A stretch of 64,000 nt of DNA, taken from the NCBI RefSeq assembly GCF_001304615.2, contig NZ_CP032683.1, positions 2,480,001 through 2,544,000 of the forward strand. Reading direction: 5' to 3'. The stretch is from Methanosarcina flavescens (GTDB lineage Archaea; Halobacteriota; Methanosarcinia; Methanosarcinales; Methanosarcinaceae). A program made the position numbers and the translations under genes. Shown here one piece after another: positions 1 to 64,000 of this stretch (the stretch's first letter is position 1; every line of letters starts with the position of its first letter). The notes under the pieces are model-generated. The model did no database searches, was not told the DNA's origin, and worked only from the letters and a program-made list of their open reading frames with translations.

Positions 1-99
1 TTCCGGAGTCTCAACCTTAGCTACAGACCCTTCTGCAGCACGTCCTGTAACTTTTGCGGGTTCCTTTCTGTACTTTGACTTAGGGTTTTGCTTACTCAA
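1..99 (-). CDS. N-terminus of an unidentified protein, cut by the window edge
   Basis: An open frame runs off the left edge of the window on the minus strand. It would begin with TTG, preceded at suitable distance by AGGAG near position 110. The 33 visible residues start MSKQNPKSKYRKEPAKVTGR and are rich in lysine, alanine and glutamate, like a basic, probably flexible N-terminal tail. No domain can be recognised from this stub. The start is supported only by the Shine-Dalgarno-like stretch and the absence of stops, so the call is tentative. Confidence 0.45.
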   Translation of the reverse strand, partial: MSKQNPKSKYRKEPAKVTGRAAEGSVAKVETPE

Positions 100-368
100 A
101 CTGTATACTCTCCTGAACGGCAATTAACATTCCCGGGATGTAATCGTAGTCAGGATCTAATCTCAGTTAGAATTAGACCTGAATATTATGATCTGAACTC
201 GCAGATCTGAGCTATCAGATTAAGATTATTGTATTTAAATTATTAGAATTAAATTATTGAAATAAGATTCCTGGTACTAAACTGCTTCATGGGTTATTGA
301 GCCGGATAATGAAATCCGGTTACTGGAAGAGATAATTAAATGGGTCATTGGAACTGAATCTCACAGCT

Positions 369-1382
369 TTAAATAAATCCATTGCTTAAAACGTTACCGA
401 TCTGATCTATGGATATCGAATCGATTCCTATTGAATTTAAATGTTTTGAAAATTTTGAAGGTCTGTGCCCTCCCGGGTGATAGACAAGCGTGACTTCAGG
501 CGAAAGTCTCCTGACCATGTTCTCAAGCCCGCAGGCGTCAAGATGGTCGCTTATCCGTATTATTGGATAGGGGTAGTCCATGCGGCAGCTGAGTACATAT
601 TTTTTCATATTCCAGGGAAGTTTGTCAAGGTCCCAGGGAGCAACAACAAAAACTCCATCTTTGGAATCAAGTCCTGCAAGCTCCCCGGCATTCTCAAGCA
701 TGCTGCGGGTAAGAGCCCTTGCCCTGGCCTCCATGCGGATTGCACCGTCATATCCGAAGCCTCTTATGAGTTTGACTGCGCGCTGGGCCTTTCCGAATTC
801 ATATGCCCCAAAGGCAACCGGACCATTTTCAAAAAGTGCAGATTTCATGCCTTCGAGGTCATCTGCAAAATGGCAGGCAGGATCGGCAGGATCGCCATAG
901 TTAGCCTCAGTAATAAGGACGTCACAGGGAGGAAGCCCGCTTGCATCTTTCACGTCCCCTGTAACCAGAATCCTTGTCCCTACTTCGTTTTCCCAGTAAA
1001 AAGCCGTTGCACCTGCCGTATGCTCCGTAGGGAAGGTCTTTACTTTTGTACCCTCTATATCGATTTCATTCCCGAGCCTGAACATACTGCCCGCAAATTT
1101 CCTGTCATGCCTGATTTCAAGCGCCATTGCGGTTTTTTCCGAACATACGGCATTGGGGGAGAGCATAGCCGATTTTCCGTGATGGTCAGAGTGGGCATGG
1201 GTAATAAGATAGGCATCGGGTTGGAGATGCTTTCCAGGCGTGCGGGTAGTGTCAATGGAAAAGGTGCGCAAATCCCCGGCATTATCCCTGAACCGGAGAG
1301 AAACATGTGGTTTAAAAGTTCCGCGCGAATTACGCTGCCTGAGCACCAGCACACCAAGATCAATCAATTTTTTAGAAATCAC
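369..1382 (-). CDS. MBL-fold exonuclease-like protein
   Basis: A 337-residue metallo-beta-lactamase-fold protein of the archaeal group related to SNM1/CPSF-type nucleases. The metal-binding signature THAHSDHHG is at residues 61-69 (H62, H64, D66, H67). A third ligand H121 lies in FPTEHTAGA and an aspartate D143 in VTGDVKD, and VYHPGGHRP near the C-terminus supplies a further histidine. A full set of metal ligands suggests an active hydrolase, probably a nuclease acting on DNA or RNA ends, in the cytoplasm. No beta-CASP insertion is obvious. The start is GTG, with AGGGAT just upstream. It sits alone; a 309-residue ORF on the opposite strand is its shadow. The family is secure, the substrate is not. 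Confidence 0.85.
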   Translation of the reverse strand: MISKKLIDLGVLVLRQRNSRGTFKPHVSLRFRDNAGDLRTFSIDTTRTPGKHLQPDAYLITHAHSDHHGKSAMLSPNAVCSEKTAMALEIRHDRKFAGSMFRLGNEIDIEGTKVKTFPTEHTAGATAFYWENEVGTRILVTGDVKDASGLPPCDVLITEANYGDPADPACHFADDLEGMKSALFENGPVAFGAYEFGKAQRAVKLIRGFGYDGAIRMEARARALTRSMLENAGELAGLDSKDGVFVVAPWDLDKLPWNMKKYVLSCRMDYPYPIIRISDHLDACGLENMVRRLSPEVTLVYHPGGHRPSKFSKHLNSIGIDSISIDQIGNVLSNGFI

Positions 1383-1913
1383 TTAAATCCCTGAGGAGAT
1401 AATACTTAAAATATTTAAGCTTAGGGAAAAGCTGTAGATTCGTAATATGGTAGTTTTATATAAAAACAGCGATTGGCATTGAAGCCAAATTAAGCTCATT
1501 TTTAAAAAACAATGTCTTGAAAGGAAGAATCAATACCTGATGAAGTTAGCATCCCGAAAAATCCATTAGAGAAGAAGTTAAAAAATAAGATTATTGCAGC
1601 TGAAGAAATCGTAAAGTTTGTTTTCTAATTAGTTTTGATAGTAACTTCGACATCAACTTCCTGGGCTCCGGAATCTCCTCTCATTATAAATCTTTTGAAA
1701 AATGTAATACATCAACTTAAGAAATAAAGAATCTTTTTGTTATCTTGAGAAGTACGCCTCAATTATATTTTACAGTTTTCTACTTCCTCCTTACATAAGC
1801 TTTTTCTAAAAAAGAGATTTAAGCCGGAGATCGGATCTCCAAGCGCGAATGATTCGAACCTTACGATTCAATCTCCAGTAAAACACCTGACAGCATATCT
1901 TACTCTGCCCTGA
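1383..1913. other. Intergenic region with a possible decayed small gene
   Basis: This 531-base gap is AT-rich. On the plus strand, 1512-1628 reads as a protein-like frame with a TGA at its third codon, then KEESIPDEVSIPKNPLEKKL and a further 16 residues to a TAA. The composition looks coding, so this may be a broken small gene or the relic of one, but no family is recognised. Around 1830-1875 the minus strand carries GGTTCGAATC, reminiscent of a tRNA T-loop, but the arms do not pair. Nothing else is seen apart from the promoter region of the upstream MBL-fold gene at about 1400-1420. Confidence 0.3.
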
Positions 1914-2321
1914 TCATATAGAAACTTCTTTAGTAATGATATAAGCGACCAATCCGGGATTAAGCTTATTTTCCCTTGAAATCCTTGCTTCAATATCCTC
2001 CGTGGATTTACCTTCGATTCTCATCTCTCTTATTTTCTCAGTAACTGAGGATGGAATGGTGTAATATTCATTTATATCTTTTCTGTGACCCCATACATCA
2101 CCTTCGATGAGCTGGATTCTCTGCATCTGAAGGAACATTTCTATAGATTTTGAAACCGTAGCCATATAGGATTTGGGTAATTGAATTACCTCAAGCCTCG
2201 GGCAAGTTTCGACAAGTGCAAAAATATCCTTGTTCGACGGCCTGAAAGCCAGGTGAACAACACGCTCATTAGGGTTAAGTGTAAAGATTTCTTCCCTAGA
2301 ACTAACCACTCGGATTCTCAT
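1914..2321 (-). CDS. Small conserved Methanosarcina protein, probably DUF1699
   Basis: A 135-residue soluble protein beginning MRIRVVSSREEIFTLNPNER. It resembles the short DUF1699 family found in several near-identical copies in Methanosarcina genomes; the family has no assigned function. The centre (LVETCPRLEVIQLPKSYMAT) is followed by a charged helical C-terminal half with EKIREMRIEGKSTEDIEARI, which could be helix-turn-helix-like, but this is inference. GGGATG lies about eight bases ahead of the ATG, and a TATA-like TAAATATTTATAG sits further upstream, so it appears to have its own promoter. It has no close neighbours on its strand. Confidence 0.7.
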   Translation of the reverse strand: MRIRVVSSREEIFTLNPNERVVHLAFRPSNKDIFALVETCPRLEVIQLPKSYMATVSKSIEMFLQMQRIQLIEGDVWGHRKDINEYYTIPSSVTEKIREMRIEGKSTEDIEARISRENKLNPGLVAYIITKEVSI

Positions 2322-2941
2322 GTTTTTTCATCCCACTGTAAATTTTTTACATTTTACATTGATATATTAGGATATACTGACTATAAATATTTATCCTATT
2401 CAACTAACATTATTTAGATAGTATTCTCGATTCTTGATTCACAAAATATTTCTTAGATATGCAGGTGAAGACAAGGAAAAATAAATGGCCACTATTATTG
2501 CAAATTCTCTTCTATTTGGATTCGATTTTTTTCATCTCTACTTATTTAATTTTTTTATAAAAACTGGCGTAATTATTACGAAATTATGAAACCTTTAATA
2601 TCTCTTTAGTGGGTAATTCCAATAAAAATTATACTCTCTGAGTAAAGGGAAAATTCGACTAAAGGCGAATGATTTTAGAGAATTATTAGTGGTTTAATAC
2701 AAAGAACATATGAAATGGCATCAAATATTTACATGTAAAAGAAATAAAATTTACTTTCAAAAGAAATAAAATAAACCTCCAAAAAAAGTACGTAATCGTG
2801 TAAAAATAGACATAGCTAATTATATATTTGTAGTTAGATTTCGGTTTAACAAGTTATAGAAAAAGCTCAAAGACCGTATGGAAAAAAAACTAGCCCCAGG
2901 TTTCTGGAACCCCGGACGATCTTTGTCAGAAGAATTTAAGG
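2322..2941. other. Intergenic region, nothing recognised
   Basis: This 620-base AT-rich gap lies between the thioredoxin gene and the DUF1699-like gene. The promoter of the DUF1699-like gene (minus strand, TATA-like stretch near 2385-2397) is at its left end. No ORF with a ribosome binding site, no stable hairpin and no repeat shared with the rest of the window was found. Confidence 0.4.
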
Positions 2942-3208
2942 TCAGAGGAGCTTATCTAGCTCCGACGCAAGCACGCTGCCCTGGGTTACCCCCATAAAGC
3001 GCTTTACTTCGGTCCCGTCTTTCTGAATGATCAGAGTCGGGACGGCATGTATGCCATATTTGGAGGCCATTTCCTGGTTTTCGTCTACATCGATAACCTT
3101 GAACTCAACCTTATCCCCGTACTTCTTCTCGAGCTCTTCAAGAATCGGTTTTTGCATCCTGCAAGGTCCACACCATGTTGCTGAAAAGTCCAATAATATC
3201 GGCTTCAT
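2942..3208 (-). CDS. trxA: Thioredoxin
   Basis: An 88-residue thioredoxin, shorter than the usual 105-110 residues and typical of small archaeal thioredoxins that lack the N-terminal beta-alpha unit. The redox motif WCGPC is at residues 12-16 after the FSATW strand, and the cis-proline loop AVPTL follows at about residue 55. It is expected to be a cytoplasmic dithiol-disulfide carrier, reduced by a thioredoxin reductase encoded elsewhere. The start is fixed by a good ribosome binding site, AGGTGA, six bases before ATG. It is monocistronic as far as the sequence shows. The assignment is secure; which of the several Methanosarcina thioredoxins it is cannot be told. Confidence 0.93.
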   Translation of the reverse strand: MKPILLDFSATWCGPCRMQKPILEELEKKYGDKVEFKVIDVDENQEMASKYGIHAVPTLIIQKDGTEVKRFMGVTQGSVLASELDKLL

Positions 3209-3506
3209 AAAATCACCTGAATATCTTGAAACGTCTGAAACCTTCTCTGTTTTTATCTAATCCACTCCGGAAAGCGCATAGAAGGGTCGTACAGATACTG
3301 CCTGTAAAGGCATATACGACAAAGCTGCCGGAAACCCAATCCTGATGATAGGCGACCTGAAAGCTGGATTTACCAAATACAGGGTCGGGACTTAATAATT
3401 GTATGTATTATCTTCGAGAATATATAACGCTTATCTCAAGCTCATGGGTTTTACTGTAAATATATTCGTAAGAGAAAGCCTCAATAAGCCTGAATAGGTT
3501 AAGAAA

Positions 3507-4316
3507 TCAGTCGTTTTTTCCAGTACATTTATTATCGGCTCTGCCTCTAATAACATTGCCGAAATACATGCAACCTTCCATAGAGATAGTTGGCATTTCC
3601 GGAGACTCATTTACCATACTCACAGGAGCACCCCTAACAAGCACGCAGGGCACTCTTTCTCCGGCTTCTCCCATAATAAGTTCTGCAGCCGAGACAAGGT
3701 TATCTGCTACAGCCTTATAAGTAATACGGAGAGGTTTCCCATAAATGTCATTGGTTCCGCGAGCGTCTTCTACAGGAACAAAACCTGAGACTCCAAGCGC
3801 GATTCCCGAGCAACCAAGCCTGAGAGGTTGGGTCCTGCTATCCCCTATGATTACTCCAAGCCTGCAGGAGTAACGCTGCTCAAGCCTGTGCCTGATGTTT
3901 TCGGAACTTTTTCGCGGGTCTTCGGGAAGCAGGGTTACATAGCCTTCAGGGGAATTGGAAGCATCGATACCTGCATTAGGAGCCAGAACACCTTTTGTAA
4001 TTGTAAGGGCAGCGCCTGGCACGCCCCCAAAAATCTCATCGCATTCCTGAAGCACAAGTTCCATTTCCCTGGGGTCTATACCATATTGGTCCCCAAGTTC
4101 CTTTGCCCTTCTACATGGAGTGATATCTGCAAGCTTGACTTCTCTTCCTTCTGCAGTGCCAACCGCAGATTCGGCAAGCACGAAAATATCCCCATCAACA
4201 GGAACAAGGCCTGATTCCTCCAGAGCCTTTTCTAGAATCTGTACTATATCATCCCCTTCGCGGATAATAGGGGTCTTAATCCCGAACATCTGGATGGAAG
4301 CGTTTTCTGAGCTCAT
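3507..4316 (-). CDS. cofE: Coenzyme F420-0:L-glutamate ligase
   Basis: A 269-residue CofE homologue. CofE adds glutamate residues to F420-0 with GTP, giving the poly-gamma-glutamyl tail of coenzyme F420, the deazaflavin hydride carrier of methanogenesis. Family features visible are the N-terminal GIKTPIIREGDDI, DIFVLAESAVGTAEGR, PGAALTITKGVLAPNAGIDASN, and VIIGDSRTQPLRLGCSGIALG. The length is close to the family norm of about 250, with a short C-terminal extension. It stands alone on the minus strand, separated by about 280 bases from metF. The sequence is complete and no key region is missing. Confidence 0.95.
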   Translation of the reverse strand: MSSENASIQMFGIKTPIIREGDDIVQILEKALEESGLVPVDGDIFVLAESAVGTAEGREVKLADITPCRRAKELGDQYGIDPREMELVLQECDEIFGGVPGAALTITKGVLAPNAGIDASNSPEGYVTLLPEDPRKSSENIRHRLEQRYSCRLGVIIGDSRTQPLRLGCSGIALGVSGFVPVEDARGTNDIYGKPLRITYKAVADNLVSAAELIMGEAGERVPCVLVRGAPVSMVNESPEMPTISMEGCMYFGNVIRGRADNKCTGKND

Positions 4317-4598
4317 ATTTTGTTGCCTTTAGAAATTAATGATTAGCCTGTTTTGCTGAATCAAAAATAGATATAAATCAAAGCGTAAAATACTGCAGGA
4401 TATTGATAAATGTATCCAATGGTTGCAGAGAAGAGCGAGGGGATATGTAAACAAAGTGTTCAAGAAAGACAGGAGAACAAAAGGTTCAGCGGAGAATAAA
4501 AGATTCCGTGTGGAAAACGAGGAAATACAGAACTTTGCCGCTGAAAAGTGAAAAAAGAGGTTTTTACAGTACAGGCGCATTTTAAACTCTCATCTTAA

Positions 4599-5477
4599 TC
4601 ATTTTCCAGAAATTCCAGCCATAGAAAGCAGTCTCGGAGTATTTTTGTGAGAGCCTACAGGCATAATGTGGACCCCTCTTGATAGTCTCATAAGCTCTTT
4701 TATGGTCTCCGAAGCTATGGAAAGGCCTTCTTCAACCGGGTCAGGTGCATCTTTTATTCGGAACATAATCTCCTCAGGCACACTGATTCCTGAAATATTC
4801 TTATTCATGAATTCCGCCATTCTAAGGGACTTGAGTGGGATCAACCCGGCAATAACAGGTACTTCAAGGTGGTTTGTAACCTCCATAAACTCCTCAAACA
4901 TGCCCACGTCATAGACAGCTTGAGTCTGGATAAAGTCAGCTCCGCACCTGACTTTTTTTTCAAGCTTTATGAGCTGGATTGTTTTTTCGGGGTCTATTCC
5001 AGTTACAGCACCTGCACAGAAGGAAGTCCCCCCGTCCAGCTTGTTCCCTGCAAAGTCTATGCCTGAATCTAGCTTCCGGACAAGTTGAAGGAGCTGTACG
5101 GAATCGAGGTCATATACAGGCTTTGAGCCAGGGTGATCTCCGCACGAAGGAAAATCCCCTGTCATCAAGCAGATATTCCGGATACCTAGAGCATACGCTC
5201 CCAGAAGATCTGACTGAAGCCCGATCCTGTTCCTGTCCCTGCAGGTGAGTTGCATAATAGGCTCATGCCCTTCATCAAGTAGAAGCTTGCTAAAAGCCAG
5301 GGAACTCATGTGCATAATCGAGCACTGGTTATCCGTAACATTTAAGGCATCTGCAATGCCTTTGAGATAGCGAGTATCTTCCAGGGAAACTGAAAATCTT
5401 GTGCCCTTAGGAGGGGAAACTTCAGCAGTAATCAGAAATTTGTTGGAATTCAGTTTTTCACGAAAATTAGTAAGCAT
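4599..5477 (-). CDS. metF: Methylenetetrahydrofolate reductase, MetF-type
   Basis: A 292-residue TIM-barrel flavoprotein of the MTHFR family, predicted to reduce methylene-H4F to methyl-H4F. The start ITAEVSPPKGT carries the catalytic glutamate, and NVTDNQ, LTCRDRNR and NICLMTGDFPSCGDHPG are characteristic. VRCGADFIQTQAVYD and PVIAGLIPLKS lie in the C-terminal half. The ATG at 5477 is preferred over a TTG two codons upstream. A TATA-like element about 28 bases before it suggests a leaderless transcript and its own promoter. Upstream lies metV, separated by about 300 bases that include a 120-bp MITE. It belongs to the H4F gene set and probably works with MetV. The protein is short like other MetV-partnered MetF proteins. 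Confidence 0.93.
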   Translation of the reverse strand: MLTNFREKLNSNKFLITAEVSPPKGTRFSVSLEDTRYLKGIADALNVTDNQCSIMHMSSLAFSKLLLDEGHEPIMQLTCRDRNRIGLQSDLLGAYALGIRNICLMTGDFPSCGDHPGSKPVYDLDSVQLLQLVRKLDSGIDFAGNKLDGGTSFCAGAVTGIDPEKTIQLIKLEKKVRCGADFIQTQAVYDVGMFEEFMEVTNHLEVPVIAGLIPLKSLRMAEFMNKNISGISVPEEIMFRIKDAPDPVEEGLSIASETIKELMRLSRGVHIMPVGSHKNTPRLLSMAGISGK

Positions 5478-5500
5478 TAACAAGAATATTAGGGATGAAA

Positions 5501-5509
5501 TTATTTAAA
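5501..5509 (-). promoter_or_regulatory. TATA-like element of metF
   Basis: On the minus strand the stretch TTTAAATAA is centred about 28 bases before the metF ATG. In archaea transcription starts roughly 25 bases downstream of the TATA centre, which would place the start at or within a few bases of the ATG. The mRNA would then be leaderless, consistent with the lack of a ribosome binding site there. This is inferred from position only. Confidence 0.45.
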
Positions 5510-5651
5510 CCATGCTCCTGTGAAACACAACAACACAAGGAAGACTAGATCTCTTGACTAATCTCAAACACTAAGATATAAAAGATAATGCAGTTGCTTT
5601 TCGTGGATAAAAATCAAATCAGATAAAACAGAAATAAGATATTTATTAAAT

Positions 5652-5771
5652 GGCTCTGTAGAAAACCTACTTAATCGTCATCAATAGACTTAAAGTTCTT
5701 CAGCAAAATGAATCAGGCAATTTAGTTTTAATTTGTTAAGATTGGTTATTTCAGAGGATTTCTACAGAGCC
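5652..5771. mobile_element. 120-bp MITE with 8-bp target duplication, copy 1
   Basis: A non-coding element that begins GGCTCTGTAGAAAACCT and ends AGGATTTCTACAGAGCC, so its tips are near-perfect inverted repeats. The eight bases TATTAAAT stand directly on both sides (5644-5651 and 5772-5779), the signature of a transposase-mediated insertion. A second copy with only a few differences is at 31478-31597. A transposase remnant beside copy 2 is bordered by the same GGCTCTGTAGAAA tip, which names the likely source family. This copy lies between metV and metF and separates those genes further. Confidence 0.9.
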
Positions 5772-5796
5772 TATTAAATAAAAAGTTAAAAAGAAG

Positions 5797-6411
5797 TTAT
5801 TTAAGTCCATGCTCCTGAGGAGCATGAATCGTATAAAGGAGGTCAAGTCTGTTGATTTTTTTCAGCCTATTATAAATTAGGGTCCATACACAATCATTCT
5901 CTCTATTGACTTCACACATCCCGTCAACAACCCCTCCGCAGGGTCCATTCAGAAGTCCTTTGGGACACTGCGCTTTAGGGCAGAGTCCCCCGAATTCACC
6001 AATTGTGCATTTCCCACACATTATACACTGGTCTGAGAGCAGCTTTCCTCCACTCGAACCGCCCAAAGAGAGAGTTTCATTTGAGCCAAATACAGGCACC
6101 TCCGTTACACTGGCAACCGTTGAGACTCCACTACCGCAGCCCATTACCAGGATGCAGCGTGCCTCGGTTATTTTTTCGTTTTTCTGGACCAGGGAATCAA
6201 AAGATCGGATGCTGCAGGCTGCGGTGGGGAGAGCCCAGCCTACTACATGCTTTCCGCTTTTCTCAAGCTGTTTGCACATCTCAAGCACTTCTGGTTCTCC
6301 ACCTGTCTTCAATTTTGCAGCACAGACATTGCATCCGATTATGAAGATATAGTCTTCGTCTTTTAACAGAGCCAGGATTTCTTCAAGGGGTTTTGCTGAA
6401 GTTATAATCAT
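5797..6411 (-). CDS. metV: MetV-like methylene-H4F reductase C-terminal domain protein
   Basis: A 204-residue cysteine-rich protein of the MTHFR C-terminal zinc/iron-binding family (MetV), which pairs with short MetF proteins in acetogens and some archaea and is thought to link the reductase to a ferredoxin-type donor. It has FIIGCNVCAAKLKTGG, ILVMGCGSGVSTVA, then the cluster-like region SDQCIMCGKCTIGEFGGLCP and CPKGLLNGPCGG, all typical. A longer reading frame starts 48 bases upstream, but the ATG at 6411 is chosen because GAGGT precedes it and it follows the folP stop by two bases. That spacing implies co-transcription and translational coupling with folP. Confidence 0.85.
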   Translation of the reverse strand: MIITSAKPLEEILALLKDEDYIFIIGCNVCAAKLKTGGEPEVLEMCKQLEKSGKHVVGWALPTAACSIRSFDSLVQKNEKITEARCILVMGCGSGVSTVASVTEVPVFGSNETLSLGGSSGGKLLSDQCIMCGKCTIGEFGGLCPKAQCPKGLLNGPCGGVVDGMCEVNRENDCVWTLIYNRLKKINRLDLLYTIHAPQEHGLK

Positions 6412-6413
6412 AA

Positions 6414-7640
6414 TTACCTCAAATATCGATATTCCAGATCGCTCCGGTTTGCAATACATTCGCGGATCATTTCGGCAATAAGTGGTAGAGAACGCACCTG
6501 CCCTTCAAGTTTCTTGGCAAGGCGACCAAGCTGAAGCAGAGTGCCCATTACAAGTACATCAGTCATTTCTGTTTCATGGGAAACCGCATCCTTTGCCAGG
6601 GCTGCATCCCCTCCTCGGGCAAGCATTTCCTGTTTTACTATCAAAGCCTCTGTAGTCGTAAGATTGCGAATTTTCAGCATAAGATGAACGCTTTTGTCCT
6701 GCATTACCTGTGAGCCTGTCCTGGTTACCCCAAGTTTCCGCATTACAATGGCTGCGTCCTGCGGGACTTTTACCTCAACCACAGAAACCTCATACCTGCC
6801 CTCTTTTACTACACTTGGTCGGCTCCTTATAGCCCCTGAGAGCTTTACAGCATCGCAGGTCTCAGGCACATCATGTGTACGGATAATATGAGCACCTTTG
6901 TAGACTGCAATAGCTGCTGCGGCCAGGCTGCCGTAGAATCTTTCAGTAGCAGGTTTTTCAAGCACATCTCCTATGAAAGATTTTCTTGAGAGGGCTGCCA
7001 GTAAAGGTTTCTCAAAAATCTTAAGGCGATCAAAATTATCAAGGGTCTCTAAGTCATAAATAGTAAGCTTTTCTTCGGTCCATCTGCCTATTGCAGGGTC
7101 AAGTATAAGATTTTTCGGATTTATGCCTCCTGTTTCTGCAGTCTGTATTATGGAATCAAGAGATTCAATAACAGAATCCATTCCGAGAGGGTCACCCGGA
7201 ACCTTATTTGAGGCCATAACAATAGCGGGGCATCCGTAATCCGCTACTATTTTAACCATTCTGGGGTCTGCTGTGAACCCGGAGACATCATTAATTACCT
7301 GAGCTCCTTTTTTGAGAGCTTCTTCTGCGATTTCGGAAAACATTGTGTCTACTGAGATCACGGCATCCACATTGCCTTCCAGAGTTTCGAGCACTGGCAG
7401 AAGACGTTTGAGTTCTTCTTTCCTGCTTATAGGTTCGGAGAAGCGCCAGGTTGAACGGGCTCCAATATCAATGAAGGTTGCTCCATCTTTAACCATTTTC
7501 TGAGCTATTTCGAACGCAGAGTTCGGGTTTACGACCGAGCTTTCGTAAAATGATTCCGGACTCAGGTTAATGATACCCATTACATGTGAAGGGTACTGGT
7601 CTCCTACTTTCATACCGCAGATATCAGTATCAACAACCAT
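6414..7640 (-). CDS. folP: Dihydropteroate synthase-like protein with C-terminal accessory domain
   Basis: A 408-residue protein with a complete dihydropteroate synthase barrel at about residues 1-265: VMGIINLSPESFYESSV, FIDIGARSTWRFSEPIS, ISVDTMFS, INDVSGFTADPRM, LILDPAIGRW and IRTHDVPET. The family joins p-aminobenzoate to a pterin pyrophosphate. The remaining 130 residues contain KQEMLARGGDAALAKDAV and EMTDVLVMGTLLQLGRLAKK, a block that I recall at the N-terminus of clostridial FolP proteins; here it is C-terminal. The ATG at 7640 is preferred to a start 75 bases upstream because a TATA-like TTTAAAACTTATATAA lies 20-30 bases before it. metV follows two bases after the stop. It could make H4F or act in sarcinapterin synthesis; the context favours H4F. 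Confidence 0.85.
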   Translation of the reverse strand: MVVDTDICGMKVGDQYPSHVMGIINLSPESFYESSVVNPNSAFEIAQKMVKDGATFIDIGARSTWRFSEPISRKEELKRLLPVLETLEGNVDAVISVDTMFSEIAEEALKKGAQVINDVSGFTADPRMVKIVADYGCPAIVMASNKVPGDPLGMDSVIESLDSIIQTAETGGINPKNLILDPAIGRWTEEKLTIYDLETLDNFDRLKIFEKPLLAALSRKSFIGDVLEKPATERFYGSLAAAAIAVYKGAHIIRTHDVPETCDAVKLSGAIRSRPSVVKEGRYEVSVVEVKVPQDAAIVMRKLGVTRTGSQVMQDKSVHLMLKIRNLTTTEALIVKQEMLARGGDAALAKDAVSHETEMTDVLVMGTLLQLGRLAKKLEGQVRSLPLIAEMIRECIANRSDLEYRYLR

Positions 7641-8522
7641 TTTTGACAACCAGATTATATAAGTTTTAAATGAATAACGCCAGCCGACGCTTAATAGACA
7701 CTGGTAAACAGGCATTGGCGGAAGCCAGGTTCATAAAGACTTTTTTCAGCCATGGAAGATTTCAAGGACACGCTTTTGAATCGAGAGATACATTTTATTT
7801 CGTCTTCCAGGAAATCCTGTGAAAAAAACCTTTTATTCCGTTACCAGAAGCTTCCGGGCAGGGGGAATTCTTTGATGATTATTATCAGGATAATTAAATA
7901 ATCACTGTAATGATATATTAACTAATACATATCAGCTTGACTTATCAGGTAGATTTGATTAAGACATGCTGAAGTTGTGTTTAAACGATTATAAAGACTT
8001 ACAATGGAACTTACTCTGCCACTCGATTATTTTATAGTATCAAACCTATAAAATTAAACTCAATAATTATTCGAGTATTACTGGTGGTAAACCGTTATTG
8101 TAATAAAATAAGCTTCTATAATACATAAAAATATTGATGTGTAGAGACAGTCTGGCACAATTGGGAAAGCAATATTGTGCATTAACTAAGAAATCGGCTA
8201 TGAAAACCGACTATTATTAATATAGGCTGGCAAGATAGGAGGGATAATCCTAGATTTTTCGAATATGACACAACCGGGAAAAACAACTTTTTTTTAGTGT
8301 GAAATGAGTAAGACAAGAAACATATGCCTCAAATCCGTAACCTGCCGCCTTAGCTTTACAATCCGTGCCTCAGCCTTATAATCCAGCCCTTAGCCTGTAC
8401 TCGATGCTTTAACTTAATAACTCAGTGCTTTAACTTGAACATTCATGTCACAATATTTATTTTTCAGGAAAAAATAAAAAAGAAGATTAACAGACCCGGT
8501 AAAAAAGCCTTAACAAAGTGCT
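7641..8522. other. Long intergenic region upstream of folP
   Basis: This 882-base gap separates folD from the folP-metV pair. Its right part holds the candidate small RNA at 8140-8295 on the plus strand. Between 8340 and 8450 a stretch repeats phrases such as CCTTAGC and CAGTGCTTTAACTT imperfectly. The folP promoter is at its left end. No credible ORF was found. Confidence 0.45.
8140..8295 (+). ncRNA. Candidate small structured RNA
   Basis: No ORF covers this stretch, but it has the parts of a short transcription unit. A TATA-like CTATAATACATAAAA lies at about 8116-8130. Then comes a region with a perfect 7-bp stem (GCACAAT at 8155-8161 with ATTGTGC at 8174-8180) and a second short stem (TCGG with CCGA near 8190-8210). 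It ends in an uninterrupted run of eight T at 8288-8295, which can act as an archaeal terminator. It is antisense to nothing and lies in the leader space of folP on the opposite strand. The boundaries are inferred and no known RNA family is recognised. Confidence 0.35.
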
Positions 8523-9386
8523 TTAAAAGTTTTCTTCCGCACATTTAAGTACATGCTTCATCAGCATAGCAACGGTGACAGGACCTACGCCGCCAGGGAC
8601 AGGTGTAATGAGGGAGGCTTTCTTGATTACATTTTCAAAATCAACGTCTCCATATACGCCATCTTTTTCCTGGGTAATTCCAACGTCAAAGATCACTGCC
8701 CCTTCCTTTATCATATCGGCTTTGATAAGGTGTTTCACTCCAGCTGCAACTACAAGGATGTCCGCGCCAAGAGTATATTTCTTAAGGTCGTCGGTGAACA
8801 CGTGGCAAACTGAAACGGTTGCGTTCCGGTTAAGAAACATTGCTGCCATAGGTTTTCCAACAACATTGCTGTGCCCTACAATAACCACGTTTTTGCCTTT
8901 GATAGGCACATTGTACTCTTCGAGCGCCCGGATAATCCCATGCGGAGTGCAGGGAACAAGCCCTTCGTCCCCGATCATCAGTTTTCCCATATTGTAGGGA
9001 TGAAAACCATCTGCATCTTTCTCAGGCGCTATGGCTTCCATTGCTTCCTGAGGGAAAAGATGTTTCGGAAGCGGAAGCTGGAGCAAAATTGCGTGCACAT
9101 CCTTGTTTTTGTTAAGGCTATCGATCAGAGAGATAAGTTCCTCCTGACTGGTTTCTGCCGGAAGAAAGTGGTCTTCTGCCCGGATGCCCACACGTTCGCA
9201 GGCTCTATGCTTAAGTCGGACATACATTCTGGATGCAGGATCATCGCCTACGAGGATTGTGGCAAGTCCAGGAGTAATACCCCGGCCGCTTTCCAGAGCC
9301 TCAAGTCTTGACTCTACCTCATCTTCAATCTGCTTTGCAAGAACTTTACCATCTATAATTCGTGATTCGTAGCCTTCAACTGACAT
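8523..9386 (-). CDS. folD: Methylene-H4F dehydrogenase / methenyl-H4F cyclohydrolase
   Basis: A 287-residue bifunctional FolD that converts methylene-H4F through methenyl-H4F to formyl-H4F with NAD(P)+. Family marks: [17 protein letters not shown] with the catalytic lysine, [10 protein letters not shown], the nucleotide-binding [15 protein letters not shown], and [14 protein letters not shown] near the C-terminus. The ATG at 9386 fits the family length; a longer frame of 311 residues would begin inside glyA. The gap to the glyA stop is 25 bases, so the two genes are very likely one operon. FolD is typical of bacteria and uses H4F, not sarcinapterin; Methanosarcina species are the known methanogen exception. 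Confidence 0.97.
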
Positions 9387-9411
9387 TGATAAAAGCACCC
9401 CAACTCTTAGA

Positions 9412-10650
9412 TTAGCAATAAACCGGAAACCTTGAACAGAGTTCCCTGACCTTATCACTTATTTCCGACAGGAGATTATCGTTTTCTGCATTTTTGATTG
9501 CAGTCTCGATATAGTCGGCAATTATTTCCATTTCTTTTTCCTTCATGCCCCTTGTGGTACAGGCAGGGGTTCCGAACCTTACTCCGCTCGTGACAAATGG
9601 GCTGCGGGTCTCGAAGGGCACCGTGTTTTTGTTTGCAATAATCCCGGCTTTGCTCATGGCGGCTTCTGCATCCTTGCCTGTTATATTCATATTGTTTAGG
9701 TTTACAAGCATAAGATGGTTGTCCGTCCCGCCAGAAACGATATCAAAGCCCTTCTCTTTTAGGCATTTACAGAGAGTTTTTGCGTTCTTCACGGTTTGCA
9801 CCTGATCACGTTTGAACTGATCACTCATAGCCTCCTTAAAAGCCACGGCCTTTCCGGCTATGATGTGCATGAGAGGACCGCCCTGGATGCCTGGGAAAAC
9901 CGCTTTGTTGACTCTGATTGCAAGTTCTTCTGTTCTGGAAATAATCATTCCGCCTCTTGGGCCTCGCAGGGTCTTATGGGTTGTGCTGGTAACAAAGTCC
10001 GCATAAGGTACAGGGCTCTGGTGTACACCTGCAACTACAAGCCCTGCAATATGAGCAATATCTGCAAGCAAGTACGCTCCAACTTCGTCAGCGATTTCAC
10101 GGAACTGCTTGAAATCGATCTCACGAGGATAAGCTGAGGCTCCGCAAACAATCATTTGTGGCTTGCATTCCTTTGCTTTTTCCAGAAGCTCGGAATAATC
10201 CAGCATTTCAGTCTCTTTACTGACCCCATACGGCACAATATTATAGAGCTTTCCGGAAAAGCTCACCGGGCTGCCGTGGGAAAGATGTCCGCCGTGGGAC
10301 AGATCCATTGACATGATAGTGTCTCCGGGCTGCAAGACCGAAAAATAGACAGCCATATTTGCCCCTGAACCCGAGTGAGGCTGGACGTTAACGTAATTTG
10401 CGTTAAAAATCTCCTTTGCCCTGGCAATTGCAAGGTCTTCAGCAACGTCTACGAAATCGCAGCCGCCATAATAACGTTTACCTGAATATCCTTCGGCATA
10501 TTTATTGGTCAGAATCGAGCCCTGAGCTTCCATAACAGCTTTGCTCGCGTAGTTTTCGGATGCAATAAGATTCAATTTATATTCCTGGCGCTCGGCTTCG
10601 TTATTGATAGCCTCGGACAGTTCCGGATCAATTTTTTCAATATAAGACAT
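9412..10650 (-). CDS. glyA: Serine hydroxymethyltransferase
   Basis: A 412-residue PLP enzyme that splits serine and H4F into glycine and methylene-H4F. The signature around the PLP lysine, [14 protein letters not shown], is present, as are [19 protein letters not shown] near the N-terminus, [17 protein letters not shown] and the C-terminal [18 protein letters not shown] three codons upstream would give 415 residues, but AGGTGA, which includes that GTG, is a ribosome binding site five bases before the ATG at 10650, so the ATG is chosen. folD follows in the same operon. The enzyme supplies one-carbon units for the H4F module of this region. Confidence 0.97.
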
Positions 10651-11065
10651 TACTGTCACCTGTTCATTTAAAATTGTTCAAAATCAAGATTTTTTATGGA
10701 TTGGGTTGTGTATCATTTAAAGCTAACATGTGCATGTATGCAGGAGTTGCCTGACAGCCTGGAAAACCTCAGGACGCAGGGGCATTTAACGGTAAGAACC
10801 ACCGGATAAATGGGAATATAATTCAGGCTATAAACCTTCTTGATGGGGGATTTTCCTATTAAAATTTCAGATCTTTCGGCAAAAGACTCCTGAATATTTT
10901 AAAGATAAGAAATTTCGAAACCTTGAAAGCCCTTATAGCCTGTAAGATTTCGTGTGAGTACCTATAAGTTAGGGTTATTTATAATTATCAGGGGTTAATG
11001 AGTTGTTACCCAGTAGAATTTATTCCGGTTTTGCATGGTTTTAAGTATTTGTTCTAAGTGCTTGC
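10651..11065. other. Intergenic region upstream of glyA
   Basis: This 415-base gap lies between the purN stop and the glyA start. On the minus strand TTTAAATGATA and CCATAAAAAATC within about 80 bases of glyA could be its promoter elements. No coding frame, strong hairpin or repeat shared with other loci was found. The gap suggests glyA-folD is transcribed separately from purN. Confidence 0.4.
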
Positions 11066-11674
11066 TCAAGCCAGGATTACTACATTTCTACCCTCAATTT
11101 TAAGTTTACCTTCGGTAAAGAGCTTGACTGCTTCAGGATAGATAATATGCTCCTGTTCCAGAATTCTATTGGTAAGCGTCTCTTCCGTATCCCCTGGAAT
11201 CACAGGCACGCACTTCTGGAGAATTATTGGCCCTGAATCCAGCCCTTCATCTACAAAATGCACTGTACAGCCTGCAACCTTCACCCCGTATTCAAATGCC
11301 TGCTTCTGGGCGTTAAGCCCTTTAAATGCCGGAAGAAGAGAAGGATGAATATTCATAATCCTGTTCCTGTAGGTTTCAATTATCTCGTTTCCTAAAAGCC
11401 GGAAATAACCTGCAAGCAGAAGAAGATCCGTATCGTACTGGTTCAGAATATCCAGAATTGCCTTATCGTACTCAGCCCGGCCATATTCTCCGGGATCAAG
11501 GAAAACCGTGCTTATTCCATGAATTCTTGCACGTTCGAGCGCATAGGCATTTGCCTTATTTGAAATAACTACATTAATTGCCGCATTCTTTATGTAACCC
11601 TTCTCAATGCTGTCTATAATCGCCTGGAGATTTGAGCCCCTTCCAGAAACCAGCACTGCAATCTTTACCGTCAT
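11066..11674 (-). CDS. purN: Phosphoribosylglycinamide formyltransferase, folate-dependent
   Basis: A 202-residue GAR transformylase of the PurN type, using formyl-H4F in the third step of purine synthesis. Family residues are clear: VLVSGRGSNLQAI at the phosphate-binding loop, LLLLAGYFRLLG, the catalytic asparagine and histidine in IMNIHPSLLPAFKG, and CTVHFVDEGLDSGPII with the catalytic aspartate. The length is normal. Its dependence on formyl-H4F matches folD next door; the alternative archaeal route uses free formate (PurT or PurP). A TATA-like AACTAATATATC lies about 30 bases upstream on the minus strand. Confidence 0.96.
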   Translation of the reverse strand: MTVKIAVLVSGRGSNLQAIIDSIEKGYIKNAAINVVISNKANAYALERARIHGISTVFLDPGEYGRAEYDKAILDILNQYDTDLLLLAGYFRLLGNEIIETYRNRIMNIHPSLLPAFKGLNAQKQAFEYGVKVAGCTVHFVDEGLDSGPIILQKCVPVIPGDTEETLTNRILEQEHIIYPEAVKLFTEGKLKIEGRNVVILA

Positions 11675-11810
11675 CGAAGCTTCTAGATTGAAACAGTGAT
11701 ATATTAGTTTTTTGGAACTATGCTCCGACTAACCACCCAATTTTTGCCCAATTCCATGAGCTAAAATCAAAAGCTTGCTAAATAGATTTACCGAAACCGT
11801 TGCGCCGGCT

Positions 11811-12006
11811 TATCACCAAGCGTTGCGCCGCTTGACCACGCCGACCACGTTGTTTTAGTTAAAGCATGGTTTTTGATCAAACTTTTTCAGAAAAAGTTTG
11901 CGATAAAACCTTCCCTCAAAAGGTTTTCGCTCAAGCCTTTTTTAAAAAGGCTTGTGATCAAACTTTTTTTAAAAAGGCTTGTGATCAATTTTTTTTAAAA
12001 AGGTTG
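11811..12006. repeat. Dispersed intergenic repeat, locus A
   Basis: This AT-rich block is one of three related copies (also 14433-14520 and 40893-41150). It starts with the phrase ACCAAGCGTTGCGCCGCTTG, then runs through modules of the form CAAACTTTTTC-GAAAAAGTTTG, AAAACCTT-AAGGTTTT and AAGCCTTTTT-AAAAAGGCTT. Each module is a small inverted repeat that could form a hairpin followed by a T-run. The last module is itself tripled (AAAAAGGCTTGTGATCAA repeated). The block occupies the purN upstream region and the 3' side of the minus-strand COG1395 gene, so it may also terminate transcription. Confidence 0.75.
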
Positions 12007-12008
12007 AG

Positions 12009-12992
12009 TTACGCTTTGCTATGATTTTCCTTACGTTCTTCTATGAAGTTAAGGAGTTCCTGTGAATCACTTATCCTGTCAAGTTCTTTTTTCTCGATCA
12101 TTACCGTATTTTCTACGGATTTGATCTTGGAACGCCCGTTGATAATAAATACAGATTGGGTTTCAGTAACGCAGGAAATACTGCTCATGAGATGAGCCCT
12201 TTTGATTACGGTAGTATTGAATTCGCTGACTCCAGTAAGGATAACTGAAGATTTGTCCCGTGAGATAGCCTTGAAAGGCGCCTGTGTGGTAGGAAGGACA
12301 TCATATCCTAACATTGAAATTGTATTAAGGATGAGATCTTCGGGCAAAAGGGTGGAAGGCTTTTTCTGCTCTTCAGTTCTGGATTCTACCTTCTTCCTGG
12401 GCTTTCTGCTTCTGCAAGATTCCAGGATATTAATGGGCCTAGCGAGTTCAACCCCAAAAATCTCTTCCAGCTGGAGCACGACGTCTATCGATGCGTCCAT
12501 GCCCTCTTCTTCGTACTTACTGATTGTCCTCCTTGAAACACCTACCATGGCAGCAAGGGTTCCAAGAGACATTGAGTGATTCATCCTGGCTTTTTTGAGG
12601 ATATCCCCTTCTATGGAGACGTACAGCCCGCCAGGTGCTGCTGAAACCAGCGGAGGAACATTTTCAATAAAGTAGTCGTGGAGTGTTTGCACATTAAGGG
12701 CAATGATGTCGTAGCGCATGTAAACAACGCTATCCTCAAGCATCTGATCTCTTGTCTTTGCCCCCACAACAATAGCAGAACCTCCAAGATATTCGGCCAG
12801 GTACTTCATCTCCCTGGCGGTTTCTTCATTCAGACCGTCAATGTTAAATAAAACCTTGCAAAGTAATAGTATCTCGCCTTTCCGTGCGGCAATATCAAAA
12901 CTCCTTGGACGTATATTGCATCGATCGGAAATTATAAAACCTGCACGTGTCAATACATCAATTATTTGATGTATGAGAACTTCTTTTGTCAT
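12009..12992 (-). CDS. Archaeal helix-turn-helix transcriptional regulator, COG1395 type
   Basis: A 327-residue predicted DNA-binding regulator specific to archaea. The N-terminal 120 residues (ITRAG-like start, FDIAARKGEILLLCKVLFNIDGL, GGSAIVVGAKTRDQMLEDSVVYMRYDIIAL) resemble a nuclease-fold-like domain without obvious catalytic motif. Residues about 135-185 form an XRE-type helix-turn-helix: MSLGTLAAMVGVSRRTISKY with the following EEEGMDASIDVVLQLEEIF. The C-terminal part (PEDLILNTISMLGYDVLPTTQAPF) repeats the N-terminal fold. It lies back to back with tiaS, sharing a 148-base promoter region. Its target genes are unknown. Confidence 0.85.
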   Translation of the reverse strand: MTKEVLIHQIIDVLTRAGFIISDRCNIRPRSFDIAARKGEILLLCKVLFNIDGLNEETAREMKYLAEYLGGSAIVVGAKTRDQMLEDSVVYMRYDIIALNVQTLHDYFIENVPPLVSAAPGGLYVSIEGDILKKARMNHSMSLGTLAAMVGVSRRTISKYEEEGMDASIDVVLQLEEIFGVELARPINILESCRSRKPRKKVESRTEEQKKPSTLLPEDLILNTISMLGYDVLPTTQAPFKAISRDKSSVILTGVSEFNTTVIKRAHLMSSISCVTETQSVFIINGRSKIKSVENTVMIEKKELDRISDSQELLNFIEERKENHSKA

Positions 12993-13140
12993 TCCGATAC
13001 CAATCTCTATTTGATCATCTATATATATTTTTCTTTACTTCTGGTAATTCTGACAGTGTGAAAATACGTCGGAGAGTAACGAAAAATGTATTTAATGGTG
13101 ATGCATCTGGGATACTAGAGGCAAAAACTGGAATCTAAAA

Positions 13141-14427
13141 ATGATTATCGGAATTGATGATACTGACTCAAACGATGGAATGTGCACAACCTATCTGGGA
13201 GCTCTGCTGCTGGACGAACTTCAGGCTTATGGAACCTTAGAGACTCTTCCACTCCTAATACGCCTGAATCCTACCATCCCTTACAAAACAAGAGGAAACG
13301 CTGCAGTAGCCCTGAAGATCAGGACTGACTATCCGGAAAAGGTAACTGCCCATGTTGTGTCTAGAATAGAAGAACTCGCGCGCATGGAATGCGAGAAAAC
13401 CAATCCTGGAGTAGTTTTTATTCCGGAAAATGATTATGATAAGCTCAAACCTGTCCTCGGAATTTTTTTTGAGAAAGCCGTAAGGGATGTTATCGAAATA
13501 CAGGAGGCAAAAACGCTCATCTCGGAACTTGGGATTTCTTCAAAAGGTTTTAAGAACGGGAGAGGATTGATAGGATCTCTTGCAGCCTGCGGGGCTATGC
13601 TGAACCTCGAAGCATGGGATCACACCTTTGAGTACCTTGCATACAGGCAAAAGGAAAGCTGGGGGACCCCACGTGAGGTCGAGAAGGAAAGTTTCTTTGA
13701 GGCTGACAGGAAGACATACCCTGGCACCTGGGACACTGTGGACCTTAAAAACAGGCTAGTTGTCTGCGTACCCCGCTCGGGTGATCCCGTGCTTTTCGGA
13801 ATAAGAGGAGAAAATCCTGATATAGTTACCGAAGCTGCATCCCTGATCAGGGCCGAACCTATCGAACGTTTTGCCGTATACAGGACAAATCAGGGTACGG
13901 ATATGCACCTGCTTTCCGCAGCAAGTCTCGCTGAAATCCAGGATATGCATTCTTATAGGCTTGAGGGCACAGTCCTGGCAATTCCGAGAACAATTACTGG
14001 GGGACATGTTATTTTTCCCATCAGCGATAGGGAGGGAAATGAAATCGACTGCGCAGCCTTCGAACCTACAAAGGACTTCCGGTTGCTTATAAGGAAACTC
14101 AGGCCCGGAGATAAGGTTGAACTGTCGGGAAGTGTCAGTTCCAGAACCCTCAATATCGAAAAAATTGAAATAAAATCACTCACTCCCCTTTACAAAGAAG
14201 AAAACCCTAGATGCCCGAACTGCGGAAAACACATGAAGTCTTCAGGCCAGGCCCAGGGTTTCCGCTGTAAAAAATGCAGAACCCATACCGCCTCAAAGAT
14301 CACCTGTGAAGTAAAAAGAGACCTTGTCGCAGGACTATATGAAGTCCCGCCCTGCGCCCGCAGACATCTTGCAAAACCCCTGGTAAGGGAACAAAGATCT
14401 AACGTAAACATCTACCCTGCCCGTTAA
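13141..14427 (+). CDS. tiaS: tRNA(Ile2) 2-agmatinylcytidine synthetase
   Basis: A 428-residue TiaS. The enzyme attaches agmatine to C34 of the CAU-anticodon isoleucine tRNA, so that it reads AUA only; this is essential in archaea. The N-terminus MIIGIDDTDSNDGMCTTYLG is diagnostic (TiaS domain with DDTDS). GFKNGRGLIGSLAACGA and GTNQGTDMHL follow. Residues about 270-345 form an OB-fold, and a C-terminal zinc ribbon has CPNCGKHMKSSG and FRCKKCRTHT. The gene starts with ATG and runs opposite to the COG1395 regulator. The nadE gene converges on it, with one copy of the dispersed repeat in between. Confidence 0.96.
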   Translation: MIIGIDDTDSNDGMCTTYLGALLLDELQAYGTLETLPLLIRLNPTIPYKTRGNAAVALKIRTDYPEKVTAHVVSRIEELARMECEKTNPGVVFIPENDYDKLKPVLGIFFEKAVRDVIEIQEAKTLISELGISSKGFKNGRGLIGSLAACGAMLNLEAWDHTFEYLAYRQKESWGTPREVEKESFFEADRKTYPGTWDTVDLKNRLVVCVPRSGDPVLFGIRGENPDIVTEAASLIRAEPIERFAVYRTNQGTDMHLLSAASLAEIQDMHSYRLEGTVLAIPRTITGGHVIFPISDREGNEIDCAAFEPTKDFRLLIRKLRPGDKVELSGSVSSRTLNIEKIEIKSLTPLYKEENPRCPNCGKHMKSSGQAQGFRCKKCRTHTASKITCEVKRDLVAGLYEVPPCARRHLAKPLVREQRSNVNIYPAR

Positions 14428-14432
14428 GAAGA

Positions 14433-14520
14433 AACCGTTGTGCCGCTTGACCACACCGTCACGCCGGTTTTTGATCAAACTTTTTCTGAAAAAGTTTGCG
14501 CTCAAGTCATTTTCTCAAAA
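14433..14520. repeat. Dispersed intergenic repeat, locus B
   Basis: A shorter copy of the repeat at 11811-12006. It has the phrase CCGTTGTGCCGCTTGACCAC followed by TTTGATCAAACTTTTTC and its inverted partner GAAAAAGTTTGCGCTCAAG. It fills the gap between the convergent genes tiaS and nadE and overlaps the last codons of nadE. The hairpin with its T-run may serve as a terminator for one or both genes. Confidence 0.75.
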
Positions 14521-15285
14521 GATTTGGGGCACAGGAGGGGAATTTCTTTTATGCTCGCTTTTCTCAATGCGGCTCATGACTGAGTCCAGCTGTTCTTCGG
14601 AAATTCCGAGCGTATTCGGGATGGTTTCAAGATCTTCGTTTTGCTCAAGTTTTCTGAGCACTTCATCCACTTTTACGTAGGAAATCCCAAGTTCGACTTC
14701 ATCAGTCTGACCAGCCCAGAGCCCTGCAGAAGGCTTTTTGGTGATAAGAGAATCTGGAACCCCAAGACTGCGAGAAAGCTCCCATACTTCAGTTTTGTAA
14801 AGTCCGCCTATGGGTTCGAGATCAACGCCTCCATCTCCATATTTCGTGAAATATCCAAGCAAGATCTCAGTTTTATTGCTTGTACCTATGACCATACGGT
14901 TCATCTGGTTTGCGTGGAAATAGAGGAGGGACATCCTGATCCTTGCTTTCAGGTTTCCCATGGAGAGTCGGTCCGCAGATTTACTCTCAGGGACTGCAGC
15001 CATGAAAGCCGAAATAATGCCTGAAATATCAATGATCTGAAACTCGATTCCCAGCCAGTCCGCAAGGGCTTTTGCATCTTTGCTGTCTTCAGCAGGGGTA
15101 AGACCGAACTCGGGCATATGGATTCCGAGTACATGATCTTTTCCCAGAGCTCTTACGGCGAGTGTTGCGGCGAGGGCTGAATCTATTCCTCCACTTATGC
15201 CTATAACAGCTCCATTTACTTCTGCTTTACGAGTTTCGTTGAGGATAAAGTCAATAATTCTGTTCTGCGCGATTTCGAGGTTCAT
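14515..15285 (-). CDS. nadE: NH3-dependent NAD+ synthetase
   Basis: A 256-residue synthetase without the glutaminase domain, so it uses ammonia to amidate deamido-NAD+. The ATP-pyrophosphatase loop VIGISGGIDSALAATLA is at about residues 26-42. RIRMSLLYFHANQMNRMVIGTSNKTE and YFTKYGDGGVDLEPIGGLYKTEVWEL are the further family blocks. The length is typical. The ORF ends inside the dispersed repeat at 14433-14520, so the last few residues (KRNSPPVPQIF) may be derived from repeat sequence. It converges with tiaS. Confidence 0.96.
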   Translation of the reverse strand: MNLEIAQNRIIDFILNETRKAEVNGAVIGISGGIDSALAATLAVRALGKDHVLGIHMPEFGLTPAEDSKDAKALADWLGIEFQIIDISGIISAFMAAVPESKSADRLSMGNLKARIRMSLLYFHANQMNRMVIGTSNKTEILLGYFTKYGDGGVDLEPIGGLYKTEVWELSRSLGVPDSLITKKPSAGLWAGQTDEVELGISYVKVDEVLRKLEQNEDLETIPNTLGISEEQLDSVMSRIEKSEHKRNSPPVPQIF

Positions 15286-15835
15286 GCTGTCAATTCCGGG
15301 GTATTGTAAGGTTAGATTCGAAACAATCTAGATCTCCTGATAATTCAAGCTCCTGAAAATTTAGGACATAACAGAAGCAGATTCGAAAGCTATCAGGTTT
15401 AAGAACTGATTTGGTAATTAAACAATTTTATACACAGTAGCTTCAGATATATAAAATACTCAGAGAAAAACGGATATAAGGTAAACTTATTTAATAAATG
15501 GAAGAGATAGGGAGTAATATATCCCAGGCAATATAATATAAATAATAATTACCAAATGTACCTCTACCGATAAAATTATTGTCCTGACAGGGTACAGGCT
15601 ATAAAAGGGGGTGTATTAAAATAGGAAGGCTGGAAAGAAAATTCAAAGCCTAGAGTGTTCCGCAACAAACCCTCCGGGATAAAAACTTCCCTTATCAAAG
15701 GCATTGAAATAAAAAGACAACTAATACAGAAAACAGGTAGTTCCGTAATATGCAGTCCGGAAAAATCTGTTCATTTTATGTAATTATTGAATAAAAGTTA
15801 CAATCAAAAAGACACAACTATTTTCGGGATGATCT
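15286..15835. other. Divergent promoter region of nadE and cdc48
   Basis: This 550-base AT-rich gap separates the divergent genes nadE and cdc48. GCTATAAAAGG near 15598-15608 and ATATATAAAATAC near 15447-15460 are plausible TATA elements on the plus strand. GGGATGATCT is the ribosome binding site region just before the cdc48 ATG. No ORF or stable structure is seen. Confidence 0.4.
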
Positions 15836-18160
15836 ATGGAAGAAATACAGTTGAAGGTTGAAAAGGCATATCCTATCGACCTTGGAAGAGGAATTATCCG
15901 ACTTGACCCTACAACCTTACTGAAACTCCAGCTCTCGCCAGGCGATATTGTTGAAATAAGGGGAAAGAAAAAGACCACAGCAAAAGTATGGAGAGCTGAC
16001 AGACAGGACTGGGATCAGGGACTCGTGAGAATTGATAACTTCATCCGGCAAAATGCAGGTGTCTCCATAGGGGAGAAGGTTACTATCAGAAAGGTTGAAG
16101 CTCCGGAGGCAAAGAAACTTGTTCTGGCACTTCCGGAAAGCATGACACAGGGGGGGCCTGAACTTCAGTTTGGGGAACATGCAAATGAAATTATAAAAAG
16201 GCATATCCTCAAAAGGCCAGTCTTCAGGGGAGACATTATTCCTATAATAAATTCGATGTCACAGCCAATGACCGAGTCCCTGACAACAAGCCAGGTAATT
16301 CCTCTGGTCGCGGTTGAGACCGAACCTTCGAACACAATTGTTCTCATCACGGAAGCCACGCTTATCGAGCTTCGCAAAAAGCCGGTGCAAGGGTACGAAA
16401 AAGCAACCCGGGGCGTAACCACCTATGAGGACATAGGAGGTCTCGGGGAAGAGATTATGCGTGTCCGGGAAATGATAGAGCTGCCCATGAAGCATCCTGA
16501 GCTTTTCGCTCACCTTAATATCGAGCCTCCCAAAGGAGTTATTCTCTACGGTCCACCAGGAACCGGAAAAACCCTGATTGCAAAAGCCGTAGCCAATGAG
16601 TCTGGGGCAAGTTTCCATTACATTGCCGGCCCTGAGATTGTAGGGAAGTTCTACGGAGAGAGTGAAGAGAGGCTCAGGAAGATCTTTGAAGAAGCAACCC
16701 AGGATGCGCCATCAGTCATTTTCATTGATGAGATAGATTCTATTGCCCCGAAACGGGAAAACGTGACAGGGGAAGTGGAAAGGCGTGTGGTTGCCCAACT
16801 CCTTACCCTGCTTGACGGGATGGTAGAGAGGGGACAGGTTGTTGTTATAGGTGCCACCAACCGTGTAGACGCAATCGATCCAGCACTCAGGAGACCAGGC
16901 CGCTTTGACAGGGAAATCCATATAGGTGTACCTGATACAAAGGATAGGTACGAAATCCTGCAGATCCATACAAGAGGTATGCCAATAGAGGGACATGCTG
17001 AGACTGAGGAGGCTGGTGAAGCCGAAATTGGAGCTGGTGAGGCTCCGGAAAGAGAAAGGAAAGAAAAGGTAGATAAATATCTGATGTATCTGGCTGAAAG
17101 GACTCAGGGCTTTGTGGGCGCAGATCTGCTGGCTCTGGTTCAGGAAGCAGCCATGCGGTGCCTCAGAGAAAATCTACCTGACCTAGACCTGGAAAAAGAT
17201 GCGATTCCGCCTGAAAGACTGGAAAAGATCATTGTAACCAGAAAAAACTTTGAAGATGCCCTGATGGAGGCTGAACCCTCAGCTCTTAGAGAGATTTATG
17301 TAGAAATGCCTACAGTTACCTGGGATGATGTGGGTGGGCTGGAGGAAGCAAAGCAGGCCATTATTGAGGCAGTGGAGTGGCCTATTAAAAATCCGGAAAA
17401 GTTCGCTAAGATGGGGATAAAAGCTCCAAAGGGAATCCTGCTTTACGGTCCGCCAGGTACCGGAAAAACCCTGATAGCCCAGGCGGTTTCCAGGGAGTCT
17501 AATGCCAACTTCATAAGCGTCAAAGGACCTGAGATGTTTTCAAAATGGCTCGGGGAATCGGAAAAAGCCATCCGGGAAACCTTCAGAAAAGCCAGGCAGG
17601 TTGCTCCCTGTGTGATTTTCTTTGACGAGATTGATTCGGTTGCCGCGATGCCAGGCATGGAATCCACGGACAGCCGAACTTCAGAAAGGGTACTGAACCA
17701 GCTCTTGACCGAAATGGATGGACTTGAATCCCTCAGGGACGTTGTGGTAATTGCCGCAACTAACCGCCCTAACCTGTTGGACCCTGCAATCCTGCGCCCA
17801 GGGCGCTTTGACCGGCTGGTCTACATTGGTCCTCCTAATCGGAAAGGCAGGCTCAAGATCTTCAGAATCCACACAAGTAATACACCACTTGCTGACGACG
17901 TGGACCTTGAAACCCTTGCCGATATAACCGAGGGTTACGTGGGTGCCGATATAGAGTCTGTGTGCAGGGAAGCCGCAATGATTGCTCTCAGAGAAAATTT
18001 TGACACGGAATACGTGGAAATGCGGCACTTTAGAGAAGCTCTCAAGAAGGTGAAGCCCACCATTACAGAGAACATTGCTCAGTTCTATGAGAAGATCGAG
18101 GCACAGTTCAAAGGTGGCCAGAAACTCACGGAGCCAGCTGGTTATATCGGGTACAGGTAA
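15836..18160 (+). CDS. cdc48: Cdc48/VAT-type AAA+ ATPase
   Basis: A 774-residue archaeal p97 homologue: an ATP-driven unfoldase that feeds proteins to the proteasome or disassembles complexes. Residues 1-180 form the N-domain (double-psi barrel, LSPGDIVEIRGKKKT, then VAVETEPSNTIVLITEAT). The D1 ATPase has Walker A GPPGTGKT at 239-246 and Walker B VIFIDEIDS near 300; D2 has GPPGTGKT near 537-544 and VIFFDEIDS. Arginine-finger regions (DPALRRPGRFDRE and DPAILRPGRFDRL) are intact. D1 carries an unusual acidic insertion of roughly 25-30 residues (GHAETEEAGEAEIGAGEAPE) at about 385-411, within the small lid subdomain. A PRC-barrel gene follows 150 bases downstream. Confidence 0.96.
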   Translation: MEEIQLKVEKAYPIDLGRGIIRLDPTTLLKLQLSPGDIVEIRGKKKTTAKVWRADRQDWDQGLVRIDNFIRQNAGVSIGEKVTIRKVEAPEAKKLVLALPESMTQGGPELQFGEHANEIIKRHILKRPVFRGDIIPIINSMSQPMTESLTTSQVIPLVAVETEPSNTIVLITEATLIELRKKPVQGYEKATRGVTTYEDIGGLGEEIMRVREMIELPMKHPELFAHLNIEPPKGVILYGPPGTGKTLIAKAVANESGASFHYIAGPEIVGKFYGESEERLRKIFEEATQDAPSVIFIDEIDSIAPKRENVTGEVERRVVAQLLTLLDGMVERGQVVVIGATNRVDAIDPALRRPGRFDREIHIGVPDTKDRYEILQIHTRGMPIEGHAETEEAGEAEIGAGEAPERERKEKVDKYLMYLAERTQGFVGADLLALVQEAAMRCLRENLPDLDLEKDAIPPERLEKIIVTRKNFEDALMEAEPSALREIYVEMPTVTWDDVGGLEEAKQAIIEAVEWPIKNPEKFAKMGIKAPKGILLYGPPGTGKTLIAQAVSRESNANFISVKGPEMFSKWLGESEKAIRETFRKARQVAPCVIFFDEIDSVAAMPGMESTDSRTSERVLNQLLTEMDGLESLRDVVVIAATNRPNLLDPAILRPGRFDRLVYIGPPNRKGRLKIFRIHTSNTPLADDVDLETLADITEGYVGADIESVCREAAMIALRENFDTEYVEMRHFREALKKVKPTITENIAQFYEKIEAQFKGGQKLTEPAGYIGYR

Positions 18161-18309
18161 TGGTTTGAAAGAGTAATACTTTAAATGAACAACTTTTAAA
18201 AGGAAAAAGTTTTAAAGAACCTGGTTTCAAATGGAATAAAATGTTTAAAGTGAAAAAGCAAGCTTTACCCAGACCCTCATAACACGCTGCTACGGAGATA
18301 CGATAAAAA

Positions 18310-18561
18310 ATGTCAAAGGAATTTGCAAGAAACCTCTTTAACAAACAGGTAATGGCTACCGACGGAACCGAGATAGGAGTACTAAGCAACATCGTAGTCG
18401 AGATAAGGGGAGGAAACATTATTGACATGATGGTTATCCCCAATCCTAATTTTGACACAACGAGGTACAGGAAGGAGGATAACTTTATCCTGATTCCTTT
18501 CGATTCCGTTAGTGCCATAAAAGACTACATAATAATTGACAAGATGAAAGCAAAAGCGTAA
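18310..18561 (+). CDS. PRC-barrel domain protein
   Basis: An 83-residue single-domain PRC-barrel protein (MSKEFARNLFNKQVMATDGT, GVLSNIVVEIRGGNI, NFILIPFDSVSAIKDYIII). Such small archaeal PRC-barrel proteins are widespread, and related domains occur in RNA-processing and photosynthetic proteins; this one has no known role, although archaeal PRC-barrel proteins have been linked to the cell-division apparatus in haloarchaea. GGAGA precedes the ATG by 11 bases. It ends just before a strong hairpin at 18571-18592 that probably terminates transcription, so it forms a short unit of its own or the tail of the cdc48 unit. Confidence 0.88.
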   Translation: MSKEFARNLFNKQVMATDGTEIGVLSNIVVEIRGGNIIDMMVIPNPNFDTTRYRKEDNFILIPFDSVSAIKDYIIIDKMKAKA

Positions 18562-18570
18562 ATTAAAACA

Positions 18571-18606
18571 AAGAGAGGAAGTTTCCTCTCTTCTCATACT
18601 TTGTTT
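18571..18606 (+). terminator. Hairpin terminator after the PRC-barrel gene
   Basis: AAGAGAGGAA at 18571-18580 pairs perfectly with TTCCTCTCTT at 18583-18592 around a GT loop. An outer pairing of AAACAAAG before and CTTTGTTT after is also possible. A T-run follows at about 18602-18608. It lies nine bases after the PRC-barrel stop codon. Confidence 0.7.
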
Positions 18607-18823
18607 TTATTCTGTGTTTATTTCAGCATAGAGGATCTCTTCCTATATTCCCTAACTCTGCTTTGAGAGCGTTGATTCCGTATCGCTTGCTTCGCTCACT
18701 CAGGCGTACTTGCTTTAAGTTATATTTTCTTCTCGAATTGCTTCTGGGGATAATTCGATTAGTTTATAAAGTCTGACAGTATAGAGCAATGGAAAATAAA
18801 CAAACTGATGAAAGGTGGTCAGG

Positions 18824-19537
18824 TTGACGTTTAAGAAAAGCAGCAAGTATGATACTGACTTTGTTAAAGAAAATATGATGGGCCCAAACCCAATGAAAAT
18901 ACTTGAGGAGATCGCAGAGTCTTTAAAGTTTGAAAAAGGCATGCGGGTACTTGATCTTGGCTGCGGGCGGGCACTTACTTCAATTTTCCTAGCAAAAGAA
19001 TATGACGTTACTGTTTTTGCAACCGACCTCTGGATCAGTGCAACGGATAATTATGAGAGAATCAGGTCAACGGGGCTGGAAGATAAAATAATCCCAATAC
19101 ATGCCGAGGCACACGACCTGCCGTTTGCCAACGAATTTTTTGACCTTGCCGTATGTGTGGATGCTTATCACTATTTCGGGATTGAGGAAAATTACCTGAC
19201 AGACCATCTTGCCCCTCTTGTAAAAAAAGGATGTCAGATAGCAGTTGCAGTCCCTGGGCTGAAAAAGGAATTCACTGACGGGGTTCCGGCAGAATTACAG
19301 CCATACTGGTGTGAAGATATGGATTTAACTCTGCACTCACGCGACTGGTGGTACGATTTATGGAAAAAATCCGATTCAGTTAGCATTCAGGAGTGCAAAG
19401 AGCTAAACTGTCTTGAAGAAGCCTGGCAGGACTGGCTTTCCTGCGACAACGACTACGCCCGCAGGGATATAGAAATGATGGAAGCCGAAGGTGGAAACTA
19501 CTTTAATCTTGTCTCAATAATAGCTACTAAGCTGTGA
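18824..19537 (+). CDS. SAM-dependent class I methyltransferase
   Basis: A 237-residue Rossmann-fold methyltransferase. Motif I is VLDLGCGRALTSIFLA, motif II has VTVFATDLW, and EAHDLPFANEFFDLAVCVDAYHYFG matches motifs III-IV of the small-molecule (UbiE/Methyltransf_11-like) class. The C-terminal region is tryptophan-rich (LHSRDWWYDLWKKSDSVS) and probably shapes the substrate site. The TTG at 18824 is chosen over the GTG at 18815 because AGGTGG stands five bases before it. The substrate is unknown. It has no operon partner; the AT-rich accessory block begins just downstream. Confidence 0.88.
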   Translation: MTFKKSSKYDTDFVKENMMGPNPMKILEEIAESLKFEKGMRVLDLGCGRALTSIFLAKEYDVTVFATDLWISATDNYERIRSTGLEDKIIPIHAEAHDLPFANEFFDLAVCVDAYHYFGIEENYLTDHLAPLVKKGCQIAVAVPGLKKEFTDGVPAELQPYWCEDMDLTLHSRDWWYDLWKKSDSVSIQECKELNCLEEAWQDWLSCDNDYARRDIEMMEAEGGNYFNLVSIIATKL

Positions 19538-19639
19538 AGAAGTTTTGAGACTCAATTTTTATTTTTTTCGGGAGAGTTTCAGGCGCGAGAATAGTCCTGA
19601 AATATTCTATTGAAAAAATAGTTTTAAAAAATATAAGTA

Positions 19640-20107
19640 TTGAATCGTTTACTTTACATCATGTATTCCAGAATAAATGGTAACATTTTTTCCCAAACAA
19701 GTGAAATTGTCTTTTTTACTATCATGGTCAATATTCTTATTGCCAGCGCTGAAACTTACCTGAGAAATCCAGAAATTTTTGATCAAAACGGTCTCACGAG
19801 TTTACTACCAGTCTGGTATCAATTATCAGCAGGATTTTTAGCAATTTATTACTTTGTTACATGAAGGTATGAGGATAATGTAACAAAGAAAGAATCTATT
19901 AACAAACACAGGTACAATACTGTGCGGATTAACTTATTTTGCAGCAGCCTTTTGCTTCTGTGTTTGATCCTCGTTAACAATTTTCCTGCATATTTCACAT
20001 TAATAGGCTCATACTTGCATAATTTAGCATACTTATCAATAGCAATAAACGTGATTGTACTGGCAATTTTAGCGTTGAATCTCTCTCATTTATTCAAAAA
20101 GAAGTGA
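19640..20107 (+). pseudogene. Small membrane protein gene interrupted by one TGA
   Basis: Two short ORFs, 19640-19864 and 19922-20107, are in the same frame and are joined by 19 sense codons, with a single TGA at 19862-19864. Read through, they give one protein of about 155 residues with four hydrophobic stretches: FFTIMVNILIASA, WYQLSAGFLAIYYF, LLLLCLILVNNF and AYLSIAINVIVLAILALNL, ending in a basic tail. The stop follows IYYFVT and precedes RYEDNV, where a TGG to TGA change would explain it. It is a recent null mutation, a sequencing error or true truncation. The likely start is TTG 19640 or ATG 19661. No family is recognised. Confidence 0.6.
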
Positions 20108-20313
20108 GGACGTAAGCTTTTGTGCTTAGTTCTGCACTTTCTTTCTTAAAAACGAGACTATTTGATCTTATTTATTGATTATAGACTGAATTAATGGTTT
20201 GAAATAATGCATGATTTATTTATTGAATTTTTTAATTATTTGTTAGATAGTTTACAGTCTCTTACCGATTATTATTTAGTTCAACCTTACAAATAAATCT
20301 CAATTTAGATAAA

Positions 20314-20322
20314 CTTATAAAG
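20314..20322 (+). promoter_or_regulatory. TATA-like element of the HD-STAND-TPR gene
   Basis: CTTATAAAG is centred about 35 bases before the ATG at 20353. A start 25 bases downstream would leave a leader of only about ten bases, and no Shine-Dalgarno sequence is seen there. The gene therefore appears to be transcribed alone from its own promoter with a very short leader. Confidence 0.5.
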
Positions 20323-20352
20323 ATTACTTTTCATTATCATAAATGACTGCAT

Positions 20353-23300
20353 ATGAAATTAAAACAGCAATTAGGTACTGACTACGCCACTAAATTGAAA
20401 GTAATTGAAAGCAAAGCAAAAGAAATCTGGGAAAAAGGCGAATTGTACCATACTTATTACACATTACATGGAATGAAACATTCGGATGCAGTTGTAAACA
20501 TACTCGACCTCTTAGTAGATGGCTTAAATCCTGAAGATAAACTTGACGAAATTGAGATCTTTTGTTTGCTGTCAGCTGCATACTTACATGATGTGGGGAT
20601 GCAACGTAAATACCCAGATGACGAGGCAAGGATAGAAAGTATTTTTCAAGCAAAAAATAAACCTTACACAATTCAGGATCTAATAAGAGACGAACACCAT
20701 TTAAGAAGTGGTCGTTACATAAAAGAGAACTTTAAAACTTTAGATCTTGACTTATATGAAGCTGAATGCGTGAGATTAATCTCAGAGGGGCATCGGAAAG
20801 TAAACCTTGGTTCAGATGATTATGAAAGTCAGGCTATAGGTTTTAAGAGAGTACGCGTACGTTTACTTTCATCGCTTCTAAGGTTAGCTGATGAGCTTGA
20901 CATTGATTATAGACGTGCACCTGAAACGTTGTATGAAATCCTAAAAGAAGATATGCCAGACTTTTCCCGGCTTCAATGGCTGAAGCATTATTACACAAGT
21001 GGCTTAATTATTGAACCAGTTACCAAAGAAGGCAAAAGAAGACTTTCCATAGAGATTAATTGCCAGTATCCAAGAGAAGATGAAGGACGTAAAATAACTG
21101 AAGTACTCATTTTGAAACCAATAGAAGAGAAGATAGAAGAATTGAAAACAATATTCTTAGAATATGGTCTAAAAATCGATCTAGCTTACAGAGTAAAAGT
21201 GAATGCAGATTTATCTGAAATTCCTGAATTCCTGTACAGAGATGACTTTGGTCAAAACTTAAAAGTTTCAATCGAACTACCAAGGACTAAAGGGTTTGTT
21301 AGTAGAGACGACAAATTAAATGAGTTATCGGACTCACTAAATAGAAATATTATAGTAATTGAAGGAATACCAGGAATTGGAAAAACTTATATTTCAGCTA
21401 AATTTGCAGAAAAACTGAAAGACAGATTTGATGTCTATTGGTATGGCAATTTAAGTGAAGTGAGTACTCTAAGTTCTGTTTTAAAAAAGTTTGCATACTT
21501 TCTAAAAGGAAAAAATAAGCCAAGACTTGCCAATTCCATAGAACATTTTGGATACGACAATGATGTCTTAATTGCATTGCTTAAAGAGGAATTGAACTCT
21601 AGTAACTTCGCCATCTTTCTCGATGATTATCATAAAGCTGAGAAAGAATTAAACCCTTTATTAAGAGAACTATTATCTATTGATAATTCAAAAATCATAG
21701 TAATTACCCGTCATGAGCCTAAATTCTATAATTCAGTTGACACTCTTGAGAATAGAGTGACTACGGTACAAATTGATTCATGGAGCCCTGAACATACTAA
21801 AATGATGCTAGAAACACGTGGTATAGAAACAAGCGAATTAGTGCTAAGGGAAATTCATGAGAGGCTTCATGGACATCCTCAATACTTAAATCTTTTTTGC
21901 ATTCTAGCTCTAAAGGATACAGCAGAAGAATTATTGCGAAATGTGCCTAAAGCTCTCAAAGAAGCCCATGATTATCTTGAGACTGAAGTTTACAATTCCT
22001 TATCTTCCAATGAAAAAATATTGTTGCAGACAATAGCGATATTTAGACTTCCCGAAACAATAGAAGCATTCGATAGCGTAAATGAATTTAAAGATTTGTC
22101 TGAAACACTTGACGAGTTAATTAATAAGTTATTGGTTAATGAAATAGGTTCAAACACTTTTAAAGTACATGATATTATACGCGATTACTGTTTAAGTGAT
22201 CCTAAAAAGAAAGCGTTAAGAAGATATCATGAAAATGCAGCTAAGTATTACCTTTCTCTAAGTGATGAACCAGAAAACATCTTAGAGGCAGCGTATCATT
22301 TTGAGAAAGCAGATTTGAAGGAGAAATCATCTAAAACACTTATAGAAAACGCAAGTAATTTTATTTCGAAAGGATTTTGGGATAAAATAGAAATTCAGCT
22401 AAAAAGTTCAATTAAATCTTTTCAAAGAAAAAACCAACCAAATGACATTAATTTACTTGCTTGTGCACATCTAACTATTGGCACTTTATATGACACAAAA
22501 GGAGAATATGATCTAGCTTTAAAACATGCTGACCAGTCTAAACTTTTGTTCAACAGAATTAAAGAGAGACATAATATTTTTAATGTATATACATTACTTT
22601 CTTCTATACATCATCATAAAAATAATAATAAAATAGCTACTGATTACACTCAAAAGTGCTTACAAATAGCTGAATCCCAAAAAAATGATTATTTGAAGGC
22701 TGTTGCAATTGGAAACAAAGCGAATTTACTCGGTTATGAAGACGACGAACTCCGAATGAAATATTTTCAGGAAGCTTTGGAAATCTTTGAACAATATGGT
22801 TCATTACATAACATAGCACAAACTTTTGGAAACATTGCAATATTGTACTCTAGAATGAAAAAGTTTGAAAAGGCCTATGAATGCATTACAAAATCTTTAA
22901 GAATACAAGAAGAAAGGAACGCTATTTACGATATTGCAAAAGTTAAACATAGCAGGGCTTTTATATATTTACAGGATCCCGCAAAATCCATGAATTATGA
23001 AAGAATTGTAGGATGTTTGGCAGAGGTTCTAGGAATATATGAGAAGATTGGTCATAAAAGGGGAGTTGCAGAAACTCTAGAATTAATTGGAGATATATAT
23101 TTTAAAAATGAAAAATTTGAATTAGCTATCGAAAACTACCAGTGTGCTCTAGACACTTATGAAAAGATAAATAATAAGGCAATGGTTGCACAAACACTCT
23201 TATCAATTGGAAATATATATCTAAAAAATAAAGATTTTGAGTTAGCTATAGAAATTTATCGCAGAGCGAGTGATCTTTATTCATCATTAAATCAAGAAGC

Positions 23301-23991
23301 AGACAGAGTAGACGTAGAAATATCATTAGCAGAGGTACTTTTATTAGCTGGAAGTCCCGAAGAAGCTCTTAATGAAGTTTCCAAAATTATTGTGTTGGAT
23401 GATGAAAAGAACTCCTTAAACAATAGGGAAAAAGCTCTAACACTTTTTTTCGCAACGGTCTCATCTATTATGTTGAACAAAGTGAATCAATCGTCTCAAT
23501 TTTTGCAAAAGATTGGAAGTTTAGATAATAAAGAGTTTTCAATAAACTGGGACTTTTCCGATATTGAATCTGTCTTAATTAAAACTGGTGAAAGTAAACA
23601 ACTACTTTTAGATGTTATATCTTTTTTAAAGGGTGAAACAAATTTTCCTATTATCAGACTTGAGGATGTTCAGATATTGGGAGAGGATAAAGGTACAAAA
23701 TCTAAAGTTTATCATCCCTTTGCTGGGTATTTGACAATCTCAGTGACCGACACCGACTTAGAAAAACTAATTAAACAAATCAATCAATCTCAAATAATGT
23801 ACTTTGACGTACCCGATATAATGGATTTAGAACGTAAAAAGGCTTTGCTGATGTTAGGATTTTTGTCGAAGAAGGGGATTTACGAAGTACAATCTTTGGA
23901 AGGTCAAGAGTACAAAATAAATTTAACTAAAAAAGGGTCGAGGTTACTAAAATCTGTTTTAATGCCTGAGCAACAATTATCACCATCATGA
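20353..23991 (+). CDS. HD-domain / STAND NTPase / TPR protein, possible immune sensor
   Basis: A 1212-residue multidomain protein. Residues about 10-270 form an HD-type metal phosphohydrolase or nuclease-like domain: H39 and H43 in LHGMKHSDAV, H79-D80 in AAYLHDVGM, H115-H116 in RDEHHLRSG, and D180 in RLADELDID. This resembles the HD domains of conflict systems that often sit with chaperone-like or NTPase modules. Residues 330-640 form a STAND/NB-ARC NTPase with Walker A GIPGIGKT (338-345), Walker B FAIFLDDYHKA (419-429) and sensor IIVITRHEP. Residues 640-1060 are TPR repeats (FELAIENYQCALDTYEKI and similar). A winged-helix-like tail ends the protein. Base composition is much more AT-rich than the neighbouring housekeeping genes. 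The effector-NTPase-sensor order matches antiviral STAND proteins, but function is inferred. Confidence 0.85.
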   Translation: MKLKQQLGTDYATKLKVIESKAKEIWEKGELYHTYYTLHGMKHSDAVVNILDLLVDGLNPEDKLDEIEIFCLLSAAYLHDVGMQRKYPDDEARIESIFQAKNKPYTIQDLIRDEHHLRSGRYIKENFKTLDLDLYEAECVRLISEGHRKVNLGSDDYESQAIGFKRVRVRLLSSLLRLADELDIDYRRAPETLYEILKEDMPDFSRLQWLKHYYTSGLIIEPVTKEGKRRLSIEINCQYPREDEGRKITEVLILKPIEEKIEELKTIFLEYGLKIDLAYRVKVNADLSEIPEFLYRDDFGQNLKVSIELPRTKGFVSRDDKLNELSDSLNRNIIVIEGIPGIGKTYISAKFAEKLKDRFDVYWYGNLSEVSTLSSVLKKFAYFLKGKNKPRLANSIEHFGYDNDVLIALLKEELNSSNFAIFLDDYHKAEKELNPLLRELLSIDNSKIIVITRHEPKFYNSVDTLENRVTTVQIDSWSPEHTKMMLETRGIETSELVLREIHERLHGHPQYLNLFCILALKDTAEELLRNVPKALKEAHDYLETEVYNSLSSNEKILLQTIAIFRLPETIEAFDSVNEFKDLSETLDELINKLLVNEIGSNTFKVHDIIRDYCLSDPKKKALRRYHENAAKYYLSLSDEPENILEAAYHFEKADLKEKSSKTLIENASNFISKGFWDKIEIQLKSSIKSFQRKNQPNDINLLACAHLTIGTLYDTKGEYDLALKHADQSKLLFNRIKERHNIFNVYTLLSSIHHHKNNNKIATDYTQKCLQIAESQKNDYLKAVAIGNKANLLGYEDDELRMKYFQEALEIFEQYGSLHNIAQTFGNIAILYSRMKKFEKAYECITKSLRIQEERNAIYDIAKVKHSRAFIYLQDPAKSMNYERIVGCLAEVLGIYEKIGHKRGVAETLELIGDIYFKNEKFELAIENYQCALDTYEKINNKAMVAQTLLSIGNIYLKNKDFELAIEIYRRASDLYSSLNQEADRVDVEISLAEVLLLAGSPEEALNEVSKIIVLDDEKNSLNNREKALTLFFATVSSIMLNKVNQSSQFLQKIGSLDNKEFSINWDFSDIESVLIKTGESKQLLLDVISFLKGETNFPIIRLEDVQILGEDKGTKSKVYHPFAGYLTISVTDTDLEKLIKQINQSQIMYFDVPDIMDLERKKALLMLGFLSKKGIYEVQSLEGQEYKINLTKKGSRLLKSVLMPEQQLSPS

Positions 23992-24776
23992 ATTTGCTTT
24001 TGTACATTGCAAGTTGAAGTATCATAAAGGAGATAGTTAAAGTCATTTACTAACGCTTTACTTTCTAATTATGTTTGCTTGCGCTATCCAGCAAAATATT
24101 GAATCATATAATTCTGTCAATTTCATGCCTTTATAATGAAAAATAGTTTCAATATTAGACTTAAATTTCATAGAGAAAACGGTAGCAACGGTAGGAAAAG
24201 GTAAAATCTGACTCACTCCAAGTTTTAAATATCCTTTTTTCACCCCTTTGTGATTTCAAGGCATGTCACATCGAACTATTGTTGTTATATATTCAATCTA
24301 GATGTTGACGAGAATTTACAGCACTAATCATCGTGGACAGAACTTAATGCTGCTCAAAACAATAAGAGAAATTTAAGTGCAAGCTCAAAAATAACTGCAA
24401 TTCATTGGCCGTCGGTTAAGTAATCTTCTTGCCCTGTATGCTGTCGATTCTATAGCAAACTTCCAGAAGGTACGGACTTAGATAAATCAGAAAGCTATGA
24501 AGGCACCTGTGAAAAAATAGACACTAGAAGTTTTGATAGTTCACATTCTTCCATATTTCTTATGCACTTGTTAAGCCGTCAAAATATCGAAAACATATGC
24601 CTTGTTTTCAGCTTAATCAATTTGAGAACGTATCCGATAATCTCCAACTCTAAGAGCATGTCTTAAAATAAATTGATCACACAATTAGGATAGTAATCTA
24701 ATCATTAGATTTGACATTCCCAGCTATCCAATTGTAAATGGTATGGTTTAGATACATCCCCAGGAGGCAGAAGGTT
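23992..24776. other. Intergenic region with unrecognised remnants
   Basis: This AT-rich gap of nearly 800 bases lies downstream of the HD-STAND-TPR gene. On the minus strand 24058-24243 is open for 61 codons and ends MKLTELYDSIFCWIAQANII, which looks protein-like, but it has no ribosome binding site and no recognised family. It could be the end of a lost gene. The rest (24244-24737) has stops in all frames and no clear inverted repeats. It looks like decayed accessory DNA. Confidence 0.35.
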
Positions 24777-25172
24777 TTGGAAGATTGGAAAATAAAGATT
24801 TCTGTGCTCTGGCTCTTTGCATCAATTGCCTTTCTGGCTCATCAGATACTGTTGCTTATGGAGCCGGGTATAATAGAAAATCTAATGGCGGGAGAAGCAG
24901 AAGGTCAGAAAATAGTGCCTGAGCTGATACTGTTCTTTGCAATCTTGATGCTGGTTCCGATGTTGATGGCTTTCCTATCCCTGACCCTGAAATATTCGAT
25001 AAATCGCCGGGTAAATATTATTGTGGGCACAATCTTTGCTGTCATCTGGTTAGTTGGCGTAGTTGATGCGGTACAATCTGCATATTGGGGTGGGGCACTA
25101 ATGACGTTTTCAGCAGTCGTGGCTTCGGTATTGATTGTCTGGTATGCGTGGAAGTCAAAACAGATAACTTGA
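24777..25172 (+). CDS. Small membrane protein, DUF6326-like
   Basis: A 131-residue integral membrane protein with four predicted helices: ISVLWLFASIAFLAHQILLL, LILFFAILMLVPMLMAFLSL, NIIVGTIFAVIWLVGVVDAV and LMTFSAVVASVLIVWYAW. It resembles a family of uncharacterised four-helix proteins (DUF6326); I am not certain of the family. The start is taken as TTG at 24777, since AGGAGG stands nine bases before it; an ATG at 24738 would add 13 residues that include the Shine-Dalgarno codons. No neighbour gives a functional clue. It may be a transport- or stress-related membrane protein. Confidence 0.75.
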   Translation: MEDWKIKISVLWLFASIAFLAHQILLLMEPGIIENLMAGEAEGQKIVPELILFFAILMLVPMLMAFLSLTLKYSINRRVNIIVGTIFAVIWLVGVVDAVQSAYWGGALMTFSAVVASVLIVWYAWKSKQIT

Positions 25173-25325
25173 ATCTTACCAACCGAATCTAGGTAAAGGG
25201 TCTATTAATAATGAAAATTAAGGAAATTAATTGAATTATAAACAATCAATTTCCTGTGGAGTATTAAAGATAACTAAATAGTTTATCTTATAGGGTGGTA
25301 TAAGGAAGAGAAAAGAAGATTTCCA

Positions 25326-25346
25326 CCCCGGCAGCTTGCTGCGGGG
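25326..25346. terminator. GC-rich hairpin between convergent genes
   Basis: CCCCGGCAGC pairs with GCTGCGGGG around a TT loop, with one bulged G. It lies between the convergent small membrane protein gene and the DUF2795-like gene. It is GC-rich in an AT-rich gap, so it stands out as a likely bidirectional transcription end or a repetitive hairpin element. No T-run follows it directly. Confidence 0.5.
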
Positions 25347-25381
25347 GTATTGGGCTGAATGAAAAAGAGTAAATTAAGTTT

Positions 25382-25615
25382 TCAGGAAGGAACCCCCATA
25401 TAAATCATATGAAGCTCTTTGGCGACTTCCTCAGCGTTATTATACTGTTTATCCGGTAGCAGGCCAAGTTCCCGAAGAATGTCCGGAAGTGCTCCACTCT
25501 TCTTTGCCTGGGCAATAATCTCGTTCCTTTTTACAGGAAAATCCATACTCTGTAATATCTTCTGAGCTCCCATAGGAAGTTCGGCAATAAATTCGCTTTT
25601 AGTCTCTTTTTCCAT
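25382..25615 (-). CDS. DUF2795-like small protein
   Basis: A 77-residue soluble protein with the pattern of the DUF2795 family: FPVKRNEIIAQAKKSGALPD, then ILRELGLLPDKQYNNAEEV, which is a conserved motif of the family (small helical domains with a PDREY-like element). The role of the family is not known; related proteins are common in actinobacteria and archaea. It starts with ATG 11 bases after GGGGAAA. It is on its own, facing the small membrane protein gene across the hairpin at 25326. Confidence 0.75.
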   Translation of the reverse strand: MEKETKSEFIAELPMGAQKILQSMDFPVKRNEIIAQAKKSGALPDILRELGLLPDKQYNNAEEVAKELHMIYMGVPS

Positions 25616-26126
25616 AATATTTCCCCTTTACTCTTGTTTAATCTTTATTTAATTCCATGAAGGCATTTGAGGCATTTACATACTCCTTTCCCTGAGATTA
25701 CCAGGTTCCGCCAGCAAAATGTTGTTTCTGGCATTCTCTCCTTAACGCTTAACAGAACCTTCCTGTTTTGCAGGAAATCGATGCTGATTAAAGCCTCTTG
25801 AAAGAAGCTGTACTTCTTTTTCCAGTATGAATATTATGATAATACTATTTAAAAGTTAGCATTATTGTATTAAGATATATTAAATATTAACATAATTTTT
25901 AAGTTTAGTAACAAAATAAGTTATAAATTAGTAAATTTTTAAGATTGAAACTAATAAAAATCCTCACTTCAGTAAGTCTCTTGGATTCAATAAATCTTTT
26001 AAAGTAAGTCTTCTGAATTCAATAAATCCTTCAGATTACAATTTATCCATATTTATGTATGTGAGTCAATAAAAAGAGATCCGTATTAAACTTAAATTTA
26101 ATAAGCTTTGTAGGGTTTACTGGCAG
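25616..26126. other. AT-rich intergenic region with a two-copy tandem repeat
   Basis: This 511-base gap lies between divergent genes. At about 25973-26035 a unit of about 33 bases with the core AGTAAGTCT and GATTCAATAAATC occurs twice in tandem with few differences. AAATTTAATAAGC at 26092-26104 lies 25-30 bases before the next ATG and may be the TATA element of the transglutaminase-like gene, whose mRNA would then be leaderless. No coding frame was found. Confidence 0.45.
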
Positions 26127-26750
26127 ATGAATAAGATGTACACTGAAAGCGATAACCTTCAGGACTACCTCAAAAAGAGTGAAGTCATAAACTATGACCA
26201 CAGGCTGATTGTTGAGAAGTGCCTTGAACTGCAGAAAGGCACAGGCGACGAGATCAGCCTGATTAAAAAGGTTTATGAATTCGTTCGGGATGAGATTCAT
26301 CACTCAGGCGATATAGGGGCACAGGAAGTTAACTGTACGGCATCAGAGGTTCTGGAGGCGGGTCACGGGATATGCTGTGCTAAAGCTCACCTGCTTGCAG
26401 CCATGCTGAGATTTTTCGGGGTTCCTGTCGGATTCTGCTATCAGAAACTTTCCTCAAGTCGCGATGTTAACAGGAAGTTCCTGCACGGCTTAAACGCTGT
26501 ATATTTGATAGATCTGGACAAATGGATAAGATTGGATGCAAGAGGTAACAAGCCAGGCATAGACGCTCAGTTTTCCATACACGAAGAAAAGATTGCAAAA
26601 CCAGCCCGCAAAGAGTTTGGGGAAGAAGATAGCCACATAATATTTGCAGACCCTAATCCTACTGTTGTTGAAATATTAAAGAAAAGTAATAACATGGAAG
26701 AATTATGGATGCAATGGGATCTTGGGCTGAGAGATTTATTTCAAGATTAA
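26127..26750 (+). CDS. Transglutaminase-like cysteine peptidase-fold protein
   Basis: A 207-residue protein of the transglutaminase-like superfamily. The catalytic triad is visible: cysteine in GHGICCAKAHLLAAMLRFFG, histidine in FLHGLNAVYL, and aspartate in WIRLDARGN. The order and spacing fit cytoplasmic archaeal members, which are thought to be proteases or amide hydrolases rather than cross-linkers. There is no signal peptide or membrane helix. ATG is not preceded by a ribosome binding site, and a TATA-like stretch about 29 bases upstream suggests a leaderless transcript. The substrate is unknown. Confidence 0.88.
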   Translation: MNKMYTESDNLQDYLKKSEVINYDHRLIVEKCLELQKGTGDEISLIKKVYEFVRDEIHHSGDIGAQEVNCTASEVLEAGHGICCAKAHLLAAMLRFFGVPVGFCYQKLSSSRDVNRKFLHGLNAVYLIDLDKWIRLDARGNKPGIDAQFSIHEEKIAKPARKEFGEEDSHIIFADPNPTVVEILKKSNNMEELWMQWDLGLRDLFQD

Positions 26751-26807
26751 AAATTAATTGGGGAGCGTTAGGGAAGCCGCTGTTGCGCTGTTTTTAATTT
26801 GAGGTTT

Positions 26808-27488
26808 TTAAATCCAGCCTTTCTCCTCAAGAAATTCGATGGCTTCTATGGTTCCGTCGCCATAGGTAGCTTCTGTTACATAATCTGCGGCTTCCTTTAT
26901 TATTTCATCCCCGTTCCCGACAGCGATTCCGAAACCTGAAACCTCAAACATCTCTACGTCGTTTGCAGAGTCCCCTATGGCTACAAAATCTCTGGCTTTT
27001 AGCCCCATCATGTTTGCAAGTTTCTTAAGACCAACACCTTTGTTGACTTTCTTGCTTTTGATATGTATAGCATATTTAGTATCAACCATTTCGACGTCCA
27101 GATTCTGGGTTTTGAGAAGAGATCGGGCTTTTTCAAGGTCAAAGTCTCGCCTGAGGGCAATTTCGGTTTTTCGGTAGAGAGGATCGAGTTTGGTGAGGTT
27201 AAAATATCGGGAAAGAAAAGAATAGGCTTTCTCGCATTCTTCCATGCTTTCCTCATACGTACCCTGCAAATCGAAGCGGACAGTTATAGCTCCACCATTT
27301 TCCGCGATCACAGCACCCTCAAGGCCTATAAGCCTTGATGTCGTCCTTGCATAGCAGAGAATATTCCCTGTGGCAAGCACGAAAGGAAGTTTAAGAGTGC
27401 GGATCTTTTTGACGGCCCCCAGATGAAGTTCCCTTTTCTCGCAGGTGATTGTCCCGTCAATATCGGCAACAATGGCTTTGAATTTCAT
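26808..27488 (-). CDS. Archaeal HAD-family phosphoglycolate phosphatase
   Basis: A 226-residue Cof-type (C2-capped) haloacid dehalogenase phosphatase of the archaeal phosphoglycolate phosphatase group. Motif I is IVADIDGTITCE, motif II is VLATGN, the motif III lysine lies in the KSKKVNKGVGLKKLA stretch, and motif IV is AIGDSANDVEMFEVSG. The cap domain spans about residues 85-150. It is expected to dephosphorylate 2-phosphoglycolate, although the family is promiscuous. It converges with the transglutaminase-like gene and lies 160 bases beyond radA on the same strand. Confidence 0.9.
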   Translation of the reverse strand: MKFKAIVADIDGTITCEKRELHLGAVKKIRTLKLPFVLATGNILCYARTTSRLIGLEGAVIAENGGAITVRFDLQGTYEESMEECEKAYSFLSRYFNLTKLDPLYRKTEIALRRDFDLEKARSLLKTQNLDVEMVDTKYAIHIKSKKVNKGVGLKKLANMMGLKARDFVAIGDSANDVEMFEVSGFGIAVGNGDEIIKEAADYVTEATYGDGTIEAIEFLEEKGWI

Positions 27489-27651
27489 TAAAAAAGATTG
27501 GAGATGGGTAGATAAAACATTTCCCTACCCAGCTTTGGATGTATTTACCGTTTATATCTGTTACTTTTTGTAAATTTATCACAACGTTGTTTGTCTCTTG
27601 ATTTCACTGATTTGCGGTTTCTCAAGTTCACTTGCCTGCGGCTTTTCAACC

Positions 27652-28629
27652 TCACTGGTCTGTAAGCCCGGCAGTCGTAACTGCGATAACAGCTTCTCCT
27701 TCGGGCAGATTTGGTGAGTCTACAAGACGGACGATTCTTTTATCACCCTTGGATTTTCGCAGGTAGAGCCTGAAGGTTGCAGTGTGCCCTACAACGTGCC
27801 CTCCGACAGGTCTTGTGGGGTCGCCAAAGAAGGCATCGGGTTTTGCCATAACCTGGTTTGTTACGACCACACAGGCATTGAACAGGTCTCCGAAACGGAG
27901 CAGGCTGTGCATATGCTTGTTGAGTTTCTGCTGCCTGTCGGCAAGGGTTCCCCTCCCTACGTATTCAGCCCTGAAGTGAGCCAGAAGTGAGTCAACAATC
28001 AGCAGGCGAACGGGTTTGCCCATTTCCTTGAGCTCATTTGCCAGGTCTGTTGCAGACTCAACAAGGAGCATCTGGTGATTGGAGTTGTATGCCCTGGCGA
28101 CATGGATATTCTGGAGGAACTCTTTTGGATCAAGATCCATGCCATATTTCTCGGAAAGCCCTTTTACCATCTGGGCAATTCTTTCAGGCCTGAAAGTGTT
28201 TTCAGTGTCTATAATAATAACCGAACCATCAAGCCCTCCGTGTTCCCTGTCCATCTGGACATTGACTGCAAGCTGATGAGCCAGTTGAGTCTTTCCTGAA
28301 CCGAATTCTCCGTATAGTTCGGTAATTGCCTGGGTTTCTACGCCCCCACCCATCATTTCATCAAATTCCGTACAACCGGTCGTCAGCTTGCCTACAAGTT
28401 TCCGCCTTTCAAGCACGACGTCTCCGGTCTCAAAGCCCCCAATATCAGCAGCTTGTCTTGCAGCATTAATGATTTTTGCAGCCGTCGATTCTCCTATTTC
28501 AGCTGTTGTTGCAAGTTCAGAAGGAGAAGCTACAGCCACTGCTTCAATGGTATTAAATCCGGCTTCTTTGAGTTTCTCTGCGGTTGCAGGGCCAACTCCG
28601 GGCAACTCTTCGAGTGCTATTTCGCTCAT
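27652..28629 (-). CDS. radA: DNA repair and recombination protein RadA
   Basis: A 325-residue archaeal RadA recombinase, the homologue of Rad51 and RecA that forms the strand-exchange filament. The N-terminal helix-hairpin-helix [19 protein letters not shown] is followed by Walker [10 protein letters not shown], the ATP-cap region and Walker [16 protein letters not shown], and [19 protein letters not shown] in loop L2. The ATG at 28629 is chosen: AGGAGA lies eight bases before it and the upstream extension of 19 residues is not conserved in type. Immediately beyond the stop, another frame encodes a repetitive SEVEKPQ-like tail (see findings). coaD is divergent. Confidence 0.97.
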
Positions 28630-28956
28630 TACTAATTCTCCTAAGATGCACATGTTTGTATAAGGTGCATAACAGTTGCTCCACAATAGTTTTGCAGGTA
28701 TATATAACTAGAGGAGGCTCTGTGAAAGTATTCTGAAGTGGCTGTAAACACGGAAACATAACCAGGGGATATGGCAAATCTGGCAAAAACCAAGAAGCTT
28801 TTTTCTGACACTCACATTTAAAAAAAGCAGAGAAGAAAGTTAAAAGAAAGTGAAAAGAGCGTGGAAAAATAGAGAAAAAAGAGAAAAAACATGATGATTC
28901 CCTGAAATCCGGGGAAAAACCAAAACTTCTTTTTACTTGGTAGATTATCACCCATC
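28630..28956. promoter_or_regulatory. Divergent promoter region of radA and coaD
   Basis: This 327-base gap separates radA (minus) and coaD (plus). For radA, TTATATATA on the minus strand at about 28697-28706 is a good TATA element, giving a leader of about 45 bases with AGGAGA near the start. On the coaD side the stretch is purine-rich (GAAAAAAGAGAAAAAAC) and no clear TATA box stands out. No other feature is seen. Confidence 0.5.
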
Positions 28957-29427
28957 ATGCCAAAGGTCGCAGTCGGCGGTACGTTCCAGTATTTTCATGA
29001 CGGCCACGCCAAACTGATTAAAAAAGCATTTGAGATAGCAGGAGATGGAAAGGTCCACATAGGACTTTCATCGGATGATATGGTGAGTAAAAGCCACAGC
29101 GTCGATAATTATAAAAAAAGAAGAAACCAGTTAATTCAATTTATAAAAAAGATGGGGTTTCTGGACGACAGGTATGAGATTACAAAGCTGAATGACCCTT
29201 ATGGCCCTACACTGGAGGAAGATTTCGACTATATAATTGTCTCTCCTGAAACCTATCCGGTAGCCCTTAAAATCAATCGCATCAGGGAAGAAAAAGGAAA
29301 GAAGCCTCTGGAAATCGTATACGTTGAATATGTACTGGCTGAGGATGGAATCCCGATCTCCTCAACACGGATTGCAGAAGGGGAGATTGACAGGCACGGC
29401 AAGCTGAAAAAAGACATAAAGCACTGA
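28957..29427 (+). CDS. coaD: Phosphopantetheine adenylyltransferase, archaeal type
   Basis: A 156-residue nucleotidyltransferase that adenylates 4'-phosphopantetheine to dephospho-CoA. The signature FHDGHAKLI gives the HxGH motif in GGTFQYFHDGHAKL, and the second nucleotide-binding motif is ISSTRI in EDGIPISSTRIAEGEI. This is the archaeal/eukaryotic-type enzyme, different in sequence from bacterial CoaD. The length is standard. It begins with ATG without an evident ribosome binding site. Two small genes follow on the same strand. Confidence 0.94.
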   Translation: MPKVAVGGTFQYFHDGHAKLIKKAFEIAGDGKVHIGLSSDDMVSKSHSVDNYKKRRNQLIQFIKKMGFLDDRYEITKLNDPYGPTLEEDFDYIIVSPETYPVALKINRIREEKGKKPLEIVYVEYVLAEDGIPISSTRIAEGEIDRHGKLKKDIKH

Positions 29428-29494
29428 ATAAGTCCACTTGGCATTGCTTATATCCAAGTAGATATAAATCAGGACAGAAACATAAAGTGATAGT

Positions 29495-29827
29495 ATGCCC
29501 AGAGAATTTACACGAAAGGATATTGAGATTTTTAACAAACTTGCCCCTGAAGCCGGGGGCAGATTGACTTCCAGGGAAGCAGGACACCAGTTTCCCTTTA
29601 TTCTGCGCCCGGTCTCACATAAGTTTGCCGAGTCGCCGGAAGATTTCAGGGAAAGGCTGGAGAGGTTGAGCCCCGATGAGCTTGATTACCTTGTAGGGCT
29701 TGCGCTGGAGGGAAAGGAAGACGTCCAGTCCCTGGGAGAAGACTTTGAGGAGCTGGCTGCAATAGTTGCCGAAAAGCTGTCTCCTGAAAGAGCAAAGCAG
29801 CTAAAGGACTTTGTAGGAGTCTTCTAA
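29495..29827 (+). CDS. Conserved hypothetical protein, 110 residues
   Basis: A small acidic helical protein beginning MPREFTRKDIEIFNKLAPEA. No known domain is recognised. Features are a conserved-looking GHQFPFILRPVSHKFAES segment, LSPDELDYLVGLALEGKED, and a helical C-terminus ending RAKQLKDFVGVF. It stops 14 bases before the endonuclease IV-like gene, so the two are probably co-transcribed; a role in the same DNA-related process is possible but unproven. TATA-like GCTTATATCC lies about 50 bases upstream. Confidence 0.7.
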   Translation: MPREFTRKDIEIFNKLAPEAGGRLTSREAGHQFPFILRPVSHKFAESPEDFRERLERLSPDELDYLVGLALEGKEDVQSLGEDFEELAAIVAEKLSPERAKQLKDFVGVF

Positions 29828-29841
29828 AAGGATAGCTGAAA

Positions 29842-30675
29842 ATGTCCTCAAAACAGCTGCTTTTCGGTACCGGAGGGATCCCAAGAAGCACAAAAGGAAC
29901 AAGCAGCATCTTGGGAATTAAACGGATAAGAGAACTTGGCCTTGACTGTATGGAGCTTGAATTTGTTCAGGGAGTGCGTATGAGCGAAAATGGGGCAAAA
30001 AACGTTCTGGAAGCTGCGATAAAAGAAGAAGTAGCCCTGAGTGTCCATGCCCCTTACTACATCAACCTGAACTCTTACGAAGAAGAAAAATTAAAAGCAA
30101 GCCTTGAAAGGATCTACCAGGCTGCAAGGATAGGCAGCCTCTGCGGTGCAGAATCCATTGTGCTGCACGCCGGTTTCTATCAGAAAAGCAGCAAAAAACA
30201 CACCTTTGAGAGTGTCTCAAAAGCCCTGAAAATACTTACCAAGCAGCTTCAGGATGAAGGAATTCCTGCAGTCCTGCGCCCTGAAACTATGGGCAAGCGT
30301 ACCCAATTTGGAACACTTGAAGAAGTGCTTGAGCTAAGTGCAGAAATCGAAGGAGTTATGCCCTGTATTGATTTTTGCCATTTGCACGCAAGGGAAGGAA
30401 AGGAGAACTCCTACCAGGAGTTTACGGAAATCCTCTCCCGGGTCGAGGAAAGCCTCGGAAATGAAGGGCTTTCAAATATGCACATGCATGTCTCAGGCGT
30501 GGAATACGGCATCAATGGGGAAAAGAAGCACCTGAACCTCAAAGAATCCGACTTTAATTACCCCATACTTATGAAAACTTTGAAAGAATTCAATACCAGA
30601 GGGCGGGTAATAATTGAGAGCCCTATTCTTGAGCAAGACGCACTTATGCTGAGGGAGATTTACACGGAATTATAA
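29842..30675 (+). CDS. Endonuclease IV-like TIM-barrel protein
   Basis: A 277-residue protein of the AP-endonuclease-2/xylose-isomerase-like TIM-barrel superfamily, close to archaeal endonuclease IV (Nfo). Metal-ligand regions visible are LSVHAPYYINLNS, SIVLHAGFY, VLRPETMGK, MPCIDFCHLHARE, SNMHMHVSGVEYG and VIIESP, giving the histidines, glutamates and aspartates of a trinuclear zinc site. It may cleave DNA at abasic sites. Some superfamily members are sugar isomerases, so the DNA role is a family-level inference. It follows the 110-residue gene by 14 bases with AAAGGATAG as ribosome binding site. Confidence 0.88.
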   Translation: MSSKQLLFGTGGIPRSTKGTSSILGIKRIRELGLDCMELEFVQGVRMSENGAKNVLEAAIKEEVALSVHAPYYINLNSYEEEKLKASLERIYQAARIGSLCGAESIVLHAGFYQKSSKKHTFESVSKALKILTKQLQDEGIPAVLRPETMGKRTQFGTLEEVLELSAEIEGVMPCIDFCHLHAREGKENSYQEFTEILSRVEESLGNEGLSNMHMHVSGVEYGINGEKKHLNLKESDFNYPILMKTLKEFNTRGRVIIESPILEQDALMLREIYTEL

Positions 30676-30695
30676 TTCCTTTTTAAATTTACCTA

Positions 30696-30783
30696 GGCAC
30701 TTACAATTCAGAAAAAAAGTGTTTCTTATTTTTCACTTGCTTTTTCTAAAAAGGCAATGTGCCTAATTTTCTGTAAATTAAGT
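30696..30783. repeat. Inverted pair of end-like motifs
   Basis: GGCACTTACAATTCAGAAAA starts at 30697, and its diverged inverse TTTTCTGTAAATTAAGT ends at 30783, with the near-palindrome GGCAATGTGCC at 30753-30763 between them. The same motif appears in longer form at 32249-32284 and as an exact 17-mer at 31071. The arrangement looks like the ends of an insertion element or a small hairpin element. It sits immediately before the hepT remnant. Confidence 0.5.
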
Positions 30784-30950
30784 ATCCTGAGGTTCCTTGG
30801 AGAGATATGGCCAGATTTCGAGACAAAGTAGTACATGGCTATTTTGGTGTTGATCTTGAGGTTGTTTGGAATACGGCAATTGATGATGCTTCTTCTTTGA
30901 AGCCTTTAATATCAAAAATTCTAGATGAAACAGAAAAAAGATTAAGTTAA
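30777..30950 (+). pseudogene. hepT-like toxin remnant
   Basis: A 57-codon C-terminal piece of a HepT-family (DUF86) toxin. The frame reads KYPEVPWRDMARFRDKVVHG then YFGVDLEVVWNTAID, containing the family's RX4-6H-type catalytic motif and the invariant HGYFGVD. The stop upstream at 30774 and the missing N-terminal half show it is truncated exactly where the inverted end-like motif ends. Its usual partner, the minimal nucleotidyltransferase MntA, is absent. It is therefore a dead toxin-antitoxin relic, cut by a mobile element. Confidence 0.8.
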
Positions 30951-31244
30951 TTTCTTAAAATGGGGTACAATAGTACTCTTTCTTTGGAATCTATATTTAT
31001 AAAATCGTTTATATTCCGTTATATTTTAAGACTGTGTATCCTATTGAACTTTTGAATATACGATATTTGGAATTTACAGAACTTTTGATATATAGCCAAA
31101 GATAGAGATATTGATGAGTTTGTGATTTTAGAAGTCGTTTTCAATATATCTTTGAATACGGGTGGGATACTTATTCTATATATGCTTTCTGTGTAAGCTA
31201 TCAAACAATCAAAGATTAGGAGACAATCGCAGAATTTAGATATG

Positions 31245-31477
31245 GGCTCTGTAGAAATCCTTAATTTAATCCATAATAATTCTATTACTTTTTTTATATT
31301 ATAGACTATTAGTTTAACTTTTACTTCTTTTACTTGATTTCTAACCTTTCTTGCTCTTAATGTTTCTCCAAATTTCCTTTTTACAACAGATATTATTGTC
31401 TCTACTATATTCCTTCTATTGTATGTGATCTTATCAAAGTCTTTGTTTAATTGTTTTCTATATTTTCCGTTTATTCT
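31245..31477 (-). mobile_element. 3' remnant of a DDE transposase with its terminal repeat
   Basis: On the minus strand the sequence encodes the end of an IS5/IS4-type DDE transposase: YNRRNIVETIISVVKRKFGE, then TLRARKVRNQVKEVKVKLIV, with YN following. This matches the region around the catalytic glutamate (VET). The element's tip GGCTCTGTAGAAATCC borders it at 31245. The 5' part is lost, and the coding remnant stops exactly at the border of the second MITE copy. The frame stays open past the tip to 31019. Confidence 0.75.
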
Positions 31478-31597
31478 GGCTCTGTAGAAAACCTACTTAA
31501 TCGTCATTAATAGACTTAAAGTTCTCAGCAAAATTGAATCAGGCAATTCAGTTTTAATTTGTTATGATTGGTTATTTCAGAGGATTTCTACAGAGCC
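31478..31597. mobile_element. 120-bp MITE, copy 2
   Basis: The same 120-bp element as at 5652-5771, differing at only about five positions, with tips GGCTCTGTAGAAAACCT and AGGATTTCTACAGAGCC. The flanking bases (TTTATTCT and ATTATTAC) do not match, so unlike copy 1 it has no target duplication. That suggests a rearrangement joined it to the transposase remnant on its left. Confidence 0.88.
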
Positions 31598-31827
31598 ATT
31601 ATTACATAATCACGGTATCTGAAGAAGCTACCAATGATAAAAATTTTCTTAATATGCTATATAAATATGATCTTCAATTGAAAAAGTTTGTCTGGTGCGT
31701 AATTTGTTTTAGAGATGGATCTAAGAATTGGATTCCGGAGAAAGATGCAATCAGAATTAAAAATGAGCTTGAAAATAACGAAAATATTTTTACTGTACGT
31801 CTTGATTACCTTTATTATGGTGCATAG
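31598..31827 (+). pseudogene. Orphan C-terminal fragment fused to MITE sequence
   Basis: An open frame of 87 codons starts inside the MITE at 31564; its first 11 residues are MITE-derived. The rest reads [20 protein letters not shown], then [20 protein letters not shown] and ends [10 protein letters not shown]. It looks like the C-terminal end of a real protein truncated by the mobile element, rather than random sequence, but no family is recognised. There is no ribosome binding site. Confidence 0.4.
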
Positions 31828-31885
31828 ACTCCTAATTAATTTTCAGTTCAAGCTTATCTTCAGGTACTTCAGATTATTCACTATC

Positions 31886-31923
31886 TAAAACAGCCTTTGT
31901 AGAATTCTACAAAGGCTGTTTTA
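31886..31923. repeat. 38-bp perfect palindrome
   Basis: TAAAACAGCCTTTGTAGAA is followed directly by its exact reverse complement, with no loop. The half-site CAGCCTTTGTAGAA resembles the MITE tip GGCTCTGTAGAA, so it may be two element ends joined head to head. It could also act as a terminator, since one arm ends in TTTT. A 41-codon frame on the minus strand (31907-32032) ends inside it. Confidence 0.75.
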
Positions 31924-32248
31924 CGAAGTTACTAAGCTCATTTTCAATCCTTGCTTGTTGAGCAAGTAATCCATCAATTGAAAAGTTTTCTCTTGACTTT
32001 TCTGGCCTGGGTGCATAATTCTTCTCTGTCATTGTGGGAACGCAAACCAAATACCTACCGGCTTTCTACAGCGATTTTCCTAAAACTTATGCGTTTCATC
32101 TTACTTTGAGCCAATCCCAGCGCAAATTGCTATGAATATCAATGAAATACAGAGCTTTTGTGCTAAAATCTATGCATAAGTAAAACATGGGATTTCAAAG
32201 AAAAACGCAACAAGTAGTCTAGACTGTTGTGTTTACAATTAATTTATT

Positions 32249-32284
32249 GGCACTTAGAATTTACAGAACTTTTGGCACATTGCC
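32249..32284. repeat. End-like motif, right-hand copy
   Basis: GGCACTTAGAATTTACAGAA followed by CTTTTGGCACATTGCC. The reverse complement matches 30753-30783 over most of its length, so the two motifs face each other across the 1.5-kb remnant region. An exact 17-base piece (AATTTACAGAACTTTTG) is also at 31071-31087. This supports an old insertion element spanning 30.75-32.28 kb that has since decayed. Confidence 0.5.
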
Positions 32285-32398
32285 TCTAAAAAGCTTAAAA
32301 GAAATTAATATGTACATGGTGTTGCAAGCACATATTATTCAATATATTATTCAAAGTCACATTCTAAGCAAATCCCATAAAAATACAATTCTCATATT

Positions 32399-32689
32399 TT
32401 ACTGAATCCCACTCCAGCTGTACTGTTTACCACTGTAACGTTTCTCGCCCTTTATTTCCTCCTCGTGCTTTTTCATAGCTAACTTTTTCTTGTGTTTCAT
32501 TATCAGGTAGACTCCAGCCAGGCCCACAAGAGTGTAGATTAGCCGCGTGATAAAGGACTTCTTCCCAAATATAGCCGCTACCAGATCGAAGTTCAGGAGA
32601 CCTACAAATCCCCAGTTAATTGCACCTATTATTGTTAGCACTTTAGACGGAATATACAGACTATCCGGCATATTATGCATCTCATGCAT
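32399..32689 (-). CDS. DUF378 small membrane protein
   Basis: A 96-residue protein of the DUF378 family: VLTIIGAINWGFVGLLNFDL, VAAIFGKKSFITRLIYTLVG and LAGVYLI. Two transmembrane helices are followed by a highly charged lysine-rich tail. The family is common in bacteria and archaea and has no known function. The ATG at 32689 is chosen because GGAGG lies ten bases before it; longer frames would add 12 residues. It stands alone between the remnant region and the cobalt transporter. Confidence 0.85.
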   Translation of the reverse strand: MHEMHNMPDSLYIPSKVLTIIGAINWGFVGLLNFDLVAAIFGKKSFITRLIYTLVGLAGVYLIMKHKKKLAMKKHEEEIKGEKRYSGKQYSWSGIQ

Positions 32690-32946
32690 CTTTATCAAAC
32701 CTCCCCACTGAAATAGAGCATTCACAAACGACAGATCTCTTTTCCCGGAGTGGAAAAACTCCAGGTTTCGGATGGTCTTATCATTTGTTGTAGTAAACAG
32801 TGTTGGAGCTAAGATATTATGAAACTATTCCTCACATTGCAATCTGGCGTAAAATGAGATAAATTTCCAGATATACTATTAATTACAATACATAGAAGGG
32901 CTAAGTATAGTGAGGTCTGAGGAAAAAAGGAGAAAAGAAGGGAAAA

Positions 32947-34308
32947 TTATATCTTTATCGTCTCAGGGCTGTCTTCGGTTTCTTCAAGCCACTGACAGTC
33001 TTCTTCCCTGTTAACAACTCCAACCTTAAATTCTATTCCACTTTTTTCCACGTATTCCTTTATTCTTTTAAGGGCATGGTCAACCATCCCGCCGGCTGTA
33101 AGAATAAGACAACGTTTTCCACAAAGCGCCATAAGGATAGATTTGTCTATAACACCTGAAGTGACATCCAGTCGGATTCCGTCCTGTTCAGCAAGGATTT
33201 TACTTTTCTTGCCCATAGCTCCGACGAAGGCAATCTCTCCTTTCTTGAGGATCTGCTTTATTTCAGGCAAGGAATAGCTTTCAGTATCGTAAAGCAGGAC
33301 TCCGCCCGCTTTAATCCCTTTGCGCTTTAACTCAACAATAGCCCTTCCGTCTGAATGAATATGTAGCACAGTAGCGTTAATGGCCTCGTAAGGCGACTGG
33401 GTTGCATATTCTCCATACATCACCCCGAGGTTCAGGTTATCCCCTTCTCTTACGCCAGGAGGAACCTCAACCCACATCAGGTCAAGGGGTTTTAAGGTAT
33501 TGACAAGCTCGGGTATGGTTTTCGGGGTATTCCTGCCGTATGCAAGCCCCCTTCTTTCTATCTCGTGGTAGATCTCAAGGGTTGTTGGCTGCTTTAGCCC
33601 AGCTTTTTTGAGCAGCTCGGAGTCTTTGAAAACTTCTGCCGGGGTACCCTGCCCTATTATTTTGCTATTTGACAGGAGGAATACATAATCAGACCAGCGG
33701 TATGCCAGGTCCACGTCATGTGTTGAAATAATAATAGTGCTCCCAAAGTGGTTAAACTCGTTAATTAAGTCCATGATTTCATCCGCGCTGACTGGGTCAA
33801 GATTTGAGAGGGGTTCGTCAAGGATAATCACTTCGGGTTCCATTGCCATTACACCGGCAATCGCGACCCTTTTCTTCTGTCCTCCGCTGAGATGATGAGG
33901 AGGTTTGTCTTTAAACCTGGAAAGACCCACCTGCTCAAGGGCAAGCTGAACGCAGGTGTCGATCCTTTCTTTCGGATAACCGAGGTTTGAAGGTCCGAAA
34001 GCTACATCCTGAAATACTGTGGGAGCAAAAATCTGGTCATCGGAATTCTGAAAGACTATCCCTATGGATTTCCGAATTTCCCGGAGAGATTTTGAATCAT
34101 ACTTGAAAGGAACACCGTGGAACAGAATTTCACCCTGGCTCGGCTTAAGGGTCCCATTAAGAAGCAGGAAAAGGGTGGACTTACCGGAGCCGTTCTGCCC
34201 TACAAAGGCAATTTTCTTTCCTTTCATAATTTCAATATTCAGATCCTGAATAGCCACGGTCCCATCAGGGTAAGTATACTTAAGGTCCCTGGTCTCAAGA
34301 ATTATCAT
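32947..34308 (-). CDS. cbiO: Cobalt/nickel ECF transporter ATPase with C-terminal extension
   Basis: A 453-residue CbiO/NikO, the energising ATPase of the group I ECF metal transporter. Walker [10 protein letters not shown], signature [13 protein letters not shown], Walker [14 protein letters not shown] and H-loop IIISTHDVD are in the first 235 residues. Known CbiO proteins end near residue 280; here about 170 further residues follow, containing [40 protein letters not shown] and [17 protein letters not shown], of no recognised family. Downstream of CbiQ by 11 bases, it is the last gene of cbiMNQO. Cobalt supplies corrinoids and nickel F430; the metal is not decided by sequence. Confidence 0.92.
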
Positions 34309-34319
34309 AAGTTTTTACC

Positions 34320-35102
34320 TCAGACAATAGATGCGTTTTTTGTTAGATAAAGAAGTGCGAGAGTCAGGAGAAAATAGGTTGAAGTAAGTAGCATCTCAGG
34401 TGCTCCTACAGGCCTGTGCACTTCGAAAAGTGCCATTTTCCCATCATAACATCTTGAGTTCATGGCTAGGAAGAGTTTATCCCCCTGTTCCCAGGAACGG
34501 ACGAAAAGTGTGCTCCCAAGCATGCCCAGGGAACGGATAGACCGCCTGAAATTTGAGTATCCCAGTCTCACGGTCTGGGCGTACCTGATGGAAAGAGCCA
34601 TGTCAAGGAAGACGAAAATATAGCGGTAAATCAACATGGAGAGTTCTATAAAAGACTCTGGGAGCCTGGAGGCTTTAAGCACCGCAAAGAGCTCTATCAT
34701 GGGGGTTGTCAGTGCCAGAAAGTAAAGGCAGCACATCCCGCTTATTGATCTTGCAAGTACCAGCAGGGCAAGCTCAAACCCATCTGCTCTTACAGCGAGA
34801 GGATAACCCAGGAGTTCAAAAGACAGAAGTTCAGGTCCTGTACCTGAAAAAAAGGCTATAATAAAAACTCCGATAACTGCAAAGCCCATAGGAGCCAGCA
34901 GAAGTTTTACATACAGATAGAGGGGTGCTTTGCCAAAGGTAACTGTTGCAAAGCTCATGCACAGAGCTATGAAAAAGGGAGGGATAGGAGACCTGGAAGA
35001 AACTCCTGCAAGCAAACCGAATAGCACTATTGCCAGTTTTAGCCAGTTATTTCGGTGCCTTAGAGGGCTAATAAGGGCATAGTCATCAAGGATATTTGTC
35101 AT
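34320..35102 (-). CDS. cbiQ: Cobalt/nickel ECF transporter transmembrane protein
   Basis: A 260-residue T-component with about five or six helices. Early helices include LKLAIVLFGLLAGVSSRSPI, and the coupling region RYAQTVRLGYSNFRRSIRSL followed by SLGMLGSTLFVRSWEQGD is typical of CbiQ (the motif that contacts the ATPase). It bridges the ATPase CbiO and the substrate component CbiM. The cbiN gene lies 120 bases upstream and cbiO 11 bases downstream, so the unit is one operon. The initiator is ATG; no strong ribosome binding site is seen. Confidence 0.92.
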   Translation of the reverse strand: MTNILDDYALISPLRHRNNWLKLAIVLFGLLAGVSSRSPIPPFFIALCMSFATVTFGKAPLYLYVKLLLAPMGFAVIGVFIIAFFSGTGPELLSFELLGYPLAVRADGFELALLVLARSISGMCCLYFLALTTPMIELFAVLKASRLPESFIELSMLIYRYIFVFLDMALSIRYAQTVRLGYSNFRRSIRSLGMLGSTLFVRSWEQGDKLFLAMNSRCYDGKMALFEVHRPVGAPEMLLTSTYFLLTLALLYLTKNASIV

Positions 35103-35222
35103 ATTGAAAACCTGCAGAACGGTAGATGAAACCTGAAAATTAAAGGCTAAAAATAAAAGACAAAAGATAAAAACCTTCCTACCTGAGAGGAAGGAAACAT
35201 GGTGAAAAAATATAAAAATAGA

Positions 35223-35564
35223 TTACAGGGACTGGCTATCTCCTTCGGACTTACTTTTTTCTCCGTAGGCAAGGTCGCTTTCATATCTCTTTTTGGCCCT
35301 GTAATATCCGAAGAAATATCCCAGGATGCCTGCACCTATAGCAGCCTGAAGCCCAAAGAGTAGGCTCTCGATTTCACCGCTCGGAGGTTCCCAGAAGGGT
35401 TCTGCTACAGGTTCATAGGTTCCGCCAGTGATTTCAATTATTGCGTCTTCAGCCTGCCCGTCGGCTCCCATATATTCGGCATCTGTTGTCGAAGACATAT
35501 AGACAAACTGAATTGCAAAGATCAAGATGATGGCAAGCACAATAATTTCCAGTTTTCTGCTCAT
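35223..35564 (-). CDS. cbiN: Cobalt transport protein CbiN
   Basis: A 113-residue small subunit with one helix at the N-terminus (IIVLAIILIFAIQFVYM), an extracytoplasmic segment with GADGQAEDAIIEITGGTYEP, and a second helix (LLFGLQAAIGAGILGYFFGY) before a short charged cytoplasmic tail. This is the CbiN plan: two helices and an external loop that helps load metal into CbiM. Its ATG overlaps the cbiM stop by four bases (ATGA), so translation is coupled. It favours cobalt over nickel, since nickel systems often use other accessory proteins. Confidence 0.92.
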   Translation of the reverse strand: MSRKLEIIVLAIILIFAIQFVYMSSTTDAEYMGADGQAEDAIIEITGGTYEPVAEPFWEPPSGEIESLLFGLQAAIGAGILGYFFGYYRAKKRYESDLAYGEKSKSEGDSQSL

Positions 35565-36268
35565 GCTGAGCTCCCTCTAAGTTTTCGAACAACTGCAGCT
35601 TCAATTACTTTCATCTCCACAAGGATATCACTTTTTACGTTGACCACGTACTTGAAGAGCAGAGCACTGACCGCACCTTCCATAATTGCCAGAGGCAGCT
35701 GCGTAAGTCCAAAGATAGCCCCGAATATCTTAAGTTGGGCCAGAAATCCTCCTAAGGTAAGGATATTTCCTTCAGGATAGGCAAGCGCAAGCTGTACAGA
35801 AGTTACGCCATAAGTTGCCCAATCTCCAATAGCTGTAGCAAGGAAGACAACGAAATAAAAATTAATCCTGGCTTTCATACCTGCCTTATAAACAATATAT
35901 GCTGCCAGAGGGCCTGCTATTCCCATAGAGAATACATTTGCTCCAAGGGTTGTCAATCCGCCATGGGCAAGGAATAGAGCCTGGTAGAGAAGCACGATGG
36001 TCCCGAGCACTGCAGAAATCGCCGGTCCGAACATGATTGCAGCAATCCCGGTTCCGGTAGGATGAGAACAACTTCCGTTAACAGAAGGTAATTTCAGTGC
36101 AGAGAGCACGAAAATAAACGCACCTGCAACAGCCAGAAGAGGCAGTATCTCACGTTTTTCATTTACAAGCCTGTTCATTTTATAAATCCCATACAGTATC
36201 ACCGGTACGGATACTATAAACCACAACTGCCACCAGGGGGCGTTTAAAAAACCTTCCATTATATGCAT
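35561..36268 (-). CDS. cbiM: Cobalt/nickel ECF transporter substrate-binding membrane protein
   Basis: A 235-residue S-component that selects and moves the metal. The conserved N-terminus MHIMEGFLNAPWWQLWF supplies the metal ligands, so the ATG at 36268 must be the start; a longer frame begins seven codons earlier. GGTGA six bases before it is the ribosome binding site. A further signature is VNGSCSHPTGTGIAAIMFGP, and there are about seven helices. It is the first gene of the operon cbiM-cbiN-cbiQ-cbiO. No B12 riboswitch or NikR palindrome was spotted in front of it. Confidence 0.94.
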   Translation of the reverse strand: MHIMEGFLNAPWWQLWFIVSVPVILYGIYKMNRLVNEKREILPLLAVAGAFIFVLSALKLPSVNGSCSHPTGTGIAAIMFGPAISAVLGTIVLLYQALFLAHGGLTTLGANVFSMGIAGPLAAYIVYKAGMKARINFYFVVFLATAIGDWATYGVTSVQLALAYPEGNILTLGGFLAQLKIFGAIFGLTQLPLAIMEGAVSALLFKYVVNVKSDILVEMKVIEAAVVRKLRGSSA

Positions 36269-36995
36269 AGGATCACCGTGTGATATCAAGTAAACATTAT
36301 TGGACTTAAGGCAAGTTAAATTGAGTTCATTTATAGATAAAGGTTACGGTGAGGCAGAAGCGAGTGCGTGAGAGCTTACCAAATTAATCTAAAGGTAGAT
36401 AATATTTTCGAAATTTGGAAAGTATAGAGTAGAACAAGTAAACTTGAATCATTATTCGATATAAATAAGGTAAATAATTATGCCCAATTTTTAATAATAT
36501 TTAAAAAAGGATATTACATGAGGTTAGTGGAGAGAACAAAAGTGAAAAATTAGATTTGTTAGTTCAAAAGACAGGATAGTCCTGGATATGAAAAGCTAGG
36601 TTGAGTAAAGAATAGAAAAATAATAGAAAAAGAAAAGGAAAAAAATATAAAAAATGGAGGTTATAATCAAATACAGATCCCGTTTTAAAACCCTGGAAGA
36701 CGGGCAAGAAAGAACAAATTGGAGCAATGGATATCAACTAAATTTGCTTTAGCGAATTAATATTGTACTTCGTACTACATAAATATATCTGTTTTTCCCG
36801 TTTGAGAAATAATTTTTGAAAAATTGTGAAAGATTGCTCCTAAAATAAATTCTTAAAAGTAAAAAGATGAAGCTGCATGAAAAATTCGATGGAATAAATG
36901 AAATTTAAGGAATTTACTTGAGATGGTGAATTTAAAAGAATTATTTAATTTATAAAATTAAGCAAATTACTTAAACTTATCTAGAAAACCGCAAA
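36269..36995. other. Long intergenic region upstream of cbiM
   Basis: This 727-base gap precedes the cbi operon on the minus strand. It is AT-rich with purine runs (AATAGAAAAATAATAGAAAA). A GC-richer patch with GGTTACGGTGAGGCAGAAGC lies at about 36343-36380. GGAGGT at 36656 is not followed by a start codon. I see no ORF, no recognisable riboswitch and no repeat shared with other loci. The cbi promoter must be here, but no single TATA box stands out. Confidence 0.4.
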
Positions 36996-37451
36996 TCAAT
37001 TGCTAAAGAAAGCTGTCAGATATGCAACTGTAAAATAACGCCCAAATTTACCAAGAAAAACCATGACAGAAAAGTACCGGAAAGGGAGCTGCATAAGCCC
37101 GGCAACCATGGTAATTATATCTCCTATACCCGGTACCCAGGTGAAAAGCAGGGTATAAAGACCATATTTTTTAAAAAATTTTTCAATTTTCTCAATCTTC
37201 TCAGGGGAAGGAGATAGGTATTTTTCAAGTACCGGACGCCCTTTTAATCCGAGATAGTAAGTCGTGCAGGATCCGAGAAAATTGCCTAAAGTCGCTACCA
37301 TAACGACAGCAAAAGGATTGAAGTCCTGATAAATGAGAGCTATTATGAGCGCTTCCGACCCTAAAGGCAAAATTGTGGAAGCCAGAAAGCTCAGCACAAA
37401 GAGATTCAGATAACCGTAATCGGCAAGAAAGGAAGTCAAGGCTTCAAGCAT
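36996..37451 (-). CDS. VTT-domain (YqaA/DedA-like) membrane protein
   Basis: A 151-residue polytopic membrane protein of the VTT/SNARE-associated family. Typical blocks are LFVLSFLASTILPLGSEALI, the glycine-rich GNFLGSCTTYYLGLKG, and KKYGLYTLLFTWVPGIGDII with the reentrant-loop proline. It closely fits the short YqaA type. Recent work on DedA/VTT proteins points to lipid scrambling or flipping, which may apply here. The start is taken at the ATG at 37451, as the four upstream residues are unlikely to matter. It has no operon partner. Confidence 0.88.
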   Translation of the reverse strand: MLEALTSFLADYGYLNLFVLSFLASTILPLGSEALIIALIYQDFNPFAVVMVATLGNFLGSCTTYYLGLKGRPVLEKYLSPSPEKIEKIEKFFKKYGLYTLLFTWVPGIGDIITMVAGLMQLPFRYFSVMVFLGKFGRYFTVAYLTAFFSN

Positions 37452-37909
37452 TATAATCAACAATCGTAGTTCACTATTTTAAGCTGTCGTCTCAAACATT
37501 AATTCGTGGGAACTTTGGGAATGAGATTTTCGTGGGACTCCTGGAATGAGATCTGGTAAAAGTGAAAGGAAGTCAGTCTGGATAAGGAAAGAAAAACAAT
37601 AAAAATAATATAAAATTGTAAAAGATGGTAAAAATTGTAAAAATGGTACGAAAATTATAAAAATGATAAAAAATAATAAAAGATGATAAAAGTACTAACA
37701 AAATAAGGTGACAAAAAAGTGATAGAAGAATAATAGTAAATTATAGAAAATAATAAGAATCGTAGAAAAAAGAAACAGAAAGCTGGAAATCATAAATCTG
37801 ATGTCCAGTTTCTGTTGCTTAATTTTTAATCCCGAGAAATTCATTTCCATATTTTTTCATCGGTCTGTGCAGTTTTAACACAGAGCCAGAAGTGCCCATC
37901 AGTTCTTAA
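37452..37909. other. Low-complexity intergenic region
   Basis: This 458-base gap contains a long A-rich stretch (about 37575-37760) made of imperfect repeats of ATGATAAAA, AATTGTAAAA and AATAATAAAA. It lies downstream of the S-layer gene on the minus strand. No coding frame or stable hairpin is visible. A promoter for the VTT gene must lie at its left end. Confidence 0.45.
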
Positions 37910-40513
37910 TTACTTCCTTCTTTTCCTGAGGACAACAAATGCTGTGGCAAGTATTCCAAGCGTAGCTATCCCACTCAAGAAAGGAGCCTCTTCGGTCACC
38001 TCATAACTTTCAGTCTGCCCTCCTACCTCAATGGTATATGTTCCTGGTTCATCCGCGGTGTGTGAGAATTCTACTGTTGTATTTTCATTCGGTTCCAGGG
38101 TTATGTTTTCGGAGTCAACCGGTTCGTTGTTAACCAGTAAATCCACTTGGGTTTCTCCTGCCACATTTCCGGTATTTGTGACATCCACTCTGATATTTAC
38201 CGGACTACCTGCCTCAACCGAAGCTGGCTCTACTGTGAGATTCGAGAAGGTAAACTGTGGTGCATTTTCTATTACCTCGATAACAGTCTCTCCTTCTTCA
38301 TACCCTTCTTTCGTAGCATTTATCATGTACGTGCCCGGAGCAGTAACCCAGTGAGATACGGTACCGTTTGAATTTGTCTGTTCAGCTATTCTTTGTCCGC
38401 CGAAGAAGACATCCGCTCCTGCAACAGGCTGGTTTTCTACGGAGTCCGTAACCATTATGCTAATCTGGTCTCCTTCCCGGACAGTTTCAGGTGAGACTGA
38501 AATCAGGAGTTTCAGGACTCCCTGTGCGACAACATCAATATCCTTACTTCCGGAAACATACCCTTCCCGATTTGCCGTCACAGTGAAGCTGCCTTCACTG
38601 CCCGGCGTAAAAGTCAGATTGCCATCATCGCCAGTAGTGCCTATTCTGTCGTTTCCAACAAAGACTTCAACATCTCCGACAGACACGTTTCTCGCAGTTA
38701 CCGTGATATTAGCTTGTCTCCCGACCTCAAGGACATCTGGCATTTCGATATTCAGTTGATCTCTTTCCCCGATCTCGACTTCAACAAAGGGGTAAAAGCG
38801 CAGGACTGAAGCATCGGCAACCCTGAATTTGACATTGCCCATCAGGTCAATAACCTTATCTCTTGAAAGGGAGATTGAGTCCTCGTTTCTCATTGTGATG
38901 CCAGAATCGGAAATTGAGCTTACCTCCATTTCGCCGAAAGAGTCTCCCTCGGAAATTTCTATATAATCGTCCGAGACCTGGAATATCCCTTCCACAAACA
39001 CGGCATCGGTTTCACGGGAACGGAAGACTGTGCTTACATGGACTGCAATGATAGGGACATCTTCAGCGCCTCCGATATCGGCTTCATAGATATAATCCCC
39101 GTTCGAGGAAATTATTCCCGAGTCCAGCTGTTCTCCGTCTTTATAAAGGTTAAAGAGTACTCTTTCCCCGTTAACGTCAACCTCAGCTGCTTCGAGGGAA
39201 TAACCGTTTTCAAGGACTAAAGAAGAACCAGTAAACAGGGATCTTTTGTCATCATCGTCAATAAGAACTTTTGAAAGGATATTGTCAGAAAGTACACTTA
39301 TGCTGTTCGAGTTACCAAGAGTGGCTTCAGGATATCCTGCAAAATACTTCTCTGCCATGAAGCCGATAACTTCATAGCTCCCCCAGTTTTCATGTTCGAA
39401 CTCAACACGTGCCGGTCTTGTAGAATAGACGAGATCTCCGTCATCAATTGTCCTGCCATCGAGTTCTTCAATGACAAGGCTTTCAGTTGAGACATTTTCG
39501 TCGATATTATAGTAGAAACCTTCGAAGTTAAAAGGCGTCCAGGCCATAGTGTCAAACCTATCATCGTGTACTGTTCCCCTTAACTCATAGGTTCCGGGCT
39601 CTGAGATTTCAACTATTGGGGCAAAACGAAGATCATCGGCATCAGCGACAACGAAGCTCAGTTTACCCATGATATCGATGGTATCACCCCTTCTAAGTGT
39701 GATAGAGTCACTGTTTCTCATTCTTATGCCTGAACTTGAGGTGGAACTTACCTCCATTTTTCCGAACTCATCTCCATTCCGAATTTGCACATACTGATCA
39801 GAGATCTGGAAAATCCCTTCCACGAAAACTGCATTGGTTTCTCTGCCGCTGAAAATTTGGTCGAAATGGACTGCAATTATGGGCACATCTTCTACATCCC
39901 CTAGTTCAGCAGTATACACATAATCGTCATTGGAAGACAGGAAAGCGTCATCGACTATGTTGCCGTCCTTTTCAAGTTGTACCCAGACAGTATCTCCGTT
40001 TATATCAACCTCAACTATATTCAGGGAATATCCGTCCTCAAGAATGAGAGAAGAACCTGTGTATAGCGATCTCCTGTCATCGGAATCGATCAGAATCTTT
40101 GAAAGTTGCCCGTCAGAGATAACGCTGATCTCATCATCTGCAAAGCTTGAGTTTGCATTGTACCCTGCAAAGTAGCGCTCTGCCATAAACCCTATAACTT
40201 CATAAGAACCCCAATCGGTGTATTCAAAAGCCGTTTGTATGGGCACGGTTTCATACTGCAGGTTCCTTTCTCCAATTGTCCGACTGCCCTCACTGAGCTG
40301 AACTGTCAGATTCTCGGAGCCTTCTCCAGTATCCAGGTCATAGTAAAAACCCGAATAGGTCTGAGGCGTCCAGGTGTAGGTAAGGTTCTGGTTTGCATTC
40401 TCATCCCAGATACGGTTGCCTGCCGAATCTGAAACCTGGGCAGCTGCGTTTACAGACAGCAGCCCAAGTAACAGAAACAAACATAAAATCTTCGTGTAGG
40501 TTTTAGTCCCCAA
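37910..40513 (-). CDS. S-layer family protein with two DUF1608 domains and Ig-like linker
   Basis: An 867-residue secreted, membrane-anchored protein. A signal peptide (ILCLFLLLGLLSVNAAAQ) is followed by two homologous DUF1608/S_layer domains at about 33-310 and 315-600; both share the blocks GSYEVIGFMAE-YFAGY and FTGSSL-LE-GYSL. Residues 610-770 carry PEGA- or Big-like beta repeats (VFVGNDRIGTTGDDGNLTFT and VFFGGQRIAEQTNSNGT), then a CARDB-like domain (FSNLTVEPASVEAGSPVNIR). The tail PFLSGIATLGILATAFVVLR plus KRRK is a sorting or membrane anchor. The known major S-layer protein of Methanosarcina is shorter (about 670 residues), so this is probably a paralogue with added stalk. Confidence 0.9.
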   Translation of the reverse strand: MGTKTYTKILCLFLLLGLLSVNAAAQVSDSAGNRIWDENANQNLTYTWTPQTYSGFYYDLDTGEGSENLTVQLSEGSRTIGERNLQYETVPIQTAFEYTDWGSYEVIGFMAERYFAGYNANSSFADDEISVISDGQLSKILIDSDDRRSLYTGSSLILEDGYSLNIVEVDINGDTVWVQLEKDGNIVDDAFLSSNDDYVYTAELGDVEDVPIIAVHFDQIFSGRETNAVFVEGIFQISDQYVQIRNGDEFGKMEVSSTSSSGIRMRNSDSITLRRGDTIDIMGKLSFVVADADDLRFAPIVEISEPGTYELRGTVHDDRFDTMAWTPFNFEGFYYNIDENVSTESLVIEELDGRTIDDGDLVYSTRPARVEFEHENWGSYEVIGFMAEKYFAGYPEATLGNSNSISVLSDNILSKVLIDDDDKRSLFTGSSLVLENGYSLEAAEVDVNGERVLFNLYKDGEQLDSGIISSNGDYIYEADIGGAEDVPIIAVHVSTVFRSRETDAVFVEGIFQVSDDYIEISEGDSFGEMEVSSISDSGITMRNEDSISLSRDKVIDLMGNVKFRVADASVLRFYPFVEVEIGERDQLNIEMPDVLEVGRQANITVTARNVSVGDVEVFVGNDRIGTTGDDGNLTFTPGSEGSFTVTANREGYVSGSKDIDVVAQGVLKLLISVSPETVREGDQISIMVTDSVENQPVAGADVFFGGQRIAEQTNSNGTVSHWVTAPGTYMINATKEGYEEGETVIEVIENAPQFTFSNLTVEPASVEAGSPVNIRVDVTNTGNVAGETQVDLLVNNEPVDSENITLEPNENTTVEFSHTADEPGTYTIEVGGQTESYEVTEEAPFLSGIATLGILATAFVVLRKRRK

Positions 40514-40892
40514 ATAAGGCCTCCTCTATAGTTATCAGGTGGGAGTAGAATTTTCAGGTCTCCGAAAAAACAGGGAAAAAAGTAATTTCCTCAATATCCG
40601 GATTATGTCCTTAGCAAAAATACTCCCGTCAATCTGAGTTATATCTAAAGTATTCAACTATGTACATTTTCTAATATCTCGGACATCAAATAAAAAATTT
40701 TTGGATATTAAACAATTTTTTTTTGGAAAATTAAAGAATAAAGAAAATAAAGATTAAAAAAGAGGGAATTTTACGACATGAATGCCTTAGAATTCTTTAT
40801 AGACGACTTTTTTGAAAATGTAACAAATTCAGAAACAGTAATTATCAGGATGAGAAGAAAGAAAAACCAGAGAAGATACTAGGGGCTTTTCG
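40514..40892. other. Intergenic region upstream of the S-layer gene
   Basis: A 379-base stretch upstream of the minus-strand S-layer gene. It is AT-rich, with a T-run of nine at about 40711-40719 and a long homopurine stretch. The S-layer promoter is expected near 40540-40640 on the minus strand, but no clear TATA box was resolved. The dispersed repeat block starts to its right. No ORF is supported. Confidence 0.35.
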
Positions 40893-41150
40893 ACCAATCT
40901 TTTTGAAAAAAGCTTGCACTACGCTAAAACCGTTGGTCTGCAACCCTTTTACGAAAAGGCTTGACCGAAAATGCTGTTTTTGATCAAACTTTTTCTTAAA
41001 AAGTTTGTTTTTATCACCAAGCGTTGCGCCGCTTGACCACGCCGTCATGCTAATTTTTGATCAAACTTTTTTCAAAAAAGTTTGCGATAAAACCTTTTCT
41101 CAAAATGTTTTCGCTCAAGCCTTTTTAAAAAAGGCTTGAGCTTGAGCGAA
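40893..41150. repeat. Dispersed intergenic repeat, locus C
   Basis: The longest copy of the family also found at 11811-12006 and 14433-14520. It contains the same phrase ACCAAGCGTTGCGCCGCTTG and the modules TTTGATCAAACTTTTT, CAAAAAAGTTTGCGATAAAA, TTTTCGCTCAAGCC and AAAAAAGGCTTGAGC. Each module is an inverted repeat with T- or A-runs. It lies between the S-layer gene and cca and gives no credible protein; a 67-codon frame across it (40845-41048, minus) is a by-product. Confidence 0.78.
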
Positions 41151-41331
41151 TTAAGTGAACGAAATGGATGCTTCCAAGCGGGATTCGGGCTGTCCTCCCT
41201 AAGAGAAGCTAGGAAGATCCACAAGTTATAAGTTTGAAGAGGCGATTTCTGACACTTATAAGCAGAAAATCAGAGTAACTCAGATTTATTCTACATGATA
41301 AGACCAAGTAAAATATGGAGCCGTCCCTGGC

Positions 41332-42696
41332 ATGGAAACTTATACAGACATTCCCGAAAAATTAAAGCTTGCAGTCCTTGAGAGAATAAAACCCACTGAA
41401 CCTGAGAGAGAAAAACTCCTGACTATTCAGGAAGAGCTTGCCTCAAAGGTAAAAACAGCAGCTGAAAGGCTTGGCATCTCGGATGTGCTTGTGAGAATGG
41501 TGGGCTCAGCTGCCAGAGGCACTTGGCTTTCAGGTACTCATGATATTGATGTCTTCATAAGCTTTCCTGAAGAGACACCCAGAGAAAAACTGGAAACCAT
41601 GGGCATGGCAATTGCAAGGGAAGTTGCAAAACATGCCGAACATGCCGAAGACCGCCATGCTGAGCATCCCTACCTGAATATCATATACAAAGGCTTTGAT
41701 GTGGATCTTGTCCCCTGTTTCAGGGTTGCCTCGGCCTCCCGAATCAAATCCGCAGTTGACAGGACACCTTTTCATAACGATTTTGTCAAACCCCGCGTAA
41801 AAGGGCTCGAAGACGAAGTCCTGCTCCTGAAACAATTTATGCGCGGGGGTGGTGTTTACGGTTCAGAACTGAAAACCCAGGGCTTTTCAGGCTACTTTAC
41901 CGAACTTCTGATAATTCACTACGGTTCCTTCGAGAACACAGTCCATGCAGCCTGCTCCTGGAAGCCCGGCCAGAAAATCGATATTATGCAGCACTCAGAA
42001 ATCGAACACGACGAACCTCTCGTAATGGTCGACCCAACCGACCCTAGGCGGAACGTGGCAGCAGCCCTTTCCCTTGACAAATTCTGCATGTTCATAGACC
42101 ACTGCCGGGAATTCTTAAAAAACCCGGAACTCAGATTCTTCTTCCCAGCCGCCCCCCTCCCCTTGAAGGACAGCGAGATCCGCGAGAAACTTGAAGCCCG
42201 AAAGAGCACCCAACTTGCAATCGTCTTCAAAACCCCTGACGTGGTAGAAGACGTTCTCTACCCCCAGCTCTATAAAATGGAGCAAGCCGCCGCTGCCCTA
42301 CTGAAAGAATATGATTTTACTGTTATGAAAACCGGCGTCTGGTCAGGCAAATCCGAAACCGCAGTCCTGCTTGAGCTCATCTCCGGCACCCTCCCCAATG
42401 TGAAAAAGCACATCGGTCCTCCCGTCTGGGTCAAAACCCACGCCGAGAAGTTCAAGGAAAAATACAAGGGGGCAGACGGCGTTTTCGGAGGCTATATCGA
42501 AAATGGAAAATACGTCTTTGAAATCCAGCGCAAATATCCGACTGCAAAAGGGCTTCTAGAGGAGCGGCTTATGACGTGCTCGCTTGGGAAGAGTGTGTGC
42601 AAGAGCGTGAGTGAAGGGTTTGAAATTATAGAGGATGCAGGGATTTGCAGGTTAAAGGATACTGATTTCAGAGTCTTTTTGAGGGGATGGATGTAA
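41332..42696 (+). CDS. cca: CCA-adding tRNA nucleotidyltransferase, archaeal class I
   Basis: A 454-residue enzyme that adds or repairs the CCA end of tRNAs without a template. The class I nucleotidyltransferase motif VGSAARGTWLSGTHDIDVFI carries the two catalytic aspartates, with a third in FDVDLVPCFRV. LKQFMRGGGVYGSELKTQGF and SGYFTELLII, the central domain block, follows. The length equals the archaeal norm. It starts with ATG after a TATA-like ACTTATAAGC about 70 bases upstream. It is alone on the plus strand. Confidence 0.96.
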   Translation: METYTDIPEKLKLAVLERIKPTEPEREKLLTIQEELASKVKTAAERLGISDVLVRMVGSAARGTWLSGTHDIDVFISFPEETPREKLETMGMAIAREVAKHAEHAEDRHAEHPYLNIIYKGFDVDLVPCFRVASASRIKSAVDRTPFHNDFVKPRVKGLEDEVLLLKQFMRGGGVYGSELKTQGFSGYFTELLIIHYGSFENTVHAACSWKPGQKIDIMQHSEIEHDEPLVMVDPTDPRRNVAAALSLDKFCMFIDHCREFLKNPELRFFFPAAPLPLKDSEIREKLEARKSTQLAIVFKTPDVVEDVLYPQLYKMEQAAAALLKEYDFTVMKTGVWSGKSETAVLLELISGTLPNVKKHIGPPVWVKTHAEKFKEKYKGADGVFGGYIENGKYVFEIQRKYPTAKGLLEERLMTCSLGKSVCKSVSEGFEIIEDAGICRLKDTDFRVFLRGWM

Positions 42697-42843
42697 AGAA
42701 TTTGCTGTAAGATAAAGTAGTGTCCAATTGACTATTTTACATAAGGCAGAATTCTTCCGCAATGATTCTTTTTTGCGGGTAATGCGGATGTTCGGAAAAT
42801 TCTTCTGTAACACGCTTGATTGCTCTTTTTGGTGGAGATCCAA

Positions 42844-45564
42844 CTACTCTCCATCAGATGTTGTTTTCTCGTTTTTGAATTCTTGAATTGCGTCTTCAAT
42901 CATCTTTATGATTTCATCACGTTTAGGCTTCTCAAGCCCAGATTCTTTTATCATCTCTAATATTCTCTCGAATTTATCCTCCACGTGAAATATACTGCGG
43001 TATTTTCTTTGTATACGGATTAAACAATTTATCTGTTGAGGGAGCATACTAAAATCTACAAAGTTATATTTTAGAGATTCAATTGTTAATTTATAAATAG
43101 AGTTAGAGACAATTTCTGTCACAAAATACAAATATTCCCCAACATTCTCATCTTCTCTATATTTTAAATACTTAAAGTCATCAAAAGAGTCCCCCACTTC
43201 AACAAGATACCTCATGAATACCTTATTTAAAGAAAATTTGTCTCGGAAATGAATTGATATTAACCCAAAATTTTCAAAACTTTGGATTATCATATTAAAG
43301 GGTTTTATCGTTTCATCAGAAGGTGAATTTAGTGCATACTCTAGAATAGGTTCAACAAGTTTCTTTAACAGTATGGGCACTTCATAATATGCCCCTTTAG
43401 AGTTTTTAAAAACCCCTTTTTTAAATAATTTTAGCCAAGGGTATCTACCGTCTATATCTTTAAGATAAAGACATTTTATGTCTTTTCTTTCTTCCCCGGC
43501 AATTATTAATTTCTTTTCCCCATAAACTATGTCATCCAAGTACATTGTATAACTAAAGTCTGATGAATCCTCCAAATTTACTTTCTCTTCAAAATCAGAA
43601 TAATGAATTTGTAATCCTTTAGCCAAATAATTTCTATACTCTATATCCAAAAATTTTTTCTTTTCTTTTAAATCTCTGTCCCAATCAAACATATAGCCGA
43701 ATTGCAACAAACTTATTGAATATAGAGATTTAATTATATCTTCCATTAAGGGGTAAGTTTGATCTTTCTTTACAGCTTCTAGCCCAAGACTTCTTATGTC
43801 TTCACCGATATGTCTTGATTCAGTACCATTTTTAAGAATTCTTTCGATAGTTTCTAGTGATTTAAGGCATTGCTGTGCTACATCTAAGAGGTTATTTCTA
43901 ATAGACTCTCTACCAATTGTGTACACATAGGAGGAAATATATGCTCTAATTACACATTCTACTCTATTGTTTAGTTCTTGCAATGCATCCTTTGTTCTTT
44001 TATGTTTATAATTTTCATTAATATGCATGTAATATTTAATAACCTGTTTTTGTGCTTCGCCTGTGAGTTTTTCAGAATGAGAGTTTATTCTTGATGCTAG
44101 TTCTTCTAAGCACTCCACTACTCGTTTAGTTGAAGACTCAAACTCCATTCCTTTTTTTGCGGATTCTTCACCAATAATTTTTAGACTTTTTACTATATGG
44201 AATATGCTATGTATGAGATTGTAATCAATTGACCCTTTTCCAATGTTATCGAGAGCTAAAATGACTTCGTCTACTGTGCGTTTTGAGTCGGCTTTGATTG
44301 CAACGACTCCTATATCACGTAAAAAATACGATAATTCAGTTACTGAACTTTCTAAACTTTCTAGAGCCTTATTTTTGTCTTCATCTAAACTTAATTCATA
44401 ACGATTCCTGAAAATCCCTAACCCAATTCCATTAACACACTTTACTAAACCTATTGACAAACTTTGAAATTCTTCTTCTTTCATTTCCACAATCGATTTA
44501 AAAACTTCTTTTAGATAATACTCCGATAAAAAAGCGGTATATAATAAATTATTTTGCGTGATTTTTTCTTTATAATTTGGTATATTTAGAACGTTAAATA
44601 ATGGGATCAAATTTTTTGGCATCTGTTTCAAGAGAGAACTGATACGCGATGAGTGTGACATTTCTATGGGATAAGTACATAATTTTCCGATGTAACAGTA
44701 TTGTGTCAGTGTCATGTAAATGAATTCGCTATCCTTGATTTTCAGAGCCAACTTCCAAATTTCATAAATGCGTCTAAATACATGCTCAGATATTCGTTTT
44801 TCCTCATGTGGATTTTGTTTTATAATATTGTAATGACATTTTGATACTGCCCAAAGCCCGTTTCTTGCTGTAGCGTAATCGTATCGCATAATTGAAGCTC
44901 GTATAATGTCAAAGATTGGCAGAAAAGGATCTTCTTCATCATGTAAATTTATCCTAATTCTATTAATTCTTGGTTCGTCTTTGGAAATTTTGCTTTCGAG
45001 TTCATCAACTTCCTCTGAAGAATTAGATAAACTTTTGATGTCAATTTTATCAGATAAAAGGTCAATTACCGAGCTTGATTTCATCATCTTTAATACATAT
45101 GGAATGTAGGCGATTAGTGAGATATATGCAGCAAATGAAAGCAGAAGAGCCAGAGTATAGCAGATTTCTAAACAATTAATACCTAAGTACGAGTATCCAT
45201 TACTTGAATCCTTTATCAATCTAATAACGATAAGAGAAAAAATTATTGAGAATCCATAGAAGAAGATAAGTGCCCACAATCTTATATCGTTCTTAAAGAT
45301 ATCAACAACTCTTGCTGAGTAAGTGGTTGCAGAGTACTGAACTACCAGTAAACTTAGACTTATAACTATAGCGATTATTGAAGCACTGCTTTGAGCTATG
45401 GTACTTAACAAGTATAATGCACTATTAGTGTCTGTAGTTAGAAGATAGGTGTAAAGTCCAAAATATATAATACAAAATAATAGAAAAATAAATACAAGTA
45501 GTGCTAGCCAAAGCCTTCTTGTTTGCTGGAAAAAATCAGAGATTATTCTTCTAAACTTTCTCAT
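42844..45564 (-). CDS. Large membrane protein with DUF2254-like N-terminus
   Basis: A 906-residue protein. Four helices at about 18-40, 52-75, 95-117 and 129-157 make an N-terminal membrane domain; STIAQSSASIIAIVISLSLL and VVQYSATTYSARVVDIFKND resemble the second helix and following conserved segment of DUF2254 membrane proteins. The remaining 740 residues are a charged, helical, apparently cytoplasmic domain with no recognised motif, including several long amphipathic helices (EEVDELESKISKDEPRINRI; ESSTKRVVECLEELASRI). The codon use is AT-rich compared with cca and pfkC on either side, suggesting acquisition by transfer. Function is unknown; a membrane-anchored sensor or defence effector is possible but unproven. 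Confidence 0.8.
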   Translation of the reverse strand: MRKFRRIISDFFQQTRRLWLALLVFIFLLFCIIYFGLYTYLLTTDTNSALYLLSTIAQSSASIIAIVISLSLLVVQYSATTYSARVVDIFKNDIRLWALIFFYGFSIIFSLIVIRLIKDSSNGYSYLGINCLEICYTLALLLSFAAYISLIAYIPYVLKMMKSSSVIDLLSDKIDIKSLSNSSEEVDELESKISKDEPRINRIRINLHDEEDPFLPIFDIIRASIMRYDYATARNGLWAVSKCHYNIIKQNPHEEKRISEHVFRRIYEIWKLALKIKDSEFIYMTLTQYCYIGKLCTYPIEMSHSSRISSLLKQMPKNLIPLFNVLNIPNYKEKITQNNLLYTAFLSEYYLKEVFKSIVEMKEEEFQSLSIGLVKCVNGIGLGIFRNRYELSLDEDKNKALESLESSVTELSYFLRDIGVVAIKADSKRTVDEVILALDNIGKGSIDYNLIHSIFHIVKSLKIIGEESAKKGMEFESSTKRVVECLEELASRINSHSEKLTGEAQKQVIKYYMHINENYKHKRTKDALQELNNRVECVIRAYISSYVYTIGRESIRNNLLDVAQQCLKSLETIERILKNGTESRHIGEDIRSLGLEAVKKDQTYPLMEDIIKSLYSISLLQFGYMFDWDRDLKEKKKFLDIEYRNYLAKGLQIHYSDFEEKVNLEDSSDFSYTMYLDDIVYGEKKLIIAGEERKDIKCLYLKDIDGRYPWLKLFKKGVFKNSKGAYYEVPILLKKLVEPILEYALNSPSDETIKPFNMIIQSFENFGLISIHFRDKFSLNKVFMRYLVEVGDSFDDFKYLKYREDENVGEYLYFVTEIVSNSIYKLTIESLKYNFVDFSMLPQQINCLIRIQRKYRSIFHVEDKFERILEMIKESGLEKPKRDEIIKMIEDAIQEFKNEKTTSDGE

Positions 45565-45850
45565 TGTATTTTACTACTTACATATATCACATATGAACGT
45601 TGTTTTTTTGAATTAGTTCTCTGAGTTTATTTTCCTCACCAGACCTTTAGATTTCATCAATCTCAAGCCAACTGATGCTCATAGTAAAGAAAACTATCCT
45701 CAAGATTAATTTAAAAGGAGTATACCGTTCAAGGAAATTTTTCTATTATGATATTGTCATCTGTGTAAAATAATATCCAATCTAGTAAAAAGAAGTTTTC
45801 TTAATCTACCTGTAGTATGGAAAATTACAATGTAAAAAATCATGCACTAA

Positions 45851-46702
45851 TTAATAAAGACTTACAAACCCTTCAACCCTTTTCTGATAATACAAATACT
45901 CCTGCGCATACCCACAATATTGCCCGAAATACTCTCTTCCCCAATCTCCCATACAGCTCATACTTGTGCAGGTTTCAAAGTAACTGTCATCTATGTGGTA
46001 ATGCTGGATGATCTGCTTGATGTGGGTATCTACCGGGAAGGCTTCTAATTTCCCGAAGGCAAAAAGGAGAACACAGTCGGCAACCTTTTCCCCAATGCCG
46101 CGAAGCCTCATGAAACGTTCTCGTGCATATTTATATTCCAGGCGGAAAAGAACATTGAGGTCCAGTTCTCCGGAAGCCACTTCTTCGGCTGCGGCTTTTA
46201 TGCTCGGGGCTCTGAAGCCAAGTTTACATCGTTCAAGCGCGGCTGGATTGGCGTTTGCGAGGGTTTCAGGGTCTGGGAAGGTGAAATAGCCGGGTTCGAT
46301 TTCCTGCCCGAAAGTTCGGCTGAGAAGGTAGATCCGTCTCTGGATTGTGGGGATGCTTGAGGCGGTTGCGAGCATATAGGAGATAAGGCATTCCCAGGGG
46401 TCTTGCCGGATCAGGCGCAGACCCTGGTATTTGCGGATTGCCCGATCGATGAGCAGGTCACGGTTTATGCTTTCATAGATCGAGGGCAGGTCGTCATCAA
46501 AGCGAAAATAATGTGAAAAAAATTCAGGCGTCAGGGTTGAATCGATAATCAATTGTCCGTTTTCCTGAGAAAGTCGGATAACGTGATCTCCGACAACCCC
46601 TGTCCACCAATTCCCTTCCCGTTCCCAGCGGAAGACCTGTCCGCAGTCGAGGGTATAATTAAGGTTAAAAAGATGGGGCTTAAGCCTGTACATCCAGTTC
46701 AA
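45851..46702 (-). CDS. ogg: 8-oxoguanine DNA glycosylase, OGG1-type
   Basis: A 283-residue bifunctional glycosylase/AP lyase that removes 8-oxoguanine. The N-terminal OGG domain is visible as FNLNYTLDCGQVFRWERE, and the HhH-GPD core as LRGIGEKVADCVLLFAFGKL then EAFPVDTHIKQII, which includes the catalytic lysine (GEKVADC) and aspartate (VDTHI). It matches the eukaryotic OGG1-like archaeal type rather than AGOG. Its start overlaps the end of the ADP-dependent kinase-like gene by 23 bases, so translation is coupled. The C-terminus is complete (QEYLYYQKRVEGFVSLY). Confidence 0.93.
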   Translation of the reverse strand: MNWMYRLKPHLFNLNYTLDCGQVFRWEREGNWWTGVVGDHVIRLSQENGQLIIDSTLTPEFFSHYFRFDDDLPSIYESINRDLLIDRAIRKYQGLRLIRQDPWECLISYMLATASSIPTIQRRIYLLSRTFGQEIEPGYFTFPDPETLANANPAALERCKLGFRAPSIKAAAEEVASGELDLNVLFRLEYKYARERFMRLRGIGEKVADCVLLFAFGKLEAFPVDTHIKQIIQHYHIDDSYFETCTSMSCMGDWGREYFGQYCGYAQEYLYYQKRVEGFVSLY

Positions 46703-48080
46703 GCCCCCTCAGGAAGATTGCTGCGGTTAGCGTGTCCCCAAGCCCGACCGTGGTTACGGGAGATTGGGAAAGCATTGTGGGAAGCATACAGATAACATAG
46801 CCTCCCCTGAAAGCATAAGCGCCCTGCCGGAGAGTTTTTCCATTGAAGGCTTTAAGGAAAGCTTCAATCTGTTTTCTTCCAAACTCGCTTTCCTGAAGTT
46901 TCAATGCTTCTTCTTCCACGAATTCCCGTCCATCAAGTTTGCCTGAAGCTGCATACACGCCTGCGCACTTAACTCCAAATTCCAGGGCTTCAAGTTTTTC
47001 TCCGGATACTCTCTGCAAATCCTGCTCAGAATTAGGATTAAATCCTGGCTTAAACACATTCAGCACAAATTCCCTTGTGTGAATAAAGAGCTTCTTAAGC
47101 TCGTTCCTCGAAGCCAGCCTGCATGCGGCATCAGCTACGGCTTCAGCTTCCATATGAAGAAGTTTTTCTCCAGGCACTCCGTGCAGGTTATAAAACATTG
47201 CAAGTTCGTCTTCGTTCATTCCAAAGCTGTCGGAAAGCCCTGAAAACTTAAGAAAAACTGAATTTCCAATTTCTCTACTCGCGAAATGCCCGAGTTCCAG
47301 GTGAATCTGGAGTTTGTCGTTTCTGGATTTCCAGCTTGTGAGCTCGGAAAAAGAATTATCGAGAATTGTTTTATAAGTGGTGCCATCGGGATAGTTCTCA
47401 ATCAGGAGATGAAAACCCGATATGAGTATGCCATCAAGCTCACAGGCATGTTGAAGGGCATACTGCTTAAACGCAGGATTGGTATAAAGCCTGAAATTAA
47501 GATGATCACAGGTCGCTATGAAGCGGTTTTCCCTCGGAACCCTAACTTCTGTCCCATACAGGGAAAAAGTCTCCCCTTCAGAAAAATCAAACACGAAATG
47601 TATCGGTTCCTGATTGCTGGAAAGATCTTCCTCGCTTTTCTCAGGTAAAATCCCTGCGTTTTTCTCTTGCTGTGTGAAAGCCTCCGGCAGGTAGATTGCT
47701 TTTTTTGAGAAAAGAGAAAGCTGTGTTTCTGAAGGTACTGCAACATTTGGAATTACTCTGGAAGCGCCCAGCTGGGAAAGGGCATTTGCCATTATCCCTG
47801 CGTTTCCGCCCATTCTTACTAGGGATTTTTCAAAATAACGGTTTTTAAGAAACTCGAAAACAGAATCCTCAAATACAAGCCATTCGGCTCCACATCCCTC
47901 TTTCATACAATAGGCAAGCCCTGCTACAAAATCCGATTCAGAAATTATTTTTCCAGGGGGGTTTTCGATTTTCTCAAGGATTTCAGCAGCTTCGAAGGCA
48001 CTCAGCAGTTCCGAAATCTCAGCCCCAGTGATCCTGTATACTGAGTCTATGTTGACATTATATCCGCAGAGTATATTCAT
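46680..48080 (-). CDS. ADP-dependent sugar kinase-like protein
   Basis: A 466-residue member of the ADP-dependent phosphofructokinase/glucokinase family (ribokinase-like fold), paralogous to the gene just upstream. The N-terminal sugar-binding segment reads GYNVNIDSVY, and the catalytic GXGD motif with the base aspartate is TTVGLGDTLTAAIF near the end. FVARM-type block is replaced by RMGGNAGIMANALSQLGASR. It is clearly diverged from PfkC, so its substrate may differ. Its stop lies inside the ogg gene. The tandem order pfkC, this gene, ogg on one strand points to an operon. Confidence 0.85.
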   Translation of the reverse strand: MNILCGYNVNIDSVYRITGAEISELLSAFEAAEILEKIENPPGKIISESDFVAGLAYCMKEGCGAEWLVFEDSVFEFLKNRYFEKSLVRMGGNAGIMANALSQLGASRVIPNVAVPSETQLSLFSKKAIYLPEAFTQQEKNAGILPEKSEEDLSSNQEPIHFVFDFSEGETFSLYGTEVRVPRENRFIATCDHLNFRLYTNPAFKQYALQHACELDGILISGFHLLIENYPDGTTYKTILDNSFSELTSWKSRNDKLQIHLELGHFASREIGNSVFLKFSGLSDSFGMNEDELAMFYNLHGVPGEKLLHMEAEAVADAACRLASRNELKKLFIHTREFVLNVFKPGFNPNSEQDLQRVSGEKLEALEFGVKCAGVYAASGKLDGREFVEEEALKLQESEFGRKQIEAFLKAFNGKTLRQGAYAFRGGYVICMLPTMLSQSPVTTVGLGDTLTAAIFLRGLELDVQA

Positions 48081-48130
48081 CTTACCAGTTCCTTACAGAA
48101 TGGGGAGGCTTCGGATTAAGTAAGGAGGAT

Positions 48131-49603
48131 TTATTTTCCTGACTGCTTTCGCTTCATTTCTGCAAGCATAGCTGCAAAAGCTCCTGCCGAGATAGTATCA
48201 CCTATTCCCACTGTCGATTGCGGTTGCTCGACCACTTTGGTAGGAATGATAACTGCATTATGATCTGCCCCGTAAATATATCCATATTCAAACTCATCAG
48301 GAGTACAGAGTTTCTTCCCTACACAATAAAGCTTGAAATTCTCTAGATCTTCAATGCCTTTGTCTGAAACCGGAACTTCTAGCCCTGTTGCTGCCGACTC
48401 AAAATTTTCAATATCTCCTGTGAGAGCCTTGGTGGCGGCAAGGGTTGAGGAAAAGAGCAGGGCATCCCTGTGTTCTCTAAGTGTAAGTGGGTGACCTTTC
48501 GCAAGGACACAGATATAAAACCCAAGAGAATGCACATGGACTCTCTCAAGCGATAGATCCTTTAAAAGCTGAACAGCACCGTGATAAAGCGAGGTTATCC
48601 CGTATTCTTCTTTTCTTATGACAGAATAAGAAAGTTCTTCATGTCCCAGGACGTTGAGGGCATTTGCCACTTCCACGGTATCAAGACCCAGGGAATGGAC
48701 ATGGCCGGCAACGATTTCAGTAAGAATAGCCTTTCTTATAACCCGATTCTGGATGGATGTAAGTTCTACATGGATGCGCAGTTGGGGATTTAAAGCCTTA
48801 AGTTTGTCAATAACTTTAACAGAATGTGAAACGTAGTCCTTATACGTAGATCCATCCTCATACTCTTCTTTTATCATCTGATAACCTGAAAGCATTGCAC
48901 CGTCAATCGGGAAAATTGTGCCAAGGTGCTCATAAACTTCCCTGTCCATATCCAGACGAATCCATTTCGGACGGGAGGAGATTATCAGGCGATTATCTCT
49001 TGGCACCGTGAAGTTTCCATTACAGGTTACTTCCAGACCTTTTGAGTATTCAAAGATCCAGTTGACTTTTGATTCTATCCCTGGTTTGAATGCCTCCTTC
49101 GGGGGCTTGAGCACGACATCCCCATTTTCTACCTTCGGGTGCAGAAGATTGTCAGAAGCTACAAAATACTCTGTCTGTTCTTCGGAAAGCCAGGGAATGT
49201 ATGCAACCACTTTCTTTAGCCCGAGGCGGGCAAGAAGGTTAGAAATAATTCCTGCCTGGCCTCCCATACGCGCATAGTCAAAACCCAGTTGAGCTTTCAG
49301 CCACTCATGAGTATTCGCGGTATGGGTTGGGATCTCTGCGGCTTTTCCTTCTCGCATAGAAATCATCAGGCGAGCTATGAAATCCAGAGGCTCTTGTATT
49401 TCCCTCGGATAAGTCTCAACTCTTTTCTGAATTTCAGCTTCATCAAAGAGTTCCATAAGCTTGCGCATGTCTTCATCTGTAAGGTGTTTAATAACATCGA
49501 TATTACTGTTGTAAGCCACAAACATACCATCCAGATAAGGAAGGGATCTTTTTATATTGTAAAAAGCATCGGTGTGGCGCTGTTCCCATTCTTGTATATT
49601 CAC
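48131..49603 (-). CDS. pfkC: ADP-dependent phosphofructokinase
   Basis: A 490-residue ADP-dependent kinase that phosphorylates fructose 6-phosphate in the modified archaeal Embden-Meyerhof pathway, with possible glucokinase side activity known in Methanosarcina-group enzymes. Blocks: YNSNIDVIKH for substrate contact, ARMGGQAGIISNLLARLGLK, the central IHVELTSIQNRVIRKAI, and the catalytic motif QPQSTVGIGDTISAGAF. It starts with GTG after GGGGGCTTATTATA. The paralogous kinase gene begins about 50 bases after its stop. Being an ADP-dependent kinase fits cells where ADP replaces ATP in glycolysis. Confidence 0.93.
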   Translation of the reverse strand: MNIQEWEQRHTDAFYNIKRSLPYLDGMFVAYNSNIDVIKHLTDEDMRKLMELFDEAEIQKRVETYPREIQEPLDFIARLMISMREGKAAEIPTHTANTHEWLKAQLGFDYARMGGQAGIISNLLARLGLKKVVAYIPWLSEEQTEYFVASDNLLHPKVENGDVVLKPPKEAFKPGIESKVNWIFEYSKGLEVTCNGNFTVPRDNRLIISSRPKWIRLDMDREVYEHLGTIFPIDGAMLSGYQMIKEEYEDGSTYKDYVSHSVKVIDKLKALNPQLRIHVELTSIQNRVIRKAILTEIVAGHVHSLGLDTVEVANALNVLGHEELSYSVIRKEEYGITSLYHGAVQLLKDLSLERVHVHSLGFYICVLAKGHPLTLREHRDALLFSSTLAATKALTGDIENFESAATGLEVPVSDKGIEDLENFKLYCVGKKLCTPDEFEYGYIYGADHNAVIIPTKVVEQPQSTVGIGDTISAGAFAAMLAEMKRKQSGK

Positions 49604-49760
49604 TATAATAAGCCCCCTGGAAATGCATATCTGAACTAAAATAATTTCAGGAATAGGGGAAAACCCATATTCATTTTCTTAATATGGTTTTACTTATAAG
49701 TTATCTTGATGTAAGTGATCTCGCTTGTATTTCATCTATTTCCTCTCAAATTTACACTGA

Positions 49761-50948
49761 TTAAGTCGTATATTCAGCATTGATCCTGACATAGTCATAA
49801 GTCAGGTCACAACCCCAGGCTGTTGCCTGTTCATTTCCCATACTGAGGTCAAGAGTAATGACAATTTCATCATTTGTCATTATTCTTTTCAGAAGCTCAA
49901 GATCGTAAGAACTGGAAATTTCACCTGACTTTATAAGTTCGATCTCTGATCCTCCTCCAGAAAAAGAGAGAGAGAGCTTTCCCTGTTCAAGTTCCGCACC
50001 AGAGTATCCTGCAGCAGCTACAACCCTTCCCCAGTTTGGGTCCTTTCCGAAAATTGCGGATTTAACCAGTGGGGAACGTACAATGGCTTTTGCAGCACGT
50101 TTAGCATCTTCGTATGTTTTTGCGCCTACTACCCTGGCTTCAATGAGTTTTGTAGCGCCTTCTCCGTCTTTTGCTATTTTCTTTGCAAGCTCTGTAAATA
50201 CGTAAATCAACCCTTCCTCAAAATCATCCAGGCAGTCCATGCAGGGTTTGATCCCGGACTTGCAGGTGGAGGTAAGAAGTACCATATCGTTAGTGCTTGT
50301 ATCCCCATCCACCACGACCATATTGAAAGTTTTATCCACTGCTATTCTCAGAGCAGCATCAAGGACGTCGGCAGGCACTTTTGCATCGGTATATGCAAAA
50401 CAGAGCATAGTTCCCATATTGGGATTAATCATCCCCGATCCTTTGGCAATCGCCCCAATCCTTATCCCGCAGTCCATCTCAATAGCCACTTCTTTTATAG
50501 CCTTATCCGTGGTCATGATCGCCTTTGCAGCTTCCCGGCTGCATTCAGGAGAACTGCCCAGCCCTTTAAGGACTTCAGGAAGGAGTTCACTTATCAGGGA
50601 AACATCAAGCCTTCTGCCAATTACACCTGTTGACGCAACTGCAACTGTTTCAGGTTTAACGTCAAGTTTTCGGGCAAGCATTGTTGCCATTTCCATAGCA
50701 TCCAGAAAACCGTCATCACCTGTAAAGGCGTTGGCATTGCCGCTATTTGCAATTACGGCTGAAAGATGGTGCTTGGTCTCGATTACTCCTTTACTCAGGA
50801 TAACCGGAGCTGCGGTCACCTTATTCTTTGTAAAGACGCCTGCTGCAGGGCCTTCCGCAACAATGACAGCCAACCCCATTTTTTCAGTTTTAACCCCATT
50901 TGCGGACACCCCCCTTACTGCACAGATTCCACCTTCTATTTGCTTCAT
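49761..50948 (-). CDS. argJ: Bifunctional ornithine acetyltransferase / N-acetylglutamate synthase
   Basis: A 395-residue ArgJ that recycles the acetyl group in arginine synthesis. The protein is made as a precursor that cleaves itself into alpha and beta chains at a threonine; here the site lies in KGSGMINPNMGTMLCFAYTD, with glycine rather than the commoner alanine before the threonine. FTKNKVTAAPVILSKG, GVIGRRLDVS and the C-terminal FGKDPNWGRVVAAAGYSG are diagnostic. AAGGAGA lies eight bases before the ATG. It is the last gene of an argC-CBS-argJ operon, 18 bases after the CBS gene. Confidence 0.95.
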   Translation of the reverse strand: MKQIEGGICAVRGVSANGVKTEKMGLAVIVAEGPAAGVFTKNKVTAAPVILSKGVIETKHHLSAVIANSGNANAFTGDDGFLDAMEMATMLARKLDVKPETVAVASTGVIGRRLDVSLISELLPEVLKGLGSSPECSREAAKAIMTTDKAIKEVAIEMDCGIRIGAIAKGSGMINPNMGTMLCFAYTDAKVPADVLDAALRIAVDKTFNMVVVDGDTSTNDMVLLTSTCKSGIKPCMDCLDDFEEGLIYVFTELAKKIAKDGEGATKLIEARVVGAKTYEDAKRAAKAIVRSPLVKSAIFGKDPNWGRVVAAAGYSGAELEQGKLSLSFSGGGSEIELIKSGEISSSYDLELLKRIMTNDEIVITLDLSMGNEQATAWGCDLTYDYVRINAEYTT

Positions 50949-50966
50949 GAAAGACTCTCCTTTTCC

Positions 50967-51431
50967 TCAGAGCTTTGCAAGACCTTTTATAATATCGCCG
51001 CGTGTAATAATCCCCACTACGCGGCTGTCCTCAGTTACAGGAAGCCTGTTAATCCTGTGCCTTATCATATGCTCAGAAGCTTCTTCTACGGATGCCTCAG
51101 AAGAGATTGTGTGCACATCCTTTGTCATGATCTCTTCTATCTTTGTGGAACCCACATCAGAAAGCATTCTTTTTGTTTCCTCCCAGCCAATGAGTTCCCT
51201 GATAGGAATCTCTATAACCTCAAAGGGGCTTGGAAGCCAGAGATCCCCTTTTTCGGGGACTATGAGCAGTTTCAGCAGATCCGCTTCGCTTATTATCCCC
51301 ACAAGCTCTCCCCCTTCAAGAATAGGAGCCCCACTGATATTGTTTTCCTTCAAGATTTTTGCCGCTTCACGGACTGTATTGTCAGGCTTGCAGAAAACAA
51401 CGTTCGGGTTCATGACATCTTTTACTTTCAT
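50967..51431 (-). CDS. Paired CBS-domain protein
   Basis: A 154-residue protein of two CBS domains (a Bateman module) and little else: MNPNVVFCKPDNTVREAAKI, then LKENNISGAPILEGGELVGI; and MTKDVHTISSEASVEEASEH, then RHRINRLPVTEDSRVVGIITRGD. Between the domains a short helix-rich loop occurs. Bateman modules bind adenosine nucleotides or SAM and regulate partner proteins. Its place between argC and argJ in the same operon suggests nucleotide control of arginine synthesis or simple co-expression. It is a common Methanosarcina arrangement only by inference. Confidence 0.88.
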   Translation of the reverse strand: MKVKDVMNPNVVFCKPDNTVREAAKILKENNISGAPILEGGELVGIISEADLLKLLIVPEKGDLWLPSPFEVIEIPIRELIGWEETKRMLSDVGSTKIEEIMTKDVHTISSEASVEEASEHMIRHRINRLPVTEDSRVVGIITRGDIIKGLAKL

Positions 51432-51506
51432 CTGACTGTACCCCTTGAGACAAATTCCATTCTTTACTTTAATCCGTCAACAGTTATATTCTCTTGCCTT
51501 GGCTTG

Positions 51507-52520
51507 TTATGGAGCCGCTGCGGGCATCCAGAGCCCACATATTTCATCCAGCCCGAACATGAGGTTCATGTTCTGGATAGCCTGCCCTGAAGCCCCTTTG
51601 ACAAGGTTATCGATTGCCGAGAGCACCACAACCCTGTTATTTTCCTTATCCGCCTCAAAACTTATATCACAAAAGTTAGAGCCTCTGACTGCGGTAAGGG
51701 AAGGAACTCCTGAAGGGAACCTGATAAATGGTCTGTCTCTGTAGAATCCTTCATAGATTGTCTTTAAGTCATCCGTGGAGAGAGGCTCCTTTGTAAAGAG
51801 GTGAGCCGTTGTAAGGATCCCTCTAATAGAAGGGATTACATGGGGAGTGAAACTGATATTCCGGAGTCTTCCATCGAGTGCTGTCAGCTCCTGGATGATC
51901 TCAGCTCTATGCCTGTGAGATGTAAGTTTGTATGGGATGATATTTTCTGCAAGGTTCGGGTAATGTGAAGTCTCGGTTGGTGAGATGCCAGCTCCTGAGA
52001 TTCCTGTCTTGGAATCAAAAACTGCAATATCGAGAAGCTCGGCTGCCGCAAGAGGAGCTGCTGCAAGGATTGCGCCTGTAGGAAAACATCCTGGGTTTGC
52101 AACGAAACTCTCTTCTGAAGCCTCAGGATGGAGTTCTACGAGCCCATATACGGCATCTCTCGGATCAGTGTGCTTTAATCCGTAGATTTTTTCAAACTCC
52201 GATGTCTCAAGCCTGTAGTCCGCGCTAAGGTCAATAACCTTGGTGTCACCATCAAGCAGCTCAGGTACATAGTTCATGGCAGATCCGTGAGGCACTGCAA
52301 GAAATACAACGTCACAGCGCTCCCTGATGTTTTCAGGATCAGGATTTTCGTATTTCAGGTTCAGGAAACCTTCAAGGTGCTTGTGTGTGCTTGTTACAGG
52401 TTTCCCGGCAAGGCTTCGGGAGGTTGCCAGCTCCAGCTTTACATTGGGGTGGTTGACGAGCAAGCGAAGGAGTTCTCCTCCTGTGTATCCCGATGCTCCT
52501 ATTATTCCAGCCTTGATCAT
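51507..52520 (-). CDS. argC: N-acetyl-gamma-glutamyl-phosphate reductase
   Basis: A 337-residue NADPH-dependent reductase for the third step of ornithine synthesis. The Rossmann start MIKAGIIGASGYTGGELLRL, the motif VFLAVPHGSAMNYVPELL, and the active-site block SFVANPGCFPTGAILA with its catalytic cysteine are clear, and RHRAEIIQE and TPHVIPSIRGIL follow. The ATG at 52520 is chosen over a GTG three codons before it, since that GTG forms part of the GTGA that acts as ribosome binding site. It is the first gene of the operon that continues with the CBS-domain gene and argJ. Confidence 0.96.
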   Translation of the reverse strand: MIKAGIIGASGYTGGELLRLLVNHPNVKLELATSRSLAGKPVTSTHKHLEGFLNLKYENPDPENIRERCDVVFLAVPHGSAMNYVPELLDGDTKVIDLSADYRLETSEFEKIYGLKHTDPRDAVYGLVELHPEASEESFVANPGCFPTGAILAAAPLAAAELLDIAVFDSKTGISGAGISPTETSHYPNLAENIIPYKLTSHRHRAEIIQELTALDGRLRNISFTPHVIPSIRGILTTAHLFTKEPLSTDDLKTIYEGFYRDRPFIRFPSGVPSLTAVRGSNFCDISFEADKENNRVVVLSAIDNLVKGASGQAIQNMNLMFGLDEICGLWMPAAAP

Positions 52521-52844
52521 AAGTGTCACTGCCTGTGTAATGTCAATACAAGATAATTAAATTTGTTCCTGGAAAACAACTGGTAGGAAATTTTGCTCGC
52601 TCAGGAAATCTCTTTGATCAAACTGACCCCATTTATTCAGAAGGCTAATCGACTTATCCTTTGACCTGCGATTTTTGCAGGGAGCGAGTCATATTTTTAA
52701 TTTTGAGTCAGTAAAATTTAAGTTTTTAAATATATAAGTATATTCCACACAGGGAGAACTGAGGCCCTTCGCGCTGGAATAGAAGGCGTCACAGATATAT
52801 TTTTTACCTTTAGAAGCTCTGATACTATGAGAAAATCTGTTTAG
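52521..52844. other. Intergenic region between argC and the deoxyribosyltransferase-like gene
   Basis: This 324-base region lies between divergent genes. It holds the argC promoter region (minus strand, near 52545-52560: TTAATTATCTTG on that strand) and the leader of the plus-strand gene. AT-rich TTTTAAATATATAAGTATA at about 52722-52742 is a good TATA candidate for the plus-strand gene, but it leaves a leader of about 100 bases. No ORF or repeat was found. Confidence 0.4.
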
Positions 52845-52874
52845 ATGCCTTCTGAAGCGGCAGGAAGAAAAGAC

Positions 52875-53297
52875 ATGGACAGAAAAAAGAATATCTACCT
52901 TGCAGGCCCTCTTTTCAGCCATGCGGAATTAGAATATAATCGTAAATTGAGGGATTTGCTGCTCAATAAAGGCTTTTCAGTTTTTTTGCCCCAGGAAGAT
53001 GCAGAGGAAAGCACAGAAGAACGTAAAAAACAGAGTCAGGAGCATGTTTTCAGAAAATGTGTAGAAGGTGTGGATAATTCCGATATTGTAGTTGCGGTGC
53101 TTGACGGAGTAGATGTAGATTCTGGAACTGCCTGGGAGATCGGTTACGCTTACGCAAAGGAAAAGCCTGTTATAGGGCTTCGAACTGATTTCAGATCTCT
53201 CTCGGATGGGGTTGTTAACCTGATGGTGGAGATGGCTATAGTCGCCCTTGCCAGGGATGAGAATGAACTTTTAAAAACAATGGAGAAGTTTAGATAA
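52875..53297 (+). CDS. Nucleoside 2-deoxyribosyltransferase-like protein
   Basis: A 140-residue protein of the nucleoside 2-deoxyribosyltransferase superfamily (NDT/DNPH1-type Rossmann-like fold). The N-terminal IYLAGPLFSHAELEYNRKLR, then VFLPQEDAEE, the catalytic-glutamate block DVDSGTAWEIGYAYAKEKPV and the C-terminal GVVNLMVEMAIV are characteristic. Related DNPH1 proteins hydrolyse deoxynucleoside monophosphates to base and sugar phosphate, which would fit nucleotide cleaning. ATG at 52875 (AGGAAG before it) is preferred over one 30 bases upstream. It is monocistronic. Confidence 0.9.
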   Translation: MDRKKNIYLAGPLFSHAELEYNRKLRDLLLNKGFSVFLPQEDAEESTEERKKQSQEHVFRKCVEGVDNSDIVVAVLDGVDVDSGTAWEIGYAYAKEKPVIGLRTDFRSLSDGVVNLMVEMAIVALARDENELLKTMEKFR

Positions 53298-53823
53298 TCT
53301 CTGAATGCTACCTGGTTATTTCATACCCTGAATTCTTTTAGTTCCAACTATCTTTAACCTGGGATTATTTTTATTCTTAACTTTTATTCTCAATTATTAT
53401 CCTCAATTTCTCAATTATTATCCTCAATTATCCTCAATTATTATCCTCAATTTTTTGGCTCTGAATTGCTTTAAATTCATCATTTTTATTCACCAGAACT
53501 TAATTCTGGATCAAATCTATTAGATAATATTTAGTAGGATAATTTTTAAGCAAGGAAAAGGTTGAGATAAATGTTAACTAGTTTTTTTAAAAGATATGCG
53601 CTGGAAAGTTTCTGTTGTTCAGTTTTTGTTAACGAGTTTCAAAAATGACCTCTAGCTTTTAAACACTTTATAAAATTCTTTTTTTATTAATTATCTAATT
53701 ATATCTCGATTGAGATATGTTTGAGGGTCAATTCGGGAACAGAAGCCCGAATCTATAATGATTATTAAGTAAAAAAATTTTAATATAGAATGCCTGACAT
53801 AATAACTACTGGAGGTTAAAATA
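53298..53823. other. Intergenic region with CTCAATTATTAT repeats and hairpins
   Basis: This 526-base gap has two noteworthy parts. At about 53385-53450 the phrase TCAATTATTATCC is repeated several times with CCTCAATT variants, giving a degenerate tandem array. At 53701-53752 two consecutive perfect hairpins lie ahead of the 56-residue gene (listed separately). Between them only AT-rich DNA and no ORF is visible. Confidence 0.5.
53701..53752 (+). promoter_or_regulatory. Twin hairpins upstream of the 56-residue gene
   Basis: ATATCTC at 53701-53707 pairs with GAGATAT at 53712-53718 around GATT, and ATTCGGG at 53731-53737 pairs with CCCGAAT at 53746-53752 around AACAGAAG. Both stems are perfect seven-base pairs. 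They lie about 70-120 bases before the start codon at 53824, with a TATA-like AATTTTAATATAG at about 53776-53788 in between. They could therefore belong to a longer structured leader or to the end of an upstream RNA. Function is inferred. Confidence 0.45.
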
Positions 53824-53994
53824 ATGACCCTTGTAGAAGGGTATACTTTTACAAAAGTTAAAACTTCACATGGGACTAACATATACGTATCCAGATACGG
53901 GAAGCTGGTAAAGGTCGTTCCATGCAGTCCACATGTGGAGTTCTCTAAAAGATACACCACTGACCTGATCCGCCAAATCGAGTCATTGGAGTGA
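53824..53994 (+). CDS. Small protein of 56 residues, unknown
   Basis: A short but well-equipped gene. GGAGGTT stands eight bases before the ATG, and a perfect hairpin with a T-run (54059-54089) ends the unit. The protein is MTLVEGYTFTKVKTSHGTNI followed by YVSRYGKLVKVVPCSPHVEF and a basic helix ending LIRQIESLE. It is beta-rich in the first part, has one cysteine (C34) and no signal or membrane segment. No family is recognised; the strong initiation and termination signals argue for a real and well-expressed gene. A ligand- or nucleic-acid-binding role would be guesswork. Confidence 0.75.
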   Translation: MTLVEGYTFTKVKTSHGTNIYVSRYGKLVKVVPCSPHVEFSKRYTTDLIRQIESLE

Positions 53995-54318
53995 AATGAT
54001 AGAGATTTTTTCCGATGTTTCTTTTTAATTCGGACCCATCTTGATGAAAGCCCCTTATCAGGCCGAAGCTTTTCGGTCTGACGTTTTTTAAACTATTTTT
54101 TTCCTATATATACTTTACTTTTGCCATGACTTTTTATATACAGTTCTTGCAACAGAATTTTTATGCTAGATATGGCTCAATGAGTCTCTCTCAGTCAAAC
54201 CCTTCACATTCAATGAGTTTCAGCCAGACCTAGCGCATTTAATTCTATTTACGAGGATAATTTTAAGTATAGACAAACAAAAGAACCTGAAAAAACCTGA
54301 AAAAAGGAAACCGATAAT
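53995..54318. other. Intergenic region after the 56-residue gene
   Basis: This 324-base gap holds the terminator hairpin at 54059-54089. Two phrases of the type CTCAATGAGTCTCTC and TTCAATGAGTTTCAG follow near 54176-54222. The promoter of the GNAT gene is expected here; ACTTTTTATATACAG at about 54129-54143 is a possible TATA element. No ORF is supported. Confidence 0.4.
54059..54089 (+). terminator. Hairpin terminator of the 56-residue gene
   Basis: CAGGCCGAA at 54059-54067 pairs with TTCGGTCTG at 54072-54080, including one G-T pair, around GCTT. ACG and then six T (54084-54089) follow. It lies about 65 bases after the stop codon and has the shape of an intrinsic-type terminator. Confidence 0.75.
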
Positions 54319-54747
54319 TTGATCCGGAGTTACAGTAAAACCGATCTTGAAGAAATGGTGAGAATATGGTATGAGTCTTCTGTTACAGCCCACTCCTTCG
54401 TCCCTGTTTCTTTCTGGGCTTCGCAGAAGAATGCAATGAAGGAGACATACCTTCCACTTGCCGAAAACTTTGTTTTTGAAGAGAATGGGAAGCTCGCAGG
54501 ATTCATTTCCCTTGCTGGAGAAAGAATCTGCGCCCTTTTTATTGCGCCCGAAATGCAGGGCAGAGGGATCGGTAGTGCTCTTCTCGAACATGCAAAAACC
54601 CTGAGAGGTAGGCTCTCCCTTAAAGTCTACAGGGAAAACAAAAGAGCTTTCTGCTTTTATAAGAAGTGTGGGTTTATGGCAACCGGCGAAGAGGTCGATG
54701 AGTATACGGGCTGCGTGCAGATTTTGATGGAATGGAAAGAAAGATAA
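54319..54747 (+). CDS. GNAT N-acetyltransferase
   Basis: A 142-residue GNAT-fold acetyltransferase of the RimI/putative-acetyltransferase type. The N-terminal LIRSYSKTDLEEMVRIWYES begins with TTG as start codon and is followed by GKLAGFISLAGERICALFI; the acetyl-CoA loop is APEMQGRGIGSALLEHAKTL, and the C-terminal RENKRAFCFYKKCGFMATGE is typical. Substrate is unknown; it may acetylate a small molecule or protein. GGAAAC lies about eight bases before the TTG. The restriction locus starts 225 bases downstream, and in between a degenerate TTCTTAGTAAA-type repeat occurs (54795-54880). Confidence 0.9.
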   Translation: MIRSYSKTDLEEMVRIWYESSVTAHSFVPVSFWASQKNAMKETYLPLAENFVFEENGKLAGFISLAGERICALFIAPEMQGRGIGSALLEHAKTLRGRLSLKVYRENKRAFCFYKKCGFMATGEEVDEYTGCVQILMEWKER

Positions 54748-54972
54748 GCAAATTCTGATCTACAAGGCGCCGGTCTTGAAAACTGGCATTTTTAGTAAAT
54801 TCTTAGTATGTTCTTAGTAAAACTTTTAGCGTATTCATAGTTTACTTTTAGTAAATTTTTAACATATTCTTATTAAAATCTGTTTTAAAGGAAGATAGCG
54901 ATCAACACTTAAATCAACAATTTTATCAAAGCATACAAACTATCCTGAGTTATAATTTAAGTGTGAGAATCT

Positions 54973-56547
54973 ATGGCAAAGAGTACAGCAGGCTCGAATG
55001 GAAATGGCGCAAATTTAGGTTTTGAAGAAAAGCTTTGGCAGGCAGCGGACAAGCTCCGAAACAATATGGATGCAGCAGAGTATAAACATGTGGTACTTGG
55101 CCTAATTTTCCTGAAATACATCTCGGATGCTTTTGAGGAAATGCACGAAAAACTTCTATCGGAAGTTGACGAGGGGGCTGATCCAGAAGATCCCGAGGAA
55201 TATCTTGCAGAAAATATCTTCTGGGTGCCTCCTGAAGCCCGCTGGAGCTACCTGGAGAGAAGTGCAAAGCAGCCCACTATCGGAAAGATAATAGATGATG
55301 CCATGACTGCAATTGAGCGGGATAATAGTACCCTCAAGGGCGTGCTCCCAAAAAACTATTCACGGGAAGGACTTGACAAGCAGCGCCTGGGTGAACTGAT
55401 CGACCTTGTTGGCACAATCGGCCTTGGGGACAAGGAGAGCCGCAGTAAAGATGTCCTCGGCAGGGTCTATGAGTATTTCCTTGGCAGATTTGCAGATGCG
55501 GAGGGAAAGCGCGGTGGCCAGTTCTATACCCCGAGAAGTATAGTCAAGGTGCTTGTCGAGATGATTGAACCCTATAGAGGCCGAATTTACGACCCCTGCT
55601 GCGGTTCTGGCGGAATGTTTGTCCAGAGCGAAAAATTCATTGAAGCCCATAACGGCCGCATTGAAAATATCTCTATTTTTGGCCAGGAATCAAACCAGAC
55701 AACCTGGCGCCTCTGCAAAATGAATCTTGCAATCCGGGGCATAGACAACGACGGCATTAAATGGGGCGATTCCTTTCATAATGACCTGCACAAAGATTTG
55801 AAAGCCGATTTCATTCTTTCGAATCCTCCTTTTAACGATTCGGACTGGAATGGCGAACTTCTTTCCGAGGACGTCCGCTGGAAATTTGGAGTCCCGCCTA
55901 AAGGCAACGCCAACTTCGCATGGGTTCAGCATTACATTCACCATCTTTCCCCGTCCGGAATTGCAGGCTTTGTCCTTGCGAACGGCTCCATGTCCTCAAA
56001 TACCTCAGGCGAAGGTGAAATCCGGAGAAAGATCATTGAAGCTGACCTCGTTGACTGCATGATTGCGCTCCCAGGCCATCTTTTTTACAATACTGGAATT
56101 CCAGCCTGCCTCTGGTTCATTGCCCGGGACAAGCGGAACAGCGGCTTCCGTGACCGGCGCGGCGAAGTTCTCTTTATCGATGCCCGGAACATGGGAGTTC
56201 TGCGGGACCGCACACACCGCGAGCTTACCGACGAAGAAATTCAGAGGATTGCTGATACCTACCATGCCTGGCGCGGGGAAAAAGTTGAAAGCGGGAAGAC
56301 CGGGAGCGGGAAATATGAAGATGTTCCCGGCTTCTGTAAGGCTGCAACTCTTGATGAAATAAAGAAGCACGATTTTATCCTGACTCCTGGCCGTTATGTG
56401 GGTTTTGAAGAAACCGAAGACGATGACGAGGAATTTGAAGAGAAAATGGAAAGGCTGATTGCTGAACTTTCGGAGCAGTTCAGGAAATCGGAGGAGCTGG
56501 AGAAGAAGATCAGGGAAAATCTGGCGGGGTTAGGGTATGAACTCTAA
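54973..56547 (+). CDS. hsdM: Type I restriction-modification methyltransferase subunit
   Basis: A 524-residue HsdM, the modification subunit that methylates adenine with SAM in the HsdM2S core. The N-terminal helical HsdM_N domain ([20 protein letters not shown], then [15 protein letters not shown]) leads to the methylase domain with [16 protein letters not shown], motif [11 protein letters not shown], and the N6-adenine motif [28 protein letters not shown] and [14 protein letters not shown] are further family blocks. It is followed by gene X, hsdS, a small heat-shock gene on the other strand, and hsdR. The methylase is intact. Confidence 0.96.
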
Positions 56548-56736
56548 TCTCAAGTTAGTAGAATCTGAAACTAGAATCTGAAACCCTTGAGCTGTTAAAG
56601 GTTCCCACTAAAGGCTCCCACTGAAAGTAAAGAACAACTAAACTTACGAACGAAGCTCAAAAACTAAGTTTAAACATATGCTGCTACAATGAATATTAAG
56701 AAAAATATAAAATTATAGATAAACGGAGGGCATGCC

Positions 56737-57702
56737 ATGAGTCCTGATACTGGGAACAAATTTACTGAAGGGGGAGACGACTCGCTTTCCCGATATCTGA
56801 AACCCGATTCTCCGGAAATAAAGGAAATTAAAAGCCTGCAAGGAAAGGAGTACGAATACAGTGATTATCTGGGAACAATTGAGTATTCGATTGCAAGGTA
56901 TTTTTATGAAAATGACCGGGGAATTAAGGACAAAGACGCAGTAGCAGCATTAAATAACATCAAAAATAACTACGATAAAAAAATCTCTTTCTTTGAACAG
57001 GACCTTGAGATAGAAATAATTGAAAACCTGATAGAGCTTCTTGAAGATGAACCAATAAGCCATCACGAGTTCAAACTGGCAATTGACTACGTTCTGGAAG
57101 TTATTGACAACAGGTCGTGGATGGAAGACGATCAGGCGTACCTGAAGTGGGCTGCTTATGTTATGGGGCTTTTCACTGAAAAAGAAAGGGAAGAGTACGA
57201 AACAGAAATCAGAAAGCTTGCTGCCAGAATGGGTTTTTCCAGCAAACACGCAGACCTCATGCTAATGAAAGGGGAGGAGGAAGATTATTTCGAATTTGTA
57301 GAAAACTACGGAGCAGAGGGCACAGAAGAACTAACTGATGAGGAACTGATAGCCGAAATGGAGAAAAGGTTCCTCTCAATGCCAGAGGACGAAAAATTTG
57401 ATTTCCTGCTGGAAAACGGCCCCGAATTCTATGAACTCGTGGGTCTCTATCTCTCAGACCTGTCCGAAAGAGGCGAATTTGATAAAATCCAGACCCTGTA
57501 CAGAAAGCTTACTGAAAAATACGATGATTTCCTCTACCTGTATGTTTACATGGGAGGAGTCTATCTTGAAAAAGACCCTTCCCTTGCTAAGTCCTACTTC
57601 GAAAAAGCTCTGGAAACTCTGGACAGAACCGATGAACTTTCGGACTCTACCAGAGAAGTATTAAGAGCTCAGTTCCTCAATCTAATAAAAAAATTAAAAT
57701 AA
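56737..57702 (+). CDS. Gene X: helical TPR-like protein within the restriction locus
   Basis: A 321-residue acidic soluble protein between hsdM and hsdS. GGAGG lies before the ATG. The first 200 residues are helical without a recognised domain (YEYSDYLGTIEYSIARYFYE; NDRSWMEDDQ-like stretch NRSWMEDDQAYLKWAAYVMG). The last 110 residues look like TPR repeats: RGEFDKIQTLYRKLTEKYDD, then YVYMGGVYLEKDPSLAKSYF followed by EKALETLD. It has no methylase, specificity or helicase motif, so it is an accessory protein; it could regulate or bind the restriction complex or be an unrelated passenger. Other type I loci contain accessory genes of unrelated sequence at this place. Confidence 0.8.
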   Translation: MSPDTGNKFTEGGDDSLSRYLKPDSPEIKEIKSLQGKEYEYSDYLGTIEYSIARYFYENDRGIKDKDAVAALNNIKNNYDKKISFFEQDLEIEIIENLIELLEDEPISHHEFKLAIDYVLEVIDNRSWMEDDQAYLKWAAYVMGLFTEKEREEYETEIRKLAARMGFSSKHADLMLMKGEEEDYFEFVENYGAEGTEELTDEELIAEMEKRFLSMPEDEKFDFLLENGPEFYELVGLYLSDLSERGEFDKIQTLYRKLTEKYDDFLYLYVYMGGVYLEKDPSLAKSYFEKALETLDRTDELSDSTREVLRAQFLNLIKKLK

Positions 57703-57805
57703 TTTTTCAGCAGAAAACAGAGAAAAATAAGTGAAAGAGCCGGAAAAGAAGATCTGGCGAATCAAACACAGAGAAGCCGTAATCGCTGTCTTTAGTGTGT
57801 CCTGT

Positions 57806-57824
57806 CCGCTCGCTTGGCGAGCGG
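57806..57824. other. GC-rich hairpin between gene X and hsdS
   Basis: CCGCTCGC at 57806-57813 pairs perfectly with GCGAGCGG at 57817-57824 around TTG. It is the only GC-rich stretch in the 260-base gap between gene X and hsdS. No T-run follows, so it is not a clear terminator. It may slow transcription or attenuate hsdS. Confidence 0.45.
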
Positions 57825-57961
57825 CCTTCCACGCGAAATTATAAAAGAAGAAAAATTGAATTAAACGCCAACCTGCAAAAATCAAGCAAAAAGATCCACT
57901 CTGGTTATACTGTTTAAGCAAGGGATTCGTAAAACAATAAAAATGAGATGAGGAAAAGCAA

Positions 57962-59254
57962 TTGGCCTCTGAAACAAAATTCAAAAAAACCGAGATTGGA
58001 ATGATTCCTGAAGATTGGAATATCTTAACCTTAGAAAACGCTATGGAATCTATCATTGATTATAGGGGGAAAACCCCAAAAAAGACAGATTCTGGAATTC
58101 CCCTAATTACAGCAAAAATTGTCAAGAATGGAAGAATTCTTGAACCTAATGAGTTTATTTCTCCACAAGATTATGAAAGCTGGATGCGAAGAGGGTTGCC
58201 GAAGCCTGGTGATGTTGTAATTACTACGGAAGCACCTATGGGAGAAGTTGCCCAATTAGATGAGAGAAAAGTTGCGTTGGCTCAAAGACTTATTACCCTG
58301 AGAGGAAAAAAGGGAATGCTGCATAATAATTTCCTAAGATTTGTTTTGCAGTCTCCAAATGTAGAAAATGAACTAAAAAAGAGAGAGTCAGGTACTACTG
58401 TTACGGGTATAAAACAGAAAGAACTTAGAAAAGCCTTACTTCCGATTCCACCATATGATGAACAAATAAAATTATCTGAAATCTTGATAAGTCTTGATAA
58501 TAAAATCGACCTCAACCGCCAGATGAACTCCACCTTAGAACAAATCGCCCAAACCCTCTTCAAACGCTGGTTTATCGATTTCGAGTTCCCGGATGAAAAT
58601 GGAAACCCTTACAAATCAAGCGGCGGCAGGGTGGTAAATTCGGAATTGGGGGAGATCCCTGAGGGGTGGAAAGTTAAGCAGATCGGTGACATTTGCGAGA
58701 CCTTTGGAGGGGGAACTCCGAAAACCAGCGAACCTTCTTACTGGGAAGGAGGAGATGTTTTTTGGGCAACACCTACTGATATGACATCTCTTAATTCACC
58801 GGTTATTTTTGATACTTCAAGGAAAATCACAGAAAAAGGGCTTCTAAATAGTTCTGCTAAACTACTTCCACCAGGCTCTATTCTGATGACAAGCAGAGCA
58901 ACTCTGGGTTATTTTGCCATCACAAAAGTTCCAATTTCCACTAATCAGGGATTTATTTCTATGGTCTGTGATGACAGAGTTTCCAATTATTATCTTTTAA
59001 ACGCGGTTAAAAATAATATGGAAGAAATTGAGAATTTGGCTGGTGGCAGTACTTTTCTTGAAATTAATAAAACCTCTTTCAGATCCATAAAAATAATTTT
59101 GCCACCTAAAAATATAATGGATAAATTCGATGAAAATGCAGATTTTATTTATGAGAAAATATTTCATAATGAGTTAGAAATAAAAAGACTTGCTGAAATT
59201 CGCGATTCCCTCCTTCCAAAACTCATGTCAGGGAAAATTCGTGTTCAGGTTTGA
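57962..59254 (+). CDS. hsdS: Type I restriction-modification specificity subunit
   Basis: A 430-residue HsdS with two target recognition domains, each binding one half of a bipartite site. TRD1 starts EIGMIPEDWNILTLENAMES and TRD2 starts GEIPEGWKVKQIGDICETFG. The first is followed by the central conserved region SLDNKIDLNRQMNSTLEQIA with QTLFKRWFIDFEFP, and the second by its counterpart FHNELEIKRLAEIRDSLLPK. Both spacer helices are intact. The start is TTG with GAGGAAAA about seven bases before it. The hairpin at 57806 lies upstream. It is complete, so a sequence-specific core enzyme can form with HsdM. Confidence 0.95.
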   Translation: MASETKFKKTEIGMIPEDWNILTLENAMESIIDYRGKTPKKTDSGIPLITAKIVKNGRILEPNEFISPQDYESWMRRGLPKPGDVVITTEAPMGEVAQLDERKVALAQRLITLRGKKGMLHNNFLRFVLQSPNVENELKKRESGTTVTGIKQKELRKALLPIPPYDEQIKLSEILISLDNKIDLNRQMNSTLEQIAQTLFKRWFIDFEFPDENGNPYKSSGGRVVNSELGEIPEGWKVKQIGDICETFGGGTPKTSEPSYWEGGDVFWATPTDMTSLNSPVIFDTSRKITEKGLLNSSAKLLPPGSILMTSRATLGYFAITKVPISTNQGFISMVCDDRVSNYYLLNAVKNNMEEIENLAGGSTFLEINKTSFRSIKIILPPKNIMDKFDENADFIYEKIFHNELEIKRLAEIRDSLLPKLMSGKIRVQV

Positions 59255-59499
59255 AACAATGCTGGATTAAATTCTATCTCTTTATTTTTTATTCTTCAAG
59301 GAATAGCCGCTCTCCTGCGTCGAGCGTGACAAGAACGACATAGGACAGCGAATAAGGTTGCCCCTAAAAAGTTGTAAAAAGTGTGAAAACCGGGAATTAT
59401 ATAACTGAAAAAAGTGACGGTTTTTAAGTTTTGCCGGTTTTTAACTCCCGATTTTCCTTTACTGTCTTTCCTTTAGAAATTTGCTATGCGATAGCTGTT

Positions 59500-59799
59500 T
59501 TACTCGATTTTCACATCAACTAATTTCTCTAAAGGCTTTTGATAAGGTACAGTGACTTTAAGTATACCGTTTGAGTACTTAGCTGTCGCTTTTTCCGGTT
59601 CTACCGGGCAGTCGGTTGGATAGCTGTCCAGATACGTAACTCCTTCTTTTTTACCGCTCACATAAAAGCTGTCACTTGTAAGCTTGAAAGAAACGTCTTT
59701 CTTTTCTACTCCCGGAAGGATTACTTCGATCAGGAGGTTTTCGTATTTGTCATCAGGAAATACACTAATTACTGGTGATAGTCTTAATGTTTCCGCCAT
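59500..59799 (-). CDS. Hsp20-family small heat-shock-like protein
   Basis: A 99-residue alpha-crystallin-fold protein. The beta-sandwich is visible: NLLIEVILPGVEKKDVSFKL, then TSDSFYVSGKKEG, and the C-terminal ATAKYSNGILKVTVPYQKPL. The IxI/V-type motif near the end is weak. Small heat-shock proteins hold unfolding proteins; this one is short and lacks a long N-terminal arm. ATG at 59799 is chosen because GGGGTAAT precedes it by four bases. It lies on the minus strand, between hsdS and hsdR. A second sHSP gene begins at 63907. Confidence 0.88.
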   Translation of the reverse strand: MAETLRLSPVISVFPDDKYENLLIEVILPGVEKKDVSFKLTSDSFYVSGKKEGVTYLDSYPTDCPVEPEKATAKYSNGILKVTVPYQKPLEKLVDVKIE

Positions 59800-60114
59800 A
59801 ATATTACCCCAAAGTAATGTCATATATTAAGATATTTATACATTTTCATTGACATGATGATTTCGTCAACCTTGTGGCAGGGTTGTTTATTAACAGGTTC
59901 CCAGGCAAGATATAATTCGTTAACAAAATAGCTACTCTTAAATAAATTTACTGAAATACACAATACTAATTTTTATTCCCTTGCTTTAATGAGTAAAGCT
60001 ATTTTTTAAAAGAAACTCTGCCCCATAAAAGAAAATCCAGACAAGTCTGACAAAAAAGAAACAGAAAAAAAGAAAACAGACAAAAAAACAGAAAAAAAGA
60101 AAGGAGAAATACTT

Positions 60115-63100
60115 ATTCCCGCCTTCATCCCCGAATCCGAAGTTGAAGAAGCAGCCCTTGAAATTCTTTCCGAGCTTGGCTATGATTACCTTTACGGTCC
60201 GGATATTGCGCCGGAAACGGAAGGTGCCGAGAGGAAGGATTTAGGAACCGTTATTCTGCCGCGCCGGCTTCGGGCTGCTGTTGACAGGCTGAATCCCGGA
60301 GTTCCGGCAGGAGCAAGGGAAGAAGCAGTAAAAAAGGTGCTTCGGGCTGAAAGCCAGGATCTCGTGCACAATAACCGGGCTTTTCACAGTATGCTGGTAA
60401 ACGGGGTTGATGTGGAGTATCAGGGTCAGGACGGGGAAACGGTTTATGATAAGGTCTGGCTTTTTGACTTTGCGGAACCTGCGAAAAATGTATTTCTTGC
60501 GGTCAACCAGTTTACCGTTATAGAAGATGGAAACAAAAGGCGGCCGGACATTATACTTTTTGTTAACGGGCTTCCACTTGTTGTTATTGAGTTAAAACGA
60601 CCGGACGAAGATACCAGGTTTGAAGATGACGAGATTATCTGGGATGCTTATAAGCAGCTCCAGACCTACAAGAGAGAAATTCCCGGACTTTTCCGGTATA
60701 ATGCTTTCCTGCTGATAAGTGACGGGCAGGATGCAATGGCAGGGACAATTACCTCGAACAGGGAGTGGTTTGTACCCTGGAAAACAATTGACGGGAAGAA
60801 AATCGCAGATTTTAAGATTCCGCCTATGGAGGTGCTGCTCAGGGGGATGTGCAAGCCTGAAATCCTTCTCGACCTTATCAGGCACTTTATTGTTTTTGAA
60901 GATGACCATGGAAAGGTTATCAAGAAGCTTGCCAGGTATCACCAGTACCATGCAGTTAACAGGGCTGTAGAGAAAACAAAACTTGCCTGCATGCCAGAAG
61001 GGGATAGGAAGTGCGGGGTTGTCTGGCATACACAGGGCTCAGGAAAAAGTCTCTCAATGGTCTTTTATGCGGGGAAGCTTGCACTTGAGCTTGACAATCC
61101 TACAATTGTCGTGCTTACTGACAGAAACGACCTTGACGGGCAGCTTTTTGACAACTTTGCCCGATGCAGTGAAATTTTGCGCCAGCAGCCCGTGCAGGCA
61201 GAAACGAGGGCTCATCTGAGGGAGCTTCTCTCAGTTGCCTCGGGTGGGATAGTATTTACAACAATTCAGAAATTCTCGCCCGAAGATGAGGAAGATAAGT
61301 TCCCTATCCTATCCGAAAGGAGAAACATCATCGTAATTGCTGACGAAGCTCACCGCAGCCAGTACGGTTTTGATGCAAAATTCCGGGAAAGGGAGGTTGA
61401 AGGCGAAAAGGTTGCAGAGATCTCCTACGGCTTTGCAAAGCACATGCGGGATGCCCTACCAAATGCATCTTTTATCGGATTTACCGGCACGCCCATTGAA
61501 CTCAATGACAGGAGCACGCCTGCGGTTTTTGGGGATTATATCGATATTTACGACATTGAACAGTCTGTAAACGATGGCGTCACAGTGCGGATCTTCTATG
61601 AGAGCCGCCTTTCGAAGCTCGATCTGGTTAAAGAAGCCAGGGAGACACTGGATGCTGATTTTTCACAGATAACCAGAGATTGGGATTTATATGAGGCAGA
61701 AAAACTTAAGTCTCGCTGGTCGCGGCTTGAAGCCGTGATAGGGAGTAAAGATAACCTGAAAAAACTTGCAGCTGACATTGTGTCCCATTTCGAAAAAAGA
61801 CTTGAAGATGCTATGGACGGCAAAGGTATGATTATCTGCATGACCAGGCAGATGTGTGTCGATCTTTACAATGAGATCATAGCCCTTCGCCCGGAATGGC
61901 ATGATGATGACGACCTGAGAGGCCAGATAAAAGTGATTATGACCGGCAGTGCAGCCGATGACGAACCTCTACAGCCTCATATTCGGAACAAAGGCCGCAG
62001 AATGAAGATCCGGGACAGAATGCAGGATCCGAACGATCCACTGAAACTCGTTATAGTCTGTGATATGTGGCTTACCGGCTTCGACGCTCCCTGCCTGCAC
62101 ACCATGTATTTCCTGAAATGGCTTCAGGGGCATAATCTCATGCAGGCGATAGCCCGTGTAAACCGTGTTTTCAGGGATAAGCCTGGAGGGCTTATTGTTG
62201 ATTATGTGGGCCTTCTTTATGACCTGAAGTATGCTATGGCAAACTATACTCGCAACGGAGGCCGGGGCAATCCAGCGGATTATAAGGACCAGGCTGTTGC
62301 ATTAATGCTCGAAAAATACGAGATTGTTCGGGATCTTTTCTATGGTTTTGACTACATGCGAATCTTTTCTGCTTCTCCAAAGGAAAAGCTGGGAATTGTT
62401 AGGGAAGGAGCGGATTTCATTCTTTCATTGGGGCGTACCGAAGATGAGAGAGCTCAGGAAAAAAAGCGTCTAATTCAGCATGTAACCGAGCTTTCCAAAG
62501 CTTTTGCACTTTCGGTGCCAGATCCTGAGGCCGAGAAGATCAGGGATGAGCTTGCATACTTCCAGGCCGTAAAGGCAATTCTTGTAAAGCTGGAAAGGAG
62601 ACCCGCAAAATCAAAGTATGAGATGAATTCGGCAATAAAAGAACTTGTATCGAAATCGATTGCAACCGAGGAGATAATCGATGTTTTTGATGCGGTTGGA
62701 ATAAATAAACCGGAGATTTCAATCCTTTCAGAAGAATTCCTTGCTGAAGTCCGTGATCTGCCGCAAAAGAATCTTGCTTATGAAGTCCTGAAAAAACTGC
62801 TTTACGACGAGATAAAGACCAGATCTCGCAGAAATTTGATTCAGGGTAAATCTTTTGCCGAAATGCTTGAGCAGGCAATAAATAAATATAAGAGCCGGGG
62901 AATTGACACCTTGCAGGTTATAGAAGAACTCCTTGCGCTTGCAAAGAAGATCAGTGACGCTGATAAAAGAGGCGAAGGACTTGGCCTGAGTGATGAAGAA
63001 ATTGCTTTTTATGATGCTCTAGCTGACAATGAAAGTGCTCTGGAAATCCTCGGCAATGAGACATTAAGGCTCATGGCATCGGAGCTTGTCAGGATTATAA

Positions 63101-63279
63101 GGCAAAACGCAGGCGTTGATTGGACTCTTCGGAAGAATATCCAGGCAAAAATAAAGGTCAGTGTGAAACGACTTCTAAAGAAGTACGGATATCCTCCAGA
63201 CAAACAGAAACTTGCTACTGAGAATATCCTAAAGCAGGCTGAACTTCTGTGCAGAGATGCCGGATTTTCCGCAGCATAA
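60115..63279 (+). CDS. hsdR: Type I restriction endonuclease subunit, unclear start
   Basis: The ATP-dependent translocase and nuclease of the type I system, at least 980 residues and about 1054 if the conserved N-terminus is included. The nuclease PD-(D/E)xK site is [20 protein letters not shown]. The SF2 helicase part has Walker [18 protein letters not shown] in [14 protein letters not shown] and GFTGTPIE. The frame is open from 60010 and carries conserved sequence ([20 protein letters not shown]) before the first GTG at 60337, yet no ATG, GTG or TTG lies in frame there. The ATT at 60115 stands eight bases after AGGAG and is taken here provisionally. An ATG at 59989 is followed in frame by TAA at 60007. 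Confidence 0.9.
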
Positions 63280-63906
63280 TTTTTCAGTTTAACTTCAGGC
63301 TTGCCTCCCCGGTACTTCCATTTAGCTTAATTTTATCTCGGGCTGGACTATTTCAATAAATTTTATAATTACAAATCAATAAATAACTTTTTTTACCTGA
63401 AGATTTTGCAGTTTTCCCGAAAAAATACCTGCTTTCATAGTTGCTGAATTCAAAGCAAACCAAAAATTTAAATATTAGTATTACTAACTATAGGATAGTA
63501 ACTGAGAAACAATAACCAGCGTACAGGATATTAAATATGGACTGTATTGCTGCCAATCAGTTACTTTACAAATAATCTGCGAACAGACCGAAGGCGGATC
63601 CTGTACCGCCTTTAAAAAACGGACTTATTTCCTCCTCCAGAAAGAGCATGAGAGCCTTGAGCTCTCATATCCAGTTACCCTGCCTTTCAGGCAGTGCCCT
63701 GCGGAGAAGGGAATAACTGTTCTGGACAAGTGCCAGATTTACAGATCATTAACTACCATAAAACCAGACAAAAGCCAGGAAAAACGTGAGAGACAAGCCT
63801 GAAATGAGAAGATCCTGAAATGAGAAGATCTTGAAATCAGGATCTCTTAAAATCATAAAGGCTTGAGATGAAAGAATCCTGGTATCGGATAAGGAGGACT
63901 CTGTAT
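63280..63906. other. Intergenic region with hairpins before the second small heat-shock gene
   Basis: This 627-base gap contains AAGGCGG-CCGCCTT (63591-63612, followed by TTTAAAA), GAGAGC-GCTCTC (near 63650-63672) and CTGCC-GGCAG hairpins in a row, then the 16-bp array at 63798-63893. Near 63468-63500 TATTAGTATTACTAACTATA has partial dyad symmetry. The hsdR terminator and the promoter of the next gene must lie here. There is no other ORF worth calling. Confidence 0.5.
63798..63893 (+). repeat. Array of six 16-bp units before the small heat-shock gene
   Basis: Two exact copies of CCTGAAATGAGAAGAT are followed by four diverged copies, all 16 bases long: CTTGAAATCAGGATCT, CTTAAAATCATAAAGG, CTTGAGATGAAAGAAT and CCTGGTATCGGATAAG. 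The array runs into the AAGGAGGA ribosome binding site of the next gene. The strict 16-base spacing has no coding explanation. Confidence 0.75.
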
Positions 63907-64000
63907 ATGAGACTGCCAGTAAAAAGAACAGACCGTGATGTATATTACTGGGATCCATTTGACGAGATCAGAAAAATGCATGATTATTTGGAACAGATGT
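63907..64000 (+). CDS. Small heat-shock protein Hsp20, start only
   Basis: The window ends inside a gene whose first 31 residues are MRLPVKRTDRDVYYWDPFDE then IRKMHDYLEQM. This is the characteristic N-terminal arm of archaeal Hsp20 proteins (WDPFDEIRKMH). A strong ribosome binding site, AAGGAGGA, lies eight bases before the ATG. The alpha-crystallin domain is outside the window. It forms a second sHSP gene beyond hsdR, opposite in strand to the one at 59500-59799. Confidence 0.75.
   Translation, partial: MRLPVKRTDRDVYYWDPFDEIRKMHDYLEQM

Follow-up and report, generated by a model that had tools for sequence, protein, structure and literature searches.

A two-domain protein carried behind the methylase genes of type I restriction and BREX loci, a candidate accessory defence module of Methanosarcinaceae

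INTRODUCTION

In the window (the whole 64-kb stretch of DNA analysed here), gene X (56737..57702, + strand; 321 residues) lies between hsdM and hsdS of a type I restriction locus, and its relatives were found behind the methylase genes of type I restriction loci and of BREX loci. The evidence speaks against a restriction subunit and equally against a passenger placed at random. We give about even chances to the reading that it is a self-sufficient accessory module, probably a back-up antiviral one, occupying a slot behind defence methylases.

Few archaeal defences are known beyond CRISPR and restriction, according to passages of an archaeal survey that also emphasize single-gene candidates found by embedding (PMC12988326), and type I systems are described as abundant in Methanosarcina in a section of PMC10609329. 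Our literature searches returned no paper on X.

RESULTS

Gene X and its locus

Upstream of X lies hsdM (54973..56547, +), which encodes the N6-adenine methylase subunit (PF02384, 1e-114; PF12161). Downstream come hsdS for the specificity subunit (57962..59254, +; TTG start, PF01420) and then hsdR (60337..63279, +, as listed from a GTG). X starts with ATG, and its ribosome-binding site, cggagg, lies at 56724-56729, in agreement with the first-pass annotation, which had placed the gene between hsdM and hsdS with a good site of its own. This motif belongs to 85 conserved bases upstream of X (56652..56736, +) that are kept also in relatives without an intact hsdM in view and that presumably contain a promoter of X itself. 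Among six relatives, four of which had no intact hsdM in view, the 85 bases differed by 2-12%, and dS was 0.12-0.32 in the seven pairs of these relatives for which it was computed.

A GNAT gene (54319..54747, +) marks the left edge of a variable site that is without X and hsd genes in L120, L121 and L122. An Hsp20-like gene lies between hsdS and hsdR (59500..59823, −); L041 and L042, in which neither hsdS nor hsdR was seen, retain it next to X. Within 60061-60337, both the open hsdR frame and its homology extend back to about 60115, upstream of the listed GTG. The window has no ATG, GTG or TTG where L044 has an ATG, and the same is true of L038; both an unusual start codon and a shortened HsdR are possible.

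Predicted build of the protein

The AlphaFold model of X (mean pLDDT 83) consists of two parts. The N-terminal part, the hallmark of the family (about residues 13-185; 56773..57291, +; defined by alignments and the model), is all helix over residues 15-185 and reached a pTM of 0.82 when folded alone. A low-confidence acidic linker, whose length differs among relatives (residues 186-206; 57292..57354, +; from alignments, the model and charge computation), joins it to a C-terminal TPR domain assigned from the predicted fold (residues 207-321; 57355..57699, +). The N-terminal core carries the motif IDNRSW..D.QAY.KW at residues 123-138; in an alignment of 16 diverse members W128, A134 and K137 were invariant, and N125, R126, S127, Y135 and W138 almost so. 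This domain stands alone as a protein of 177-178 residues in L060, L087 and L089.

The TPR-like helices previously noticed at the end of X were recovered in the model, where residues 198-321 superposed on TPR chains with Z 8-10, although helical repeats readily yield middling Z values. Antiparallel helix-pair repeats were present in this part of the predicted fold only, and the N-terminal domain is not TPR. No TPR sequence model exceeded its cut-off in X (Sel1, 17.6 of 30.7 bits; TPR_14, 12.2 of 23.5 bits); the TPR reading of the C-terminus agrees with these sub-threshold repeat matches.

X matched no Pfam or NCBIfam model at its cut-off and no methylase, specificity or translocase family, consistent with the earlier statement that motifs of methylation, recognition and translocation are lacking. 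The TPR domain was the only one recognized; motif and fold comparisons pointed to neither a nuclease nor a toxin nor any other effector. Known and candidate (PDC) families of PADLOC gave no fitting profile: the best E value was 0.012 (JetB, 1 of 16 members), and JetB and JukB each matched a single member at 0.01-0.02. The best E values in a PDB sequence profile search and in PHROGs were 0.25 and 0.006, the latter for a family of unknown function. With the N-terminal model, Foldseek returned nothing at E ≤ 0.001 from the PDB and viral libraries, and a VIA re-check gave no row at Z ≥ 5; missing matches of this kind do not show the fold to be new. A Cas11-like comparison (best 8bmw_E of SsoCsm; Z 4.6, rmsd 3.7, 101 residues aligned) and a Cas11 profile (E 0.36, 1 of 16 members) both remained within chance.

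Ocr and ArdA are DNA-mimic antirestriction proteins. X resembles them in being acidic (pI 4.43, net charge −36), a property already read from its sequence, but differs in being chromosomal and in occurring in none of the phage or plasmid records searched. The acidity also varies within the family, from −2.8 to −15.3 net charges per 100 residues in 16 members, and members of one clade, whose C-terminal ends are longer, carry a lysine-rich tail, which makes a DNA-mimic role common to the whole family less likely. DNA mimicry, as had been suggested, found no support beyond the acidity itself.

Distribution of X

X is nearly confined to Methanosarcinaceae (Methanosarcina and its kin). The genome of the window has one copy, and 26 of 59 near relatives gave a match. 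Across the class, 45 of 237 genomes had one; 41 belong to its own family and 4, with weak matches only, to another. Of 392 genomes drawn from the phylum, 26 matched (25 of its own family, plus a weak match in G045). Within the genus, X was absent from 7 of 30 genomes, a set that counts the genome of the window and includes some incomplete assemblies. The homologues in the class, together with the substitution ratios described below, indicate that X is a real gene rather than a chance open reading frame. The viral contigs and the plasmid and phage collections searched contained no match, and an origin of X as a phage or plasmid gene was rejected on this basis.

X recurs behind hsdM

Genes or remnants of hsd or BREX systems occurred in the fetched stretch of 27 of the 48 X loci examined; homologues were therefore not found mainly in unrelated contexts, the outcome that would have marked X as a passenger. 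The other 21 loci gave no such signal, and some of these (L042, L050, L053, L064, L088 and L095-L097) are close to the end of a contig or to masked sequence. When the 23 hsd-bearing X loci were laid out, an hsdM, either full or as a C-terminal remnant, directly preceded an X in 13 of them, in three genera and at different chromosomal places. Within Methanosarcina, the window, L038 and L044 are the only loci where intact hsdM adjoins X, and hsd remnants or none were seen elsewhere. In L039, L040, L041, L043, L047, L049 and L057, X is preceded by the tail end of hsdM, which stops at residue 520-524 of 524. Such an end remnant precedes both X copies of L040 and also an X of L079, from another genus (g21), and these remnants tell of an older hsdM-X order. 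Two or three X copies accompany one hsdM or hsdM remnants in L044, L043 and L047.

In a further genus (g25), L092 and L093 have the order hsdM-X-AlbA_2/HATPase gene-hsdS; the start of X overlaps the end of hsdM by 11 bases in L092, and hsdM is split across two frames in L093. In L091 of the same genus, X is flanked by remnants of the hsdM C-terminus and of hsdR. X lies ahead of intact hsdM in L078 and L079 (g21). In most Methanosarcina species argJ-CBS-argC and NDT-GNAT precede X, and at the equivalent site of L120, L121 and L122 both X and the hsd genes are missing. L119 has a 37-residue hsdS match and no X, and L099 has hsdM without X. The cluster including X was apparently gained at a site that varies between genomes, and X often outlasts the other genes there.

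At the same chromosomal site, L118 (G015) has hsdR split into two frames and an hsdS remnant, with hsdM and X gone, and retains genes related to the DUF6884 and HEPN/TPR genes seen at other loci. Mrr lies beside X in L057, and a SIR2-like gene, below cut-off, in L056. Near hsdS, L078:986-3031 encodes a 681-residue protein with HEPN and TPR matches, whose start looks GIY-YIG-like by eye; L044 and L098 have shorter relatives.

X inside BREX operons

The X of L090 (g5) is preceded by the end of a PglX gene (E 4e-54) and followed by PglZ (5e-264) and BrxL. Three X stretches lie between PglX pieces and PglZ/BrxL pieces in L082 (g3). The position between pglX and pglZ in these loci indicates that the slot behind the methylase gene is common to two unrelated systems. 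X was thus repeatedly located inside the operon of another defence system, as embedded accessory defence genes are: type I operons in three genera and BREX in two more. In a quick tree, with several long terminal branches and a root picked by the analyst, the restriction-linked X of g25 grouped with BREX and solitary X, apart from the restriction-linked copies of Methanosarcina and g21 (support 91-93), so that restriction-linked X occurs in separate clades.

The link to defence loci is recurrent but loose

Although the hsdM-X order, as proposed for checking, recurs in three genera, X adjoins only 7 of 121 class-wide matches to the HsdM of the window (E up to 1e-100). A fourth, essential restriction subunit was rejected as an identity for X on this count; X lacks the domains of the type I core subunits and is not present as a rule in their operons. 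X was in the operon for 2 of 44 PglZ matches in the class, and PglZ lies 8 kb from X in G173 and 17 kb in G133. In ten related hsdM loci without X (L098-L107), the slot was empty or held PIN_12 nucleases, AlbA_2 genes or unnamed genes; AlbA_2/HATPase genes fill it in some X-free hsdM loci. These varied contents, and the small share of HsdM and PglZ loci with X, fit a cargo slot. Type I operons of related archaea also have an embedded OLD-family ATPase with TOPRIM and embedded PIN_12 nucleases (L103:7851-9485; L104:5627-6658; L098:5635-6432).

Among 16 distinct X sites, nine adjoin genes or remnants of hsd or BREX systems, compared with about 1.3% of the genome lying within 5 kb of a PF02384 match; this chance estimate is rough, as the sites were listed manually, the three loci of g25 are perhaps not independent and only the first of the two numbers includes remnants. 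Together with the BREX embedding and the recurrent hsdM-X order, it led us to reject a purely random passenger.

X is under purifying selection without hsdM

The dN/dS of X was 0.11-0.43 in 27 of 28 pairs; the exception, L085/L086 (0.56), had very few changes and a dS of just 0.017. When neither locus had an intact hsdM in view, the ratio was 0.13-0.17 (L040/L041/L042), 0.15 (L058/L059) and 0.11 (L048/L059), and the remaining pairs of this kind reached up to 0.40, barring L085/L086. The low ratios without intact hsdM indicate that X is used independently of the restriction system and is kept after its host system is lost, although purifying selection is evidence of use and not of which use. 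A special tie to HsdM and HsdS is weakened by selection on X where both genes are gone.

DISCUSSION

We regard the position of X, its recurrence, its predicted two-domain build and its retention after methylase loss as established. The earlier suggestion of an accessory gene, either a regulator or an extra defence module, fits the hsdM-X order in three genera and the presence of X in BREX operons, and is in part supported overall. The self-sufficient module is favoured by the BREX embedding, the recurrent hsdM-X order, the separate restriction-linked clades, selection without hsdM, the empty sites, the nuclease and AlbA_2/HATPase genes that fill the slot where X is missing, and the neighbouring defence genes. 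It is weakened by the lack of a recognized effector motif or fold and of a PADLOC match, by the X loci without hsd or BREX genes, and also by the related hsdM loci that lack X and by L118, where hsdS and hsdR remnants persist but X does not.

From this we infer a back-up antiviral role, which could operate as follows. X, carried directly behind, or sometimes before, an N6-adenine methylase gene, as hsdM-X or pglX-X-pglZ, would benefit from travelling and being expressed with it. Its TPR domain may sense or bind a protein partner, of the virus or of the host, and an effector or signalling activity may reside in the N-terminal helical domain. X would then act once the first system has been defeated, in the manner of PARIS, BrxU and PrrC in the same kind of slot.

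There are parallels for such an arrangement. PARIS ariAB and BrxU are embedded in BREX between pglX and pglZ, where X also lies in L090 and L082, but X has no nuclease, ATPase or other effector domain that we could find, and it uses type I loci as well. According to passages of PMC11341690, many genomes carry genes between pglZ and pglX, mostly not a known system, and other defence genes occur in this position; nuclease effectors within BREX loci are described in part of PMC12839542. The PrrC anticodon nuclease and DarTG2 in the RptR island are, like X, extra genes inside or linked to an hsd operon. In the sections concerned, PMC2610378 describes silencing of PrrC by the linked type I enzyme and PMC12255303 places DarTG2 inside a type I operon. 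DarTG2 lies between hsdS and hsdR, whereas X lies behind hsdM and has no toxin motif.

In the main rival to a back-up module, X would assist or control the methylase, binding HsdM or PglX and serving as an acidic chaperone, as an assembly factor or as a brake on restriction. The same place behind two kinds of N6-adenine methylase gene, the overlap of hsdM and X in L092 and the strong acidity of X are all consistent with this. We nevertheless consider it unlikely, because few HsdM and PglZ matches have X in their operon, selection persists after methylase loss, two or three X copies can accompany one hsdM or its remnants, and the acidity is not conserved in the family. Similarly improbable in our view is a host gene unrelated to defence that happens to lie in a hotspot of recombination, at which restriction genes are gained and lost. 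The embedding in two unrelated defence operons, the hsdM-X order at different chromosomal places in three genera, the joint absence of X and hsd from the empty site and the genomes of the genus without X all argue against such a gene, even though many X loci have no hsd or BREX genes and the N-domain-only forms of L060 and L087 adjoin ordinary genes. It is very improbable that X belongs to an embedded toxin pair as its immunity or silencing member, with the toxin variable or lost: a small helical domain, retention after neighbour loss and the PIN nucleases and Schlafen-type genes in the same slot would fit, but no constant partner gene adjoins X across loci, the AlbA_2 gene being present in only some.

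A variant to which we give a low probability would make X a methylase-linked immune factor, tied to no single system, that monitors or modulates adenine methylation, for example by responding when the methylase is inhibited. If this is true, one archaeal protein with a new helical domain would guard two unrelated methylation-based defences.

X represents a family without a fitting Pfam, NCBIfam or PADLOC entry that occurs in two kinds of methylation-based defence and persists once these are lost. Some Methanosarcina strains are genetically tractable, making a direct test of X feasible. X is a probable defence gene, marked by its place behind a methylase gene and by its retention after the decay of the surrounding system.
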